NCBI GenBank assembly: GCA_013306675.1
Contig: JABLUY010000001.1
Span: 528,334 to 592,333, forward strand
Origin: Thraustochytrium sp. TN22
Taxonomy: Eukaryota; Sar; Bigyra; Thraustochytrida; Thraustochytriidae
Reading direction: 5' to 3'
Length of the DNA stretch: 64,000 bases
The stretch's first letter is position 1; each line of letters opens with the position of its first letter. The position numbers and the translations under genes were made by a program. Positions 1 through 64,000 of the stretch are shown here, piece after piece. Under the pieces are notes generated by a model. It saw only the letters and a list, made by a program, of their open reading frames with translations, ran no database searches and was not told where the DNA came from.

Positions 1-595
1 AGACGGTGCCGCCCGTGTAGGACTCGCCGCTGTCCGTCTCGGTGATGCTAAAGTGGACGCGGATGTGGACGTGCGTGACGCGCCCCTGGTACCACCCCGG
101 GAAGATGGTGTTCATGACTGCGGTGCCGCTCGAGTTGGTGTACTGGATACCGCGCAGAAAGGTCGTGTCATCCGTGGCAGAGCCCGTGTTGGTGCTCGCG
201 GCGATGAAGTGGCTGTAGATGCCGTTGGCGTCGCAGTGCCAGAACTCGATGGCGGCGCCCACGACCTCTTCGCAGTTGTTGGAGTTCACCACCGTCACCT
301 GCAGCTGCAGCGGCACGCCCTCCTTGTCCTCGATCATGTTGTCGCGAATGGGCGCCTCATCCCATACATACGGGCCGGCCGTCGTCTCTGCATCAAGCGG
401 GCAGGTGTCCAGCTCACGGCCCTTGGCCGCGCACGCCGCTGAAAGCTTGTTCGCATGCGCCAGCAGCCTGGCGGGCTCTGGCTTGTGCGCAGCCCAGTGG
501 CCCGCCGGGACCACGTGCGCCGTAGCCGGCTGCGTCGACGCCAGCACCAGGCCGGCCGCAGCCAGCAGCAGCGCCTGTGTCGCGCCGCGCGCCAT
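1..595 (-). CDS. Secreted intradiol ring-cleavage dioxygenase, copy 1 (3' part off the window)
   Basis: Partial gene: the reading frame is open from the ATG at 595 to the left edge, so about 198 codons are visible and the C-terminus is missing. Residues 1-26 form a signal peptide ending in ATA; the predicted mature protein begins HVVPAGHW. Family marks follow in order: a TxGPYVWDEAPIR block, FWHCDANGIYSHF (first Tyr iron ligand), FLRGI, then PGWYxGRVTHVHIRVHF (second Tyr and the HxH ligands). These four residues bind Fe(III) in catechol and protocatechuate dioxygenases, which open aromatic diols between the two hydroxyls. It is the downstream-most visible member of a five-gene same-strand array and is closest to copy 2 (both have CEEVVGAA). 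Role in the array is inferred: extracellular cleavage of catechol-like compounds. Substrate cannot be read from the sequence. Confidence 0.9.
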   Translation of the reverse strand, partial: MARGATQALLLAAAGLVLASTQPATAHVVPAGHWAAHKPEPARLLAHANKLSAACAAKGRELDTCPLDAETTAGPYVWDEAPIRDNMIEDKEGVPLQLQVTVVNSNNCEEVVGAAIEFWHCDANGIYSHFIAASTNTGSATDDTTFLRGIQYTNSSGTAVMNTIFPGWYQGRVTHVHIRVHFSITETDSGESYTGGTV

Positions 596-1049
596 TCTCG
601 CTTGCTCAGCTCTGTCGCGCTCTGTCGCGCTCTGTCCTGTCTTGAGGGGTTCTTGCGCAGCCTTGCGCACCAATTGCGTGCGTTCTGGCTTTGCTGGCGT
701 CGAGACCCCGCGGGTTGCCCGCTCCCGCAGCTAACCGCTCCTACCACCCCAGCGCCGCGGGCTGGCGGGCGAGGGACCGCGGCGCAGGCACTGACCAGGT
801 CACGTCAGAACCTGGTCGGAGTCCATGCCACTGCAGTGGAGGCTGCCAGCGGAGCCTCGCCACTGGCACTGCATGGAGCTGCAAGCACTGGCACTTGCCA
901 ATGAAGGCCAGGGCAAGGGCGTTGGACTCAGCGACTCGCGAGGCTGGGAACTTGGCAACGGATTCAGAGGAGGCGAAAGCACTGGCACGCGCTGGCTGGC
1001 TGACTGGGTGCTTTTCTTTTCTTTGCTAACTACGCAGGTACTTTACCTT
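596..1049. other. Intergenic spacer between dioxygenase copies 1 and 2
   Basis: No supported gene. This is the 5' flank of copy 1 and the 3' flank of copy 2. It contains several copies of the octamer CACTGGCA or its complement (near 860, 886-892 and 980), a motif that also appears in the copy 2 upstream flank. Whether it is regulatory is unknown. Confidence 0.5.
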
Positions 1050-2024
1050 TTACATAAACGGCGTCTCGAGGAGGAGGAGGAGGGCTACGAGCGCCGCAAC
1101 GAGCACGGTGATGGGCTCTAGGGCAGCGGCAGCAGCAGGGGCCGCGGTGGGATTGATGGTGGTGGGCGTTGCCTCGCTCGCAGGCGTCGGCGCCGTCGCA
1201 GTTGGGCCCGCTGTGGCCGTGTAGGAGGAGGGCGGGTCGATGCTCACGACAACGTAGGCGATGACGCCGGCAGCGAAGCCCTGCTCAGGGTACATCGGGA
1301 CGGTGGTGGTCAGGCCATACTCGCCGCCCTGCTCGTTCCAAACCTTGTCGGAGGCGAGCGAGGTCATGGACGCCGTGTTGTCCTGGTACGCTTCGGTCTC
1401 GGCGATGGTGTCGATGAGGTCGTCGTCGAAGAAGAGCTGGCCCACGTGCGAGACCGTGCCGCCCGTATACGACTCGCCGCCGCTCGTCTCGGTGATGCTG
1501 AAGTGAACGCGCACGTGAATGTGCGTCACACGACCCTCGTACCAGCCGGGGAAAATGCTGCTCATGACGGCCGTGCCGGTCGAATTGGTGTACGAGATGC
1601 CGCGCAAAAAGGTGGAGTCGTCCGTGGCGGACCCGGTGCCCTGGCTCGAGGCGACAAAGTGGCTGTAGATGCCGGTCGCATCGCAGTGCCAGAACTCCAC
1701 CGCCGCGCCCACCACCTCCTCGCACGTGTTGGAGTCCACCACGGTCAGCTGCACCTGAAGGGGCACGCCAAGCTTGTCCTCCGTCATGTCGGAGCGGATG
1801 GGCGCCTCGTCCCAGACGTACGGCCCTGCCGTCGTTTCGCCGTCAAGCGGGCACCCCGCCAGCGTGCGGCCCTTGGCCGCGCACGCCGCCGAGAGCTTGC
1901 GCGCGTGTGCCTGCACGCGCGCCGCGTTCGGTTGGCTCGCCGTCCAGTGGCCGGCGGGCACGTCATGCGCCGCGGCAAAGGCAGCCGCCGCCAGCACCAG
2001 CATCGGCACCATCCCCGTCTTCAT
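1050..2024 (-). CDS. Secreted intradiol ring-cleavage dioxygenase, copy 2
   Basis: 324 residues from the ATG at 2024; the open frame extends further upstream, but this start gives a clean signal peptide (residues 1-19, ending AAA). The mature protein would begin HDVPAGHW (His20, His26). Iron ligands expected for the family are Tyr120 (in FWHCDATGIY), Tyr162 (PGWY), His168 and His170 (HIH). After about residue 270 comes a Thr/Ala/Pro-rich linker (TATAPTPASEATPTT) and then a hydrophobic C-terminal tail of about 20 residues ending LLLLLETPFM, the pattern of a GPI-anchor signal. So it is probably a cell-surface, O-glycosylated aromatic-ring-opening enzyme. Neighbours on both sides are paralogues on the same strand. 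The GPI call is inference; a single C-terminal membrane anchor is the alternative. Confidence 0.92.
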   Translation of the reverse strand: MKTGMVPMLVLAAAAFAAAHDVPAGHWTASQPNAARVQAHARKLSAACAAKGRTLAGCPLDGETTAGPYVWDEAPIRSDMTEDKLGVPLQVQLTVVDSNTCEEVVGAAVEFWHCDATGIYSHFVASSQGTGSATDDSTFLRGISYTNSTGTAVMSSIFPGWYEGRVTHIHVRVHFSITETSGGESYTGGTVSHVGQLFFDDDLIDTIAETEAYQDNTASMTSLASDKVWNEQGGEYGLTTTVPMYPEQGFAAGVIAYVVVSIDPPSSYTATAGPTATAPTPASEATPTTINPTAAPAAAAALEPITVLVAALVALLLLLETPFM

Positions 2025-2629
2025 CGTGCCCGCACTCGCGTTCTTGGTTTGTTGGGTCCTGACTCTGATGACTGCCAGTGATGACGAGAGAGTGGAAGTG
2101 GGCGCACGCCTGCCTTCGAGGTGGCCCCGGGCCGCCCTCACTGCAGGCGCCGGCTTGCAGAAGAAAATGCTACCGCCGTCAACCACTCCGACCTGGACAC
2201 GCTCTCTGCCTGCCAGTGGCCCAGTGGCCCGGCCCCCCACTACGGGCGCCTGCACTAACGTTACGCGCTGGAACCGGTACAGCAGCGGCATTGCTTGACT
2301 CGTACAAGGCAGCTATTACGAGCACGAGGCAGGCAGCGGCGAGCTCGTCGCGACGGGCCCTGTCGGCCTCGACGTGCTTTGCACAGCTGGAGCGGGACTC
2401 TCCCCGTTGTGGGCGAGGAGGGAGCTTGTGGGCATGGCGCCGCGGAGTCCGAGCGCATCGAATCAAGACGGCCGATCAAGACAGCTCTAGTCTTGGAACG
2501 AGCGAGAGAGATGCGAACGAACGAGCGAAAGGGATGCGAATGAGAGACTTCGTGGCAGGTCTGTCTCGCTTTTTTCCAAGCAGATGGCCAGAAGCTAGAC
2601 ATGGACAGCAGATTAAACTACCCTAAGAT
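2025..2629. other. Intergenic spacer between dioxygenase copies 2 and 3
   Basis: I see no gene. Probable promoter of copy 2 and terminator of copy 3. It holds CTGCCAGTG-type elements near 2072 and 2210-2230, the reverse complement of the CACTGGCA motif seen in the spacer downstream of copy 2. A weakly AT-richer stretch surrounds 2600-2640. Confidence 0.4.
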
Positions 2630-3730
2630 CTACATCATCAGCCCAAGCGCCAGAGCGGCAACAAGCGCAAGGCTCGCATGCAGCGCCGTGCCGCTAGAAG
2701 GGGCCTTGGTGGGCAACATGGTCGGGGCCAAGGTTGAGTTGTCGTCCACGAGGTCGGGCGGAGCGCCACCGTCGCCGCCAGGGCCGCCAGTAAAGTTGCC
2801 GTCCGGGCCGCCAGGACCACCGGTAAAGTCGCCGCCGTCTCCGCCAGTGAAGTTGCCATCGCCACCCATGCCACCGCCGCCGGCGCCGCCGCCCATGCCG
2901 CTGTCGTCGGTGGACTCCGCCTCGAGCGTGTCGGTGCCAACCACGACATAGGCGATGACGCCAGACAGGTTGCCGAGACCAGGGTACATCTCCACGGTAT
3001 TGGTGAGGCCGTAGCTGCCGCCCTGGCCTACGAAGTGGGTGTCTTCGTCCAGGGGCGTCATCTCTACGGTGTTGTTCTCGTAAGCCTTGGCCTCAGCGAT
3101 CTCGTGCACGAGGTCCTCATCAAAGAAGAGCTGGCCGACGTGCGAGACGTAGCCGCCCTCGTACGAGAGGCCGCCCTCGGTGACGGTGATACCAAAGTGG
3201 ACGCGAATGTGCACGTGCGTGACGCGCTCGGCGTACCAGCCGGGGAAGATCGTGTTCATGACCGCGGTGCCGGTGGCGTTGGTGTACGAAATGCCGCGCA
3301 AGAAGGTCTCCTCGTCGTTCTCGTTGCCCGTGCCCATGCTGGATGCGATGAAGTGCGAGTAGATGCCGTTCGCGTCGCAGTGCCAAAACTCCACAGCCAC
3401 ATCCTGAAGCTCCTCGCAGTTGGTCGAGTTGATGACGGTAACCTGGATCTGCAGCGGCACACCGTCCTTGTACTCGGTCATGTTCTCACGGATGGGCGCC
3501 TCGTCCCAGACGTACGGGCCCTCCGTCACCTCCGGGTCAAGCGGGCACGCCTCATCCAGCGTGCGGCCCTTGGCGGCGCACGCCTCCGACAGCCTGCGCG
3601 AATGCGCCAGCATGCGGCCCGCATGCGGCTTCCGTGCCGCCCAGTGGTTGGCCGGCACATCATGCGCCGAGGCCACGCCAACCAGCGCTGCCACCGCGAC
3701 GATGCTTGTCAGCATTCTCCCGAAGCCCAT
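2630..3730 (-). CDS. Secreted intradiol ring-cleavage dioxygenase, copy 3 (Gly/NFT-rich tail)
   Basis: 366 residues. Signal peptide is residues 1-22 (ends ASA); the mature start is HDVPANHW (His23, His29). Iron ligands expected from the family are Tyr124 (NGIYSHF), Tyr166 (PGWY), His172 and His174 (HVHIRVHF). Cysteines lie in SEACAAKG, ACPLD, NCEE and WHCD, enough for two disulphides. After the catalytic domain (to about residue 265) there is a glycine-rich tail with repeated NFTGG units, each an N-glycosylation sequon, then a hydrophobic end (LALVAALALGLMM) typical of a GPI signal. It sits alone between the copy 1/2 pair and the copy 4/5 pair and is intermediate to them. Known family reaction is intradiol cleavage of a catechol; the actual substrate is unknown. 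Confidence 0.93.
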   Translation of the reverse strand: MGFGRMLTSIVAVAALVGVASAHDVPANHWAARKPHAGRMLAHSRRLSEACAAKGRTLDEACPLDPEVTEGPYVWDEAPIRENMTEYKDGVPLQIQVTVINSTNCEELQDVAVEFWHCDANGIYSHFIASSMGTGNENDEETFLRGISYTNATGTAVMNTIFPGWYAERVTHVHIRVHFGITVTEGGLSYEGGYVSHVGQLFFDEDLVHEIAEAKAYENNTVEMTPLDEDTHFVGQGGSYGLTNTVEMYPGLGNLSGVIAYVVVGTDTLEAESTDDSGMGGGAGGGGMGGDGNFTGGDGGDFTGGPGGPDGNFTGGPGGDGGAPPDLVDDNSTLAPTMLPTKAPSSGTALHASLALVAALALGLMM

Positions 3731-4758
3731 CCTGCTGGCTGCTGCTTGGATCGAACAAAGTTCACAAGGCAGGCTTTTGTCCTCCCAGAAGCCTCTTCTT
3801 GGCGGGCCTCGAGCTTGGTTCAGGTTCTGCCCGGACGGCGCAGCATCACGGCAGGAGCCGCGAGGAGCGGCCCGCGCGTTCTACTAGCTAGCTGGCTCTA
3901 GCTCCTCTACTAGAGTAGGAAGCTGGCCACTAGCTGTCTATCCGCCTATCCGCCAGAGCGTGGCGCCGGCCGCCTATACCACTCCAACCCCGCCGTTTCT
4001 TGCCAGCCTCTCCGCACCGCAGGCTGGCCAACTGGCTGGCCAGCTGGCTGGTCGGCTGCAAGGGGAGCGATTCTTGACGATGGTCGCAGCTTCCAGGCCT
4101 GCACGCGATTCGGCGCGGGGCGGCGCGGGCAGCGCGCAGCGCGCGCAATGGAGGCTCGACTCCGACCTGAGAGAATGTGCGAGGCGGCTCAGAGCGCCCC
4201 CGAGTGGCCTAACAGTGTCACCCGGTCACCGACTCACCGTACTAGTAGAGTCTACGCCAAAAGGAACGGCCCGGGATGGTGAGGACCGACTCGGACTCGG
4301 AGTCGGAGTCGGAGTCGGAGGCGTCGAGGAGGCGCGAGGAGCGTTGACTGTGAGGTCAAACAGTGCAGTGCCGAGGGGGAGCGGCGTTCACCGTGATGCA
4401 AGCAAGCTCGAACGGTTTGAGACTCACTTGAGGGGAAGGTCAGGTTGGACGGCCGGAGTCGGGACGCCTCCGAGTCGCCACGCCCAGGCTGCCACTGGCA
4501 GGTGTCTCGCGGGGAAAACGGTCCTGATCGCCGGGTGGTACCATGGATACTTTACGTGTCAGCGAGCCTGAGCAAAGTAACAAAAAGTCAAAAAGCGCAA
4601 GGTGGACGGTTGCTTGCTCCGACTCGGACGACTCCGCGGTGATTCTGGTGAGTCGCAAACGACAAGGGTCGGGCCGGACAACTTGAAGAAGGCTGCAAGT
4701 GCTACAAGTGACCAGACGACTCAGAGAATATGTGTTTTCATTCATTGCGACGTGACTA
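3731..4758. other. Intergenic spacer between dioxygenase copies 3 and 4
   Basis: No gene supported; open frames here lack protein-like composition. Features: a GCTA-rich patch at 3884-3905 about 150 bp upstream of the copy 3 ATG, a CTGGC repeat at about 4022-4052, and a run of GAGTCG hexamers at 4281-4321. The same hexamer repeat forms the divergent FKBP/tRNase Z promoter at 21018-21070. Confidence 0.4.
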
Positions 4759-5826
4759 CTACAGCGCCATGACGGCCAGAAGCGCAGCAAGAGCGCAGCT
4801 GGCTGACAGCGAAACGGCGCTCGAAGGCGCCTTGGTCGGCCAAAAGGTCGGGCTCTCGGTCGAGGAGCCGTTCGCGGAGGACGAAGGCGAACCAGGAAAA
4901 CCGCTGCCACCCGTGTTGGGCGGTGGCGTGCTCCCATCGCCGCCAAAGCTACCACCACCGGTACCAGGGCCAGTAGAGCCACTGCCGCTGCCGGTAGACC
5001 CGCCGCTAGAGCTGCTGTCCGTCTCGACCGTATCCGTGCCGACAACCACGTAGGCGACGATGCCGGACAGGTTGCCCATGCCCGGGTACATCTCCTGGGT
5101 GCTGCAGAGGCCGTAGTCACCGTCTTGGCCGGTGAAGACGGTGTCCTCGTCGAGCGGGGTCATGGTGTTGGAGTTGTCCGCGTAGGCATCGTCCTCGGCG
5201 AGCTCCTGCACGAGCGAGTCCGGGAAGAAGAGCTGTCCCACGTGCGAAACCGTGCCGCCCGTGTAGGATTCGCCATCGTCGGCCGCCGTGATGTTGAAGT
5301 GGACGCGGATGTGAATGTGTGTCACGCGGCCGTTGTACCAGCCCGGGAAGACTGAGTTCATCACCGCAGTGCCGGACGAGTTTGTGTACGAGATGCCGCG
5401 CAGAAAGGTTGAGTTGTCGTTGTCCGTGCCGAGGTTCAGGCTCTCCTCGATGAAGTGAGAGTACACGCCGAGGGCGTCGCAGTGCCAGAATTCCACCGCA
5501 GCGCCCTCGATTTCCTCGCAAGTCGTCGAGTTCACCACTGTCACCTGGAGCTGCAGCGGCACGCCGTCCTTGAACTCCGTCATGTTGTCCCGGATCGGGG
5601 CCTCGTCCCACACGTACGGGCCTTCCGTCACCTCCGGGTCGAGCGGGCAGGCCTCATCCAGCGTGCGGCCCTTCGCGGCGCACGCCTCTGAAAGCCTGCG
5701 CGCATGCGCGCCAACGCGAGCGGCGTCAGGCACCTGGGCCGCCCAATGGTCCGAGGGCACGTTGTGTGCCGAGGCCGCCGCCACGGCCGCTGCCACTACC
5801 GCAGCCGCCATCAGTGAGCGCGCCAT
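4759..5826 (-). CDS. Secreted intradiol ring-cleavage dioxygenase, copy 4
   Basis: 355 residues from the ATG at 5826; the frame continues upstream, but MARSLMAAAVV is an obvious signal peptide start and the upstream translation looks non-coding. Cleavage after ASA (residue 20) exposes HNVPSDHW (His21, His27), identical to copy 5. Predicted ligands: Tyr122 (ALGVYSHF), Tyr164 (PGWY), His170, His172 (HIHIRVHF). The C-terminal linker is Ser/Gly-rich with a short GSGSTGPG pattern, then a hydrophobic tail ending LAALLAVMAL, again GPI-like. It has one cysteine more than its relatives, in GLCSTQEMYP, where copies 2, 3 and 5 have Thr. Same strand and same order of domains as its neighbours. Confidence 0.92.
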   Translation of the reverse strand: MARSLMAAAVVAAAVAAASAHNVPSDHWAAQVPDAARVGAHARRLSEACAAKGRTLDEACPLDPEVTEGPYVWDEAPIRDNMTEFKDGVPLQLQVTVVNSTTCEEIEGAAVEFWHCDALGVYSHFIEESLNLGTDNDNSTFLRGISYTNSSGTAVMNSVFPGWYNGRVTHIHIRVHFNITAADDGESYTGGTVSHVGQLFFPDSLVQELAEDDAYADNSNTMTPLDEDTVFTGQDGDYGLCSTQEMYPGMGNLSGIVAYVVVGTDTVETDSSSSGGSTGSGSGSTGPGTGGGSFGGDGSTPPPNTGGSGFPGSPSSSANGSSTESPTFWPTKAPSSAVSLSASCALAALLAVMAL

Positions 5827-6961
5827 CTTGGCCTTTGTTGTTTTTCTTGCGACCACGGCAAATCTTGAGGGTCCTTCGAGGTCTTGTGGATTTGCTCGTG
5901 GCATGGCGCCCGCCCCGGCCGTGGCCTGGCGATCACTCCAACCTGCTCGGCGGCTTGCTCGCAGGCGCGCCTGCGTTGCCGCGCTCGACTCGCCGACCCG
6001 ACCGAGACCGAGCCCGCAAACCAGGCCTTGCTGGGGTACCGCGGGGTTCAGCTGCCCTGCGGCATCGCGCGGCATCCGCGATTCCGCGGCGCCAGGCACG
6101 CAGTTCATGTTGTCACGCACTCGCTCCGACCCAACTGACTCTCAGCCCGCAACTTGGGTCAAGTTGAACCGTCACAGTGGGAAGCGCCGCCGGGCCACCA
6201 CTCACTCAGGCTGTCAGTGACCACTAACAATAACAGCCACTGATCAGTCTGTGACATGTGAGCTCAGCGTTCTCGACCCGCGAGCTCAGGCTCCGAGCCC
6301 AGGGACCGGACAGCTTGGCAACTGCATCCTTCAAAGGCGCTGCCGCAGCCGGGCCGCTGCAGGCTGTTGAATCGAGCTCCCCAAAAAGGCAGGTGACACG
6401 ACTTTTGATGTGGAATCACATTTGCCACCGGAGAGCCGCCGGCTTCCGTACTGGGCAGCATGCGAGATGATACAGCATCGCGTGGCCTTTGGGAGTGACA
6501 GGCGCCTGCCTGCCTGCCTGCCTGCCTGCATTGTAGTAGTGAATGCGTCACAGATACCCTTGTGCGACTCTGGGCATGGCGCTGTTGTGGGCCGCTGCGG
6601 GGGGGGGGGGGGCGGAAGGGCGAAATGCACCAAGACGCGCAATACCAAAAGTCCCAGCTCTGACGCAGGTAGACAGTATCCTTTTGCGGGCGGAAGCTGG
6701 ACCGACTATGCAAGTGCGAGACACAGGTACGCAAAGGCCGTCATGCGCACGGAACGGAACGGAATGGATCGCCGCGCGAAAGTGTCGCGGAACACGCACG
6801 ATGATGCGCAAACAGGCAGGCTTGACAAGACTGTGGAGAGTTCATAATTCGGATTTGCAACCATCGGCGCGAGAGACAAGCGGAACTCGCACGCCGACCG
6901 ACACGCAGAGAGGCAGGCTTGACAAGACTTTGAAGATTTCGAGATTCCTATGCTAATCAAC
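5827..6961. other. Intergenic spacer between dioxygenase copies 4 and 5
   Basis: No gene supported. It contains a (TGCC)n tract at 6505-6529, a run of 13 or so G at about 6600-6612, and the putative promoter of copy 4. The segment 6620-6960 is richer in A and has a repeated phrase AGGCAGGCTTGACAAGACT (at about 6813 and 6911). Confidence 0.4.
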
Positions 6962-8011
6962 TCAGAACGCGATGGCGATCAGCGCGACCGCAAGAGCGCA
7001 GCCAACGGGCAGCACAGCGCCGCTCGAGGGCGCCTTGGTCGGCCAGAAGGTCGGGCTTTGCGTGGAGTCGCCAGGCTGGCTACTGCCGTCGGGCGCGCCG
7101 CCGTCCGTGAAGTTCCCGCCCATGTCACCGGGCCCGCTGCCGCCAGTAAAATTGCCACCGCCAGTGCCCGTAGGTGAGGTGCCGGGCACCGCGGCGCCGT
7201 TGCTGTCGACGGACTCCATGTCAGTGCCGACGACGATGTAGGCAATGACGCCGGAGAGGTTGCCCTCGCCCGGGTACATTTCTGCGGTGGTTGTTAGACC
7301 ATAGCTGTCGCCCCCGAGATAGATTGTATCCTCGTTGAGCGGCGTCATCGTGGCGGTGTTGTTCTCGTAAGCCTCGTCCTGAGCGAGCTCCTGGACGAGC
7401 GAATCCTCAAAGTAAAGCTGGCCCACGTGTGTGATCGTGCCGCCCGTGTACCCCTCACCGCCGTCGACCTCTGTGATGTTGAAGTGCACGCGAATGTGCA
7501 CGTGTGTGGTGCGGCCGTCGTACCAGCCAGGGAAGATGGTATCCATGACGGCAGTGCCGGATGAGTTCGTGTATTGAATGCCTCGCAGAAAGGTGGAGTT
7601 GTCGTTCTCGTTGCCAGTGCCGGTGATCTCCTCGATGAAGTGGCTGTAAAGGCCGACGGCATCGGCGTGCCAGAACTCAATGGCGGCACCCTCGATCTCC
7701 TCGCACGTGTTTGAGTTCACCAAGGTCACCTGCAGCTGCAGCGGCACGCCCTGCTTGAACTCAGTCATGTTCGCGCGGATTGGCGCCTCGTCCCAGACGT
7801 AGGGGCCGGCGGTCTCCTCCGGGTCAAGTGGGCAGGCATCGTCCAGCATGCGACCCTTCGCTGCGCAGGCTGCCGACAGCTTGCGAGCGTGCGCCTGCAT
7901 GCGGGCCACGTCCGGCACCTTTGCCGCCCAGTGGTCCGAAGGCACATTGTGTGCTGTGGCCGAGGCCACCGTGGCCACGGCCGACATGAGTGCCAGCGCG
8001 AAGCGGGTCAT
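6962..8011 (-). CDS. Secreted intradiol ring-cleavage dioxygenase, copy 5
   Basis: 349 residues. Signal peptide 1-20 (ends ATA), mature start HNVPSDHW (His21, His27). Family ligands: Tyr122 (VGLYSHF), Tyr164 (PGWY), His170 and His172 (HVHIRVHF). It reads WHADA where the other four read WHCDA, so it loses one of the shared cysteines; the partner cysteine in NTCEE remains. Tail: glycine-rich with NFTGG and NFTDGG sequons, then a hydrophobic end (LPVGCALAVALIAIAF) consistent with a GPI signal. It is the first gene of the array in the direction of transcription. A (TGCC)n tract lies about 100 bp upstream of the ATG. Closest relative is copy 4 (shared EIEGAA and HNVPSDHW). Confidence 0.92.
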   Translation of the reverse strand: MTRFALALMSAVATVASATAHNVPSDHWAAKVPDVARMQAHARKLSAACAAKGRMLDDACPLDPEETAGPYVWDEAPIRANMTEFKQGVPLQLQVTLVNSNTCEEIEGAAIEFWHADAVGLYSHFIEEITGTGNENDNSTFLRGIQYTNSSGTAVMDTIFPGWYDGRTTHVHIRVHFNITEVDGGEGYTGGTITHVGQLYFEDSLVQELAQDEAYENNTATMTPLNEDTIYLGGDSYGLTTTAEMYPGEGNLSGVIAYIVVGTDMESVDSNGAAVPGTSPTGTGGGNFTGGSGPGDMGGNFTDGGAPDGSSQPGDSTQSPTFWPTKAPSSGAVLPVGCALAVALIAIAF

Positions 8012-9089
8012 CTTGTTCTTCGTTGCACTGACCGTGAGTGTCGTAATTCCTCGTGTAGGCCTAGATTCGGGTTTGCTGGCGTTGACCGCCGCTTCGCCAC
8101 AGGCCTACCTGCCTGCCTGCCTGCCTGCCTTGGAGCCACGCCGACCCGGCTGAGTCCACCAGGCCTGCCAGGCCAGCCAACAAGCCTGTTGGTGAACATG
8201 TCGGCGCGCCAGTCTTCAGCTGCGCCTTCTTTGGATCCCTGCTTGGTTCCTCTAGCTAGCTGCAGCGCTGCGCCTTCTTCGGATCCCCGCTCTAGTAGAG
8301 TAGCTGTAGAGCTCTAGCTAGCTAGCAGAGATCGATCGATCCAACCCTGGCGCTCATCTACGCTCATCGGGCACTCTTCCCATGATTGTACCCACGACCC
8401 GCAGCACTTTCCCAAGGGTCGTACGGATAACCATTCCCGCAACCCAAAAACTTGAAAGCAGCGGCGATCAGGTCGAGTCGCCGCACTCCCTCAGCCGCTC
8501 CGCGCTCGCGCAGACTAACAAAAAGAAGGACCCGCAAAAAGCCTCTGCAGGCACTGGCGATGGGCCCCACGCCCTGCGACTGCGCCGAACTAGCGCCGAC
8601 AAGGCTGGCGTAAGACACGAGATGGTGGGAGTGGTCCAGTAGCGACGCACTGACTTGCACCGACTTCAGGCTGACCCACATGACGGGGCCCGTCAGGGGC
8701 CACGGGACTGGCACTGCCCCGAGTGCGCGGAGTGCGCTACGCCGACCCGAAGCTGAAGCTCGCTCCGAGCTCCTGCCACACGGGGCGGGGAGGGGAGCCG
8801 ACTACATGCTTGCTTGCGAGGCAGGCGCTGCTCCGACCGCGACCCGAATATACGTGATCGGGGACCTGCCGCGGGAAGGGGGCAAATCGACAAGCCTCCG
8901 AGTCGTTGGCACGAAGGCAAGCGGGAGCCGGACCGAACCTGGCGACGGAGTGGTTGGGAGTTGTGTGGCTCGCAATTGGAAAAGGAACTGGCAGCTGACA
9001 GGGAGGAAGGCAGCTAGCTAGCTGCCTGCTCTGACGCTCAGCGGCCTGAGCTTCTTGGCTTGCGTAGCCGAAGGTTACATCATGAAAAA
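8012..9089. other. Spacer upstream of dioxygenase copy 5
   Basis: No gene supported. Contains (TGCC)n at 8107-8130, GCTA-rich patches at 8255-8265 and 8318-8330, a GATC repeat (8332-8340), and a 25-bp direct repeat (GCTGCGCCTTCTT plus GGATCC, at about 8218 and 8268). Another GCTA patch (9010-9022) lies just past the bestrophin-like gene's 3' end. Confidence 0.45.
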
Positions 9090-10943
9090 TCAGTTGGGCG
9101 CAAGACTGTGATTGGCAGGGGTTAAAAGTGCCTCCTGCGCGGAGGCGAGATTGTTGATGCAGTCGGGGCGGCCGCGGCCTCGTGCGTGCAGCTCACGGTG
9201 CTGGGCCTCGGCTAGACGAAAGTGCGAAAAGAGGCCCTGGATGCAGGAGGCGAACTCGAGGTCCAGCTTGATGGAGTCGAAGCCGCCGCCCACGAAGCAG
9301 TCCTCAAGGATGCGCTGCGAATTGATGAGGCCATGCAAGACGGTAAAGACGAAGACGGCCAGCATCGCGGCGTAGGCGTAGGTGGTGCGGTCGTCCGGCT
9401 CGGCCTGGATGGAAGCGACCCAGCCAAAGTACGGCCAGATGATCCAAGGCATGATGAAGATGTAGACACGGCCGAAGGATCGGATGCTCTGCGGCGTGCG
9501 GTAGGTCTTGGAAACGCGCAGCTCCTCCACGCGCTGCTGGTGGTACCAGTGGTACTGGTGCAAGCGCGAGGCCTCGCCAGCCGGAAAGCCGGCGACCTTC
9601 ATGACCTCGGCGTGGCGAGCCATCTGCGCGAAGAGCGCGTTGAGGTCCTTGACGAGCTCGTTCTGGAGCGCATGCACGCGCTTGGTCTCCTTGCGGTAAT
9701 TGGGAAAGATCTGGTGCCGCCCGTGGCCCACCGTCGGCATAGAAAGAAACTTGTACACGAGCTGCGCCAGCTGGATGTGGTCCTCCAGCACACGCTTGTT
9801 GAAGCCTGCTGGCAGCAGGCAGCGTCCGTTCAGCCGCTGCGGCGTCTCCGGGTGCGGCCACTCCCACGTGAGCGTAGCCAGGCAGCTCTGCATGACGAGC
9901 GCGCGAAAGTCCGCCAGCCGCAGCAGGGCTGTCTCGCGACGCGTGTAGGCCAGCGTGATGGCCGAGGACAGCGGGAAGATGACGGCGAAGCCCAGAAAGC
10001 TAAAGTCCAGCTTCACCGCCAGCGCTGTGTCAATGTCCTCCATGTACACGAGCATGCCGTAGGTCGCCACGAAGGCGTTGACCACCACCAGCAGTGTGTC
10101 CCAGGTGGCTGTGTGACGCGCGTAAATGGCCAGCGACGCCAGCATGTCCACCAGCGCTAGGCGCAAGCAGTCGTACGCCATGCCGCACATACCGCGACGC
10201 GCAGCGCGCTCGGACTGGGCTTCTGCTTCCTCGTTCACCAGATACCGCGCACACTCCTCCAGACTCGGCACCTCCACGGTCGCCGGCGTCAGCTCAGCCC
10301 ACTCGATCTCCGTCGCCGCGCCCATGCGGCGCGAGGAGTTCTGCAGAAACTCCGGCCCTCGCCCCGAGCTTGCGTCCTTCTTGTGGTCCCGCTTATGCGC
10401 GGCGCCGCTACTACTTTCTCCGCTTCGCGCCTCTTGCGGCGCCTCCGCCGGGCGCAGCTGCCGTAGTTCCTGCGCATGCTTCTCGTCGTACTCGCGTCCG
10501 TGGCTGCTGCGGCTGTGATTGCGGCTGCGGCTACCGCGCGCGTGGCCGTGCGCCTGCACGCGGGCGTGGGCGTGCCCGTGCGGGTGCGAGTGCGCGTGCC
10601 TCCCGGAGCTCTGGCTGGCCCTGGACCCAGGCGACCGGGCGCCATCGCTGCTCGTGCCGGTCGTCGAGACCGCTGCCGACGTGTGCAGCGTGGACAGGCT
10701 CCTGCGCAGTGCGTCGTTGATGGCCCTGGCGTGCAGGTGGTCCTCCTCCTCCTCCTCCTCCGTCGAGCTCCCGGCCTCGCGCGTGTGCGCGTCGCCCCCC
10801 TGAAGCACGCTCGCCTCCGTCGTGTCCGAGTCGGCGTCCGCGCTCACCACCACCTCGACCTCGGAACCGTCCTTGGCCTCGGCGCGCGCCTGCAGCAACT
10901 CCCCGCCGTCCTGCGCCTCCGCCTCCGCCTCCGCCTTGGCCAT
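9090..10943 (-). CDS. Bestrophin-like anion channel family protein
   Basis: 617 residues from the ATG at 10943, which has a good context (GCCGCCATGGCC); the open frame reaches 11057 only through a GTG. The N-terminal ~230 residues are disordered: acidic, a poly-Glu run, and a His-rich stretch (HAHSHPHGHAHARVQAHGHA). From about residue 265 come membrane segments (WDTLLVVVNAFVATYGMLVY; FLGFAVIFPLSSAITLAYTRR), then a soluble helical region, a second pair of hydrophobic segments (YIFIMPWIIWPYFGWVASI; YAAMLAVFVFTVLHGLI), and FVGGGFDSIKLDLEF. This order matches the bestrophin/UPF0187 family, where the last motif corresponds to the PFxxxGxDDI region. Predicted role: pentameric chloride or bicarbonate channel. 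The assignment rests on architecture and motif likeness, not on a search. Confidence 0.6.
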   Translation of the reverse strand: MAKAEAEAEAQDGGELLQARAEAKDGSEVEVVVSADADSDTTEASVLQGGDAHTREAGSSTEEEEEEDHLHARAINDALRRSLSTLHTSAAVSTTGTSSDGARSPGSRASQSSGRHAHSHPHGHAHARVQAHGHARGSRSRNHSRSSHGREYDEKHAQELRQLRPAEAPQEARSGESSSGAAHKRDHKKDASSGRGPEFLQNSSRRMGAATEIEWAELTPATVEVPSLEECARYLVNEEAEAQSERAARRGMCGMAYDCLRLALVDMLASLAIYARHTATWDTLLVVVNAFVATYGMLVYMEDIDTALAVKLDFSFLGFAVIFPLSSAITLAYTRRETALLRLADFRALVMQSCLATLTWEWPHPETPQRLNGRCLLPAGFNKRVLEDHIQLAQLVYKFLSMPTVGHGRHQIFPNYRKETKRVHALQNELVKDLNALFAQMARHAEVMKVAGFPAGEASRLHQYHWYHQQRVEELRVSKTYRTPQSIRSFGRVYIFIMPWIIWPYFGWVASIQAEPDDRTTYAYAAMLAVFVFTVLHGLINSQRILEDCFVGGGFDSIKLDLEFASCIQGLFSHFRLAEAQHRELHARGRGRPDCINNLASAQEALLTPANHSLAPN

Positions 10944-11992
10944 GGCGGCTGCCCTCTTTTCGCCTGCTCGCTCTCGCGCTCTCTGGCCGTTCAGATCCCC
11001 GTCCAGGTCCTCGTCCTCGTCCAAGTCCTCAGCCTCGGCCTCGCCGCGCACGTGCACGGCCGTGGCCTCGCTCGCTCGCTCGCTCAGCTCTCGCAGGCCA
11101 GCCTAGCTAGCCAAGCAACGCGCCTGCCTCGTCGGCCGGCCGGCCGGCGGCCCGCCGCCGCCTTGGCTCAGCGCCGCGCCGCCGCCGCCGCCGCCCGCCC
11201 GCCCGCGCGCGCGCGCCGGCGGCCACCGACTGCGGCTCTGCTGTTTGCTGCCGTACCAGTACCAGCGAAGTTTCCCATCCATCAGCTGGACCCGGCCCGA
11301 AGCGCAGCGCGCCCAACGCCAGGCTGCCTGCCTGCCAGGCTGCCTGCCTGCCAGGCTGCCTGCCTGCCAGGCTGCCTGCCGGCGGGCTCGCGCGGCTCGA
11401 AGCGGCCTCCAGCGCGCTGGCAGGAGGCCCCAAGCTCATTGCGCCCTGCGCTCGGGCTCGACTCCGCCGCCGCTCTGAGGCACGGAGTCGCCGACTCGGA
11501 GCAGTCTGAGCAGACCGCGCCACCCCACGAGGACGAAGTTAGTACTAGTACGCCAGCGTGCGCCAGCGACCACGACTCGAGCCCATCCACTTGAACCAGG
11601 CCCAGATCGTTCACCTTGGCTCGTCGCGAGACCCGGAGCCGCGCGCCCAGACCGCGCCGCGAGCTCGCGCCGCGCGAGCTCGAAGCGAGACGTGGACTCG
11701 GACGCGCCGGCGCTGCCGGTCATCGCTCTAGTTAGCTAGCTACAGTAGCAGGGGGCGCGGGCCATCCCCGGGGACGGCGGCCAGGGCGCCCACCGGTGCG
11801 CGCGCACACCGGTGTGCGGTAACGCGGGGAGCGGGCGGGCGGTGGCGCGGCGCGAGGCGGGGTTAGGGTAGCCGGCGTGCGGCGCGCGCGGGCGGCGGCG
11901 CATCGCTGGCGGCGGCGGAGGCCGCGGCGGAGACAGACCTGTTTGCGGAGGAGAGCACAGCGTACGAGCCCGTCGCGCAGCAGCTCGAGACC
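10944..11992. other. Divergent intergenic region between bestrophin-like and RPL7 genes
   Basis: No gene seen. It should hold both promoters. Notable: a GGCC-rich patch at 11136-11150; four-fold repeats of CTGCCTGCCAGG at 11324-11386; a perfect 13-bp palindrome GAGTCGCCGACTC at 11485-11497, whose opposite-strand version occurs at 55442-55454; and a GCTA patch at 11727-11738. Confidence 0.45.
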
Positions 11993-13516
11993 ATGGCCGG
12001 CACGTAAGTTTAGCCTGCGAGCGAGGAGGGCGCCAGCGCTGCCGCCGACGCCGACGCCGACGTTGGTTGGCGTCGCCGACGCCGTCCCGGGGGACCGGCG
12101 GCGGTGAGGCAGGCCAAGACGGCGACGCGGGTGGTGGTGGAGGAGGGCAGGGACCAGGAGGAGCGACGCGCGAGCGGGGAGCGGGAGCAGGGAGAGAGGA
12201 GGAGGAGGAGGAGCGCGCGGAGAGCAGGATGGAGCTCGACCGGAGCAAGGGCATGGGCTGGGCTGGAGCGCGAGGTGGCGTTGCGCGCCAGCCAGCCATC
12301 CAACCAGCCAAACCTGCGCTCGCCGGTCCTGCGGCTAGCTAGCTTTTACACGCGGCGCGTGGATGGGCAGCAATGACGGCGCGGCGCGGTGCGCCCGTTG
12401 CCGCGCGCGTCAGCCCAATCCTCGTGCTCGAAGACGGAGTCGCCTCCCCTTCTGGCCATGCCAGATGGAGGTGAACTCGCGGCAGCCCGCCTTGGTTCTC
12501 CGAGGCGCGGCACGGACCGCTATCCGGCGCAAGCTGGGCAACACTGTCCTTTGGAGCGTCCCGTCAAGGGCGCTCCAGTTTGTTGGCTCGCCTCGGCGAC
12601 CGACTGGGATTGAAATCGACCTTTGGAGCACACCACGGACGCCGCGCAGCCGCTGCTGTCGCCTACCTCTCCCTCCCCCACGCTTTTTTTTTGCAAGCAA
12701 GCGCTTGTGTTTGTGTATGCGCACGCGCGCGCGCGCCGTCCATTCGTGTGTGGGGTTTTCACCTTAAGAGCCGCCAACTGACTGACACGCCTCTTGTCTG
12801 CCTGCAGCGTCCCCGAGTCCGTGCTCAAGAAGCGCGCGTCCCTCGCCGAGCTCCAGGCTCGCCGCGAGGAGGCCGAGCAGAAGAAGGCCGCCGCCTCCAA
12901 GGAGCGCCAGGAGAAGGCGTTCAAGCGCGCCGAGGAGTATGTCAAGGAGTACCAGCTGACTCAGAACGAGCTCGTGCGCATGCGCCGCGAGGCCAAGAAG
13001 GCCGGCAACATCTATGTCGACCCGGAGCCCAAGGTGTTCGTGGTGACCCGCATCCGCGGTATCATGGGCAACTCCCCCAAGGTCCGCAAGATTCTGCAGC
13101 TCCTCCGCCTGCGCCAGATCCACAACACCGTCTTCGTTCGCGTCAACAAGGCCACCGTCAACATGCTCCGCCTTGTTGAGCCGTACGTCGCCTACGGTGA
13201 GCCCTCGCTCAAGACCGTGCGTCAGCTCATCTACAAGCGCGGCTTCGCCAAGGTGAACAAGCAGCGCCTTGCCATCAGCGACAACGCCATCATCGAGGAG
13301 AACCTCGGCGACAAGGATATTATCTGCGTGGAGGACCTCATCCACGAGATCTACACCGTCGGCGACAACTTCAAGGAGGCCAGCAACTTCCTCTGGCCCT
13401 TTAAGCTCTCGGCCCCCCGCGGCGGCTTCAAGAAGAAGCTCAACCACTTTAACGAGGGCGGTGATGCCGGCAACCGTGGCGAGCACATCAACGAGCTCAT
13501 CCAGCGCATGATCTAA
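11993..13516 (+). CDS. RPL7: 60S ribosomal protein L7 (uL30), two exons
   Basis: Exon 1 is 11993-12003 (11 nt), intron 12004-12807 (GTAAGT..TGCAG), exon 2 is 12808-13516; joined they give 239 residues starting [19 protein letters not shown]. The join restores the usual eukaryotic L7 N-terminus, which the single open frame lacks. Then come the lysine/glutamate-rich N-terminal helix, the uL30 core ([39 protein letters not shown]) and the C-terminal [16 protein letters not shown] block. Length matches the family. It is a structural protein of the large subunit, binding 5S/28S rRNA regions in the cytosol. A tiny first exon followed by a long first intron is common in ribosomal protein genes. No sign of a second copy in the window. 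Confidence 0.97.
12004..12807 (+). other. RPL7 intron 1
   Basis: 804-nt intron with canonical GTAAGT donor and a T-rich tract ending in TGCCTGCAG acceptor. It contains a GCTA patch (12336-12347), a T9 run and a (GC)n stretch (12723-12740). Ribosomal protein introns often host snoRNAs, but I found no convincing C/D box pair (RUGAUGA/CUGA). Confidence 0.9.
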
Positions 13517-13932
13517 GAAGTGCCCTTGGTTAGTTCGAGTAATTGCTGTGCTGCTGCTTTGACCTTTGTTATTTTCTCTCCTGCAAGTTGCGTGACGGTG
13601 TTGCTCCTGTTCAGGCTGAGTCAGGCGGCCGCTGAGGGGTTGATACTCGTCTCACGTTTCGACTCCCGCGCGCTCCTCACGCACCTGGTTGAGATTATTA
13701 TTCATTCCCTGGCAGGCTTGCCCGGCCGCTTGCGCGCCTCGCGAGCAGCCAGCTCGGGGCGCTGTCGTGGCTGCTTTCCTTGGTGACTGACTGCCTGCCA
13801 AGGCCATAGTTTAGAGCGTGCTTTCTTGGCCAGTCGCTGACTCGGCCTGCTCTAGCAGGGGACGAAGGCAAGGCAAACGCAGCGCAGGCAAACCAAACCC
13901 TCCCTCCCGCTCGTGCTCGCTCGCACAGCGCG
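13517..13932. other. RPL7 3' flank and PRMT5 promoter region
   Basis: 416 bp without a gene. The first part is T-rich (13545-13610), fitting a 3' UTR. The later part, up to the PRMT5 ATG, carries no motif I can name. Confidence 0.5.
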
Positions 13933-14118
13933 ATGGCGCAGCAGGAGCAGCAGGAGCCGGCAGCGCCGCTCGTGTGCGGCTTGCACGTCCGCTTCACCGC
14001 CGACCTGACGGCGGCCCTTCAGGAGGTAGGTTGGCGCGAGGCCAAGCGAGCAGTGGCAGGCGAGCGATGGCATGGAGCTTGCCCGGTGGTTGTTATCTCG
14101 CGCGAGTCTCCCTCTGGG

Positions 14119-14155
<37 letters not shown>

Positions 14156-16196
14156 TCCTGCGTGTCTTGCCTCTGCTCGGCTCTATGCCAAGCCGTGCCA
14201 AGCCAAGCCACAATGATGCAGACTAACGCGGATTGACCACAGCACGTGTACAATGGCGCCTTTGCGTACATTATGACGCCCCTGGTGCATCCGAGGCTGC
14301 AGCGCGACTGCGCAAATGTCTCGGACAACCGCAACAAGCCTCTCACCCGTACGTGTAAATCGAATGCGCTGCGATTGGTCACGTCCTCCTCCACAGCACT
14401 CACATGGTCGCTTTGCTCGATGCTCTTCATGCTCCCTCCGCTTTGGGACCGCAGGCTCGGACCTCATCCTGGACAGCTCAACGTGGAACAACGTGGTGGT
14501 CGGAGAGCTGTCACGGTGGATCGACCTGGACGCGAGCGACGCGCACATCCGGCACACGAGCGAAAAGGCGCTGCAGCAGGAGCTGCAGTGGGCGTCGCAC
14601 CTGGCGCTGGCGGCCGTGGTGGCGCCATGCCCAGCAGTGAACTGCCTGAACTTCGCGAACGCGCTGCAGCGCGCCACGACGGGCCACCCGCGCATCAACC
14701 TGTGGGTGCGCGTGCCGCTGTGCTCGAGCGAAGAGGATGCGGCCGGAGGCGCCGCGGCGGCGCGCGACGCGGCGCTGCAGCCCTGGAAGGCCTGGAACAA
14801 GCTGCGCGTACTGTGCAACAACACCAACTCCATGGGCGTCTTGCTGGAGCTGACCGCCAACCTTCCGGACGATCATGAGCTGGAGCGCTGGTTCGCCGAG
14901 CCCGTGCGCGCCGTCCTCGTGCCCACGGGCATCTTCCGCTCCAACGCCAAGGGCTACCCGGTGCTCTCGCCGGCGCACCAGCGCCTGCTGCTGCGCCTGC
15001 AGCGCCATAATGTGCAGTCTATCCTGTCTGGGCGCCCACGGCATGCCGACGGCTGGGCTCCATACTACATGTATCTGGACCATTTGGCGCGACGCGCTGC
15101 GGCGCCCTCGGTCAAAGACGAGTTCGAGTCGCCATTTTACGACACGCTGCAGACGCCACTGCAGCCGCTGCTGGACCATCTTGAGTCGCAAATGTACGAG
15201 ACCTTCGAGAAGGACCCGGTCAAGTACGCGCGCTACGAGGAGGCCGTGGCCCAGGCGCTCGCCGACACGCCCGCCGACAAGGTGTCGGTGGTGATGGTCG
15301 TGGGCGCCGGCCGCGGCCCGCTCGTGCGCGCCTCGCTGCGCGCCGCCGAGACCGCGCAGCGCGAGGTGCACATGTATGCCGTGGACAAGAACCCAAACGC
15401 CGTCATCACGCTGCGCAACATGCACGAGATGCTCGGCTGGGGCGACCGTGTCACCATCGTACACACCGATATGCGCTACTGGAATCCGCCCGAGCAGGCT
15501 GACATCCTCGTCAGCGAGCTCCTCGGCTCCTGGGGCGACAACGAGCTCTCGCCCGAGTGCCTCGACGGCGCTGAGGCCTTTCTCAAGCCCGACGGTATCT
15601 CCATTCCGTACGAGTATACCTCCTTCATCGCGCCCATCTCCACGCCCAAGCTTTGGAACGACTGCAAGAACTTCGACGACCCCAAGTTCTTGGAAACCAT
15701 GTACGTCGTCAAGCTGCACAACTTCGCCGCCTTTGACGAACCCAAACCTTGCTTCACCTTTGCGCACCCGTCCTGGCGCAAGGGCGTCGACCCGGTGACG
15801 GCGCGCGAGTGCTTCCAGCCCGGCAAGCCCGTCGTCGCACCCCTGGTCGACGGCAAGATCGACAACACGCGCTTTCGCGTCGTCGACTTCACGGCGGCCC
15901 GCTCCGGCATGCTCCAGGGCTTCGTCGGCTACTTTGAGGCCAAGCTCTACAAGGACGTCATGATCTCCATCAACCCGGCCACCTTTAGCGAGGGCATGTT
16001 CTCCTGGTTCCCGCTCTACATCCCTATTCGTCAGCCGCTCTACGTGAACGAGGGCGACCCGGTGCGCGTCGCCTTTTGGCGTCACTGCAACGCCACGCAG
16101 GTCTGGTACGAGTGGGCGCTCGACGAGCCTCAGACCACGCCGATCCACAACGTGAACGGTGCCTCCGCGCCCATTAAGCTTACGCCCGAGTCATGA
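13933..16196 (+). CDS. PRMT5: Protein arginine methyltransferase 5 (type II, symmetric), three exons
   Basis: Exons 13933-14025, 14243-14348 and 14455-16196 give 646 residues. Donors are GTAGGT and GTACGT, acceptors CACAG and CGCAG; the joins produce HVYNGAF and PLTRSDLILDSSTWN, the latter matching the RSDL..W segment of animal PRMT5. N-terminal TIM-barrel-like domain to about residue 290; methyltransferase domain with SAM motif VVGAGRGPLV, the acidic motif-II strand AVDKNPNA, and the double-Glu catalytic loop SELLGSWGDNELSPE followed by IPYEYTSF; C-terminal barrel ends SFWRH-like (VAFWRHCNATQVWYEW). PRMT5 dimethylates arginines symmetrically on histones and Sm proteins, usually with a WD-repeat partner (MEP50), not in this window. 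Length is the family norm. Confidence 0.96.
14026..14242 (+). other. PRMT5 intron 1 with (CT)n(CG)n microsatellite
   Basis: 217-nt intron. A (CT)n run passes straight into a (CG)n run at about 14116-14155. The second intron (14349-14454, 106 nt) has no repeat. Confidence 0.85.
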
Positions 16197-16856
16197 GAGC
16201 AAAGTTAAGATCCTGCGATGTGCCCTCGCCGCGGAACGTCTACCCCTGTGTCGCTCACCGAGTCCTCCAGATTGTAGAATCTTGGTCATCGACCAAAGGA
16301 GGGCGCGCATTGTGCTGTCTTTCTTTAGTTAGAACAGCGAACACCATCATCAGCATCAGCATCAGCATCAGCATCAGCATCAGCAGCATCAGCAGCAGCA
16401 GCAGCAGCAGCAGGCACAAGAGGAGTCGAACTCGTCGAGCTCCACGTGCAGGCACAGCTCACCTGCAAGCTAGCTAGCGCTCGGCAGGATTGCCTGCGTA
16501 TTTTTCTGGCGGCTGCAGCTTCAAGGCTGCTCTTTGAAGGCTTCACTCTCACCTTGGTGACTGCTTGGCGTCCGGGTCCGAGGCCGAGGCCAAGGCCAAC
16601 GTGAAGGAGAACTTGAGCACGGAGAGCGAGAAGACGTCTCGACGAAAACCAAGATGGCAAGAAGCAGCAGAGCTCTTCGCCAAGGCAGGCAAGCCAGCTG
16701 CGCGCGCGGCGGGTGGCGGCGGCGGGCGCGCGGGGCGGCGGCAGCGGCGGCGGCGGCGGCAGCGGCAGTAGCGGCAGCGGCAGCGGCAGCGGCGGCGGCG
16801 GCGGTAGCGGCGGCAGCGGCGGCGGCGGGCGCAGCCGGCGGCTCGGGTTCGCGAGC
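16197..16856. other. Spacer between PRMT5 and coiled-coil gene, with CATCAG/CAG microsatellite
   Basis: The 3' flank of PRMT5, then a microsatellite of (CATCAG)n grading into (CAG)n at 16343-16414. A GCTA patch lies at 16468-16480. The last 150 bp before the ATG at 16857 is GGC-repeat DNA that is open in frame but has no ATG, so I treat it as 5' UTR. Confidence 0.6.
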
Positions 16857-19800
16857 ATGAGCAACAACGAGGCCCACGACGGGCCGGACGGCGCGGACCA
16901 CGACGAGGGCAAGACGGAGGCGCTGCTGCGCGAGCGGGAGGCGCTGGAGAGGGAGCTGGCGTACACGATGATGATGCACGAGCAGCTGACGCGAGCGCAA
17001 GAGCTGGAGCGCAACGGGGAGGCCGCCGGGAGCGGCAGCATGAGCAGCAGGCACCGCGTGCAGATCGAGCAGGTGGACGACGCGCAGGCACGCGAGATCG
17101 AGAACTTCCAGCAACTGGAGAGCATCAGCGAGGCCATCCGCGAGCTGAATGCCGGGCTGGCGCGCGGCGACAAGGCGCCCGACGAGATCCAGCGCGATCT
17201 GGAGCGCCTCACGGAACTCAGCGTGCAGCTGGACGCCCTGTCCTCGGCCTTTCACGAGCAGCAGGAGGCCGGCGAAGGCGCGGTGGGCGCCAGCGCCGCG
17301 TCCGCCAATGGCGGCCACGCCGCAGGCGCCGACGCCACCGGCAGCTCGCAGGACAGCGTTGGCTCCGGCGAGGGGGCGCACGGACACGAGCAGAACCGCG
17401 CGCTTATGGAGCTCATGTTCCTACTGCAGCAGCAACAGCACCAGCAGCAGCGCGAGCACCAGCAGCGCGAGCAGGACGATCTCAGGCGCCTACTCAGTGA
17501 CCACCTTGGCCACCGCCTGCCGGACGATGCGGACCTCCTGGACGAGCTGGCGGCCAGCGCTGGCGCCGGCGCGCTGGACGTGCACCTCGCCATGGACGAG
17601 CAGAACCGCAGGGCGCGGATGCTGCTGGAGCAGGTCAACGAGGTGCGCCAGGAGATTGAGGCGCTGCGCACGGCGGATGACAGCAGCCCCGAGGAGCAAG
17701 CCATGCGCTTCGACGACCTCATCAGCAAGCTTGAGGACCTGGAGCACCAGAAGGAGGCGCTCGACCAGACCCTCTCCCAGCGTCGCAGCGCCGCCAGCGC
17801 GCCGCCGAACGGCGCTTCGCAGGGCAACCGGGACTTGGACGAACACCACCCGTACGCCTCGTCCATGCACTCCATCCCGCCGCAGCACCCCTCGTCCTCC
17901 TCGGCCGCGCACCTGCACCAGCACCACGGATTGCAAATGCAGCACCAGTCGAGCCTCGGCGCTAGCAGCAGCAGTAGTAGCAATCGGTCCTACTACAGCG
18001 GCATGGACTCGCCGCCTGCCGTGATGCAGTCGCCGTACACGCACCGGTCGCCGCCGGACGACCAGGACAGCCTCGCACCCGCCACGGACGGCGAGCCGGA
18101 GGACGTGCAGGACGTGGAGAAGCTTCTGCGCGCGCTTGAGCACGCGCGCGAGCTTGGCCGCTTCAAGTCTCTCCAGCTTAAACGTCAGGAGCAGGAGGTC
18201 GCCACTCTCCAACGCAGCATCGAGGGCCTCGAGTCGCGCCTCTTGCGCGTGCGACCCGACTTTGGCGGCCTTGGCGGCCTGAGCCAGGATGGTGACGAGG
18301 AGGAAGAGGAGGAGGAAGAGGAGGACGAGGAGGACGAAGAGGACGAAGACGAAGACGAGGACGGCCGCGGCCGCGAGCCCGAGCCCGGCGTCGCCTCGGA
18401 CGCTGGCGGCCGTGGCACCGGCGCCGATCCGCACGTGCGCATCCGGGGCGGCATCATCAGCATCGGCGGCATGGGTGGCATGAGCAGCAGCAGCAGCAGC
18501 AGCAGTCATAGCGAGCTGGGCGGCGGCCCCGGCAGCCTCATCAGCGCCGGCGGCGCGCTACGTGGCCCAGACGCCGACGAGGTGGAGGCCTCCTCCGTGC
18601 AGGTGGAGGCCGCCTCGCAGGGCCCGCCTGCCGACATTGGCGAGCCGGAGGACGGCGGCCGCGGCCACGAGGCCGACGCCCGTGAGCACGAGGTGGGCAG
18701 CGGCGGCGGCAGCGTCGTGGACGCTGGCGGCATCCTCGGCGCCGGCGCCGCGAGCAACATCAGCGTGGTGGGCGTGGCCGGGAGTACCGCCGGCAGCGTT
18801 GGCGGCGGCCCGGGCCTCGGAGGGCCCGGCGGCAGCGGCGGCAGTGTCGGCAACCGCTCGAACAACAGCGGGTCTCGCGCCGGGAGTTTGCGTGGCAGCG
18901 GCGGCAGCGCCACGGGCGCGGGCGGCCCTGACCACGCGGCGACGGACGACGCCACTTCTGTGCACACTGAGGCCGCGCGCACGCACGTGACGGCGCGCTC
19001 CGAGGTGGACCGCGTCAGCACGGCCGCGCTCCGCGGCGACGAGGTGGACACCGAAGACATCGAGGCCGTCCTGCAGGCGAACGCCTCGGGCCCCAACGCG
19101 CCGCGCGGTGACCATGACGAGGACGACGAGGGCACCTCGGAGAGTCGCGGCCCGGCGGAGCGCAGCTTGGACGACGAGCCTCACGGGCCCTCGCCAGCGA
19201 GCGCTGCCGAGGCCGCCGCCGTCTCGCGCCACCTTCGGTCCTCGCTTCAGCACAAGGCGGTCGTGGAGAGCGCCAGTGTCGTAGCTCGTGCCGGGTCCAC
19301 GGTCGGCGACGTCGACGACGGCGCCGCCAGCACCTACTTCGACCCGGACGACGAGGATGACGAGGACGACGACGTCGACGAGGAGGTGGACGACGAGGAC
19401 GACGTGGATGACGAGGACGACGAGGACGACCAGGAGACGACCGTGGCCGTGGACGGCTCGCGCGCTTCGCGCGGCACACTCGACCGCGGCGACGAGGATC
19501 ACTCCGAGCTGTCCGAGGCGCTTGACCAGGTACCGTCCAGCTTGCAGTTCAGTGTGCGCAACAGCTTCTCGCGGCGCTCGCGCAGCGGCAAACGCCTCGG
19601 CGTGTACTCAAGCGCCACCCGCCATGCGCGCTCGCCGTCCACTAGCAGCATGGCCTCTACCTCGCTCGACCTGCCCTCGGACGCGTTCCTGGACGCCTCC
19701 GACTACAAGATTCTCATGGAGGACATCCACGAGTTCGTGCGCGACTGCCGCGCTCGCCAGCGCGACGAGGAGCGCACCTCGTGCTCGGACCGCGACTTTG

Positions 19801-19922
19801 GCCGCCGCATGATGAACTTCGTCTCCAAGCTCCTCAATGAGCTCAGCCATGTCAATGTCGCAAATCAGGAGCAGCAGCGAAGAATCCTGCGCACGCTGCG
19901 CGGTATGAGTAGTCCGCAGTGA
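16857..19922 (+). CDS. Large acidic coiled-coil protein, function unknown
   Basis: 1021 residues from the ATG at 16857 (an upstream extension of glycine codons would need a GTG start). Not recognised. Visible parts: coiled-coil segments rich in Glu/Leu around residues 18-55 (LLREREALERELAYTMM) and 70-140; a Gln-rich helix near 185-205; another coiled coil around 240-310 and 415-465; then long disordered stretches of Gly/Ser/Ala, poly-Asp/Glu runs (about 478-500 and 825-865), and a more ordered C-terminal 80 residues (YKILMEDIHEFVRDCRARQR ... LLNELSHVNVANQEQQRR) that looks like the conserved functional end. No enzyme motif or membrane segment. It is convergent with the FKBP gene. A scaffold or cytoskeletal role is possible but unproven. 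Confidence 0.75.
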   Translation: MSNNEAHDGPDGADHDEGKTEALLREREALERELAYTMMMHEQLTRAQELERNGEAAGSGSMSSRHRVQIEQVDDAQAREIENFQQLESISEAIRELNAGLARGDKAPDEIQRDLERLTELSVQLDALSSAFHEQQEAGEGAVGASAASANGGHAAGADATGSSQDSVGSGEGAHGHEQNRALMELMFLLQQQQHQQQREHQQREQDDLRRLLSDHLGHRLPDDADLLDELAASAGAGALDVHLAMDEQNRRARMLLEQVNEVRQEIEALRTADDSSPEEQAMRFDDLISKLEDLEHQKEALDQTLSQRRSAASAPPNGASQGNRDLDEHHPYASSMHSIPPQHPSSSSAAHLHQHHGLQMQHQSSLGASSSSSSNRSYYSGMDSPPAVMQSPYTHRSPPDDQDSLAPATDGEPEDVQDVEKLLRALEHARELGRFKSLQLKRQEQEVATLQRSIEGLESRLLRVRPDFGGLGGLSQDGDEEEEEEEEEDEEDEEDEDEDEDGRGREPEPGVASDAGGRGTGADPHVRIRGGIISIGGMGGMSSSSSSSSHSELGGGPGSLISAGGALRGPDADEVEASSVQVEAASQGPPADIGEPEDGGRGHEADAREHEVGSGGGSVVDAGGILGAGAASNISVVGVAGSTAGSVGGGPGLGGPGGSGGSVGNRSNNSGSRAGSLRGSGGSATGAGGPDHAATDDATSVHTEAARTHVTARSEVDRVSTAALRGDEVDTEDIEAVLQANASGPNAPRGDHDEDDEGTSESRGPAERSLDDEPHGPSPASAAEAAAVSRHLRSSLQHKAVVESASVVARAGSTVGDVDDGAASTYFDPDDEDDEDDDVDEEVDDEDDVDDEDDEDDQETTVAVDGSRASRGTLDRGDEDHSELSEALDQVPSSLQFSVRNSFSRRSRSGKRLGVYSSATRHARSPSTSSMASTSLDLPSDAFLDASDYKILMEDIHEFVRDCRARQRDEERTSCSDRDFGRRMMNFVSKLLNELSHVNVANQEQQRRILRTLRGMSSPQ

Positions 19923-20242
19923 CGAGAAATATACCTCGCCAAGAGCGAAGATGACAGTGACTTGCTTTTGCTTCGTTGCTTGCCTCTATGCTCTAGCTAG
20001 CTAGCTACAGTAGCTAGCTACTAGCTAGAGCCTTAACATCTTGCCTGGACGGTCAACCAGCAAGGCCAGAGATTTTGGTTTGGTCATGAAGCGCTGTGAA
20101 CGTGCGTCGCCTTGCCGTGGTACCATGGTACCCTCAGACCACCACCACCACCTCCTCCACCTCCTCCTGCGAATCTGACGCTGCTTTCCAACTCTTTGCT
20201 AAAATAAAAGGATCATCGTCCCCCCGGTACCACCAGCACCCG
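19923..20242. other. Convergent 3' intergenic region
   Basis: 320 bp between the ends of the coiled-coil gene (+) and the FKBP gene (-). No gene. AT-richer than its surroundings and carries the GCTA inverted repeat listed separately, plus short CCACCACCACCTCCTCC runs at 20140-20170. Confidence 0.6.
19991..20030. repeat. 40-bp imperfect inverted repeat built from CTAGCTAG units
   Basis: The two outer 10-bp arms (CTCTAGCTAG and CTAGCTAGAG) are exact reverse complements; the inner part pairs with small offsets. It lies between two convergent genes, about 70 bp past the stop of one. A shared bidirectional 3'-end element is a reasonable guess, but the same GCTA sequence occurs in other spacers too. 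Confidence 0.6.
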
Positions 20243-20953
20243 TCAGAGCTCCTCCTTGTCGGAGTCGCCGGGCGCCACGCCCGCAAGGCGACCGAGAATC
20301 TCGATGCGGCGCATAAGCCAGTCGGCCAGGTCCGGCTTCATCTTGGAACCCTGCATGCCGGTGAGGCGCTTGAGCTGCGCAGCAATCTCGTCCGCGGACG
20401 TCGCCTTCATCTTCTCGGCGTAGGCGGTCTCGCGCTCATCGCAGCCGTCCAGCGTCTGCGGGTCGCAACGCATCGCCGGTACCTTGTCGCCGTGGATCTT
20501 GAGCATCTCGATCGTGAAGATGAGCGCGGCGCCGGGCGGGATCTTGGGCGGCGAGCCGCGCTCGCCGTACGCGAGATCGCTCGGGATGTAGAGCTCCAGC
20601 TTGTCGCCCTCCACCATGAGCTGCATCGCCTCGGTCCAGCCGCGGATCACCTGATTCGGCGCGAAGTCAATGGGCGAGCCGCGATCCACGCTCGAGTCAA
20701 AGATCTCGCCCGAGACCAGCGTGCCGTGGTAGTGGCACGTGCAGCGCGAGTCCACCGTCGGATGGAAGCGGCCTTCGCCGCGCTGCAGCACCTTGTACTG
20801 CAGCCCCGACGGCAGCACCACCACGCCCTCCTTGGCCTTGTTCGCCTCGAGGAAGGCCACGCCGTCCTCGGCCGGCGCAGCCTGCGCCGCCCTCGACGCC
20901 GCCGCCGCGACGGTCAGGGCCAGGGCCGCCGCCCAGCGCCAGGCCGCCGTCAT
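20243..20953 (-). CDS. FKBP-type peptidyl-prolyl isomerase, ER-lumenal
   Basis: 236 residues from the ATG at 20953; the longer frame runs back through the GAGTC-repeat promoter and has no support. Signal peptide about 1-26 (ALALTVAAAASRAAQA). The FKBP domain (about 40-155) has VLPSGLQYKVLQRGEG, CTCHYHGTLVSGEIFDSS, NQVIRGWTEAMQLM, PSDLAYGERG, IPPGAALIFTIEM: the Tyr, Asp, Val-Ile and Trp of the active pocket are present. A helical, Cys-containing extension of about 75 residues follows and the protein ends SDKEEL, a KDEL-class retrieval signal. Signal peptide plus this tail places it in the ER lumen, as a proline isomerase helping secreted-protein folding. The extension is not a domain I can name. 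Confidence 0.93.
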   Translation of the reverse strand: MTAAWRWAAALALTVAAAASRAAQAAPAEDGVAFLEANKAKEGVVVLPSGLQYKVLQRGEGRFHPTVDSRCTCHYHGTLVSGEIFDSSVDRGSPIDFAPNQVIRGWTEAMQLMVEGDKLELYIPSDLAYGERGSPPKIPPGAALIFTIEMLKIHGDKVPAMRCDPQTLDGCDERETAYAEKMKATSADEIAAQLKRLTGMQGSKMKPDLADWLMRRIEILGRLAGVAPGDSDKEEL

Positions 20954-21087
20954 GCTCGCGAGCTCGCGCGCCGCCGCCGCTGCCGCGCCGCGGGGCCGAG
21001 TCGGGGCCGAGCCGGGGTCCGAGTCGGAGTCGGAGTCCGAGTCCGAGTCGGCGTCGGAGTCCGAGTCGCGGTTATGTTGGTACCAGT
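20954..21087. promoter_or_regulatory. Divergent FKBP / tRNase Z promoter with GAGTC repeats
   Basis: Two genes start head to head with at most 134 bp (to 21087) or 230 bp (to 21183) between ATGs. Positions 21018-21070 hold about eight near-perfect copies of GAGTCG/GAGTCC. The same repeat is at 4281-4321. Repeat content and position suggest a regulatory element; function is inferred. Confidence 0.5.
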
Positions 21088-23634
21088 ATGCTTCGTCAGG
21101 ATGCCACAGGTGATGGGGAGGAGGCTGGCGGTGGACGAGCGCCAGGGCGCGCAGCAAGCAGTCAGCTCCCGTCGGGCGGCGCCATGGCAGGCGCGGACTG
21201 CGAGTACAGGGCCACCGTGCTGGCCACGGGCAGCCTGGGCACGAGCCCGACGCTCGTGCTGGCCGCCGAGGCGCCAGGACGGCTGCGCGCAGCGCAGCGC
21301 GCCGCGGCGCAGGGCGACCACGAGCTGCGCAGGCTCGAGCAGGACGCGCACGCGGTGCACGGGAGGGCGCTCTTCGGCGCCGGCGAGGGCACGCAGCGGC
21401 TGTGCGCGCAGTTTCGCGTCAAGTCGGCCAAGATTAAGGCCGTCTGCCTGCCGCGCCTCGCGCAGGCCGACGCCGGTGGCCTGGGCGGCGTCTACTTCTC
21501 GCTCGCGGACGCCGGCGCGCCCACGCTCGCGGTGCGCGGGCCGGCCGGCACCGCCGCTTTCGTTGATGCGCACAAGAGGTTCATACCGAGGCGCTGGCCC
21601 GAGGTCCAGGTCGCCGACGTGGACCGTGCCTCGTGCCATCAGGCCAAGTATGAGGAGCTCGCCTTCTTCGACCTGCTCATGCTCACCTTGCGCGCCGGCG
21701 AGGACGCGCAGCCCCGCGCCAAGCCCTATTGTCACTGGTGTGCCGTAGACCGTGCCCGCGATGCCGAGAGCGAGAGTAGCGAGAGTGGAGAGAGCGAAGA
21801 AAGCGAAGAGAGCGAGAGCGAGAGCGAGAGCGACGAAGAACATGACGACGACGACGACGACGACGACCACAAGAACGACCACGACCACAACCACAACCAC
21901 AACCACAACCACGACAACGACCACGACAACGAAAAGGAACTGGAGCGAGAGGGAGAAAGGGACGACAAAGAGGCTTCGAAGCAAGTGAAAAAGGAGGAAA
22001 CAAAACCCAGCGACGAGCACTCCAGGGCCAAGGAGGAAAGCCAGGAAAAGGACGAGGAGTCCGCGGCGCAGATCAGCATCGTGTACGTCGTTCGTCTCTG
22101 GCAGCGCATCAATTATGACGGCCAGAGCCCGCGGCGCAACGGCAAGAGCGTGCTCATGGCGGTGGTAAACTGTCCCGACGCCCGCTTCTTGTCGTCGCTC
22201 CAGCACAGCGTCCACTTGCAAGCGCGCGAGGAATGCGAGCACGGCATCGCAGCGTGCTTCCACATGACGCCGCGGCACGTCGCAGAGACAGAGGCATACG
22301 CAGCGTGGGTGCGCGGGCGGCCGCACATGCGCCATGTGTTCATGCACGAGAGCTTCTGCAGCGCCAAGCCGGACCCCTTCGCATCGGCCGCACGGTGGAG
22401 CGCGCGGCTGCGCGGCTACTGCCCGGCCCTCATGCCGAGCACGCATGCCGAGGAACTCGAGGGCGTGCGCGAGAAGGAAAACAGCCAACCCAAAACGCGT
22501 GCCCTGGCGCCCGGCGAGCGTTTCGTGGTGGGCGATCGCCTGCTCACATCGGTGCACTTTTGCGTGGCCCAAGACGAAGTTGTTCTCGATACGCACGAGG
22601 CGCAAGATGTTGTCCTACAGCGGCGGCTCCTGGCCAAGGCTGTCGCGGACGCGCCGAGCGAGGTCGCAGGAGGGGGTGATGCCAATGAGGTCTGCATCGA
22701 CGACGTGGCCATGGAAGCGCCGGTGGGGGGCAGTGATGACCCGGAAGTTATCTTTCTCGGAACGGGCGCCGCCAAGCCGGCCAAGCTGCGCAACTGCAGC
22801 GCCATCCTGGTACGGTTCGCGCGCCAAGAGGGATTTGGGCTCCTCGACGTGGGCGAGGGCTCCTACCTGCAGCTTGTGCGTCTGTACGGGCGCGAGCAGG
22901 CGGATCACGTGTTGCGCGAGCTGCGCTGGGTCTGTATCTCGCACGCGCATTTGGATCACCACGGGGGGCTTGGCCGCATTCTGGAGGTGCGCGCGGGTCT
23001 CGGCGTGCTGGCGCCGCTTGACGTGTTTGGCCCGACCACAGTCGGCGCTTTCCTCCGGGACCTGCGCGAGATGCGCGCGGTGGGCTTTGAGGCGTCCGCG
23101 GTGCGTTTTTTTCACCTGCGAGAGGCAGAGCAGCGTCTGCAGACACTGCACGCGCGTGTCTGCGATGTCTTTCACTGTCGAGACGCCTACGCCATGGGTA
23201 TGCTCCTGCCCCTGCGCGGCGGCGGCTCGGTCTGGCTGGTGTACTCGGGCGATACGCGGCCTTGCCCCAAGATGTGGCGCACGCTGAGCGGGCCGACAGC
23301 CTTGCATGTGCAGCCCTCCTACCGCGTGCTCGTGCACGAGGCGACCTTTGACGACTCGCGTCGGGACCAAGCCGTGCGCAAGAAGCACAGCACGGTGGGC
23401 GAGGCGATCGACGCTGGCAGGGCCATGATGGTCCACGCGCTCATCCTCACGCACTTTAGCCAGCGCTACCCGAAGTCCGCAGCCGCCGTCCTGCCGCAGC
23501 AGCCCGCCACGCTGCTCGCATCAGACCTGATGAGTGTCCCTCTGGGGCCAAGCGCGGCGGGCCTCGTCGACCTCGCACAAGCGCAGCGGGTGGGCCTGCT
23601 CGCGCTCGGGGGCGACGACGCTGACGCTTCGTGA
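21088..23634 (+). CDS. Long-form tRNase Z (tRNA 3'-end endonuclease, ELAC2 type)
   Basis: 848 residues from the ATG at 21088; an in-frame ATG at 21184 has a better context (GCGCCATGG) and may be the real start. Two half-domains, as in long tRNase Z: an N-terminal inactive metallo-lactamase half (TVLATGSLGTSPTLVL ... FGAGEGTQRL, about 35-200) and an active C-terminal half with FLGTGAAKPAKLRNCSAILV (about 555), LLDVGEGSYLQL, the zinc motif SHAHLDHHGG (about 617), VYSGDTRPCPKM, HEATFDD and LTHFSQRYP. The linker has a very acidic, then His/Asn-repeating insert (DHDHNHNHNHNHDNDHDN, about 265-285). It cleaves the 3' trailer of pre-tRNAs in the nucleus and/or mitochondrion. It shares a promoter with the ER FKBP gene. 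Confidence 0.95.
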   Translation: MLRQDATGDGEEAGGGRAPGRAASSQLPSGGAMAGADCEYRATVLATGSLGTSPTLVLAAEAPGRLRAAQRAAAQGDHELRRLEQDAHAVHGRALFGAGEGTQRLCAQFRVKSAKIKAVCLPRLAQADAGGLGGVYFSLADAGAPTLAVRGPAGTAAFVDAHKRFIPRRWPEVQVADVDRASCHQAKYEELAFFDLLMLTLRAGEDAQPRAKPYCHWCAVDRARDAESESSESGESEESEESESESESDEEHDDDDDDDDHKNDHDHNHNHNHNHDNDHDNEKELEREGERDDKEASKQVKKEETKPSDEHSRAKEESQEKDEESAAQISIVYVVRLWQRINYDGQSPRRNGKSVLMAVVNCPDARFLSSLQHSVHLQAREECEHGIAACFHMTPRHVAETEAYAAWVRGRPHMRHVFMHESFCSAKPDPFASAARWSARLRGYCPALMPSTHAEELEGVREKENSQPKTRALAPGERFVVGDRLLTSVHFCVAQDEVVLDTHEAQDVVLQRRLLAKAVADAPSEVAGGGDANEVCIDDVAMEAPVGGSDDPEVIFLGTGAAKPAKLRNCSAILVRFARQEGFGLLDVGEGSYLQLVRLYGREQADHVLRELRWVCISHAHLDHHGGLGRILEVRAGLGVLAPLDVFGPTTVGAFLRDLREMRAVGFEASAVRFFHLREAEQRLQTLHARVCDVFHCRDAYAMGMLLPLRGGGSVWLVYSGDTRPCPKMWRTLSGPTALHVQPSYRVLVHEATFDDSRRDQAVRKKHSTVGEAIDAGRAMMVHALILTHFSQRYPKSAAAVLPQQPATLLASDLMSVPLGPSAAGLVDLAQAQRVGLLALGGDDADAS

Positions 23635-24147
23635 GAAGAAAAGGTAAACCGCACGGAGAGAGAAACCCATGGCTGCCTGCGCCAATCGGCGTCCCGTTCT
23701 GCGCGATTTTCGACGTTCGCCGTGTCGCGGGTGCCCTGCTTCGTCCGAACGACGCCACTGGCAGGACGCAGGCGGCGCCAGATCGACGAAGACGGTGCCC
23801 GCCGGCGTCCTCGCATCTCAAATCTCCTAACCAATCAGCTTGTAAACTAGCTAGCTTACTAGAGGAGGCGGGAAGAGAAGAAGGCCATCCGGGTCTCGAA
23901 GCTGTTTGGCCTTGGCCTTGGTCTTGGGAAGACCTTGGCGCGTGCCGTGAGCATTGCCTGCCTGCCTGCCTGCCTGCCTGCCTGCCAGAGCCTGCCGAAG
24001 CGCGCAAGGCTCGGTGGCGCGCGAGCGAGCGGCGCTGCTGCAAGCCGCAGCCGTCGGAGCGCGCAGACGGAGATTGCGCGCGCGCGGGGCGGCGACGGCG
24101 GCGGCGGCGGCGGCGGCGGCGCGGCGGCGGGCTGGGGGTCGGGCGCG
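23635..24147. other. tRNase Z 3' flank and NAA35 5' flank, with (TGCC)n tract
   Basis: 513 bp with no gene. A GCTA patch is at 23847-23866 and a (TGCC)n tract at 23955-23986, about 160-190 bp before the NAA35 ATG. The last 80 bp is GGC repeat. The frame is open upstream of the ATG but only from a TTG. Confidence 0.5.
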
Positions 24148-26463
24148 ATGGCGGCGGCGGCGTCGACATCGGCGTTCCGCGGGCTGTCGCGCAGCAGCAC
24201 GGACGATGAGGCGGTGCTGGACGAGGTGCCGGTGTGGACGGACGCGACGGAGCGCGTGGCGGCGGCGTGCGAGGCGCTGGGCCTGGGCGGCTTGCTGCTG
24301 AACGAGGGGTTCACGCTGCAGGACTCGATGAACGCGCTCGAGCTCATGTCGCCCAAGATGGACAGCGGCATGACGCAGGAGGGCTACGAAGACCTGACGG
24401 CGCGCGTGGCCAAGGGCGAAATCAACGTGCCGGTGGAAAGCATGGATGAGCTGGCGTGGGCGGCGGCGCAAATGCTCATCCGCGAGCTGGCCTGGTGCGA
24501 CGGCCACCTGCTGGCCGCCTCGGTGTACGCGTGCGCGCATTTGTGTCCGCTCGTGTTGGAGGAGCTGCGGCCGCGCACCAAGGGCCTGCTGGAGCGCTGG
24601 CAGGCGGGCCGCCAGGAGGGCGGCGCCGCGGCCAGCGCCTCCGCATCTGGCGCCTTCGCGCTGCAAGCCGGGGACTCGGACGCGGATGTGCTGGCGGCGG
24701 TGACCTTCGTGCTGGGCAGCTGCGTGGTCAAGACGTGCGGACTGGCGCGACGCGTGATCCGGCGCGGCGATATTTACGAGGATGAGGACTGGTCCTCGCA
24801 GACCTTTGGGCTGACGCTCAATGACAATCTAGAGACGTCCAAGGCGCTGGACCTCTTGCAGTTTGCCGAGGACGTTCTGGAGGCGGCCACCGTGCGGCCC
24901 GGCCTTGAGGCAGGCGGCTCGCGCGACCAGGTGCTGCGACACGTGCGCTTCCGCGCCGTCTATATCCGCGCCCTCGATGAGGTGCTGCGGCCCGGCCTGG
25001 AGGGCTTGGCCGCAGCTGAGCGCCTCTTCGCGGAGCTCGAGCCGCTCGCGGCCGCGCTCGCGCTCGACAAAACCGAGGAGGGTTCGGAGCGCTGGCGCTT
25101 TGCCTTCGACGCAGACATCAATCGGGAGCTGCTGGCGTCGGCGCCGCCGCGCGCCGGCCCAAGCTGCGACCCGGTCGAGGCGCACCGGTCTCTCACCGTG
25201 CTGGTGGCCGATTTGCGCACGGCGTGCGCGATGCGCACGCTGGAGTCGCTGGCCGCGCTCTACGACGCCACGGCCGTGTATTCGCGGCACGAGCCCGGCA
25301 TCCTGCCGCGCTCCCTGCTCATGAGCATGATCTACGCGGACAATGATCTGGTCATGGCCCGCGTGTCCTTCGAATCGCTCATCATGGACGACCTGCGCGC
25401 CTACGGCGTGCCGGCGCACATTCGCGAGACCGAGGAGTGCAAGTCCTTCTCCAGGTACGCCATCAAGTTCATTTACGACGTTATGCGTCTGCAGGTGTCC
25501 AACCGCACGCGCCAGCGGCGCAACATCGCCAATCTGCTGCCGGACTGGGCCGTGCTGCAGCAGGAGGCTGAGATGTACGATCACATGGCCTTTCAAAAGG
25601 CCAATCCGACGCTTCGCCTCGAGGGCATGACCCACGAGGAGGTCCGCGAGCACATGCACTTTTACATGGGCGGCTGGACCGCCGAGTGGACGCTGCGCCT
25701 CATGCTGCACCACTGCGCGCTCGGCTTCGAGCTCGAGCTCTACAATCTCCAGGAGTACGCTGCGGTCCTCTGGTACACGCAGGAGCTCATGTCGCGCTTC
25801 TTGACGAACCGCGACGCCACCACCAACTTCAACACCCGCGTGGCCGCGCGCCTCGCCAAGACCGCCGAGGACTCCTCCACACCCAAGCGCGCGCAGCGCG
25901 CCGCCATGGCGCGCTGCGTGGGCATCAACAAGGTGCTCACCGAGCAAAAGGCCAATGTCATCTTCGTCAAGGAGCGCCTGCGCGTCGAGATCGAGCGCCA
26001 CTGTCTTGACGGCCTGCTGCGCTTCGTCATCGGCCTCCACAAGAACGGCCGCTTCCCCTATCCCAACTACGAGTTCGGCTCGGCCAAGATCCGCTACAAC
26101 CACCGCTTCGCGCCTTACGCCTGCCTCTCCGTGCCGCGTTTTGTTCCGTACGAGACCTTCATGCAGATCATCGACCCGGCTCAGTACGAGACCAAGCAGC
26201 TCATGGACAACGCCACCTTCTTCCTGAACAAGGCCAAGGCGCTGCTCACGCAGGCCATGCGCACGCTCGCGCTTACCGACGCCGAAAAGGACTACTTCAA
26301 AGGCCTCCTCAAGGTCGTCGTCTCCAACTCCGTCAACCTCATGCGCGCGACGGCCGCGCCGTCGCCCGACGCCAAGCCAATCGTGGACATCGCCGTCCCC
26401 GGCGCCTCCTCTTTTTGCTACTTTCCCGTGGTATCCTCTTCCGACGGCGGTCTCTCCGCCTGA
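24148..26463 (+). CDS. NAA35: NatC N-terminal acetyltransferase auxiliary subunit NAA35 (Mak10)
   Basis: 771 residues from the ATG at 24148, in a GCGCGATGG context. The Mak10 signature is near residues 53-74: LLNEGFTLQDSMNALELMSPKMDSGM, given here in part as ALELMSPKMDSGM. Further conserved stretches are NREL, SLLMSMIYADNDLV, CKSFSRYAIKFIYDVMR, and the C-terminal QIIDPAQYETKQLMDNATFFLNKAK. It is entirely alpha-helical in character with no membrane segment. In yeast and animals NAA35 is the scaffold that anchors the NatC catalytic subunit NAA30 to the ribosome, where it acetylates N-terminal Met followed by a hydrophobic residue. Partners are not in this window. Length is typical. Confidence 0.94.
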   Translation: MAAAASTSAFRGLSRSSTDDEAVLDEVPVWTDATERVAAACEALGLGGLLLNEGFTLQDSMNALELMSPKMDSGMTQEGYEDLTARVAKGEINVPVESMDELAWAAAQMLIRELAWCDGHLLAASVYACAHLCPLVLEELRPRTKGLLERWQAGRQEGGAAASASASGAFALQAGDSDADVLAAVTFVLGSCVVKTCGLARRVIRRGDIYEDEDWSSQTFGLTLNDNLETSKALDLLQFAEDVLEAATVRPGLEAGGSRDQVLRHVRFRAVYIRALDEVLRPGLEGLAAAERLFAELEPLAAALALDKTEEGSERWRFAFDADINRELLASAPPRAGPSCDPVEAHRSLTVLVADLRTACAMRTLESLAALYDATAVYSRHEPGILPRSLLMSMIYADNDLVMARVSFESLIMDDLRAYGVPAHIRETEECKSFSRYAIKFIYDVMRLQVSNRTRQRRNIANLLPDWAVLQQEAEMYDHMAFQKANPTLRLEGMTHEEVREHMHFYMGGWTAEWTLRLMLHHCALGFELELYNLQEYAAVLWYTQELMSRFLTNRDATTNFNTRVAARLAKTAEDSSTPKRAQRAAMARCVGINKVLTEQKANVIFVKERLRVEIERHCLDGLLRFVIGLHKNGRFPYPNYEFGSAKIRYNHRFAPYACLSVPRFVPYETFMQIIDPAQYETKQLMDNATFFLNKAKALLTQAMRTLALTDAEKDYFKGLLKVVVSNSVNLMRATAAPSPDAKPIVDIAVPGASSFCYFPVVSSSDGGLSA

Positions 26464-26577
26464 TCCTGAAGCTAACTACTTAATTAAAAAAGCTAGCTAA
26501 GCTAGTAGGTCTACGTGGAGAGCTAGCACGTGAACCAAAGACAGTTGAGATCGCGCCCGCCGGCACGGCTTATCATT

Positions 26578-26909
26578 GCGAAAGTCACTCATGAGCTTGC
26601 GACATTGCTTGCGCGATAACCTGGCGCCAAGCTTGCGCGAATATATGACAACGAGATTGCGCTTACTCGAGTGTGCGTGGTGTGCTCGAGTGTGATGCGC
26701 TCGACGCGGTGGTGGCCGGCATTGTGACCTCGTTGGTTGCTCCGCGAAAGTCACTCATGAGCTTGCGACATTGCTTGCGCGATAACCTGGCGCCAAGGTT
26801 GCACGAAAATATGACAAAGAGATTGCGCTTACTCGAGTGTGCATGGTGCGCCCGAGTGTGATGCGCTCGACACGGTGGTGGCCGGCATTGTGACCTCGTT
26901 GGTTGCTCC
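26578..26909. repeat. 166-bp direct tandem duplication (two copies)
   Basis: Copy 1 is 26578-26743, copy 2 is 26744-26909. They begin GCGAAAGTCACTCATGAGC and end CGTTGGTTGCTCC, differ at about ten positions and abut exactly. Neither copy keeps a convincing reading frame. Confidence 0.9.
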
Positions 26910-26972
26910 GGTTCATCTGACTTCCGGCGGATGGTGCGCAATGCGCAGTACACAGGCAAGGCAGCTCTGTGA

Positions 26973-27102
26973 GCACGCCGAATGCCATCGGCTTGCCTTC
27001 GCGTTCCTGAAGCCCGGCCATGTGCCGCGCTCGTGATGGCACGCCGAATGCCATCGGCTTGCCTTCGCGTTCCTGAAGCCCGGCCATGTGCCGCGCTCGT
27101 GA
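26973..27102. repeat. 66-bp direct tandem duplication
   Basis: Two copies spaced 66 bp apart (26973-27036 and 27039-27102), beginning GCACGCCGAATGCCATCGG and ending GCGCTCGTGA, identical as far as I can read. The unit is a multiple of three and both copies are open on the minus strand, but the surrounding frame is short and unlike a protein. Confidence 0.9.
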
Positions 27103-27294
27103 CGGGGGCAAGGCTTGTGAGTCAGAGCAACCTGGCTGCTCCGAGCTCGTCGTGAGCGCGCCGTACTCGTCACGGCTGCGCGGGAGACCAACCTACGACG
27201 GCGAAGACGCCGAGTCCCTGAGCATTGGCAAACCGCGAGGTCCAACCTCCTTGTTGGAAAGAGAGATGCAACGATTCCTTTTTTCGGTATTCAC

Positions 27295-29109
27295 TCACTT
27301 GTTTGGGACCTCGTAGGTGAGCAGAGCCTCCGACAGGTAGGTGAAATTGCGCACGGGCACCTTCGCCTCGCGATACTCGCGCGTGCGCTTCATCTTTGCG
27401 GCGTCCTCCTTGATGCCAACGAGCACAAAGTCTGCCTTGCCCGGATCGTTCGAGATGGCACGCAGGCCGAGGTTCCTAAACATGGACTGCATGTTTGCGA
27501 AGTCGCGAGCCGCGCTCGGCGTGAGGCAGACTGACTGATCAGCGAAGAGGGGCTCCGAGCATGCATCGCGTCTCGCTAGGGCTTGACCGAGATCGATCTC
27601 TCTGCCCAGCTTGGGCGCCATCCCCTTGGGCGCGTATTCGTCCGTGTTTTTGGCTGGGAACTTGTTGTGGGCGCTGTCCTGGAGCCAGCGGTAGTTCACC
27701 ACGCGGGGACTGCCACGCCCGCAGAGCGCCAAACATTCCAGCATCTTGCGCGACGTCGGAAGCTTCTGTTCGGCTTCGCCCGTACCCACGACGAGGTGCG
27801 AGATGCTCGTTGCCGGGTCATTCTCCGCAAGCGTGCCACCCAGCGCCCGAATCCACGATTCCACTTGTCTGCGCTCCTTCTTGTCCGCCATGTCCACGCC
27901 TGTCAACTGGATGCGCACCTCGCTCAGCGGCACGGGCGCAGCACTGCGCGTCGTGGTTACTGCCGTGCGCGTCGGCCCAGAGTCTGTCGCGCTGCTGGCG
28001 CTCCGCTTCGCTTGGGGACCCTTGGAAGGAGGCGTCTTGGACGCCGCGCGCTTCGTGCCCCGCTTCGCCGCGCTCGTTGCCGGGTCGCGGTCCGAAGTCG
28101 CCGCCGTCGCACGCGCACTACGTGTGCTGCGCGTGCTGCGCCCCGACGTTGCGCTTTCTGCAGCGGGCTTGTTGCTTGTCGAGCGGGTCGTTCGCGGTGT
28201 CGATGTGTCGGCGCCCGCCGTCTCGTCGTCATCTTCCTCCTCGTCCTCATCCTCTGCAATCGCCGGCTTTTGCATACGCTTTTGCGCCGCCCGGGAAGTT
28301 CGAGTGGTGGGCGTCACCTTGGCCTTGGCCTTGGCCTTGGGCTTGGCCTTGGGCTTGGCCTTGGGCTCGACCTTGGCTTGGCGCGCCTGTCTGGTCCGCC
28401 GGGTCCGCGGCGCCACCTGCGATCCCTCCTCGTCATCCTCGTCCTCGTTGTCGTCATCGCCACCGTCGTTGCCTTCCTCCTCCTCCTTGCCATCGCTCTC
28501 ATTCTCGTCTTCTCTCTGGTCGGCGTCGCTCTCGTCGTTCTCCTCGACCGTGGCACGGCCACGAGTGCGCCTGGTGGTGCGTGTAGCGCCATTCGCCAAC
28601 GCCTCACTCTTCTTGCTCTTCTTGCCAGGCGCGCGTTTGCCCCGCTTCTCACTCTGATCGAAGCGCGCTCGCACATCGGCGTAATTATCCCTGGCAAACA
28701 AGAGAAACTCATTGGCCAGCTCCTGACGGGCTTCCGCCCGCTCCTTCATCCATTTCTCCTGCTCCTTCATCCTTCTCTCCTGCTCCTTCTTCGTCTTTTG
28801 GCTGCCCTTCTCTTCCTGGGGTCCCCGCCTCGGCCGAGGCAATCTCGTTACGAGTCGCGACTTGGGCATGCCGTACAGCTGTTGCATGGCCTCCAGCATG
28901 TCCTCAAGTTCAGGAATGTCCAGCAGCCGCGAAACTTGCTGCTCTACCCAAAAGAGCCGCCGCACGCGCTCGCGCCGCTCCTCTTCTGTGGCAGTGCCGA
29001 TCTTCTCGTCGAAGTCCTCCATCTCGTGCGTCGCAATCTTCGAAGCATTCAGGACGCCCTGCACTTGCGCCATTGTCATCTTCTGCACATCCTGCGTGTT
29101 CGGGCCAAA

Positions 29110-29150
<41 letters not shown>

Positions 29151-31320
29151 TGCCATCACCATCATTATCCTCCTCGGCGCCCCCCGTCTTCCGACTCCGT
29201 CGTGGGTTCTTCCTCGCAGAAGCTGGACCCTTGTCCACCTCGCGGCCACGCTTGCGCGGGCTGCGCCGCGGTGTCTGCCCGTCCTCGCTATCCAGCTGCG
29301 TGTGCAAGTTATTCCCAGGCGAGCCTGGCGAATCGAGTACAGGATCCTCCGTGTCCTGTGTCGGAGCGACGGCTACCTGGTCCTCCTCGTCCGCCACCTC
29401 CATGGCCGAATCGGCCGAATCCGCCATCTTTGATTCAGCTACCTGCGCGCCTTCTTGCGTCTCGGCATTGTCCTCCAGCTCGGCCTCCTGCATGGCGGCG
29501 TCATCGGGAGCGCCATCCGCCTCGATGACGTTGTGTTTGGCCTCCTGTGTAGCAGCCTCGTCATGAGACCCGCTGTCGTTTGCATCGACGTCCTCGCGAC
29601 TGGCCTCCTGCGCGGCAGCTTCATCCTCCTCGTCACCGGCTCCAACGTCCTGCCCATCTGTCGCCTCCGCCTTGCCCTCTTGCGTGGCTGCCTCCACCTC
29701 CTCGTTGCCGTTGGCATTCGTGTCGTCCTGCGCGGGCATTTCCTCCGGTCTGACCTCCCGCGTGGCGGCCTCATCACTACCCATGGCGGCCTCCTCCATC
29801 GCTTCAGGCTTGCCGTCTCGGGTGGCCACGTCATCGTCGTCGTCATCGTCATCATCATCGTCGTGGTCGTGGTTGTTCGTGCTGTTGTTGCTGCCATTGT
29901 TGTCTGCAGCGCCCTGCGCGTGCATTGCTTCCGGCGTACCCTCTTGTCTTGCGGTCTTGTCCCCGCCCATGGCAGTCTCCTCCATCGCTTCAGGCTTGTC
30001 GACTCGCGTGTCCTTTTCCTCGTCGTCGCTGGCATGCTTGTCGTCTCGCGCGGCCCCTGCCTCGTCCTCGCTGGCGTGCACAAGCTGAGTCACGGCGGCT
30101 TCGGCTTCCTCGTCATCAGCATGCACAAGCTGAGTCCCGGCAGCATCGGCCTCCTCGTCTTCGTTCTCCGGGGCTACGAACTGCGTCGGGGCCTCGTCAG
30201 ACGTCAGGCCCTGAGCGCCATCGCGCCGGTCCGGCTCGCCCTCGGACGTCGCAGCGACACCGCCTTCACCTTCTTCGTCGAGACCTAAGCCCACCTCTTG
30301 CGTGACGAGGGCGGTAGCCGAGAGCGAGGGCTCTCCGGCCGCAGCAGCGTCCGCACCTCTGTCATGATCATGATCATGATCGTCATCATCATCGTTGTCG
30401 TCGTCCTCGGAGCCGCCGGCGACGTTAACCTCGCCAAAAAGATCGGACGATCGATCGCTCCAGCCGTCACCCTCCTCGTTCATGTGGCTCGGGGCACGCT
30501 CAGGGAGCAGGGACTCGCGGCCATTCGGGCCCGGCGCCCGTACCGCCTCGGTGTCGGGAGGCACGACGCGCTCCGTAGGCGGCGCGGCGCGGCGCTGCTG
30601 CTCGGTGCGCGCCAGATTGCTGGTGCCGGGGGTCTCGTCGACGCGCTGCGTGGGCGTGACGGCGAGCCGGGCGGCGCCTTCGGGAGTGCCCTCCTCGTCG
30701 ACCACCTGCGTGGCCTGGAGACGGCGCGCGGCCGCAGCGATCGGCGCGGGCGTCGCAAATGAGGCGACGCCGCGGGCTGGTGCCGCCGGCGGTGCCGACT
30801 CGCCAGCATCGGCATCAGCGTCGGCACGTGCCGGCGCCTCTTGCGGCGACGCCTCCCCAGCAGCTTCGGCTTCTGCATCGTCTGCACAAACCTGCGTGGC
30901 CGCCACGGGCTCGGGCGCCTCGGCCTCGTTGCCTCGGAGATTGACGCAGTGCACGCCGCTCTGTAGAATCGCCACGACCGCGTCTTTACCCGCAAAGTTG
31001 CACGTGAGGTCGTCGCCGACGCTAAAGCTGTCACCGCCCTTGAAGGTGACCGGGATGCCGACCAGGAGCGGCTTGCCACCAGCGTCCAGGACCGCGACGC
31101 TGCTTGCTTTGACGATAACAAGGAAGGTGCTGTCCGCGAGCACGAAGACCTGCGCGTCGAAGTCGGGCGCCCCGGCCTGCGCCAGCAGGTCCACGCGCAC
31201 GGCGGCGTCCTGGCCCGGGGCGCCCACGACGCGCGTTTCGCTCTGCGCCAGCAGCACAGCCGCGCCACCGTGCGCGGCCGACCGCAGCAGCAGCACGCCG
31301 CTCGCGGCGTCCGCCTCCAT
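27295..31320 (-). CDS. FHA-like / TQ-rich / tandem-BRCT protein, DNA-damage mediator-like
   Basis: 1341 residues. Residues 1-120 form a beta-rich domain with an FHA-like end (VLDAGGKPLLVGIPVTF ... GDSFSVGD) but without clear phosphate-binding residues. Residues 130-690 are acidic and low-complexity with many TQ dipeptides, several as TQ-V/L/F-V (ATQVV, PTQFVAP, GTQLVHA, VTQLVHA), a pattern like ATM/ATR phosphorylation clusters. A poly-Asp run follows, then a charged helical part, a basic AKPKAKPKAKAKAK stretch, and two C-terminal BRCT repeats (about 1130-1341) with ISHLVVG, VVNYRWLQDS and ADFVLVGI. This order (FHA, TQ cluster, twin BRCT) is that of MDC1-type mediators that read phosphorylated H2A after breaks. 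Orthology is inferred. It is divergent from Bdp1 with 311 bp between starts. Confidence 0.8.
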
Positions 31321-31631
31321 GCCGCCTCGCGCCGCCGCCCCCGCTGCCGCCGCCGCTCGGCCGGAGTTGGAGTTCGGGTTGTGGTGGATCCACGGCCGGG
31401 GTATGGTGGTCGCGTGGTTAGCCCCTTTCGAAAGGGAAGGGAGAGCTCGAAGGCAAGGGCCGCCGCCCCGGCGCCGCGCAGACCGCCTTCGCGCGAGGAG
31501 ACTGCGCAGCGCTGGCGCGGACGCAGGCTCGCAAGGCCCCGCCCCCGCCGCGACCCTCCCGGTCCACGCGGAGGCGCTGGCGCGGCGAGGCGCGGGCGAA
31601 AAGCGTCGCGGAGCGCCTGTGGCGCGGCGCC
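31321..31631. promoter_or_regulatory. Divergent promoter of tandem-BRCT and Bdp1 genes
   Basis: 311 bp separate the two head-to-head ATGs. Position 31424-31437 has CCTTTCGAAAGG, a perfect 12-bp palindrome roughly 100 bp from one start and 200 bp from the other. No TATA box visible. Regulatory role is inferred from position only. Confidence 0.5.
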
Positions 31632-32587
31632 ATGGTCAAGCCGCCGACAATGCTGCCGTCCACGGCGGGCCGCAGGGCCGCTGCTCGCGTCCGGCCGGGC
31701 CGCGGCGGCGCCGTCAAGAGGCCTAGGCCCACGCCCAGGTCCGCGGTGCCGGTGAACAAGGCGCCGCGTGTGGACGCCGCGCAGACTGGACCTGCGGCGG
31801 AACGTGGCGCCAACGCGGAGGATGAAGGCGTCCAGACGAGCCAGGAGGCTGCCGCCGAGGACGTTGCGGCGCCCGAGACGGCCGCGGAGCCCGAGACGGC
31901 CGTGCGGCCCGAGACCGATTCGAGTGCCGAAGCTGCTCCAGACGCGAGCCGCGCGGCGACGCCGGGCACTGCTCAGACGCTCGCCAAGGCCTCCGCGACG
32001 CAGCCCGCCCACGCCGAGGTTGCTCCAAATGTTGCGGCCGCGCCTGCATCTTCGGGCTCACTTGCTCTCGCGTCTGCGTCTTCGTCTGCACCTGCCCCTG
32101 CGCCTGCCCCTGCGCCTGCCTCTGCCCCTGCCCCTGCCCCTGCCCTTGTCCCTGTCATTGTCCCTGTCCCTGTCCCTGCATCTACCTCTACCTCTACGCC
32201 TGCGCCCGCTAGCGCGCCTTCTCCAGCCGCTAGCGCGCCTACTCCTGCTGCACCTCCGGCCGCACCTCCGGCAGCGTCTGCGGCGCCCGCTCGTCGCAGG
32301 GAGACCAGGCCACTGATGCGCAGGTCGTCCATGGAGCCTCCCGCCGCGCGGCCGTCTCGTGCCGGGTCGATTCATGCGGAGGACACGAGCAGCGTCACGC
32401 GAGGCGTGGCCTCGTCTTCGTCTCCGGTGCCGGTGAACCCGCGTGCTGGTCTCGGGCGCAGGATGAGCGTCGCGAGCAGCACGGCCGGGAGCCACCACAC
32501 GAACCTGCACCCGCACCCGCAGCCCAGGCCGCGATACTCGTCGCTGTCGTCGGCGCGGAGTATGGTGAGCACGAGCGGCGGCCCGAC

Positions 32588-32618
<31 letters not shown>

Positions 32619-33734
32619 GCAGGCGGCGTGGGCGTGAGCAGCTCAGCGTCTGTGGCGGAGCGCGACCTGGCGCCGGTGGATCCGAACGACCTGACGAAGC
32701 TGCCGATGAAGGCGTTCCTGCGCAACCGGCCGCAGGGCAAGCCGGCGGCGAGCGGGCTGCGTCGGCGGGAGACGCTGCGCAAGAAGCGCGCCGAGATGAA
32801 GCGGCTGCGCAGCCTGGGCATTGACCCGCAGGAGGCCGAGCGCAAGATGCGCGAAGACGCGGAGCGCGCCAAGGCCGAGGCGGAGAAGGAGGCGGAGAAG
32901 CCGCGCGCGCCCAAGGCTACCATCAAGAACGGCCGTCTGGTCCTGGACGAGGAGTCCGTCGTGTGGCGGCCCAAGGTGCAGGAGATCAACGAGCTCTCGG
33001 TGCAGGACGACGAGGGCAACCGCGTCACCTCGCAGTCGTACTCGAAGCGGCAGGGCGGGCCTCGCTGGACCGAGGACGAGACGCGGCTCTTCTACATGGC
33101 GCTGCGCCAGTGCGGCCAGGACTTTTCCATGATCGCCGAGTTTTTCCCGTCGCGCACGCGCAAGCAGGTCTGCAAGAAATACAAGCGCGAGGAGCGCGAG
33201 CGGCCTGATCTCGTGGAGCGCGCGCTCAACCCACACGCGTCGCTGCCTCTCGAGCTGCAGTCGCTGGAGCCCATGCTGCTCAAGCAGGTCCGCGCGCTCG
33301 AGGCGCACCTCTTGGAGCAGGGTGCCGAGCCGCCGGCCACCCTGGACGCCGCCATCGAGGCCTCTACCGTTCCACTGCCGAACGCGGGTTCCGACCAGGA
33401 GGGCGAGGCCTCGAACGACAAGGCTGCCGACGCCGCTGCGGCCGCTGCGGACTCCAACTCCGACTACGACGCCCTCGACGGCCTCGATCTGTCGCGCCTC
33501 CGTCGCTCCGCCGCCGCCTCCACCTCCACCTCCGCTGCGGCTGCGGCCGGGCCCGCCTCCTCCTCCGCCGCCGCCGCTCCCCCCGGCGCGGCGACGGCGC
33601 CCGTGCCGCCCTCGGGCGAGAACGCCGCGACCAAGGACACGGCCGACGACGCGCTCCACGAGAGCGATGACGGCCTGGGTGAGGACGACGACAGCGAGGA
33701 GGACGAGGAGGACGAGGACAGCGACGGGCTCTGA
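31632..33734 (+). CDS. BDP1: TFIIIB subunit Bdp1 (B'') with SANT domain
   Basis: 700 residues, ATG in GGCGCCATGG context. The N-terminal 340 residues are low-complexity (Ala/Pro/Ser; a run of AP and VP dipeptides). A conserved block follows: PNDLTKLPMKAFLRNR, LRRRETLRKKRAEMKRLR, then the extended SANT/Myb domain at about 465-525: SQSYSKRQGGPRWTEDETRLFYMALRQCGQDFSMIAEFFPSRTRKQV, seen in part as RWTEDETRLFYMALRQ and DFSMIAEFFPSRT. This is the Bdp1-specific SANT with its upstream helix. The C-terminus is acidic. Bdp1 joins TBP and Brf1 in TFIIIB to recruit RNA polymerase III to tRNA, 5S and U6 genes, in the nucleus. Family identity is strong; the long tails are lineage-specific. Confidence 0.93.
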
Positions 33735-34282
33735 CCAAGCTCGCGGCCGGGAACTCACTGCAAGGCCCTGTCTGTCCCGCGCGATGCACCTGCGCGCGCT
33801 GTCCTGCGCAGGGCTGCGCAGCGCTCGCTCGCGGCGCAGCGCTCGCTCGCGGCGCAGCTCTCGCTCCTCTCCGTCCGCTCGCGGCGACGGCGTAGGACGT
33901 GGGCGCAGACGCGAGCTGCTAAACCGCGAGCTGCGGCCGGGCAGTCTGGCCAGCCTCCGGGCTCGGCGCGCCTGCTCGTCCACGGCGGCCGTGGCGGCGG
34001 CGGCGGCGGCGGCCGCTCGCTCGCGGCCGAGAGACTGGCAGTGAGCGGGGCTGCGAGTGCGACTGCGCCTGCCTGCGTCCGTGTCCGCCGTGCATCCATC
34101 CATTGCCTGCCTGCTTGCTTGCTTGCTTGGCGGCCGGCCACAGATCGCGCGTGTCGCGGGCGCGCGCGGCAGGGCAGCGTGGACGGCGGCGGGCGGCACG
34201 GCGGCGGGCGGCGCGCGGCGCGCGCGGCGGAAGCACCGGGCCGGGCGGGCCCGCGCGAGGCCAGTCTTCGCTGCACGCCAGG
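33735..34282. other. Spacer between Bdp1 and AFG1-like genes
   Basis: 548 bp without a gene. It has a tandem GCGCTCGCTCGCGGCGCA pattern at 33818-33860, a GGC/GCC repeat at 33985-34020 and a (TGCC)n to (TTGC)n tract at 34104-34132, about 150-180 bp before the AFG1 ATG. The AFG1 frame extends into it only from a TTG. Confidence 0.45.
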
Positions 34283-36115
34283 ATGCTGGGCGCGGCGGCG
34301 GCGGCGGCCGGGGCCGCCTGGCGCGGGCGCGGGCGCGGGGCGGCGCGCGCGACGTGGGCGCGCGCGCTGAGCGGCGAGGTGACGGCGCTGTACGAGAAGC
34401 GCGTGGCAGCCGGGACGATTAAGGATGACCCGGCGCAGCGCGTGGCGTGCAAGCACCTGGACCGCGTGTACGAGGACGTGGTAGCCTTTGAGAAGGTGCG
34501 CGGCGACCAGGTGGACGCGTACAGGCAGGCGCGGCGCGCGGCGGCCAAGGCGGACGCGGACCAGGCGGCCGAGGAGGAGGCTGCCAAGAGCGGGTGGTTC
34601 GCCCGGCTCTTCGGGAAGACGCGGCACGAGGGCGGCGCGGCCGGCGCGGCGCGCGCGGCCGCGGCCGAGCTGGAGAAGAAGAAGGAGCGGTCGGCGCTCT
34701 TCAAGGTCGACGGCGTGCACGCGCCGCGCGGGCTGTACCTGTACGGCGGTCCGGGCAGCGGCAAGACGTACACGATGCACCTCCTGCACGAGGTGCTGCC
34801 GGTACCGGGCAAGCGGCGCGTGCACTTCCACGAGTTCATGCTGCAGGTGCACCGCATGCTGCACTCGCTGCAGCAGCGTGGCTTCAAGAGCGATGAGATG
34901 ATCGAGCGGTGCGTGGACGCGCTGTACGAGGAGGGCTGGGTGCTCTGCTTCGACGAGTTCCAGGTGACGGACATCGCGGACGCCATGATCATTCGCCGCC
35001 TCTTTGACGAGCTTCTTGCGCGCGGCATGGTCGTGGTGGCCACCAGCAATCGCGCTCCGGACGAGCTCTACAAGAACGGCATCCAGCGCAACCTCTTCGA
35101 GCCCTTTATCGAGGACCTCAAGACCAAGTACGAGGTGGTCAACGTGCAGTCCGACACGGACTACCGCATGGTGGCCATGGAGGCGCCCGAGCCCGCGGGC
35201 GGCGAGGCGGATGCCTCTGGCAAGAAGAAGGCCAAGGCTGAGGCGCCGCAGGTCTTCTTCGTCACCAAGGGTGGCCTCGGCGGCACCGCGCAGATGGAGC
35301 GCCTCTACGAGCGCTACACGGGCGGCGACGTGCTGCGCGACTCCCAGCTTACCGTGCAGGGCCACAAGATCCGCATCCCGGAGGCGGGCCGCGCTGAGGA
35401 CGTGGCGCGCTTCTCTTTTGAGGACCTCTGTGGCAAGCCGCTGGGCGCCGCTGACTACTACGCGATTGCCTCCAACTTCCACACGATTTTTATCGACGAC
35501 GTCCCGCAGATGCGCCTCAACATGATCAACCAGATCCGCCGCTTCATCACCATGATTGACACCTTCTACGACCAGAACGTCGTGGTGGTGCTGGGCGCCG
35601 AGGTCCCGCTGCGCGAGATGCTCGACCGCGGCGACGTGCAGTCTGAGGATGACTCAGCGCGCATAGCGGACCAGATCCAGGAGGTGGACATCATCGGCGA
35701 TGCCGCCTACGTGCCGGCGCGCTCCAACATCGACGAGATTTTCGCCTTTGACCGCACGCTCTCGCGCCTCCACGAAATGCAGCGCGCCGATTACCTGCGC
35801 CGCGGCCGCGAGCGTGCCAAGGAGGGCCCTTCCCCAGTACGTTTCCTCAGCCAGTTCGAGCACTCCTCGCTCAGCGAGAACGACATTGCCGCGCTCTTCG
35901 ACCGCTACGACCGAAACAGCGACGGTGTTATCGACAACAAGGAGCTCAAGTCCATTCTCCAGGACATTACGCTCTTCCGCTCGGGCCACCGCCACGTGCC
36001 CGAGGAGGTCTACACCGCTACGCGCGAGGCTCTTGCCCCCAAGGGCGACGAGGTCATCTCCAAGGACGCCTTCTTCGCCTACTTTGCCCGCTATGGTCTC
36101 TCCACCCGCGGCTGA
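34283..36115 (+). CDS. AFG1/LACE1-type mitochondrial AAA ATPase with C-terminal EF-hand
   Basis: 610 residues. The start at 34283 gives an Arg/Ala-rich amphipathic presequence (MLGAAAAAAGAAWRGRGRG), fitting mitochondrial import. The ATPase domain has Walker A GGPGSGKT (about 155), HFHEFMLQVH, Walker B CFDEFQVTDIADA (about 220) and VVATSNRAPDELYKNG, all AFG1 hallmarks; the later FIDDVPQM and RRFITMIDTFYDQNV segments also belong to the family. In yeast and humans AFG1 helps remove or assemble respiratory-chain subunits. The unusual part is the C-terminal 80 residues: LSENDIAALFDRYDRNSDGVI, with a full EF-hand loop DRNSDGVIDNKE at about 541-552 and a degenerate second hand after it. Calcium control is inferred. 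The reading frame is continuous, so the fusion is genuine at DNA level. Confidence 0.94.
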   Translation: MLGAAAAAAGAAWRGRGRGAARATWARALSGEVTALYEKRVAAGTIKDDPAQRVACKHLDRVYEDVVAFEKVRGDQVDAYRQARRAAAKADADQAAEEEAAKSGWFARLFGKTRHEGGAAGAARAAAAELEKKKERSALFKVDGVHAPRGLYLYGGPGSGKTYTMHLLHEVLPVPGKRRVHFHEFMLQVHRMLHSLQQRGFKSDEMIERCVDALYEEGWVLCFDEFQVTDIADAMIIRRLFDELLARGMVVVATSNRAPDELYKNGIQRNLFEPFIEDLKTKYEVVNVQSDTDYRMVAMEAPEPAGGEADASGKKKAKAEAPQVFFVTKGGLGGTAQMERLYERYTGGDVLRDSQLTVQGHKIRIPEAGRAEDVARFSFEDLCGKPLGAADYYAIASNFHTIFIDDVPQMRLNMINQIRRFITMIDTFYDQNVVVVLGAEVPLREMLDRGDVQSEDDSARIADQIQEVDIIGDAAYVPARSNIDEIFAFDRTLSRLHEMQRADYLRRGRERAKEGPSPVRFLSQFEHSSLSENDIAALFDRYDRNSDGVIDNKELKSILQDITLFRSGHRHVPEEVYTATREALAPKGDEVISKDAFFAYFARYGLSTRG

Positions 36116-36617
36116 GCCACAATGACATGATGACAAAAGGACAGAAAACAATTTCAACAGCGACAGCTCTGACTCTGAACATGATTCGGAAAGCGCAAGG
36201 AAAAAAAACGAAAGGAAGCAAATGGGAAAGGGAAAGAAGCCAAATGCCGGCCGGGTCCGACGTGTGAGACCAATGTACAAGTTGTCGTTGGCCATTCTTC
36301 TACCGGCGACTTTAGCCTAGTTGTACAGTCGAGGAAAACGAGCGGCTCGCTCTCCGGGACCCATTTTCACGGCAAGCTGAGATGTGTACCGCAGCTCTAG
36401 CTAGCTAGCTAGCCAGCACTGTGAACTGGAGCTCAGAGTCAGAGGTCTAAAGGTCCTTTTGGTTTGAAAAAGTAGAGTAAGGCTTAGTTACAGGCAGGCA
36501 GGCAGGCGCTGGCATTGGAGAAGAGAAACGAGAAGAAACACGAGCAAAGCAAAGCAAAGCAAACGCCGACACGACACGACACAGCAGAATAAGAGAGCAG
36601 AGCGCCCGATACCGCGC
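36116..36617. other. Convergent spacer, AT-rich with short tandem repeats
   Basis: 502 bp between convergent genes; no gene. A-rich start (36135-36230, likely 3' UTR), GCTA patch 36397-36412, GGCA repeats 36491-36506, (CAAAG)n at 36545-36562 and (ACACG)n at 36568-36582. Confidence 0.55.
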
Positions 36618-37388
36618 TCACACGTTGCGCTTCATCATCTCGCCGAGCATGCAGACCTTCTCAAGCAGACGCGTGGCGCGCACAACCTCCGCCTCGTAGT
36701 GGGCGTGGTCAAAGCGCATGCTGAACTGTACGACAAGGTAGGTGCCGACGACGACCTTTTGCACGAGCAAACGCGAGGCGCGCGTGGGCGTAGACTCGAG
36801 CCAAACGGAGGTGGCAGCGTCTTGGCGCAGCGCCATGATGTCATTGGCGGCGCTAATGAGCGGCTTGAGGTTGGCCAGGACGCCGAACTGGTCCACCTCG
36901 CCGGTCGAGTAGCTGATCGAAGAGTCCCCGACCCGTGGGTCCTCCTTGACGAGCAGCGCCAGCACGACGGCGCGGTTGCGCTTGAGGTCGTCCAGCACTG
37001 GCCGGCCCGTGTCCTGGATGACCGAGGACAGCTGGAACTGGAAGTCCTGAAAGGCGTTCTGGTTGAGCCCGATGCTCTTGAGGTCATTGCGGTAGTTGTT
37101 GAGGAAGGCGCCCAACACCTCGCCGGCCAGTAGCCGCCCGAACTCCTCCCCGTCCTCGCAGTCGTGGAAGAGCACGCAAAACACGGACTTGGACTCGTTC
37201 CCCACGATGGTGATGGCCAGCTTGCTGAACTCCATGTACGAAAGCTGCAGCCCGGTCGTTTGCTTCGCCTTCTCCAGCATCGCCGTGATCACCGACCCCA
37301 GCAGCCGCGGCTGCTCCGCCGCGTTCACGAACTCCTTGCTGAAGAGCAGCAGCCCGCTGCTGCTGATGACGAGCACGTTGCGCAACAT
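36618..37388 (-). CDS. Longin-like-domain protein, function unknown
   Basis: 256 residues from the ATG at 37388; the upstream open frame is arginine/proline-rich and starts only at TTG. Residues 1-110 have the order of a longin/roadblock-like fold: MLRNVLVISSSGLLLFSKEF, a helix (LLGSVITAMLEKAKQ), a strand pair (LQLSYMEFSKLAITIVGN; VFCVLFHDCED) and a closing helix (FGRLLAGEVLGAFLNNYR). Residues 115-256 include a second mixed alpha/beta half (VVVGTYLVVQFSMRF). This arrangement is seen in small vesicle-traffic proteins such as AP sigma chains, SNAREs, and Mon1/Ccz1-type GEF subunits, but I cannot pick one. No membrane segment or lipidation motif. Well-formed protein composition and a clean ATG support it as real. 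Confidence 0.75.
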   Translation of the reverse strand: MLRNVLVISSSGLLLFSKEFVNAAEQPRLLGSVITAMLEKAKQTTGLQLSYMEFSKLAITIVGNESKSVFCVLFHDCEDGEEFGRLLAGEVLGAFLNNYRNDLKSIGLNQNAFQDFQFQLSSVIQDTGRPVLDDLKRNRAVVLALLVKEDPRVGDSSISYSTGEVDQFGVLANLKPLISAANDIMALRQDAATSVWLESTPTRASRLLVQKVVVGTYLVVQFSMRFDHAHYEAEVVRATRLLEKVCMLGEMMKRNV

Positions 37389-38473
37389 GCTGGCCGCCTG
37401 CCCGCCCGGCCGCCCGGCCGCCCCGGCCGCCCGCCCGGCGCGGCGCGGCCCGGCTCGAGCCGCCGCGCGCGCCCGCCGCCGCGCGCGAGCCCGCGCCGCC
37501 GCCGCCGCCCGAGCCGCCCGCCGCCGCCGCCGCCGCTGCCGCCGCCGCGCGCGGCGCGGTCCGCGCGCCGCGCGACAACGGGCCTCGCGTCGCGGCTCTG
37601 CCTGCACGCAGCGCAGCTGTTGTTGCGCAGAGCTGGCTGCGCTCGAGGGACAAGGACGCGGGCGAGGACCAGGGCGACGGGGAGGACGTGCACGCGGAGG
37701 AGGGCCAGGGGACGGAGGAGGACAGGACAAGGGGCGCGGCGAGGTGAGCGACGAAGGAGGACGGGGCGACCCATGCGAATGGCCAGGTGAAGGAAGAACA
37801 AAGACGAGAATGGAGACGTGGACGGAGATGGGCAAGGGAGGAGGAAGGGGTGGCGAGGAGAATGACGGCGCCAGCGCCGGAGGAAAAACGGAGGCTAGCG
37901 AGCAAGACCAAGAAAGGTCTCCCTTCGCGGCGTTGCTGCCTGGAATTGAAGGAAAGGGGATTGTGGCCTTCGTTGACGGCCTTTTGCTGCGTGGAAAAGA
38001 AGAAAAGGGGATTGATTGTAGCCTTCGTTGACGGCCTTTTGCTGCCTGGAAATGAAGGGAATGGTATTGTAGCCTTCGTTGACGGCCTTTTGCGGACAGA
38101 GGTCAAGTTCTTGGACTCGACTTGGAGCACAGCTCGATGGAGCATGGGATAAAGCCAACAAGATGAATGCATCAGCCACGAGCAAGCAAGAGTAGTAGCG
38201 CGAAGAGGACAAGAATGGGAGCAAAACGAAAAGGAGTTCGCTCCCTGGCCAAAGAAAGCTGCTGAGCAGCACGAAGAACAGAGCGTCCAACGCAAGGTCG
38301 TGGAAGAGGCAAACGGTGTCACACTCAAGCGCAGTCTGTAGACGGCAAGGTTGAGATCTCTCTAACAAATTTACTTAAGGTCAAGCCGAACGTAAAGGCC
38401 GTGGGAGGAATGAATGACAGGCAGGGCTGGCGAGGGCAGAAGCACTCTAAAGTGGCAGAACTCGCGCTCACAC
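37389..38473. other. Spacer upstream of longin-like gene, downstream of sterol glucosyltransferase
   Basis: 1085 bp with no gene. The first 240 bp is extremely GC-rich with GCCGCC repeats (5' UTR or promoter). It contains the 51-55-bp repeat block listed separately. The segment 38150-38400 resembles ordinary 3' flank. Confidence 0.5.
37966..38093. repeat. Three diverged copies of a 51-55-bp repeat
   Basis: The core GCCTTCGTTGACGGCCTTTT occurs at 37966, 38021 and 38072 with exact identity, separated by similar GCTGC..TGGAAA..GAA spacer sequence (period 55, then 51 bp). A fainter fourth spacer half precedes it at 37934. No coding sense. Confidence 0.85.
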
Positions 38474-40882
38474 TCAGGTGTGGCCGGATGTGGGGGCTGC
38501 GTTGGCGCTCGCGGTGTGGATAATGTCGGCGTCAGGGCGCGGCAGGTCGTCGTCCATGGCGGCGGAAGACTTGTCGTCCTCCGGCTCCTGTTGCTCCGCG
38601 CCAAAGTGGTGGCCGTCGCCCTGTGCCAAAGTGACGTCTCGAAGCGAGCTGTTCAAATCGTCATCCTCCGTGTAGGCGTCGCCGTCGCCGTCGTCGTGCA
38701 CATGGCGCCGCAGGTTGCTGTCGCTCATGGAGCTGCGGCGCATGACGGAGCGATGATCATCGGCAGTGGGCGTGCTTGGCGCTTTCGCGCTGTGGCTGCC
38801 GGTGCGGCGGCGGGCGCGCGGCGTGTGGACATGGATGGCGATCTTCCCCACGGCGCGCGAAACGCTGCTGTTGCGGCGGCGGTGCGAGCTGTTGCCACTG
38901 GCGGAGGACCCGCGCGAGCGCGAGCGCGAGTGCGAGCGCGAGCGCGAACGGCCGGAGTTGGCGGACGGCGCTCCGGGCGCCGCGAATGCCTCGGCAGCAG
39001 CGCGCTTAAAGGCCTCAACGTTGGCCTCGACGCCGTCGGACATGTTCTCAATGCCGCCAGGAAACATTTCGGCGGAGACCTCCTTGGCGCGACGGCGCCA
39101 GGATGAGCCGTCCTCGAGCGCCTTGGGAATAACGTCGAGGATTACGTCGTTGAAGTCGGAGATGTGCGAGGGCGGCGGGCCAACGCCGAGCGCCTGGATT
39201 CGCGTGCCCCAGAAGCGCTGGTCCAGCAGGAGCACGCCTGTGGCCATGCAGGGCACGCCTGCGGCGAGGGCCTCGCCCGTGGTGCCAAGGCCGCCGTGAA
39301 TGACGAGGAAGTCGAGTCGTGGGAAGAGCAGCGAGAAGGGCGCGCCGCTGACGATGAGCAGGCGGTCCTGCTCGGCGTACTTTTGCGCGCGAGCCTCCTG
39401 CGAGGAGTCCCTGGCCTCGTCGTCGGGGCGATTACCGACGAGCGCGATGATGCTGGGTTTGTACGGCCCCGGGCACTTGTCGAGGATGTGAAGCGCGGAC
39501 TGCAGGATCTTGATACGCGTCACGGGCATTGAGCTGAAGCAGATGCACATGAGCTGGTAGTTCTTTTTGCGCGCCCCCTGGATGAAGTCCTCCACCTCGT
39601 CCGAGAGGCTGGGCATGCCGGCGCCACGCAGAAAGATGAAGTCCGACATGTGCACGGACTCGGGCCAGTCCGGAGGCTTGCCGCCAAAAGCATCCTCCTT
39701 GATGGGCACGACAACCGGGAAGTGACGGTCCACAATGACTTCGAAGTCGTGCATGCCGTCAAAGTTGCGCGAGAGCCCGCGCCGCCGGTACATGTCGTCG
39801 AGGCGCGTGGTGAAGGGGTTGTTCTCCATCATGCGCTTGACAAAGGCGAAGGTGTCGTGACCCTCGAGGTCCGTCGGAGACGTCGGGCTCGTCGGGCTAG
39901 GCTGCATCTCGTTCATATCCTCGGCATCCAGCCTGCGCAACGGCGTGATGGGCGTGTACGCCTTGGACGGCAGCACGGTGGGCTGCAGGAAGAAGCCCAC
40001 CATGGGGATCTTGAGCGCCTCGCTGATGATAAAGGCCAGGTTCGCGGTCGTGAAAGTGTAGCACAGAAAGTCCGGCCGCAGGCGCTGTGCCCAGTAAAAG
40101 AAGGCTGGCTCCGAGTGAAAGTATTCGCGCTCCATGCGGCCCAGCATGGCGGCCTGCATGACGCGGAGCTTGGTGTTGACGGCCCACTTGGCGATGGGCT
40201 TGGAGATGCGCGCCTCGGTGTCGCCGCCGCTCGGCACGAAGTTTACGGAGCCCTGCCTGACCTCGCTGTACTTTTCGATGAGGGGCTTGTAGCGAATTTC
40301 GGTGCAGATGTACACGTCCCAGCCTTCGAGGTCCGCGAGGCCGCGGCCCAGCGCGATGAAGGGCTGCACGTCACCGCGCGTCCCGCGCGTCAGCACCAGC
40401 AGGCGCCGCGGCCCCGTCACGCTGCGCGGACGCGCGTCCTCTACGTCGGCGTCTGTCTTGAGCGGCTCCTCGAAGGTCTGCAGAATGCCTGTGCTGGCGC
40501 CGCGCGACAGGCCGGCCGGCAGCGTCGAGGCCTCGTCGTCCGCCTCGTACGCGCGGTCTGGGGGTGCCGTGGCGTCAATGCCGGCACCCTTGTCGTCCTC
40601 CTTGACATCGCTCTTGGTGTCCGAGCCCGCGGGAGCGACCCCCACGGCGTCACCCTCGCCCTCGCCCTCCCTCTCCTCCTCCTCGTCGTCCGAGTCAGCC
40701 AAAATGGTGCGCTCCGAGCCTGTGGCCACGGAGGAATGATCCTCCTCGTCGTCAGGGGGGGCGTCCGCATCGCCCGTCTTGACGCCCGCGCTCTGGCGGG
40801 CCGCAGGGCTTTGCTCGAGCTGCGCCAAATCGCTTCCTTCGCTGGAGGTCGCTGGTCCGCGCATACCGCTGCTGGCGCCTTT

Positions 40883-40913
<31 letters not shown>

Positions 40914-41827
40914 TCGTCGTTGGCGCCCTCCGACTCCTCCTCAATATCGCCTTGCCGCACACGGCGCACCTCGTCCTCAATGGCGTTGGGCTGGCTGCCG
41001 GCCGTGGCGCCCTGCGAGGCGTTCAGATTGCCGACGGAGAGCGCAAAGTTGCCGGTGAGCATCGCGTGCGAGCGGCTGCGCTGCTCGGACTGGATCCCGC
41101 GGATACAGACCGTCGTCGGGTGCTCCAGCTTGCGGTCGAAGACGCCGACGCCGACGCTGGAGAAGAGCCAGAGCTCTGGCATGCTGGAGCGGCGGCTCAG
41201 GTCCTGCACCGAGATGAGCGTGCGGCCGATCTTTGTGCGTGCCGTCTCGATGAGCGTGGCGCGATAGAGACTGATCTTGATGACATCCGTGACGATGGCG
41301 TTCTCCACGACCACGCGCAAGTTGACCTTGTGCTTGCCGGAGGTGCTGTACGAGACCTTGCTGTCGATCTTGCCGCGGCGGCGGTGGCCCTCGGCGTCAT
41401 AGACGCGGATGCGTACGAAGACGCCGTGGTGGCCCGTGAGGCGGCCGGCCTCGTCCATGGCGACATGGTTCACGCTCTCGATGACAAAGCTCAGCTCCAC
41501 GACCTCGGACGCGTTCACGTCCGTGTCGAACTCATAGCGGATGCGCTTCTCCGTGCATGAGGTCTTGCGGAACTCCTCGCGCTCCTCGGGCGTGGCGCCG
41601 TCCTCGCCGTCGCCCTCCTCGCCCTCGTCGTCGCTGGCCGCGTCCAGCAGCTCGCTGTCCGCTCCGGGCGACGTCGGGCCCTTGGTCACCTCCAGCGGCG
41701 CTGACACGGTGCCCTCGATCTTGGACTCCACCACCTCTGCGCCGGCCTCGCGCGGCGTCACCGGCGCCTCTCCGCGCGGCGCCGCCGCGGCCGCGGCCGC
41801 CGACTCCGTCGAGCAGCACGCGCCCAT
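38474..41827 (-). CDS. Sterol 3-beta-glucosyltransferase-like protein with acylated N-terminus and C2-like domain
   Basis: 1117 residues. It begins MGACCST, a classic N-myristoylation site with two adjacent cysteines for palmitoylation. Residues 95-260 look like a C2-type beta sandwich (VVELSFVIESVNHV, VFVRIRVYDAEG, LRVVVENAIVTDVIKISLYR). A disordered acidic part includes poly-Asp. The glycosyltransferase family 1 part starts near 474 with LLVLTRGTRGDVQPFIALG and includes DFLCYTFTTANLAF, MVGFFLQPT and, near 839, the nucleotide-sugar signature VIHGGLGTTGEALAAGVPCM ... DQRFWG. This is the sterol glucosyltransferase (UGT80/Atg26) type. The Ser/Arg-rich tail follows. Predicted action: UDP-glucose to sterol at a membrane face. 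Fungal Atg26 uses GRAM/PH domains for membrane targeting; here acylation and C2 seem to replace them. Confidence 0.88.
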
Positions 41828-41894
41828 CCTCCCGCGCGCGCCGCCGCGCTCTGCCGCGCGCCGCCGCCGCCGCCGCCGCAGTGAGGGATGGTGA

Positions 41895-41927
<33 letters not shown>

Positions 41928-43475
41928 GCCTGCCTGTGAATTCGAAATCCTGAGCCTGCGCCTCACCCGCGCCGCGCGCCGCCGCCGCCGCCGCCGCGCG
42001 AGCCGCCGGCCTGCCGCTGCCGCGCGCCTGGGCCGCGCGCGCGCCCAGTCTTGGCTCCGGGTCTGCTCTGCTCTGCTGCCAGCCAGCTACTAGCTCGCTC
42101 TCACGAGGCGCGCTCGAAACAAGGTCGCTCTGCCTGCCTGCCTTCTGCTCAGGTCAGAGTCAGAGTGAGCGATCCCGAGAGGCGGCTGTCTGTCTGTCAT
42201 CATCACAGAGGCTCTTCAGCGCCTGCTAGTGCCTGCACGCGCGCACGCGCTCGCCCCGCTCGGCCCGAGTCGCGCCGAGTTGCGCCAGCTAGCTCGGCTC
42301 GCCTGGCTTGGCCGGCAAGGCTGATGTAGGCCGCATCATGATGTCGGCCGCATCCTCGACTGATTTACAGCAGGCATTGACAAGCTGCAGTGGAGGTGCT
42401 GGTACTTCAGGCTGCGCTAGACCATGACGGCGACGCCAGTACCACCCCGCCCCGGCCTCGCCTGGGCGAGGCCGTCGAAAGTGGCGAGAGAGAGCGAGGA
42501 CCGGGACCGAGACTCGGAGCAGGGCGCGCGACGCGGGCGGCGACGCTGGACACGCGCGGCCGCGACAAATGGGTTCTCCTCCCCCGGCTGGGCTGGGCTG
42601 GGCTGGGCTGGGCTTGAAAGGAAGGCCGACCACTGCACGACTGACCAGACTGTGCTGGGACGGCGAGCCGGGCGAGGCGTATGGCGGAATCGATCAAGAA
42701 TGCTTGCCTGCAATCAACTGCAGAGGATCTCGGAGGTCTCCGGGGCCGAGTCAGGCGCCACCGCAGGAGGACGACTTGGGAAGACCCGTCGAAGGAACAC
42801 AGGCTGGCAGCTGAGGTTGTTTACTTCCTTGGATGCGGGCGGATGCACGGTGCGATCGTCGCCGCGCCAGCCCAAGCCTGCCTTGCCATTGCGCGGCTCT
42901 TGCGAGCACCGTACGTACTACGTATCGAGCGACGAGTGTCACCCTGAGGTGGCCTCAGCCACATGCCGCGGTGACCCGGACTTGGTTGATCTCCAGTGCA
43001 GTGCCAGCCTGAGTCGAGCCTGAGCCTCTGAGGTCGCTGATAGTGCCGTCGCAAGAAGGTCTTGTCGGACTTGCACCCAAAGCACTTCAACTTCAAGCTT
43101 GAGCTGCACTGGCAGGTTGCCAGCCTGGTTGCACTTCACGGAGCACTAGAACTCCTTCTGAGCCACCAGACCACGGGCCCGGGCCGGGCCGGAAGAGGAA
43201 GTAGAACTTGAACTTGAGCTTGTAGTAGGCCTACTCCTTGAACTCGACAGAAATGGTCCCTTAGATAGCCCCGTTGATAGGCTTGGGCCCCTTGATAGGA
43301 TAGGCCCCTTGGCTGCAGCTGGCGGCGGCAAGGAGAGGCAGGCTCTGCTCGCGCGCAACTACTACTCCGTCCGCTTCGACGCGAGCGCGGCGGCAGGGCG
43401 GCGGCGCAGCGCGCGAGGCACCGCAGCACCGCAGCGGCGCAGCGCAGGAGCGAGAGAGGCGAGCCGGCAGGCGCG
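41828..43475. other. Spacer upstream of sterol glucosyltransferase gene
   Basis: 1648 bp with no supported gene. (TGCC)n at 41899-41935 lies 70-110 bp from the glucosyltransferase ATG. (GCTGG)n pentamer repeat at 42588-42614. Around 43080-43240 there are recurrent AACTTGAACTTGAG/CTTCAAGTTC-like phrases, similar to a stretch at 51590-51660 upstream of the SWIB gene. Short open frames have no protein-like pattern. Confidence 0.45.
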
Positions 43476-43832
43476 ATGGTGAGCGTGGGCGCGATGGCCA
43501 GCATGGCGCGCGCGGCGGCGCGCGGCGGCAGCCGCGGCCTCCTGCGGCGCGCGCCCGGTGCGGCGCAGGTGCGCGGGCTCAAGAAGAGCGCGCACGTCGA
43601 GGCGTGGGACGGCCTGCGCGCCGACTCGCACAAGCGCTTCCAGCTCGACCGCAACTCCACGCCCCCCATCGTGCTCCTGGCCGTCGTCGTGCCCGTCGTG
43701 CTCTACATGCTGCACGACGCCGAGGAGGAGGTCAAGGGCTGCCACACCTACATTGAGCTCAAGACCAAGCAGGAGCGTCTCGACCTCGCCATGCAGAGGG
43801 GCGAGATCCCGGCGCCCGGCGAGGACGAGTAG
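43476..43832 (+). CDS. Small mitochondrial single-pass membrane protein, unknown
   Basis: 118 residues, ATG in GCGCGATGG context (a second in-frame ATG at 43494 may be used). Residues 1-36 are Arg/Ala/Ser-rich without acids, a mitochondrial presequence with an R-G-L-K-K end. Residues about 64-80 form one membrane span (PPIVLLAVVVPVVLYML), followed by a 38-residue polar tail (HTYIELKTKQERLDLAMQRG). Size and layout resemble accessory subunits of respiratory complexes, many of which are poorly conserved, but I cannot name it. It stands at the edge of the gene-poor region. Real-gene evidence: presequence plus span in one frame, with no such order in the other frames. Confidence 0.7.
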   Translation: MVSVGAMASMARAAARGGSRGLLRRAPGAAQVRGLKKSAHVEAWDGLRADSHKRFQLDRNSTPPIVLLAVVVPVVLYMLHDAEEEVKGCHTYIELKTKQERLDLAMQRGEIPAPGEDE

Positions 43833-46075
43833 ACCAGAGTCGAGGACACGGCCTGACCACGTACGCCGGACATCCTTGCATGCATGCATGCAAGCGATGC
43901 GATGCGCTGCGTAGCGGCGAAGCGCGGCGCGGCGCGGCGCACCGCGCCGCAGCGCAACGCAGCGCAACGCAACCGGCGCAGCGCGGCGCGGCGCGGCTAT
44001 CTCCGTGCACGCAGCCGCTGCAAATAGCCTACCCCAGCCTAGCCAGCCGCCCAGCCAGACGGGTGCGCAGATGACTGACAGACAGACACCGTAGACGTCA
44101 TCGAGTGCGGTGCCGTGCACTGCTTCCTCTTTGCATCACCCCACTGCCCGGTCGGCCAGCCAGCACGCCAGCCAGCACGCCAGCCAGCACCATAAACCAA
44201 CCGTCCGTCTTCATTCGTTTGCTTCTCCTTCCCTCTCTTGCTGTGCCTTCGTGCACTCGACTTGGGTCAGAAGGTGCCTGGGGATCCGCAGTTCGTTTGG
44301 GACGCCGCGAAGCAGCCTTCTCACAGCACTGTGGACAAGCTAACGAACTGCGACGCTGACTTCATGGACAGTGCCTGAGAGCTCTCGCGAGCGCGGACCG
44401 AGCCTCGGTTTGGACGACATTTCTTGCTTGGTGCCGGAACGGAGGTCCTCTTGCGAACCGGATCGCTCTGGCTTCTGATTCGTCGCGCATTCTCGCAGAG
44501 TCGGCGGCTTGACCAGACTTTTCTCTCCAGGCAGCAGGCGGCCATGGTGACAACAGTCGTGCCGCACGACAGGCAAGCTACGGTGCGAGACTACAACGCC
44601 TCCGCGCTCTTGGTTGCTTGGCTTCCATGGAAAGATTGGCCTGACAAATCGCAACTCGCGTCGCCAGTACCACCAGCACGTGCTCGCTGCCGTCCTGCAG
44701 GCTGCGTGGCACGCACACCCATCAATCATCACGTCAGCACGCCCTAATTTCTCCGGGAGGCCGGACGCCGCGCCGAGTTCGCGATCCGCTTTGAGGCGCA
44801 CTATTATGACATACTACAGCTGACTTACAGCGACGCACTTTGTTCCGCTCAGGCTGAGCTGGAGCTCTACTCACGAAGTGTCGACACGGCCGCAGAGCCC
44901 ACGCCGCCAAAGCTCGCCTCCAAGACAGACAGACTCCAGAGTCGATCAAGTTTGACGGCCTTCGCTCGGTTTGCTCATCTCGCTCATGAACCATCTCGGG
45001 AAACCCTTCATTTTCTTTTCTGACGCAGCGAAAATGTGTGATGAAAGAAAGGCCGTGAAGCGTCGTGGGCAACGCTTTGGCCGACCACCTTGTACGATTG
45101 ATGTTGATACACATACGTCTGTGCCCGTCAGAGACCGTGTGTACGTGGCAGCCAGCAAGTCCCGGCTCTCAAGGTCAAGTACGGCGGCAAGGACGGCGTC
45201 GTGCACGACACCACCGGCGAGGTGCTCACCGGCGATACAGCACCGCGACCTGGCCCTGGCTGCAGGGCAAGGGACACACATGACCGGCCGGCCCTGTGAC
45301 CGCCTGACCGTACATCACCGGCTGCCGATTCCGACTCCTTGACCAGCGCCGCAGGCTAAGCCAGCTGGCAGACCAAGAATAAGAGCTCAACCATCTTTTC
45401 TTCCCCCTCTCGTGCAAGTACTTGCCGAGCAGATGGAGCGGGGTAGCGTCGCCCTTGGCGAGCCCGAGCCCGCCGAGCGTCTAGTCTGACAGTACGGTCC
45501 GGCGGCCATAGTTAGGGCCGGCCGGCCATGTCTGTGTACAGACTACTTACTATTCGGTCTCTTCCCTGCCTGCAGCCGGGGCCAGGTCGAGATGCTGTGA
45601 ATCACGGTGTCTGGTGAGCACATTGACGAGGGCGTACTGCACGATACCGTGCTTGCTTGCCGTCGTACTTTATTGCCGGCAAACCGTAGTAGGCCCTGCC
45701 TGGGCAAGCAAGCTCGCGGTGCTGTCTGTGGTAGCTGGTAAGCGAGAGCAACTCACCGGCGATGCCGTGCGCGGTGTCGTTCTTGCCGCCGTACCTAACT
45801 GACCTCGACTTGCTGGCTGCTTTGACAAACTTTGTCAGACTGTATGTATCATCCTAGCATATGCTCGTCGGGCTCGATCTCGCCCACGGCGGCCCTCACC
45901 GGGCCACCTGCTCGGTGCCTGGACTTGCTGGTTGTCAACCTCAGGCGAAGAGCTCTGAGCTCGAGTCGATAACGGTATGAAACAAACCAATGCTTCCAAT
46001 AGCATCTTTGGATGCCTCTTCACGTCCCTAGCACAGTTTTACTGCCGTTGAGGCTCTATTGAGCGAGAAATGCGC
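43833..46075. other. Gene-poor region, left part, with decayed coding fragments
   Basis: No intact gene. GCGCGGCGCGGC-type repeat at 43915-44000, a CAGC/CCAGCACG repeat at 44155-44190. Two short pieces look like related coding debris: 45153-45235 reads QVPALKVKYGGKDGVVHDT on the plus strand, and 45625-45790 contains DEGVLHDT and, in another frame, QLTGDAV, matching the first piece's VLTGDTA. They may be two decayed copies of one gene. Family unknown. Confidence 0.4.
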
Positions 46076-46325
46076 CGTGAAATTTCAAATCCTCACGATT
46101 CTTTCAATAGGCACCCTTATTTTTGAGATTTAAAATTCTAAAATTTTGTTTTTGATCAATTTGCTTATTAAAATATTTTTTTAGAGTTTGTCAAGACGAA
46201 GTCGAACTTTTTCTGGTTTTAGATTTTATATTTTTATTTGAACATAATTTAAGGTCTTTTTTCAAATTATTTTGTCTTATAATTTGATATCTTTTAAATG
46301 CCTCAAAGTTGACTTTGTTTTGAGC
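46076..46325. other. AT-rich island in GC-rich DNA
   Basis: About 250 bp of strongly AT-rich sequence (roughly three-quarters A+T by eye) with runs such as TTAAAATATTTTTTTAG, set in DNA of above 60% GC on both sides. The minus strand has a Lys/Asn-rich open frame (46191-46466, 91 codons) that is probably a composition effect. Possible meanings: an organelle-DNA insertion, a low-GC centromere-type or replication element, or mobile-element remnant. Confidence 0.8.
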
Positions 46326-46405
46326 GAGCCTTTTAGCCGCTCTACGAGCGGGCATTTCAGCCACTCTCAAAGCTTCTACGCCGAGAGCAAGCCATCTCAG
46401 GACCG

Positions 46406-47768
46406 CTAGCACCTCCCAGCAGCTTTCCCCATCGAGTGGATCATCTCTGGAACCTCCCGGCGACATCTAGCTCAGCTCTCAGCAGCAGCGGTGACTTCGG
46501 CTCCCCGCTCTGGCCGAGCTACCCCATCGCCGTCCACTACACCAGCGTGGACACCGCCTTGCAGGCTGCGCCTCACAACAGGCGCAGAGTGGACGCGCGC
46601 GCGAGCCAGCCGCGACCTGCTAATGTCTTAGCAGTCCGCCGCCGCCGTCGCCGAGGCGCGAGAGGGAAGCAAAGCCGCCAGCATAACCGCACGATGAGGC
46701 GCCTCTGGCGCCAGGTGGGCGACATCACCTCCCAGGAGTACCCCTCGGGGATCACGCCCTCCTCCAGCCACAGCAGCAACATGGGCAGCAACATTTTTGC
46801 TCCGCCGCTGTCAAGCTCCTGGCCGACTTGGGCGCCTCCTGGAATCTGAGGGTGCCGCTGGTGTGTGCTGGTAGATCAACTCTCAAGGCTCTTACGGCAA
46901 AGAGCGTACAGGCAAATCCGCGCCCCGAGGCGACGAGAACGAGGCAACCTCCGCCCGGGACGCAGCCTGCACCACGTCGCTGCGCGAAACGCCGCATTGA
47001 CGTGCACAGCCTCCTCACAGATGAGCGACTTCGCTTCGACGATTCCGACCAAGCCAAGCCGCCCTCTACCGCTCTCTGCGCAAGCAGCAGAGGCAGAGGG
47101 TACAGATTCCTGTGACTTCTTCTCTCATTCTTTCTGCAAGCCTGCCGCAGCGCCGCCCTCACTATCTCCTCTGAGGGCCGCGCCGCTGGCCAAATGCCGA
47201 CGGCAAGCAATCCCTCAACTAGCTGCTCAGACAAAAGTCTCTCCGTGTGCTGAGCAAGCTCAACAACTAGCAGATAAGTTCATCGTTTGTTTCTCGCCAT
47301 TGCCGCAGGCCGTCGACCACGGGTCGACGGCCCTCGCGAAGTGATCTGCGAGCGCCGCCAGCTCGGACGCGAGCAAGGCCGCCTTCGCGCCGCTGCACCG
47401 CCTCGTCGGCTACGAGGTGAGCTGCACGGCTGCGTCCTCGCAGTCAGATTGCGCGCCACATCGAGGGATTGTGGCCGCCCGTACGCTCTCCAAGCTTATA
47501 CGACGCCACAATCACGTCACTGAGCTCCTGGAACTCCCTAGCGCCTTTGGTCATCGAGTGAGCCGCGTCTGGGACCCTCCAGCGACCTCCAGCTCCAACT
47601 ACGGCAATTGCTTCGACCTTGGCGCGCCACTCTGACCGACCTACCCAAATTGCCGATCACTGCACCAACGTGGACGCCTCCTCGCCACCTGCGCCCGCCG
47701 TCAGGCGCAGAGTGTAGGCGCGCGCCAGCCTGTCCCGCGCAGTGAAGGTTTCAGTGGTCCGCCGGCGG
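46406..47768. repeat. Ancient direct duplication of ~235 bp, copies 1.1 kb apart
   Basis: Copy A about 46406-46645 and copy B about 47526-47768 align throughout: CATCGAGTG, TCTGG.ACC.TCC.GCGAC, CTGGCCGAGCTACCC versus CTGACCGACCTACCC, CCAGCGTGGAC versus CCAACGTGGAC, and GGCGCAGAGTG. They are diverged by perhaps a quarter. In one plus frame A reads DFGSPLWPSYP and B reads DLGAPL, then a stop. Between them, 46805-46860 reads AAVKLLADLGASWNL, faintly like an ankyrin repeat. No intact frame; probably remains of a repeat-containing host gene. Confidence 0.6.
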
Positions 47769-49070
47769 CCCCGTCATGGGGCTCGAAGCAATCAACAAGT
47801 TGCCAGCACGATCGTACCTTGAGGCGCATCGGGCGATAGATCGGCATCAGCACCTCACCGGAGGCCGCTGCGGCACGAGATGGGCTGCCCATGCCGTCCC
47901 TCAAGACGCAGCTCGCCAAGTGTGCCGAGGGGGGGAGTTCAAGGCGGCCCAGAAGACGTGGATGACCGGCACCGTGGCGCGGCTGGCCAACCATGTGCAC
48001 AAGCTGCTGGGCAAGTTTAGCTAGGGGCGATGAGCCGCCGCTTCTCAGGGACAGCGCGGTCTGCAGGAGGATGGCGCGGAGCGGGACGTGGACGATCGGG
48101 GAGCCGGACGCGGGCGTCGAGGACGGCGGGCTGGGCGCGGCCGGCGAGGACGAGGCCATCAGCACGACGGACGCCGAGCAGGTGCTCACGACCGCGAGCG
48201 TCAGGGGTGGATTGCAGACAGCTGCCAGCGCTCGCCCTGGCATGCCTCGTCAGAGCGATTGTGTGGTGCAGGGAGGACAAGGGCGTCAAGTTCGGGCAGC
48301 GCTACCTGCAGCACCAGCGCATGACGGCGCCGATGACGCAGACGACCCCGGGCACGGCGAGGGGCGTCTCGGCCATCTCGCGCTCGCGCGTGCGCATCGG
48401 CGGCTTTTCAAACGCTGGAGCGCGGCGCGAGGCACGGGCTGGTGAACGAGAGGTGCGAGGACGAGTGCCCATTGCGGCACGGGCGAGCCGTAGACCGTGC
48501 CGCACTTGATGCTGCGGTGCACCAAGTGGCACGGGTTGCGACAATACTGCTTAGCTAGTAAGGGTGCTCATCAGGAGCTCAATCGAGATCGTCAACAAGG
48601 TGGGGAGCGGGCCCAAGGCAGCCCCGGTGGCTGACCGGGACACGCGCGACGAGTCGTGGCCGTGGAGCCAGGTGTGAAAGGCATCCCTAGGGACGCAAGT
48701 GGAAAGGCAGCCCGGGAATCCGGGGCCAAACTCGACGACAGAGTCGTCTCAATTCTCCTGGGCAGGAGAGCTCCTGTCGATGGGGTGCTGCAAGGGTGGT
48801 ACGCGAGCCAGGGGGGGGGAGGCAACCGTTCGGGTTGCAGATCCTCCGTGCCCGCCCACCCCGCCCAACCCATCGACTGCGCCTTCACCCGTCGACCCAA
48901 AACCCCGGGCTGCTTTCGGGTGGCCCCTTTTCTCCAAAGGGTAGTCGTGGAGAGGAGTCTGCGGACAGCATATGAGTCAGCGGAGGCGGCCTCAGCCAAC
49001 TCGGCGCCCTTGGGCGAGCCCGACGTTGCTGACTCACTAGCGCCGAGCCGGCCTCGCCGAGCGACGATTC
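47769..49070. other. Gene-poor region, central part
   Basis: No intact gene. Open frames up to about 160 codons exist but are arginine/alanine-rich artefacts. One stretch, 47935-48024, reads GEFKAAQKTWMTGTVARLAN and ends LLGKFS-stop, which is more protein-like than its surroundings and may be the end of a decayed gene. Confidence 0.35.
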
Positions 49071-49636
49071 GTCGTGGAGCGAGTCCGGCCCGGTGTCCTC
49101 GTTATCTGCGAGCTCAGCGACGCCCCGAGAGCCAAGGGCAGGGCAGGGCCAGCGCCGGAAGGCGCTGTTTGTGCCTTCCCACCGTACGTGCAGATGCAGG
49201 TCGGGGACAACTGCGAGAGTATTGTTTGGCAAGACAAGGCGGTCCCCGGTCTCTACGCGGACAAGATTCCTGCTGGAGGTCTGACGCGGCCGTCACGGAG
49301 TGCGTTGCCAAGGAGGTCAAGTGGATCGAGACCAAGCGCGTCGTTCTCGACGTTGAGGCGAGTGTTGTGATGACACCCGTTCCGGACGCCGGCGGCGCGA
49401 CGGACACCTCGGCCAACCTTGTCAACGAGACTCGTTCTGTCTCCAGCTTCACCGTGACTGCAAGCAAGGAGACTGCAGCAAGCAATGTGACTTCAAGCAA
49501 CGTGACTGCAAGCAGCGAGACTGCAAGCAACGTGACTGCAAGCCACTCCGACTCGAGCGCCACTCTCGCGAACAATTCCGGACTCGCTGCCGCCGTGGCG
49601 GTCCTCGCGGTGGGTCGTTCTCGCGCTGCTCGGTGA
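49071..49636 (+). pseudogene. Decayed fragment of a secreted or surface Ser/Thr-rich protein
   Basis: Two adjacent protein-like segments in different plus frames. 49158-49277 reads VCAFPPYVQMQVGDNCESIVW and QDKAVPGLYADKIPAG. 49281-49636 reads SDAAVTECVAKEVKWIETKR, then a Thr/Ser/Asn-rich repeat with NVTSS/NVTAS sequons and a short hydrophobic end (GLAAAVAVLAV). The second part looks like the tail of a GPI-anchored glycoprotein. The two parts are offset by one frame near 49278 and no good start is visible, so this is either a broken gene or one with unseen introns. Family unknown; GDNCESI faintly recalls LysM domains. Confidence 0.45.
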
Positions 49637-50247
49637 CATTGGCGTCTATACGTGTCGATCAAAAGATTTCCGTTCGCCACTCCGGTCCCGCCGTGATGAA
49701 GATTGAAAGAACCTCAGACATTTGACTGCTATCGTCGTCGAGAGTCACGACGCAGCGTCCACGTACTTTCTTGCGCGCACACGCTTGATAGCCCGCATGG
49801 GACCCAAAGAAAGCAGAAAGAGCTGGCAGCGTCCCGCTCTTGGTCCAACTTGCGGGAAATCCGGGTCTAGTTTGGTTATTTTTTGAAATCATGTGTACTT
49901 TCACGCTTTCCCACTCACGCGTGTGTGGCTGACTGAAACGGGCTCGTCTGTTTGAGCTACTAGCCACCAGCTGTTCGGGCTACCAGCCACCAGGCTAGTA
50001 GCCAGCTAGAGGAAAACATGCAATGTGCCCGCCCGCCTGCACGCATGCTCTAGTTGCTGGTTGATTCGCTCGACAGGCCGGACGGCTCAGCAGGTGCACT
50101 GTGCCGGATACTGCGTGATCATGCTACCCTATTGAGCGAGCGCCTGCATGCTTGGCTTGGCATGCTTGGCTTGGCTTGGCTTGGCTTGGCTTGGCATAGG
50201 CTTGCCCGGGGTACCCACCCCTGCATCCTCTCGGCCAACAGGCGAGG
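49637..50247. other. Gene-poor region, right edge
   Basis: No gene. (CTTGG)n pentanucleotide repeat at about 50150-50200, just past the 3' end of the SWIB gene. GCTA/CCAGCCACCAG phrases at 49960-50005. Confidence 0.5.
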
Positions 50248-51228
50248 TCACTCGTCGTCCTTATAAAAGTGGGGGCTGATGAACTTGTTCATGGAGAACA
50301 TGGTGACCTTGTCGTGCTTGAGGAGGACCTTGAGAGTGTCATCGCAGATGATCTCTCGCTTGTCCTTGGGGTTCTGAAGGTCATTGGCGCGGATGTGCTC
50401 CCAGAGCTTCTTGGTCACCTCGGGGCGCGACGCGGTTTCCTTGCCCATGAAATCGCTGAGCGCCTCGCTGATGCGTACCTCCTTGTTGAAGCCGCTGGAG
50501 CTCTTCTTGGCGCCACTGGACTGCCTGGCGCGCTTGGTCTTGTTCGGGGTAGAGCGCGAGCTCTTGCGCTTGGAGCGGCCGCCGGCGCCCGCGTCGGTAT
50601 CCTCGAGCTTGGACAGGTCGAACTCCCTGTTGCCCTCGTCCCACTCCTTCTTGGCGATCATGTGCGCCCCGATGAACTTGTTGATGTTGAACATGGAAAC
50701 CTCGTCGCGGAGGAAGAGCGCGCGCAGCTTGTCGTCGCACATGATGTGGCGCTTGTCGGCCGGATTTTGCAGGTTCTTGTCCCTGATGTACTTCCAGAGC
50801 TTGCTCACCACCTGGGGCCGCGTCTCCTCCTCGCAGCCCAGCAGCTCGGCGAGTCCTGGCGCCAGCACGTAGGGCGCCTTGGCGAAGCCGCCGCTGCCGC
50901 CACCGCCGCCACGGCTGCCGCCCTTCTTCTTGCCCCTTTTGGTCGCGGGAGGCTCAGACCCACTCGAGAACACGGAGCTCTCGCTTTCACTCTCGTTGGC
51001 CGCCTCCTGCAGCCGCATGACCTCCTCCAGGAGCAGCTTCTTGAAGGCGGCCTTGTGCACGGGGCGCCCTCCTAGCAACTTCGACACGGCATCGCGCGCG
51101 TCTTTGATCTTCACGCTCGTCGCGTCCTCGAACCCGGCCATGTACTCGCGCAGCTTCGGCAGGAGCTCCTCGGCGGCGCTCACCGGCGCGTCGGCCTCCA
51201 GCTTCACATCCGTCGGCTCCTCCTTCAT
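50248..51228 (-). CDS. Chromatin-type protein with DEK-C-like N-terminus and two SWIB/MDM2 domains
   Basis: 326 residues. Residues 12-80 are a helical, DEK-C-like region (AAEELLPKLREYMAGFED ... SKLLGGRPVHKAAFKKLL). A Ser/Glu patch and a basic linker follow. Two SWIB domains: about 118-190 (LAPGLAELLGCEEETRPQVV, LWKYIRDKNLQNPADKRHI, CDDKLRALF) and about 252-322 (ISEALSDFMGKETASRPEVT, LWEHIRANDLQNPKDKREI, CDDTLKVLL). This order, DEK-C then SWIB, is found in plant and algal nuclear proteins and in the yeast Uaf30/Tri1 group, which act in RNA polymerase I transcription (UAF) or chromatin. The basic linker (KRKSSRSTPNKTKRAR) looks like a nuclear localisation signal. The specific role is inferred. 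Confidence 0.92.
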   Translation of the reverse strand: MKEEPTDVKLEADAPVSAAEELLPKLREYMAGFEDATSVKIKDARDAVSKLLGGRPVHKAAFKKLLLEEVMRLQEAANESESESSVFSSGSEPPATKRGKKKGGSRGGGGGSGGFAKAPYVLAPGLAELLGCEEETRPQVVSKLWKYIRDKNLQNPADKRHIMCDDKLRALFLRDEVSMFNINKFIGAHMIAKKEWDEGNREFDLSKLEDTDAGAGGRSKRKSSRSTPNKTKRARQSSGAKKSSSGFNKEVRISEALSDFMGKETASRPEVTKKLWEHIRANDLQNPKDKREIICDDTLKVLLKHDKVTMFSMNKFISPHFYKDDE

Positions 51229-51414
51229 CCTGCCGTTTTCCGTCCGGGCCGCGGCCGGAGCGCGCGCGCGGTGCTCGCTCCCGCCCTCCTCCCGCCTGCC
51301 CTCGCCGCGCGCGAGCGCCTTCGCGCGCGCCCGCCCGCCGCGCGCGGCCTGGCGGCCTCGCGAGCGCGGATATGGCTCGCCGCAGCCGCCAAAAGCCGCC
51401 GCCGTAGCCGCCGC

Positions 51415-51445
<31 letters not shown>

Positions 51446-51493
51446 GCGGGCCGCCGCAGGCCGCTCCGCGCCCGCCCCGCCGCCGCCGCCGCC

Positions 51494-51524
<31 letters not shown>

Positions 51525-52122
51525 GCGCCCGAGCGAGCGAGCGAGCCGCGCGCGTTGCCGTTCTGGGCGCGGCGGCGGGGCGGCCAAAAACGTGAACTTG
51601 AACTTCTTCAGGTTCGCCCTCAAGGTCGCCCTCAAGTTCAACGTCGAGTTGAGCTCCAGGCTGGACGTCGAGCTTCGGCCGCGCCGCGCGGCGAAAAGGA
51701 CGTTCACCCTAGGTCAACTTGCACACCTCCGGCGGCCTCGACAAGTTGGCAACTGCCTGCTGCCTGGCTGCCTGCGGGTGCGCTAAGAAGTTAGCGCGCG
51801 CCCAGGCGCCGCCGCCGCCAGCCTTCGAGCTCTCGGCGCCGGCGGGGCAGGTTGCGGCATGCAGTGGTCGATCGTACATGCTTGCAGTGGTATACTGGGG
51901 GCTAAGATTTGGGGTGAGGAGGACCTCGAGCGAGGTCCTGGCGCCGGCGCGCCCCCTGCTCGGGAGGGAGGGCTGGGCGGGAGGTGGCTCGAGGACTGGT
52001 TTAACAGGGCTAGTGCGAGGCGCTCAGGGCGCTCCTGGCGCTCAGGGCGCTCCTGGCACTCCTCCGGATGCTCCTGGCGCTCCAGGCAGGCGGGTGGGAC
52101 GCGCATGGCGCTCGCGTGCAGT
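51229..52122. other. Spacer upstream of SWIB gene
   Basis: 894 bp; no gene. Very GC-rich (GCC)n repeats at 51410-51535, then AACTTGAACTTC / CTCAAGGTCGCCCTCAAG phrases (51590-51660), then repeats of GCGCTC(C/A)GG at 52018-52080. Confidence 0.5.
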
Positions 52123-52761
52123 TTAGCCGAGGCAAAAGGAGAGCACGCGACTGACAGTGCCCTGAAGCATGCGGCGGCCGTAGGGAATGTAGCTGGCCAT
52201 GAGCCAGAGGTAGCTGGAAAACTGCACGATGATGAGCGCAAAGCAAAGAATGCCGAGGTGGAGGTAAATGGCGGCGATAAAGGTGAGGACGAGGGTGGTG
52301 AGGTAGATGATGGCTGCGAGGCGGCGCGTCTCGTTGAAGAGCGTCTTGAAGAAGCGCGAGGGCCCGACAAAGAACATGCTGGAGCCGAGCGAGAGAACGT
52401 TGCCCATGGTGTAGGGCACGGCGAACTTCTCTGGCTTGAGGACGATGGACGGCACGAAGAAGGACGCGCTAAGACTCATAAAGGTGCCAAGCGAGAAGCA
52501 AATGAGAAAGCCGTAGAGGCGCGTCTCGTAGCTGAGGTCGCCGCAGAGCGCCGAGATCTCGCTGTCCATGTTGGTGCCCGGGTCCGCGCCCTCGGGCTCC
52601 ACGCGCTCCGCGTTCTCCGCCAAGCTAAAGGACGGCAGCGAGGAGAAGAAGCCCCAGCGGCTGCTGCTCGTGCCGCTGGCCTCGCCCAGCTCCGGGTCCG
52701 TCGCCGCGTCCACGAAGGCGGCGGACTCGCCGGCGTCGTTGCTGCGCCCGAAGAGAAACAT
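52123..52761 (-). CDS. SFT2-family vesicle transport protein
   Basis: 212 residues from the ATG at 52761 (MFLFGRSND); the longer frame is arginine/alanine-rich and starts at a non-ATG codon. Residues 1-80 are cytosolic and disordered. Then four membrane spans: LYGFLICFSLGTFMSLSASF, PYTMGNVLSLGSSMFFVG, LAAIIYLTTLVLTFIAAIYL and LGILCFALIIVQFSSYLWLM, ending IPYGRRMLQG. The short loop FKTLFNETRRLAA between spans 2 and 3 is diagnostic for SFT2/Got1-like proteins. SFT2 assists fusion of endosome- or retrograde-derived vesicles with the Golgi. N-terminal extension is longer than in yeast. Strong family fit. Confidence 0.93.
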   Translation of the reverse strand: MFLFGRSNDAGESAAFVDAATDPELGEASGTSSSRWGFFSSLPSFSLAENAERVEPEGADPGTNMDSEISALCGDLSYETRLYGFLICFSLGTFMSLSASFFVPSIVLKPEKFAVPYTMGNVLSLGSSMFFVGPSRFFKTLFNETRRLAAIIYLTTLVLTFIAAIYLHLGILCFALIIVQFSSYLWLMASYIPYGRRMLQGTVSRVLSFCLG

Positions 52762-53323
52762 GGCGCCGGCGCCCGTCTCCGCCTCGCTGCCGCTGCTGTC
52801 GCGCGAGCGCACGCGCGCGCGCGAGAGCGGGTCGGCGCGTTGCGCCCCTGCTGGCCCGCCCGCCGCCGCCGCTGGCCCTGCCGCGCGCGCGAGCGAGCCG
52901 GAGAGTCCAGCCCGGTCTGGCGCCGAGCCGGGCCGGGCGGCGGCGCAAGGAGGCAAGACTTGAGGGCCGGCGGCGAGACGATGATGATGATCTCCAGCCT
53001 AAGTCTAGCTAGGCACGGCGCCGCGAATATGGTCTCCGGCTCGCTGTCGCACGCGTGCGGCACGGCCAAAGTCAAGCTCTCGTCACGCTTCGTCTTTTCG
53101 CGCCGCTCCATCTCCAGCCCGAGCACCACGGCGAAGAAGGCCTCACTGCTGCACGCGCACAGCTGGCGTCATCACGCCTCTTCCCACGCTGCTCTCGGGC
53201 CTCTTCCCGCGCTTCTCTCGGACAAGATGGAGCATCACATGCAAAGGTCATCGTCATGATCATTACGGAAACTCGTACCACACGGCTGCGCCTGCAGGGC
53301 AGTGCCGCGTGAATTCCACGTCT
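52762..53323. other. SFT2 5' flank and 3' flank of the QT-motif gene
   Basis: 562 bp; no gene seen. A CGAGAGCG/GCGCGC-rich patch at 52800-52830 lies in the SFT2 5' leader. ATGATGATGAT at 52979-52989. Nothing else of note. Confidence 0.4.
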
Positions 53324-54952
53324 TCAGAGCAGCTGGTTGATGCGGCGCAGGTCAGAGACCTGGTCCGAGACGGCGCTGGACACGCTGCGCACGTCGTCGA
53401 GCTTCTGCTTCCAGTCCGCGGCGCTGCCGAGCAGGGCGTCGGCGTCGTCGACGTCGCGCGCGCGCGGCGTCTTCTCGCCCTGTGGTTGTTTGCGCTTGTC
53501 GTAGGTGCCGCCCCCGTTGCGGCTGCCCTCCTGCAGAAGCGCAAGGCGCTCCTCGTACTGGGACGCCATGGACCGCACATAGCCGGCCTCGTCCGGGTTG
53601 CTCTTGCTGCGCTCCAGCGCGGCGCGCCGCCGCTGCGGGGGCGGCGTGCGCCGCGCGTCCAGGCGCTCCTGAATGCGGTTGAGCGTCTCGCGCAACGAGT
53701 CCGCGTCGTCCGCGCTGCCCTCGCGAACGCCCGCCACGGTTTCCAGCTCTGGGATTGGGTCCACACCGGTGTCGGTCATGACGCGCGCCGGCATCTGGGG
53801 CTCCTCCTCTTTCATCGCCGGCGCGCGGGCCTCGGCCTCGGCCTCGGTTTCCGCCTCCGCCTCAGGCTCAGTCTGGGCGCTGGCCTCGACGCGATCGACC
53901 ACGGGCACGGGCGTGGGCGCCGGGAGCGTCGGATCCTCCGCCGGCGCCTTCGTCGGCTCCTCCGCCGGCGCCTCCGTCTCCGTCGCCGCGTCCTGTCGCT
54001 CGAGGGCGGCGGTCTGCACCCCGGTCTCCTCGGTCTCTACGACGGACCGGGCCAAGGGGTCCGCCGTCTGCACGCTAGCGTCCGCGGTCTCGCGGGTCTC
54101 AGTCGCCATGACCGTCTGGCTGGACGCGTCGCACGTCCGCGCCGCCTCCGCCGTCGCCAGCGGGACATCCCTATTGTTCACGTCGGGCTCGCCCGGCGCC
54201 GCGGACCGCCCGGGCCTTACCAGCCTGACGTGCACGGCCTTGGCCACCGGCACGTCCTCCTCGCTCACGTCTTCTTGCTGCTCCTCGTCCGCGCCGGCGA
54301 ACGGCACAGGGGGGTCCCGGGCCGGGAGCCCGCTCACCACGTCCAGGGCCGACCCGAAGCCCGCGCGCGCCAGCTTGAGGTCGCGCGGCGAATGCGCCTG
54401 CGCCCGCGCCTGCGCCTGCGCCTGCGCCTGCTCGGCCGCCGGCGCCTCGTCCACGACGTCCTCGTCGCCCTCGGGGACGTCCACGAAGGCGCCGTCGGAG
54501 TCCGCGTCGCCGCCGGTAGGGCTGCTGGCGGCTTGGAGCTTGGCCAGAAGCCGCCGCGACGCCTCGGTCGGGTCAGCTGCCAGCTTGAGCGTCTGCTCGC
54601 CGTGCAGTTGCCGCCCGGGCGACTGCGGCGGCGTGTGGCGCCACGGCGACCCCGGGCTGCCGGGTCCCTCGATGGCCAGCGGCGAGCGCGGGCTTGTCGG
54701 CGAGCCCAAGCTGTGCGGATGGCGCCGCTCGCGCAGCCTGCGTCGCGACTGCAGCATCTGGCGCACCGTGTCGCCGTACTCGGTCACCCAGGGTCCATCC
54801 TCGCGCGCGGCCTGCGTGCCTGACGCGAAGTTGGCCAGCGAGGCGTGGTCCACGGGCTTGCCGGGCGGCTGCCCGAGCCCCATGGCGCGCGCGTCGCCAT
54901 ACCACGTCAGGCTTCCCAGGTGGTCTCCGCCCTCCCACGCAGGCGCCTGCAT
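53324..54952 (-). CDS. Disordered protein with four LC8-type QT motifs
   Basis: 542 residues, not recognised. Mostly disordered: a Trp-containing start (MQAPAWEGGDHLGSLTWYGD), an SP-rich part (SLGSPTSPRSP), an AQAQAQARAQA run, then an acidic region. Four short motifs stand out at about residues 280-362: DASSQTVM, DASVQTAD, ETGVQTAA and EASAQTEP. Each fits the x-[S/T/V/A]-Q-T pattern by which dynein light chain LC8 (DYNLL) binds disordered partners; such sites normally come in series. The C-terminus is more ordered with a predicted coiled coil (SLRETLNRIQERLDARR, SAVSDQVSDLRRINQLL). A dimerised ciliary or centrosomal scaffold is plausible. Function is inferred from motif only. Confidence 0.8.
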   Translation of the reverse strand: MQAPAWEGGDHLGSLTWYGDARAMGLGQPPGKPVDHASLANFASGTQAAREDGPWVTEYGDTVRQMLQSRRRLRERRHPHSLGSPTSPRSPLAIEGPGSPGSPWRHTPPQSPGRQLHGEQTLKLAADPTEASRRLLAKLQAASSPTGGDADSDGAFVDVPEGDEDVVDEAPAAEQAQAQAQARAQAHSPRDLKLARAGFGSALDVVSGLPARDPPVPFAGADEEQQEDVSEEDVPVAKAVHVRLVRPGRSAAPGEPDVNNRDVPLATAEAARTCDASSQTVMATETRETADASVQTADPLARSVVETEETGVQTAALERQDAATETEAPAEEPTKAPAEDPTLPAPTPVPVVDRVEASAQTEPEAEAETEAEAEARAPAMKEEEPQMPARVMTDTGVDPIPELETVAGVREGSADDADSLRETLNRIQERLDARRTPPPQRRRAALERSKSNPDEAGYVRSMASQYEERLALLQEGSRNGGGTYDKRKQPQGEKTPRARDVDDADALLGSAADWKQKLDDVRSVSSAVSDQVSDLRRINQLL

Positions 54953-55679
54953 GGCCTCGCCGCCCGCGCCGCGTCGCCGCGCCGCTGCCGCCCGCGCCGC
55001 GGTGCGAGGAGACGAGACGAGACGAGATGACGAGATGAGATGTGAGATGGACTGCGCCGCCGCGCCCGCCGCGCCCGCCGCCCCACGGCCGCGCCGCCGC
55101 GCCGCGCCCGCCGCTGGCCGGCGACGAGGCCGCCGCCGCTCCGCCGCGCTCGCGCGCCGCTTCCCGTTCTGCGCGGCCCGTGCGCGCGAGCGGAGTTGGC
55201 GGACTTGGACTGCCTCGACTGCGCTTTCTCAGCAGCAGCGAGGCTCCGAGGCAACCAACTAGCCTAGGCTAGCCATAGTTACTAAAGCTGCACGCGCTCG
55301 CGCACGCGCACGCGCCCTCCAAGCCGCCCAACCTTCTCCAAAGCCTGCACGGGCTGGGAGGCGGCCAGGAGCGAATCAAATCAGATCGGGCTCCCGGAGG
55401 CCCGCCATGTCGGCGAGCTTGTCGAGCTCTGGTCATCGGCGGAGTCGGCGACTCTCGTTCGGTGCGTTCATTAGCCTAGCCGCAGCGAGCGCACAAGGCC
55501 AAGCCGCGGGGGATCGGGTGCGGACAGCTGGAGAGAGGCAGGATCATTGAGCCCGACGAGCGAGGCCGAGAAGCGAGATGAGCTGACAAGAAGGTTCTGG
55601 GTCGTCTTGCGACTGGTGAGTGGGTCTCAGATGAGTGGGTCTCAGATGCTTCAGGTTCATGATCAAGTGCACAAAGTCA
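54953..55679. other. Spacer with GAGTCGGCGACTC palindrome
   Basis: 727 bp; no gene. (GAGAC)n pentamer repeat at 55010-55030, GC-rich CGCCG stretch to 55150, and a perfect 13-bp palindrome GAGTCGGCGACTC at 55442-55454 (the complement of the one at 11485-11497). The direct repeat TGAGTGGGTCTCAGATG is at 55616 and 55633. Confidence 0.5.
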
Positions 55680-57299
55680 TCAGGGCAGCTCGCAGAGGTC
55701 CGGCACGAGGCCGGCGAGCTCGGTCGAGTTGTAGGACAAGAGGCCGCTGGACGCCGACGGCTCGTAGGCGCCCTCGTCGAGCGGCACGTAGACCAGGATG
55801 ACGTCATCTTCGACCAGGGCCTCGGCCGCCAGTGCCTCGACACAGGCCTGCAGCGCCTCCGCAGTGGGCCGATCCCTTTTCTTGATGCCGTCGCAGAGCC
55901 TGGCGAGCGACTTGTCTGCCTTGCCGGACGAAAGGTGACCGCCGGTGAAGGCAACCACGACCTGGAGCGCCTCCTTGCGGGCGTCCTTCTTTTGCAGTTT
56001 GAGCCCTCCCTTGTAGGCCAGCGGCAGGTTAGACATCTCGTTGCCCTTGCACTTCTTCTGGACCATCCCGTCGATGGCCTTGTGGACCACCGTCAGGGAC
56101 TGGCTGTGCTTGAGACGGCGCGTAGCGCGTACCTTGCTGTCAAAGATGAGCGCGCCAACGCGGTCGCCGCCCTCGAAGTCGAATTCGGCGGCGAAGGCCT
56201 TGGCCTGGTTGGCCGCCGCGACGCAGTCTTCCTCGAACCCGCTCCCGTCGATGGCCAGGACCATATCAAAGACGCGACACTCGCTCGCGGCGGAAGGGAC
56301 GGGCGTGGGCGCCACGGTCGGGGAGGGTGCCGAGGTGGGCGAGCAGAACTCCGTGATGGTGCCCACGAGGTTCTGCTCTTCCGTGAAGGAAGGCTGCGGG
56401 CCGCAGAGCGGGTTGCTATCGAAGTAGGTGTTCGTGAGGGTGCTGAGGGTGGCCAGACTCTGCGGAATCGTCGTGATGAGGTTCGTGCTCACGTAGATTT
56501 CCTCCAAGCTCGTCAGATCGCCCAGGCCCTCGGGCAGGCTGCCAAGCTTGTTGTTCTTGGCGTACAGCCACTCCAGCTTCGCAAGCTCGGTGATGCTGTC
56601 AGGTAGGGTTTCCAAAAGGTTGGTGCTGACAACGAGCTCGCGCAGCGCCGTGCAGCCTGACATCGAGGAGGGCAGCTCCTGCAGCGAGTTCCAGCTCACG
56701 TCGAGCGCCTCCAGCTGCGTGAGCTCGCCCAGGCCGGAAGGCAGCGCGGTCAGCTCGTTGTAGTCCGCGAAGAGCGTGTTGAGGTTGCGCAGGTTGCTCA
56801 TGGTCTGCGGCAGGTCCGACAGGCTATTGCCGTGGAGATCCAGCTCCGCGAGCTCGGTGAGCGCGCCAAAGCCCTCCGGGAGACTCTCCAGGCTGAGCTT
56901 TTGCAGAGACACATAGGTAAGCTTGGTCAGCTTCGAGATGCTCGATGGCAGTGCGGTCAGCTGCGGCGTCTTCTCGATAATCAGCTCGCGAAGGTTGGTG
57001 AGCTTGTCCAGTCGGTCCGGCACCGCTCTGCGCGCTGAGCTGCCATAGTAGGCCTCGGTCCACTCCAGGGTGAGAACCTTGGCCGGGTCCAGCCCACTGC
57101 GGCCGCCAACCTTGGGCATGGCCCCGTATCGGCAGTACACATTCACCGCCTCGCTCGGCTTGAGCGCGCCGCCCTCCCAATTCTCATCATAGTACTTGCA
57201 GAAGCCCTGCGCGGGCTGCCACGCCGCAGCGACACACGCCACGACCAGGAGCGCCTCCGCCGCCCTCCTGCTGCTCCTGCTGCCGTCGCGGCGCGCCAT
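55680..57299 (-). CDS. Secreted leucine-rich-repeat protein with VWA-like domain
   Basis: 539 residues from the ATG at 57299. Signal peptide about 1-32 (LLVVACVAAAWQPAQG). A Cys-containing cap (FCKYYDENW, VYCRYGAMPK) precedes about ten leucine-rich repeats (residues 85-320) of the LxxLPxxxxxLxxL type (LTALPSSISKLTKLTYV; LQELPSSMSGCTALRELV; LGSLPEGLGDLTSL). A Cys cap (NPLCGPQPSF ... EFCSPT) closes the array. A Pro/Thr linker (SAPSPTVAPTPVPSA) leads to a VWA-like domain (about 355-535): FDMVLAIDGSG, GDRVGALIFDS, VVVAFTGGHLSSG. The MIDAS reads DGSGF rather than DxSxS and TGG rather than TDG, so metal binding is doubtful. Probably an extracellular recognition or adhesion protein. No membrane anchor at the C-terminus. 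Confidence 0.88.
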   Translation of the reverse strand: MARRDGSRSSRRAAEALLVVACVAAAWQPAQGFCKYYDENWEGGALKPSEAVNVYCRYGAMPKVGGRSGLDPAKVLTLEWTEAYYGSSARRAVPDRLDKLTNLRELIIEKTPQLTALPSSISKLTKLTYVSLQKLSLESLPEGFGALTELAELDLHGNSLSDLPQTMSNLRNLNTLFADYNELTALPSGLGELTQLEALDVSWNSLQELPSSMSGCTALRELVVSTNLLETLPDSITELAKLEWLYAKNNKLGSLPEGLGDLTSLEEIYVSTNLITTIPQSLATLSTLTNTYFDSNPLCGPQPSFTEEQNLVGTITEFCSPTSAPSPTVAPTPVPSAASECRVFDMVLAIDGSGFEEDCVAAANQAKAFAAEFDFEGGDRVGALIFDSKVRATRRLKHSQSLTVVHKAIDGMVQKKCKGNEMSNLPLAYKGGLKLQKKDARKEALQVVVAFTGGHLSSGKADKSLARLCDGIKKRDRPTAEALQACVEALAAEALVEDDVILVYVPLDEGAYEPSASSGLLSYNSTELAGLVPDLCELP

Positions 57300-58310
57300 C
57301 GGCGCTAGACTTATCCTCGGGGCACGACCTCCACGCTTGCCGGCGTGGGCTTCGGACTTTGGGCTCTGTCGCCCGTCAGCGCCCGTCACGACGACATGTC
57401 GTGCCGTCCGGGCCGGATCGTCGGTGGCGGTGCGCCCGGTGCGCCGGTGCCGGGTCGGTGCCACCAGTGCAGCTCGCCGCAACAACGACGACACGCGACG
57501 CACGCGCCAATGCAGCCTGCAAAGCGTGCTGGCAGCTGGCTGCACCAGCCGCTGGCGACGAGCTGGCTACTGACAGGTTCGCTCGCCACAGTCGACCACA
57601 CGACGGCGAGTGCCACTATCCATGATGCTCCGCCACGGGCTTCTCGTCATCGCCGCCGCGAGCGCTGCAAGCGCCGCAAGCGCCAGACTGCAGCCATCGA
57701 TCCGCGAGCTGAGCCTGATCAGACTCGGAGGCGCCGCCACCTGGCCGGATCACCACCGACCGCGGCGCCATGACACCACTGGCCGTGCGACCGACGGCGT
57801 GACGTCCGTGCACCTCCACGGCGCGCGGCGCACCTCGTGTCCTGTCAAAGGCTCGAGGGCGGCTCGGGAGCAACCAAGTCAGAAGCCTGGCTGCGACGCT
57901 GTCATCAGAGTCAGACCAGCACTGCGCGGTGGCCGCCAGCCAGCCAGCCAGCCAGGCTGAGCCAGCCAACTTAGCTAGCCGCGAGCCGCCGCCGCTCGTT
58001 CCTCGCTGTCTCTGTGCCGCTGCGGCGAGACGTCCGCAGCCTGGCAGAAGCCAGCTAGCCAAGAGTTGGCCCGTGCTTGGCGCGAGCACTCGCTCAGACA
58101 CACCCGTGCTTGGCGCGAGCACTCGAAAATGACGCCCGCCCGCGGGCGATGGGGTCAGGCCACGTCAGGCCACACAGGCAGGGTTCGGCTGCGGCGCCAC
58201 CCACCGTGAGCCTGGCGGGTGATGGCACGCTTCAGCAGATCATGGGCGAATGTCTGACTCAGCGCTTGCAGCGCTGCCAGTGGTCATGGTGCCCGCTCAG
58301 CTTGCAGCAC
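57300..58310. other. Spacer upstream of the LRR-VWA gene
   Basis: No gene seen. The region should include the LRR-VWA promoter. CCAGCCAGCCAGCCAGG repeat at 57936-57955 and a direct repeat CTTGGCGCGAGCACTCG at 58075 and 58111. Confidence 0.45.
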
Positions 58311-58990
58311 TCAACACGGAGAATCGGTAAAACAATGCGATGCATCACCGGCCTTTTTTTTCTTTTCAAGAATCAACGAGCATTCGCCCGCCGCTGTTTT
58401 CAATGTTGGGCGCTTGAACGCAACGTCCTCGTGGGCGTAGCCGGCAGCGATACGAGCACCCAGCGCGGCAATACCGCCGTCACGTAGCATCCGGCACGTG
58501 ACCTTGAGCTTGCCGCTGGCGAGCGAGATAACCTCCTGCGTCGTCAGCATGGCACGCACTCCGAAGAAGTCGTAATGACCGTACATGACGACGGTCGGCA
58601 GCGCCCCATCCTGCAGGTGCTAGAATGTAGATCGTGGTCTCTTTGAGCAGCTCGCAGTTCGCGTCCTTTTCGAAGAGCGACACGGTCTTGAAGAAACGGG
58701 ACCGCCCACCAACGTACGTCCGCGTTGGCCATCCCGAGGCCATTGCGGCAAGGAACGTTCAAAGTCGATGTCATGCACGTCGCATTTCTCTGTGGCGTCC
58801 TTTTCGCACCTTGCAGTCGGCCCATTGCTTGCGCGTGGGCGCCGCTCGGCACCGTGAGTGGAGAGTCGAGACGCCGCACCTCACGGTGTCCGTCCCTAGC
58901 GCCAAGATCAAGGCGCCGTGGTGGAGGCTGACTCGGATGTCGGTACCAGTGGCAACGGTTGCCAAACGTATCGAATCATACGTCAACATC
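58311..58990 (-). pseudogene. Decayed protein-coding fragment, family uncertain
   Basis: On the minus strand, 58743-58630 reads RSRFFKTVSLFEKDANCELL then KETTIYILAPAG, and in another frame 58610-58350 reads ALPTVVMYGHYDFFGVRAML, then TTQEVISLASGKLKVTCRML and GGIAALGARIAAGYAHEDVAF. Both parts are far more protein-like than their surroundings, and they are offset in frame near 58600-58630 with a stop in between. VVMYGHYD recalls the YGHxD motif of M20 peptidases, but the rest does not clearly fit. No good start or end is visible. I regard it as a broken host gene; an unrecognised intron is the alternative. Confidence 0.45.
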
Positions 58991-61024
58991 GGGCAGCAGG
59001 GCTGCTGACAGCTCCGCAGCTACATAGATAGCAGGCAGACCTGGCTGATTGGGGAGGGCGCGCGCCCTTCCTCCCGCTGCGGCTGGCCGCCGATGCGTTC
59101 GTCGTTACGTAGCATCACTTTCCAGATGTGGCTTGCGTCCGCAGTTCATGCAGCATTACCGCCTGTCGATCAACTTCTACAACTTGCGTGCCCAGACAAA
59201 CTTGCGTGCCCGCAGGCAGGCCAGGCACGGTTCTGAGGACAAGTCCCGCAAGATGTAACGAGCCCATGCCCGGTAGGCAGTAACCTCTCTTGCAAGCCCA
59301 GCGACCCAGCGGTGAGTCCCGCGAATCTCTTCCCCAGCGAGGTACTTGACCGCCTCTTGTCCATGGCCAGCCTAGCTAGAGCAAGCAAGGACAATCTCGC
59401 TGGCCAGCTCATGGCCCTCGCCTCTCCTTTCTCCAGGCTCGTCCGAGTTCTCCAGGGGTCAGCAGCAGACTGACCGCCTGCCCGGTGCCAGGGGCCCGGG
59501 GTGCCGCTCCGCCACAAGCGTTGCCGTCGTTTCGCCCATCTGGCCTTGCATTCGCTCGCTGCTTCTGGCCGTGTCGATTTGATCGTTGCGCAGTAGCCTC
59601 TAGTAAGCCGAGTCCGTCGCCTGACCCGCGGGCTTTCGGAGCTGTGCAGCGAGCTCGGCGCACTGCGCAGTGGATGTACCACGCAGCACCTTCCGCGGCG
59701 CCGCGGCCTCTGCCGCGAACGGCGTCGTGCCGCGTGGCCCAAGGCGCGGGCGGCGAGCGCAGGCGGTGGAGGTGGCGCGCGGGTCGAGGTCCGCCTCCGA
59801 GAGGACCACGAGCGAGGACCCCCTCCACTGCCTCTCGTTGCGCCAGTGGAGCGAGGGGACGCGGACCGTGTGCGGAGCCCCCTTCGGGCGCCACATCGGG
59901 GGCACAGAGCATGGGCGCGCAACGGCGCGCTGCGACAGCTAGTTAGCTGCCAAGAGGCGCCTGGCTGTGCCTGTGGCTGTTCCTGAGGCTTTTTCCTACC
60001 TCCTGCTTGGGCTGCCTGCCTGGGCTGCTTGCCTGGGCTGCTTGCCTGGGCTCGCCTGGCTCTGCCTGCTGTTAGCCTGCCTGCGTGAGTTCCTTCCTGG
60101 CAAAGCATCCTTCGGTGTGAGGAATGGATGGCGGCGCACGCCTCGCCTCGCCTCGCCTCGACACGCCACGCAACGCCACGCCACGCCACGGCACGGAGGA
60201 TTATCCGACGGGCGGCCGCCTCCTTCTTCGCCTGCCTGTGCCAGTGTCGCATGACCAGCCAGCCACCAGGGCCAGCGGCAGCGCACTGCACTGCAAAGCC
60301 TGCCAGTGGGGCCCGGCAATTGACTGCCTGGCTGGTAGGCGAACTAACCGCCGCTGTGCGCACGAAAGGGCGACCTGGTGGTGATCAGACGGCTTGGGAC
60401 ACCAGAGCAGAGCCACAGGAGCGGAGCGGTACGGGACAAGGCGCAGCTCTGCCCGCCTGCATAGCGAGAAGCTAAACGAGAAGCAAATAGCGTCCGCTTC
60501 CGGACTGCCAGGCCGACCATAGGGGAGAAAGAGCGTGTCAAGAGCAGGAGGCGGCAAGTTGCCTTGAGCCAGCCACAGTCCCGTGGCAACTGGAGCAGAA
60601 CCCGCAGAGAGCGAGCCCCGCGCAAGAGCCCGCCCACCCAGCCACGAGGCCAACCTACCTCGGACTGGCCGCCCGCGAGTGAGCCACGCCGAGATTCTTG
60701 CCTGGCCAGACCGCAAAACGACTGCCGCGCAAGGAAGCGCCGCGTCGTATCGTGTGACTTCTCGTCTCGTCTCGCGAGCCAGCGAGCGAACTAGCAGCGC
60801 CGCGCAGCTCCGCGCCGTGCCGCGCAGCGCAGCGCAGTGCAGACCAGCACCGCCCGCCAAGATCAGCAGCGCTACCACCAGCGAGCAGGATTGAGCACGT
60901 GAGCCAGGCCCTTGTGGGTCTCTCCCACTCGTTGCGTGGCGCATCCCGCTCGTGCGCAGACGCGTCCCTCGGTCGGGGCGAGGCCGCGCAAAACCAGCGT
61001 CCCGCCGTTGTCCCCTCGGCCGCC
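58991..61024. other. Gene-poor region with low-complexity repeats
   Basis: No gene supported although a 397-codon minus frame crosses it (arginine/serine-rich, starts unlikely). Repeats: GGGCTGCTTGCCT units at about 60010-60056; CCTCG/CCACG pentamer run at 60141-60197; GCGCAGCTCC/GCGCAGC at 60812-60845. Confidence 0.5.
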
Positions 61025-62104
61025 ATGGGGTCGTGCGTCTCCTCGACGCTAAAGGATGCCCAGCAGACAAGCAACACCACGGGCAACGGGGCGAGCGCAG
61101 GCGTCAGCACCCAGCGCCGCAGCAAGGCGCCCTCTCCAACCGCCCTGGACCACGCCTTCAAGCGCCACGACACCGGCGAGACCACCTGCAGCGCGAGCAC
61201 TGCGAGCTTCTCGCAGCCCTCCTCGTCGCAGAAGCCTGTGGTCACACCAGAGAGCCCGGCCGCCGCCACGCACAACCAGCGCTACGCGGACCGCGGCCAG
61301 ACCTCGCCAACAGCCGGCGCCGCCACAACGACGCCCGTCCCGCCACCCATGCCTCCCGGCGGCGTCTCGCGGGGACCGCGCAAGGTTGTGACGCGCGAGC
61401 AGGCGGCGCCCTCCACCTCCCCCAAATCCTCCTCGTCCTCGCGCTCGCGACGGCGCCCGCACTCCAGCTCCTGCGCGGACGCGGACGCGAAGACGGTCAC
61501 GGCCGCCCCGGTGCGCTCGCGCGCAACGAGTACCCCGCAGCGCCAGCCGCCCGTGCCGACGCGCGTCCCGCCGCCCCCGCCCTCGGCGGCCGCACATGAG
61601 GAATTGGAGGAGGAGGAGGAGGAGGCCCACAAGGCCTGTGACTACATTCGCAGCAGCGCTTCGCCGTCCAAGGGCAAGTTGGGCCGCAAGGAGCGCCAGT
61701 CGCTCGTGCTCAGCAGCCAGGGCGACGCCTCGCCGCCCCTCGGCTCGCCGCTGAGCGATTGCAGTGACGACTCCCAGGGCTTCCGCGATCGCCTCGCACT
61801 GATGCGCCGCTATTACTCTTGGAAGGAGATCCCGCTCGACTTCTTCGTCGACTCCCACGTCACCGTCGAGGATGTCGGCCCGTCGCGGAGGCGAAAGCAC
61901 CGCTCGGCGGCCTCGCCGGTTGCCGCCCCTGCCACCTCCGCCTCGGCCAAGACCTCGCCGCGCCGTCATCAGCACCAGTCCCGCCGCCGCCCCCAGCAGC
62001 ACCAGCATCATGCTGCTGCTCCTGCTACTGCCGGCGGCGGCACGTCTTCGCGGGCCTCGCGCCAGAGCCCGCGCGGCTGCGACGTATACGCGCAGCCCGC
62101 ATGA
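61025..62104 (+). CDS. N-myristoylated disordered protein with YIR motif
   Basis: 359 residues from the ATG at 61025 in a GCCGCCATGGGG context; the longer frame uses GTG. It starts MGSCVSSTLKD: Gly2 with Ser6 fits N-myristoyltransferase, and Cys4 is placed for palmitoylation. The rest is disordered: SP/TP sites, an Arg/Ser patch (SRSRRRPHSSSC), Pro runs, a poly-Glu run, then a more conserved-looking centre, ACDYIRSSASPSKGK, followed by a short structured block (FRDRLALMRRYYSWKEIPLDFFVDSH, here in part as RRYYSWKEIPLDFF) and a His/Gln-rich tail. Not recognised. Membrane-attached adaptor or phosphoprotein is the likely class. The gene downstream shares the YIR-SP motif. Confidence 0.8.
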   Translation: MGSCVSSTLKDAQQTSNTTGNGASAGVSTQRRSKAPSPTALDHAFKRHDTGETTCSASTASFSQPSSSQKPVVTPESPAAATHNQRYADRGQTSPTAGAATTTPVPPPMPPGGVSRGPRKVVTREQAAPSTSPKSSSSSRSRRRPHSSSCADADAKTVTAAPVRSRATSTPQRQPPVPTRVPPPPPSAAAHEELEEEEEEAHKACDYIRSSASPSKGKLGRKERQSLVLSSQGDASPPLGSPLSDCSDDSQGFRDRLALMRRYYSWKEIPLDFFVDSHVTVEDVGPSRRRKHRSAASPVAAPATSASAKTSPRRHQHQSRRRPQQHQHHAAAPATAGGGTSSRASRQSPRGCDVYAQPA

Positions 62105-62767
62105 GCGAGCGAAGGTGGCCACCACGCCGCTTCCCGCTCCGCCGTCCTGATCCTTGTTTCATCCGCTGACCATGTTGACCTCCTTGTAGCACACCAATCC
62201 ATCCTTCACTGCACTTCATGTATGCTGTATCTCTTGAGCCTACTACAGGCTACGTCTGTCAGCCTGTCATGATGCTCAGGCTGCGGCCTCGCGGTGAACT
62301 CGGCCGCAAGCTTCCCCTTTTCGGGCAAGGCGCTGCCAGTGAGAGATCGTGTTCGTTATCGGATGAAAAAGAAGGCCGCAGCGGAGACGCGCAATGTACG
62401 CACCGCGTAGGCCTAGACTGACTCACTGTCAGCGTTGCGTCGCGTGCGTGCAACTGTCAGCTTCGGAAGGCCGGGTCGAGTGCAGTGCAGGTGATGTTCA
62501 CTAACTTCAGGTCTCTGCAGTCATGTTGTACCAACGAAGGGAAAAATCGGGCACGCCAACTTGAGCCCCCAACCGTTGCGCCGTCGCCGTTGCGCAGAGT
62601 CCGCCGCCGCCGCCGCCGCTGCGCAGAGCCCGCCGCCACGCGGCCAGCCGACACCGCGGCGCCGACGGCAGCGCGGTGCCAGCGCAGCGCGCGAGCAGCG
62701 CGAGAAGCGCGAGAAGCGCGAGCAGGGCGAGCAGGGCGAGCAGGGCGAGAGGACGCCTGCAGCAACC
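62105..62767. other. Spacer between the two YIR-motif genes
   Basis: 663 bp; no gene seen. GCGAGAAGCGCGAGCAGGGC-type 9-bp repeats (GCGAG[A/C]A[G]) at 62690-62755 lie just upstream of the next ATG. Confidence 0.5.
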
Positions 62768-64000
62768 ATGGAGAACAAGGTGGACTTGGCCAATCACCAG
62801 CGCGGCGGCGAGGCGCTGGCGCCGCTGGGCGGCGGCGTGGGCACCAAGACGCCCACCAAGGCACAGGCACGCAAGCAGAGGCCGAAAGAGGCGTCCCCCA
62901 AACAGATTCCACGCAGGAACAGCGGCAGCAGCGGCAGCGATGCCAAGGTGAAGCAGTCGCCGCTGCGGAGGTCCGCGCAGGCGTCGCCGCAGACGCCGTC
63001 GCCGCGTAAATCCAGCGCGTCGCGCGTCGGCCGGCAAGCCGCCGGCGTACGCGCCAGGTCCAGGTCCAACTCGCCCGCCGGCAGCACCGGGTCGCGCGGC
63101 AGCGGCGTGTCGCCGTCCACGGTCAAGTACAACGAGATCAGGTCGCCAGTGGCGGAGTATATTCGCGGCGGGGCCGCTCTCAAGTCGCCAAGCCAAACCG
63201 CGGCGCCTAGCCCGCCTAGCACCTTTTACTCGCCGCGCGCCTCGCCGTCCCGGTACAACAAGGTGGCCTCCCCGGTGGGCGACTACATCCGCGGCGTCTC
63301 GCCAACCGTGCAGAGCCCAGCACGGCGCCCCCTCCCGGGCAGCAGACAGGCGGTTCACGCATTCACACACTCTCCGCGCGTCAACATGGGCTCCGTGCCG
63401 GCCTCGGCGCTTGTCGCCTCGCCCCTCTGGTTTGGGTCCTCGTCCAAGAAGGAACGGCAGCAGGAGCAGCAGCTGCGCCGCCAGCAGCTGCCAACGTCGC
63501 AGCAGCAGGAGGACCTGGTCGGCACACCAGCAAGCCCGGTGCGCGAGCGCCGCAGCGCCTCGGGCCTCGACCGCCATGAGAACCTCCTCTCGCCCATGGG
63601 CGCTTCGCCCAGCAAGGCCCTCCTCACGGCCCTCGCCGCCACGTCGACGCCGACGTCGACACAGGCACCTGGGGCGCCGCAGCCGCTGCAAGACGTCAGC
63701 ACGCCGCGCCCGACGGCGTCCAGCCCGTTGCAGACGCCAGGGTCCATCAAGGCCGTGGCGGAGGCCAAGGCCGAGGCCAAGGCCAAGGCCGAGGCCAAAG
63801 CCAAGGCCGACCACGAGCTCATGCTTCAGACGCAACGTCAGCACGTGGCGCGCGTCATGGCGGCCTATGCCATCGCGCGCGGTCGCGCCAAGGTGCTCGG
63901 CTTGTTGCGCACACGCGCCAAGACCGAGGCGAAGCAGCGCGAGGCGCTAAAGGCACAGGCTGCGGCCGGCGACCCGGCTGCCGCCCAGGCTGCCTCCTCC
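62768..64000 (+). CDS. Disordered protein with repeated SPV-x-YIRG motif (5' part)
   Basis: Open from the ATG at 62768 (AACCATGG context) to the right edge: 411 codons, end not seen. I translated the frame and met no stop. Basic Ser/Pro-rich N-terminus with many SP sites (KQSPLRR, ASPQTPSPRK). Two copies of a motif: YNEIRSPVAEYIRGG (about residue 122) and YNKVASPVGDYIRGVSP (about 162). A QQQEQQLRRQQ part, more SP/TP sites, then an alternating AEAKAEAKAKAEAKAKAD helix from about 325 and a helical end rich in Arg/Lys/Ala. No catalytic domain seen. Paired with the upstream YIR gene. It could be a cytoskeletal or cell-cycle kinase substrate; unknown. Confidence 0.78.
   Translation, partial: MENKVDLANHQRGGEALAPLGGGVGTKTPTKAQARKQRPKEASPKQIPRRNSGSSGSDAKVKQSPLRRSAQASPQTPSPRKSSASRVGRQAAGVRARSRSNSPAGSTGSRGSGVSPSTVKYNEIRSPVAEYIRGGAALKSPSQTAAPSPPSTFYSPRASPSRYNKVASPVGDYIRGVSPTVQSPARRPLPGSRQAVHAFTHSPRVNMGSVPASALVASPLWFGSSSKKERQQEQQLRRQQLPTSQQQEDLVGTPASPVRERRSASGLDRHENLLSPMGASPSKALLTALAATSTPTSTQAPGAPQPLQDVSTPRPTASSPLQTPGSIKAVAEAKAEAKAKAEAKAKADHELMLQTQRQHVARVMAAYAIARGRAKVLGLLRTRAKTEAKQREALKAQAAAGDPAAAQAASS

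Follow-up and report, generated by a model that had tools for sequence, protein, structure and literature searches.

A tandem array of predicted secreted intradiol dioxygenases with GPI-type tails in the thraustochytrid Thraustochytrium sp. TN22

Exported intradiol dioxygenases have been described in several groups of organisms. The spider mite Tetranychus urticae carries 17 secreted copies with broad activity on plant phenolics, for which a role in detoxification has been proposed; these genes have been argued to derive from fungi, and for some of them expression was seen in embryos, a non-feeding context (PMC9167512). Among fungi, CDO4 of the Ceratocystidaceae has a signal peptide cleaved at ASA-HP and occurs once or not at all in the listed genera, with duplicates on separate scaffolds in two species and no tandem array described in the accessible parts of that paper (PMC8896014), and an "extracellular dioxygenase" is named in Moniliophthora and Monilinia (PMC3948071, PMC5987419). 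The Phytophthora orthogroup OG0000363 comprises 5, 3, 7, 3, and 5 genes in five species (table in the RxLR section), the "putatively secreted" set of that study leaving out predicted membrane anchors (PMC6168125). In the non-photosynthetic diatom Nitzschia putrida, intradiol dioxygenases are among the ten most enriched families of a secreted set defined by a signal peptide without a transmembrane domain (PMC9054022). In the literature searched, as far as its accessible text goes, no link between a GPI anchor and an intradiol dioxygenase was found, nor any relevant work on thraustochytrids or labyrinthulomycetes.

An earlier note on the DNA analysed here had presented an extracellular, multi-copy set of these enzymes as a departure from the textbook. 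This does not hold for the subfamily concerned, in which "extracellular" is the normal state: mite, fungal, and diatom forms are secreted, Phytophthora has a multi-gene orthogroup, and 77 of the best 80 bacterial relatives found in this work are of export type. There is thus precedent for exported intradiol dioxygenases in several copies, and the less familiar trait of the present locus is its apparent surface tether.

The window, i.e., the whole stretch of 64,000 nucleotides analysed (C111:528334-592333, GC-rich, in an assembly of 37.9 Mb), opens with the five genes IDO1 to IDO5 (Table 1). As the earlier note had described, they are same-strand paralogues lying 0.4-1.1 kb apart, with intergenic gaps of 454, 605, 1028, and 1135 bp from IDO1 to IDO5. 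Each gene is one uninterrupted open frame (GC3 0.81-0.88), and the proteins share 57-69% identity over their full length. Start codons were inferred from the signal peptides, the frames of IDO2 and IDO4 staying open further upstream.

Table 1. Features of the array and its surroundings (positions within the window unless preceded by C111).
Feature	Position	Strand	Length	Remarks
Sixth-copy piece	C111:527608-527725		~118 bases	Two frames, stops; probable remnant
IDO1	1..595 (start at 595); full gene C111:527963-528928	-	321 aa	370 bp more left of the window; PF00775
IDO2	1050..2024	-	324 aa	Predicted signal peptide AAA/H, catalytic domain, S/T/P linker, hydrophobic tail; motif CEEVVGAA (1/2 pair)
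IDO3	2630..3730	-	366 aa	Repeated NFTGG within Gly-rich linker; hydrophobic tail
IDO4	4759..5826	-	355 aa	Predicted mature start HNVPSDHW; PTFWPTKAPSS ahead of tail
IDO5	6962..8011	-	349 aa	Predicted mature start HNVPSDHW; HADA instead of HCDA (cysteine common to IDO1-IDO4 replaced); catalytic domain modelled
ORF adjoining IDO5	9090-11057	-	655 aa	Bestrophin-type channel by eye; no Pfam match at E 0.01
LRR + VWA protein	55680-57299	-		Predicted; N-terminus hydrophobic

A count of copies to the left of the window, which the earlier note had proposed, completed IDO1 and revealed a probable broken sixth copy. A PF00775 profile search of the whole assembly returned the five IDO genes only (5 matches among 6 candidates), and a protein query found these five plus a single weak piece (E 0.06), located between the downstream side of IDO1 and a GFO/IDH oxidoreductase gene. 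In a tblastn search limited to about 31 kb around the array, this piece matched IDO4 with a combined E of 2e-7. Judged from its sequence, it is a probable remnant of a further intradiol dioxygenase gene, which makes it probable that the array formerly comprised six or more copies.

Eukaryotic genes flank the array (PRMT5, a NatC subunit, AFG1). Pfam scans of the 20 flanking ORFs, 10 of them without any Pfam match, recognised no aromatic-pathway gene or catabolic cluster. Elsewhere in the assembly, a 3044-aa PfaA-type polyketide ORF (C124:26703-35603) lies near a 2083-aa ORF on the opposite strand (C124:38227-41142), a pair that we take to resemble the thraustochytrid PUFA synthase locus.

All five full-length proteins matched PF00775 above its curated cut-off (29.1-33.8 bits versus 27.3). 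The four iron ligands (two Tyr and two His) reported in the earlier note were kept in 5/5 copies, together with the catalytic Arg and a Gln, and the same six residues were invariant in a 29-row alignment of four window copies and 25 of the best 80 bacterial relatives; their Fe(III)-ligand and catalytic roles are presumed here from catechol 1,2- and protocatechuate 3,4-dioxygenases. The N-terminal dimerisation domain of cytoplasmic catechol 1,2-dioxygenase, which we take to be PF04444 in the classical enzyme, was absent from 5/5 copies, PF00775 being the only family listed by Pfam scans at E up to 0.01 or 0.001. Ahead of the catalytic domain there are only the predicted signal peptide and about 50 residues.

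A fold prediction, which the earlier note had named as a possible source of refutation, did not refute the assignment: the predicted model of the IDO5 domain has the beta-sandwich of the catalytic domain and matches the mite structure. A previous prediction built with four paralogues had reached a pLDDT of 38.8. Among solved structures, the mite dioxygenase (PDB 5vg2, 6bdj) was the best match both by sequence and by structure, and the chains of the mite enzyme and of Streptomyces SACTE_2871, a protein presumed to be exported, outranked every catechol 1,2- and protocatechuate 3,4-dioxygenase listed. By sequence and predicted model, the IDO set thus appears more akin to the exported enzymes of this type than to the cytoplasmic ones.

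Bacterial and archaeal genomes were scanned with two peptide patterns, a procedure that misses relatives devoid of them; 315 relatives were obtained and the best 80 retained. A prior scan using the array's own copies alone had confirmed 0 of 26 stretches. Of the 80 loci retained, 75 belonged to named Streptomyces, and domain identity was 43-48% in 79 and 37% in the remaining one. Under a motif rule that shuffled N-termini satisfied in 9% of cases, 77 of these 80 loci had a twin-arginine-like motif N-terminal to the domain (one locus had a masked N-terminus), and a stricter first pass found the motif in 64 of 65 loci. Close relatives are therefore exported, contrary to the case of wholly intracellular relatives that the earlier note had raised against itself.

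Termini of the IDO proteins were scored by hydropathy (best 12-residue mean), with signal cut sites assigned by eye and small residues taken as tail cleavage candidates. The signal peptide claimed in the earlier note was recognised in every copy, as a hydrophobic N-terminus (mean 2.2-2.65) followed by A-x-A and His (A-x-A/H, the slash marking the predicted cut). The predicted mature proteins start some 20-26 codons in, and all five begin with H-x-V-P-x-x-H-W; fungal CDO4 is also His-first after ASA. At the other end, all five copies have a hydrophobic stretch (mean 2.66-3.40) preceded by small-residue candidates and a Ser/Thr/Gly/Pro linker. The note had reported such a GPI-type tail for the complete copies and slightly understated the case, as IDO1, completed outside the window, has one too. 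The tail of IDO2 is the least typical of the five, containing Glu and ending in -ETPFM. As controls, a tail mean above 2 was found in 0 of the best 80 of the 315 bacterial relatives and a mean above 1.4 in 0 of 10 neighbouring proteins. A search for the tail module in other proteins found none, although with low sensitivity, the IDO4 tail matching only IDO4, IDO5, and IDO3 and missing those of IDO1 and IDO2. The proteins carry 1-8 N-glycosylation sequons each, and the GPI transamidase subunits PIG-T and GAA1 are present in the genome. A GPI surface tether is plausible on these grounds. Of the extracellular, tethered, and expanded family proposed in the earlier note, export, apparent activity, and tandem expansion are thus borne out at the sequence level, and the tether stands as a plausible prediction (tails in 5/5 copies; PIG-T and GAA1).

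In all ten pairs of copies, dS (0.73-1.04) exceeded dN (0.175-0.275), so the five copies look constrained and not recent. In a tree whose outgroups were 12 of the 80 bacterial loci plus a single mite fragment on a long, unsafe branch, the five copies formed one clade (100/99), with IDO3, IDO4, and IDO5 grouped inside it (97/99) and IDO3 joined to IDO4 (92/91). The stepwise duplication of 1/2 and 4/5 suggested by the earlier note was only partly upheld: the shared motifs CEEVVGAA (1/2) and HNVPSDHW (4/5) are real, and core identity is highest in these pairs (74.6% and 75.0%, respectively), but the tree joins 3 with 4, not 4 with 5, and leaves 1 and 2 unpaired. Chance ORFs were rejected on the evidence of profile, fold, and selection, and bacterial contamination on that of the eukaryotic flanks, the Sec-type signals and tails unlike those of bacterial relatives, and the single clade (100/99).

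The reading that we favour, and consider probable, is that these genes, duplicated in tandem, encode active Fe(III)-dependent enzymes of the secreted intradiol dioxygenase subfamily that are exported and probably held by GPI on the outer surface, where they would disarm polyphenols. Gene structure, ligand residues, the fold match of one domain, and the lack of any other PF00775 hit in the assembly were observed directly; secretion, GPI attachment, activity, substrates, and role we infer. A signal peptide would direct each protein to the secretory pathway and be cleaved at Ala-x-Ala/His, and the C-terminal hydrophobic stretch would probably be swapped for a GPI anchor behind the Ser/Thr/Gly/Pro stalk, a non-cleaved C-terminal membrane anchor being a conceivable alternative. 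With O2, the surface enzyme would open catechol-type rings between the two hydroxyls, yielding muconate-type acids; proposed substrates are caffeate, chlorogenate, flavanols, and fragments of tannins and humics. Polyphenols met on plant debris may thereby be disarmed, as detoxification or as pretreatment. If the GPI tether is true, ring cleavage at the surface could be a way for osmotrophs to live on tannin- or lignin-rich litter.

A search of the genome for muconolactone isomerase (PF02426) found none. With no other PF00775 gene, no PF02426, and no aromatic-pathway gene recognised in the flanks, there is no sign of a standard catabolic route that begins intracellularly. The missing downstream part is a weak indication, as it concerns one Pfam family in an assembly that may be incomplete, and two loci of the lactonase family PF10282 leave a lactonase step possible. 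More tentatively, and with rather less confidence than in the reading above, we suggest that the organism has no intracellular intradiol dioxygenase and that the tandem GPI-tethered set forms a shield fixed to the outside, opening the rings of polyphenols that touch it and leaving the acids there, the GPI signal having been gained on a member of the secreted subfamily. For spider mites a shield has been proposed in the gut; the present one would be its equivalent bound to the cell surface.

Growth on catechol as a carbon source normally needs cytoplasmic enzymes as well, and this speaks against a nutritional alternative, in which enzymes freely secreted or anchored in the membrane at their C-terminus would open rings that are then taken up into a beta-ketoadipate-like route. 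Secretion-type N-termini in 5/5 copies and the two PF10282 loci are compatible with it, as is the use of complex carbon suggested for the secreted set of N. putrida (PMC9054022), but the lack of another PF00775 gene, of PF02426, and of a recognised catabolic cluster nearby makes us regard it as unlikely. Lower still we place an action on catechols that the organism carries at its own surface or in its wall (DOPA-type cross-links, siderophore-like or melanin precursors) during wall maturation or adhesion. The surface tether predicted in 5/5 copies would suit such a role, two tyrosinase-domain genes could make catechols, and embryo expression of some mite copies (PMC9167512) would fit it too; against this, translations read by eye give neither tyrosinase ORF a signal-peptide start, and plant phenolics are the substrates of the mite relatives that have been studied. 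The tyrosinase-domain matches lie at C123:13080-13691 and C225:10779-11336, in frames of 1083 and 1035 aa in which a C2-like front, a peptidoglycan-binding-like stretch, and a terminal metalloprotease motif HExGHxLGL were seen by eye.

It is also conceivable, but very improbable, that part or all of the array has lost catalysis and is retained for catechol binding at the surface. Pockets for metal and substrate can persist for binding, and activity is a prediction in the present case, but the six catalytic residues are kept in 5/5 copies and in 25/25 aligned bacterial relatives.

Compared with known systems, the active, surface-held enzymes that we favour are like the spider-mite DOG (TuIDRCD) proteins of T. 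urticae in being secreted and multi-copy and in having the same catalytic domain; they differ in that no GPI-type tail is mentioned for the mite enzymes in the accessible text of PMC9167512, and they come from another organism group. The actinobacterial enzymes also have an export-type N-terminus, but in the best 80 of 315 loci the signal is twin-arginine-like (77/80), versus Sec-type in the array, and a hydrophobic tail is found in 0/80, a Ser/Pro/Gly-rich tail following the domain in the loci examined. Streptomyces SACTE_2871 (PDB 4ilt/4ilv) is, unlike the array proteins, fused to a carbohydrate-binding module, according to the title of 4ilv. By described cleavage site only, the A-x-A/H start and the mature N-terminal His of 5/5 window copies resemble the cut of fungal CDO4. 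Likened by description, the Phytophthora and N. putrida sets are multi-copy like the array and belong to the same broad lineage as the thraustochytrid, the accessible parts of those reports describing no GPI-type form. In conclusion, a heterotrophic protist joins fungi, Phytophthora, a diatom, spider mites, and Streptomyces among the holders of exported-type intradiol dioxygenases.
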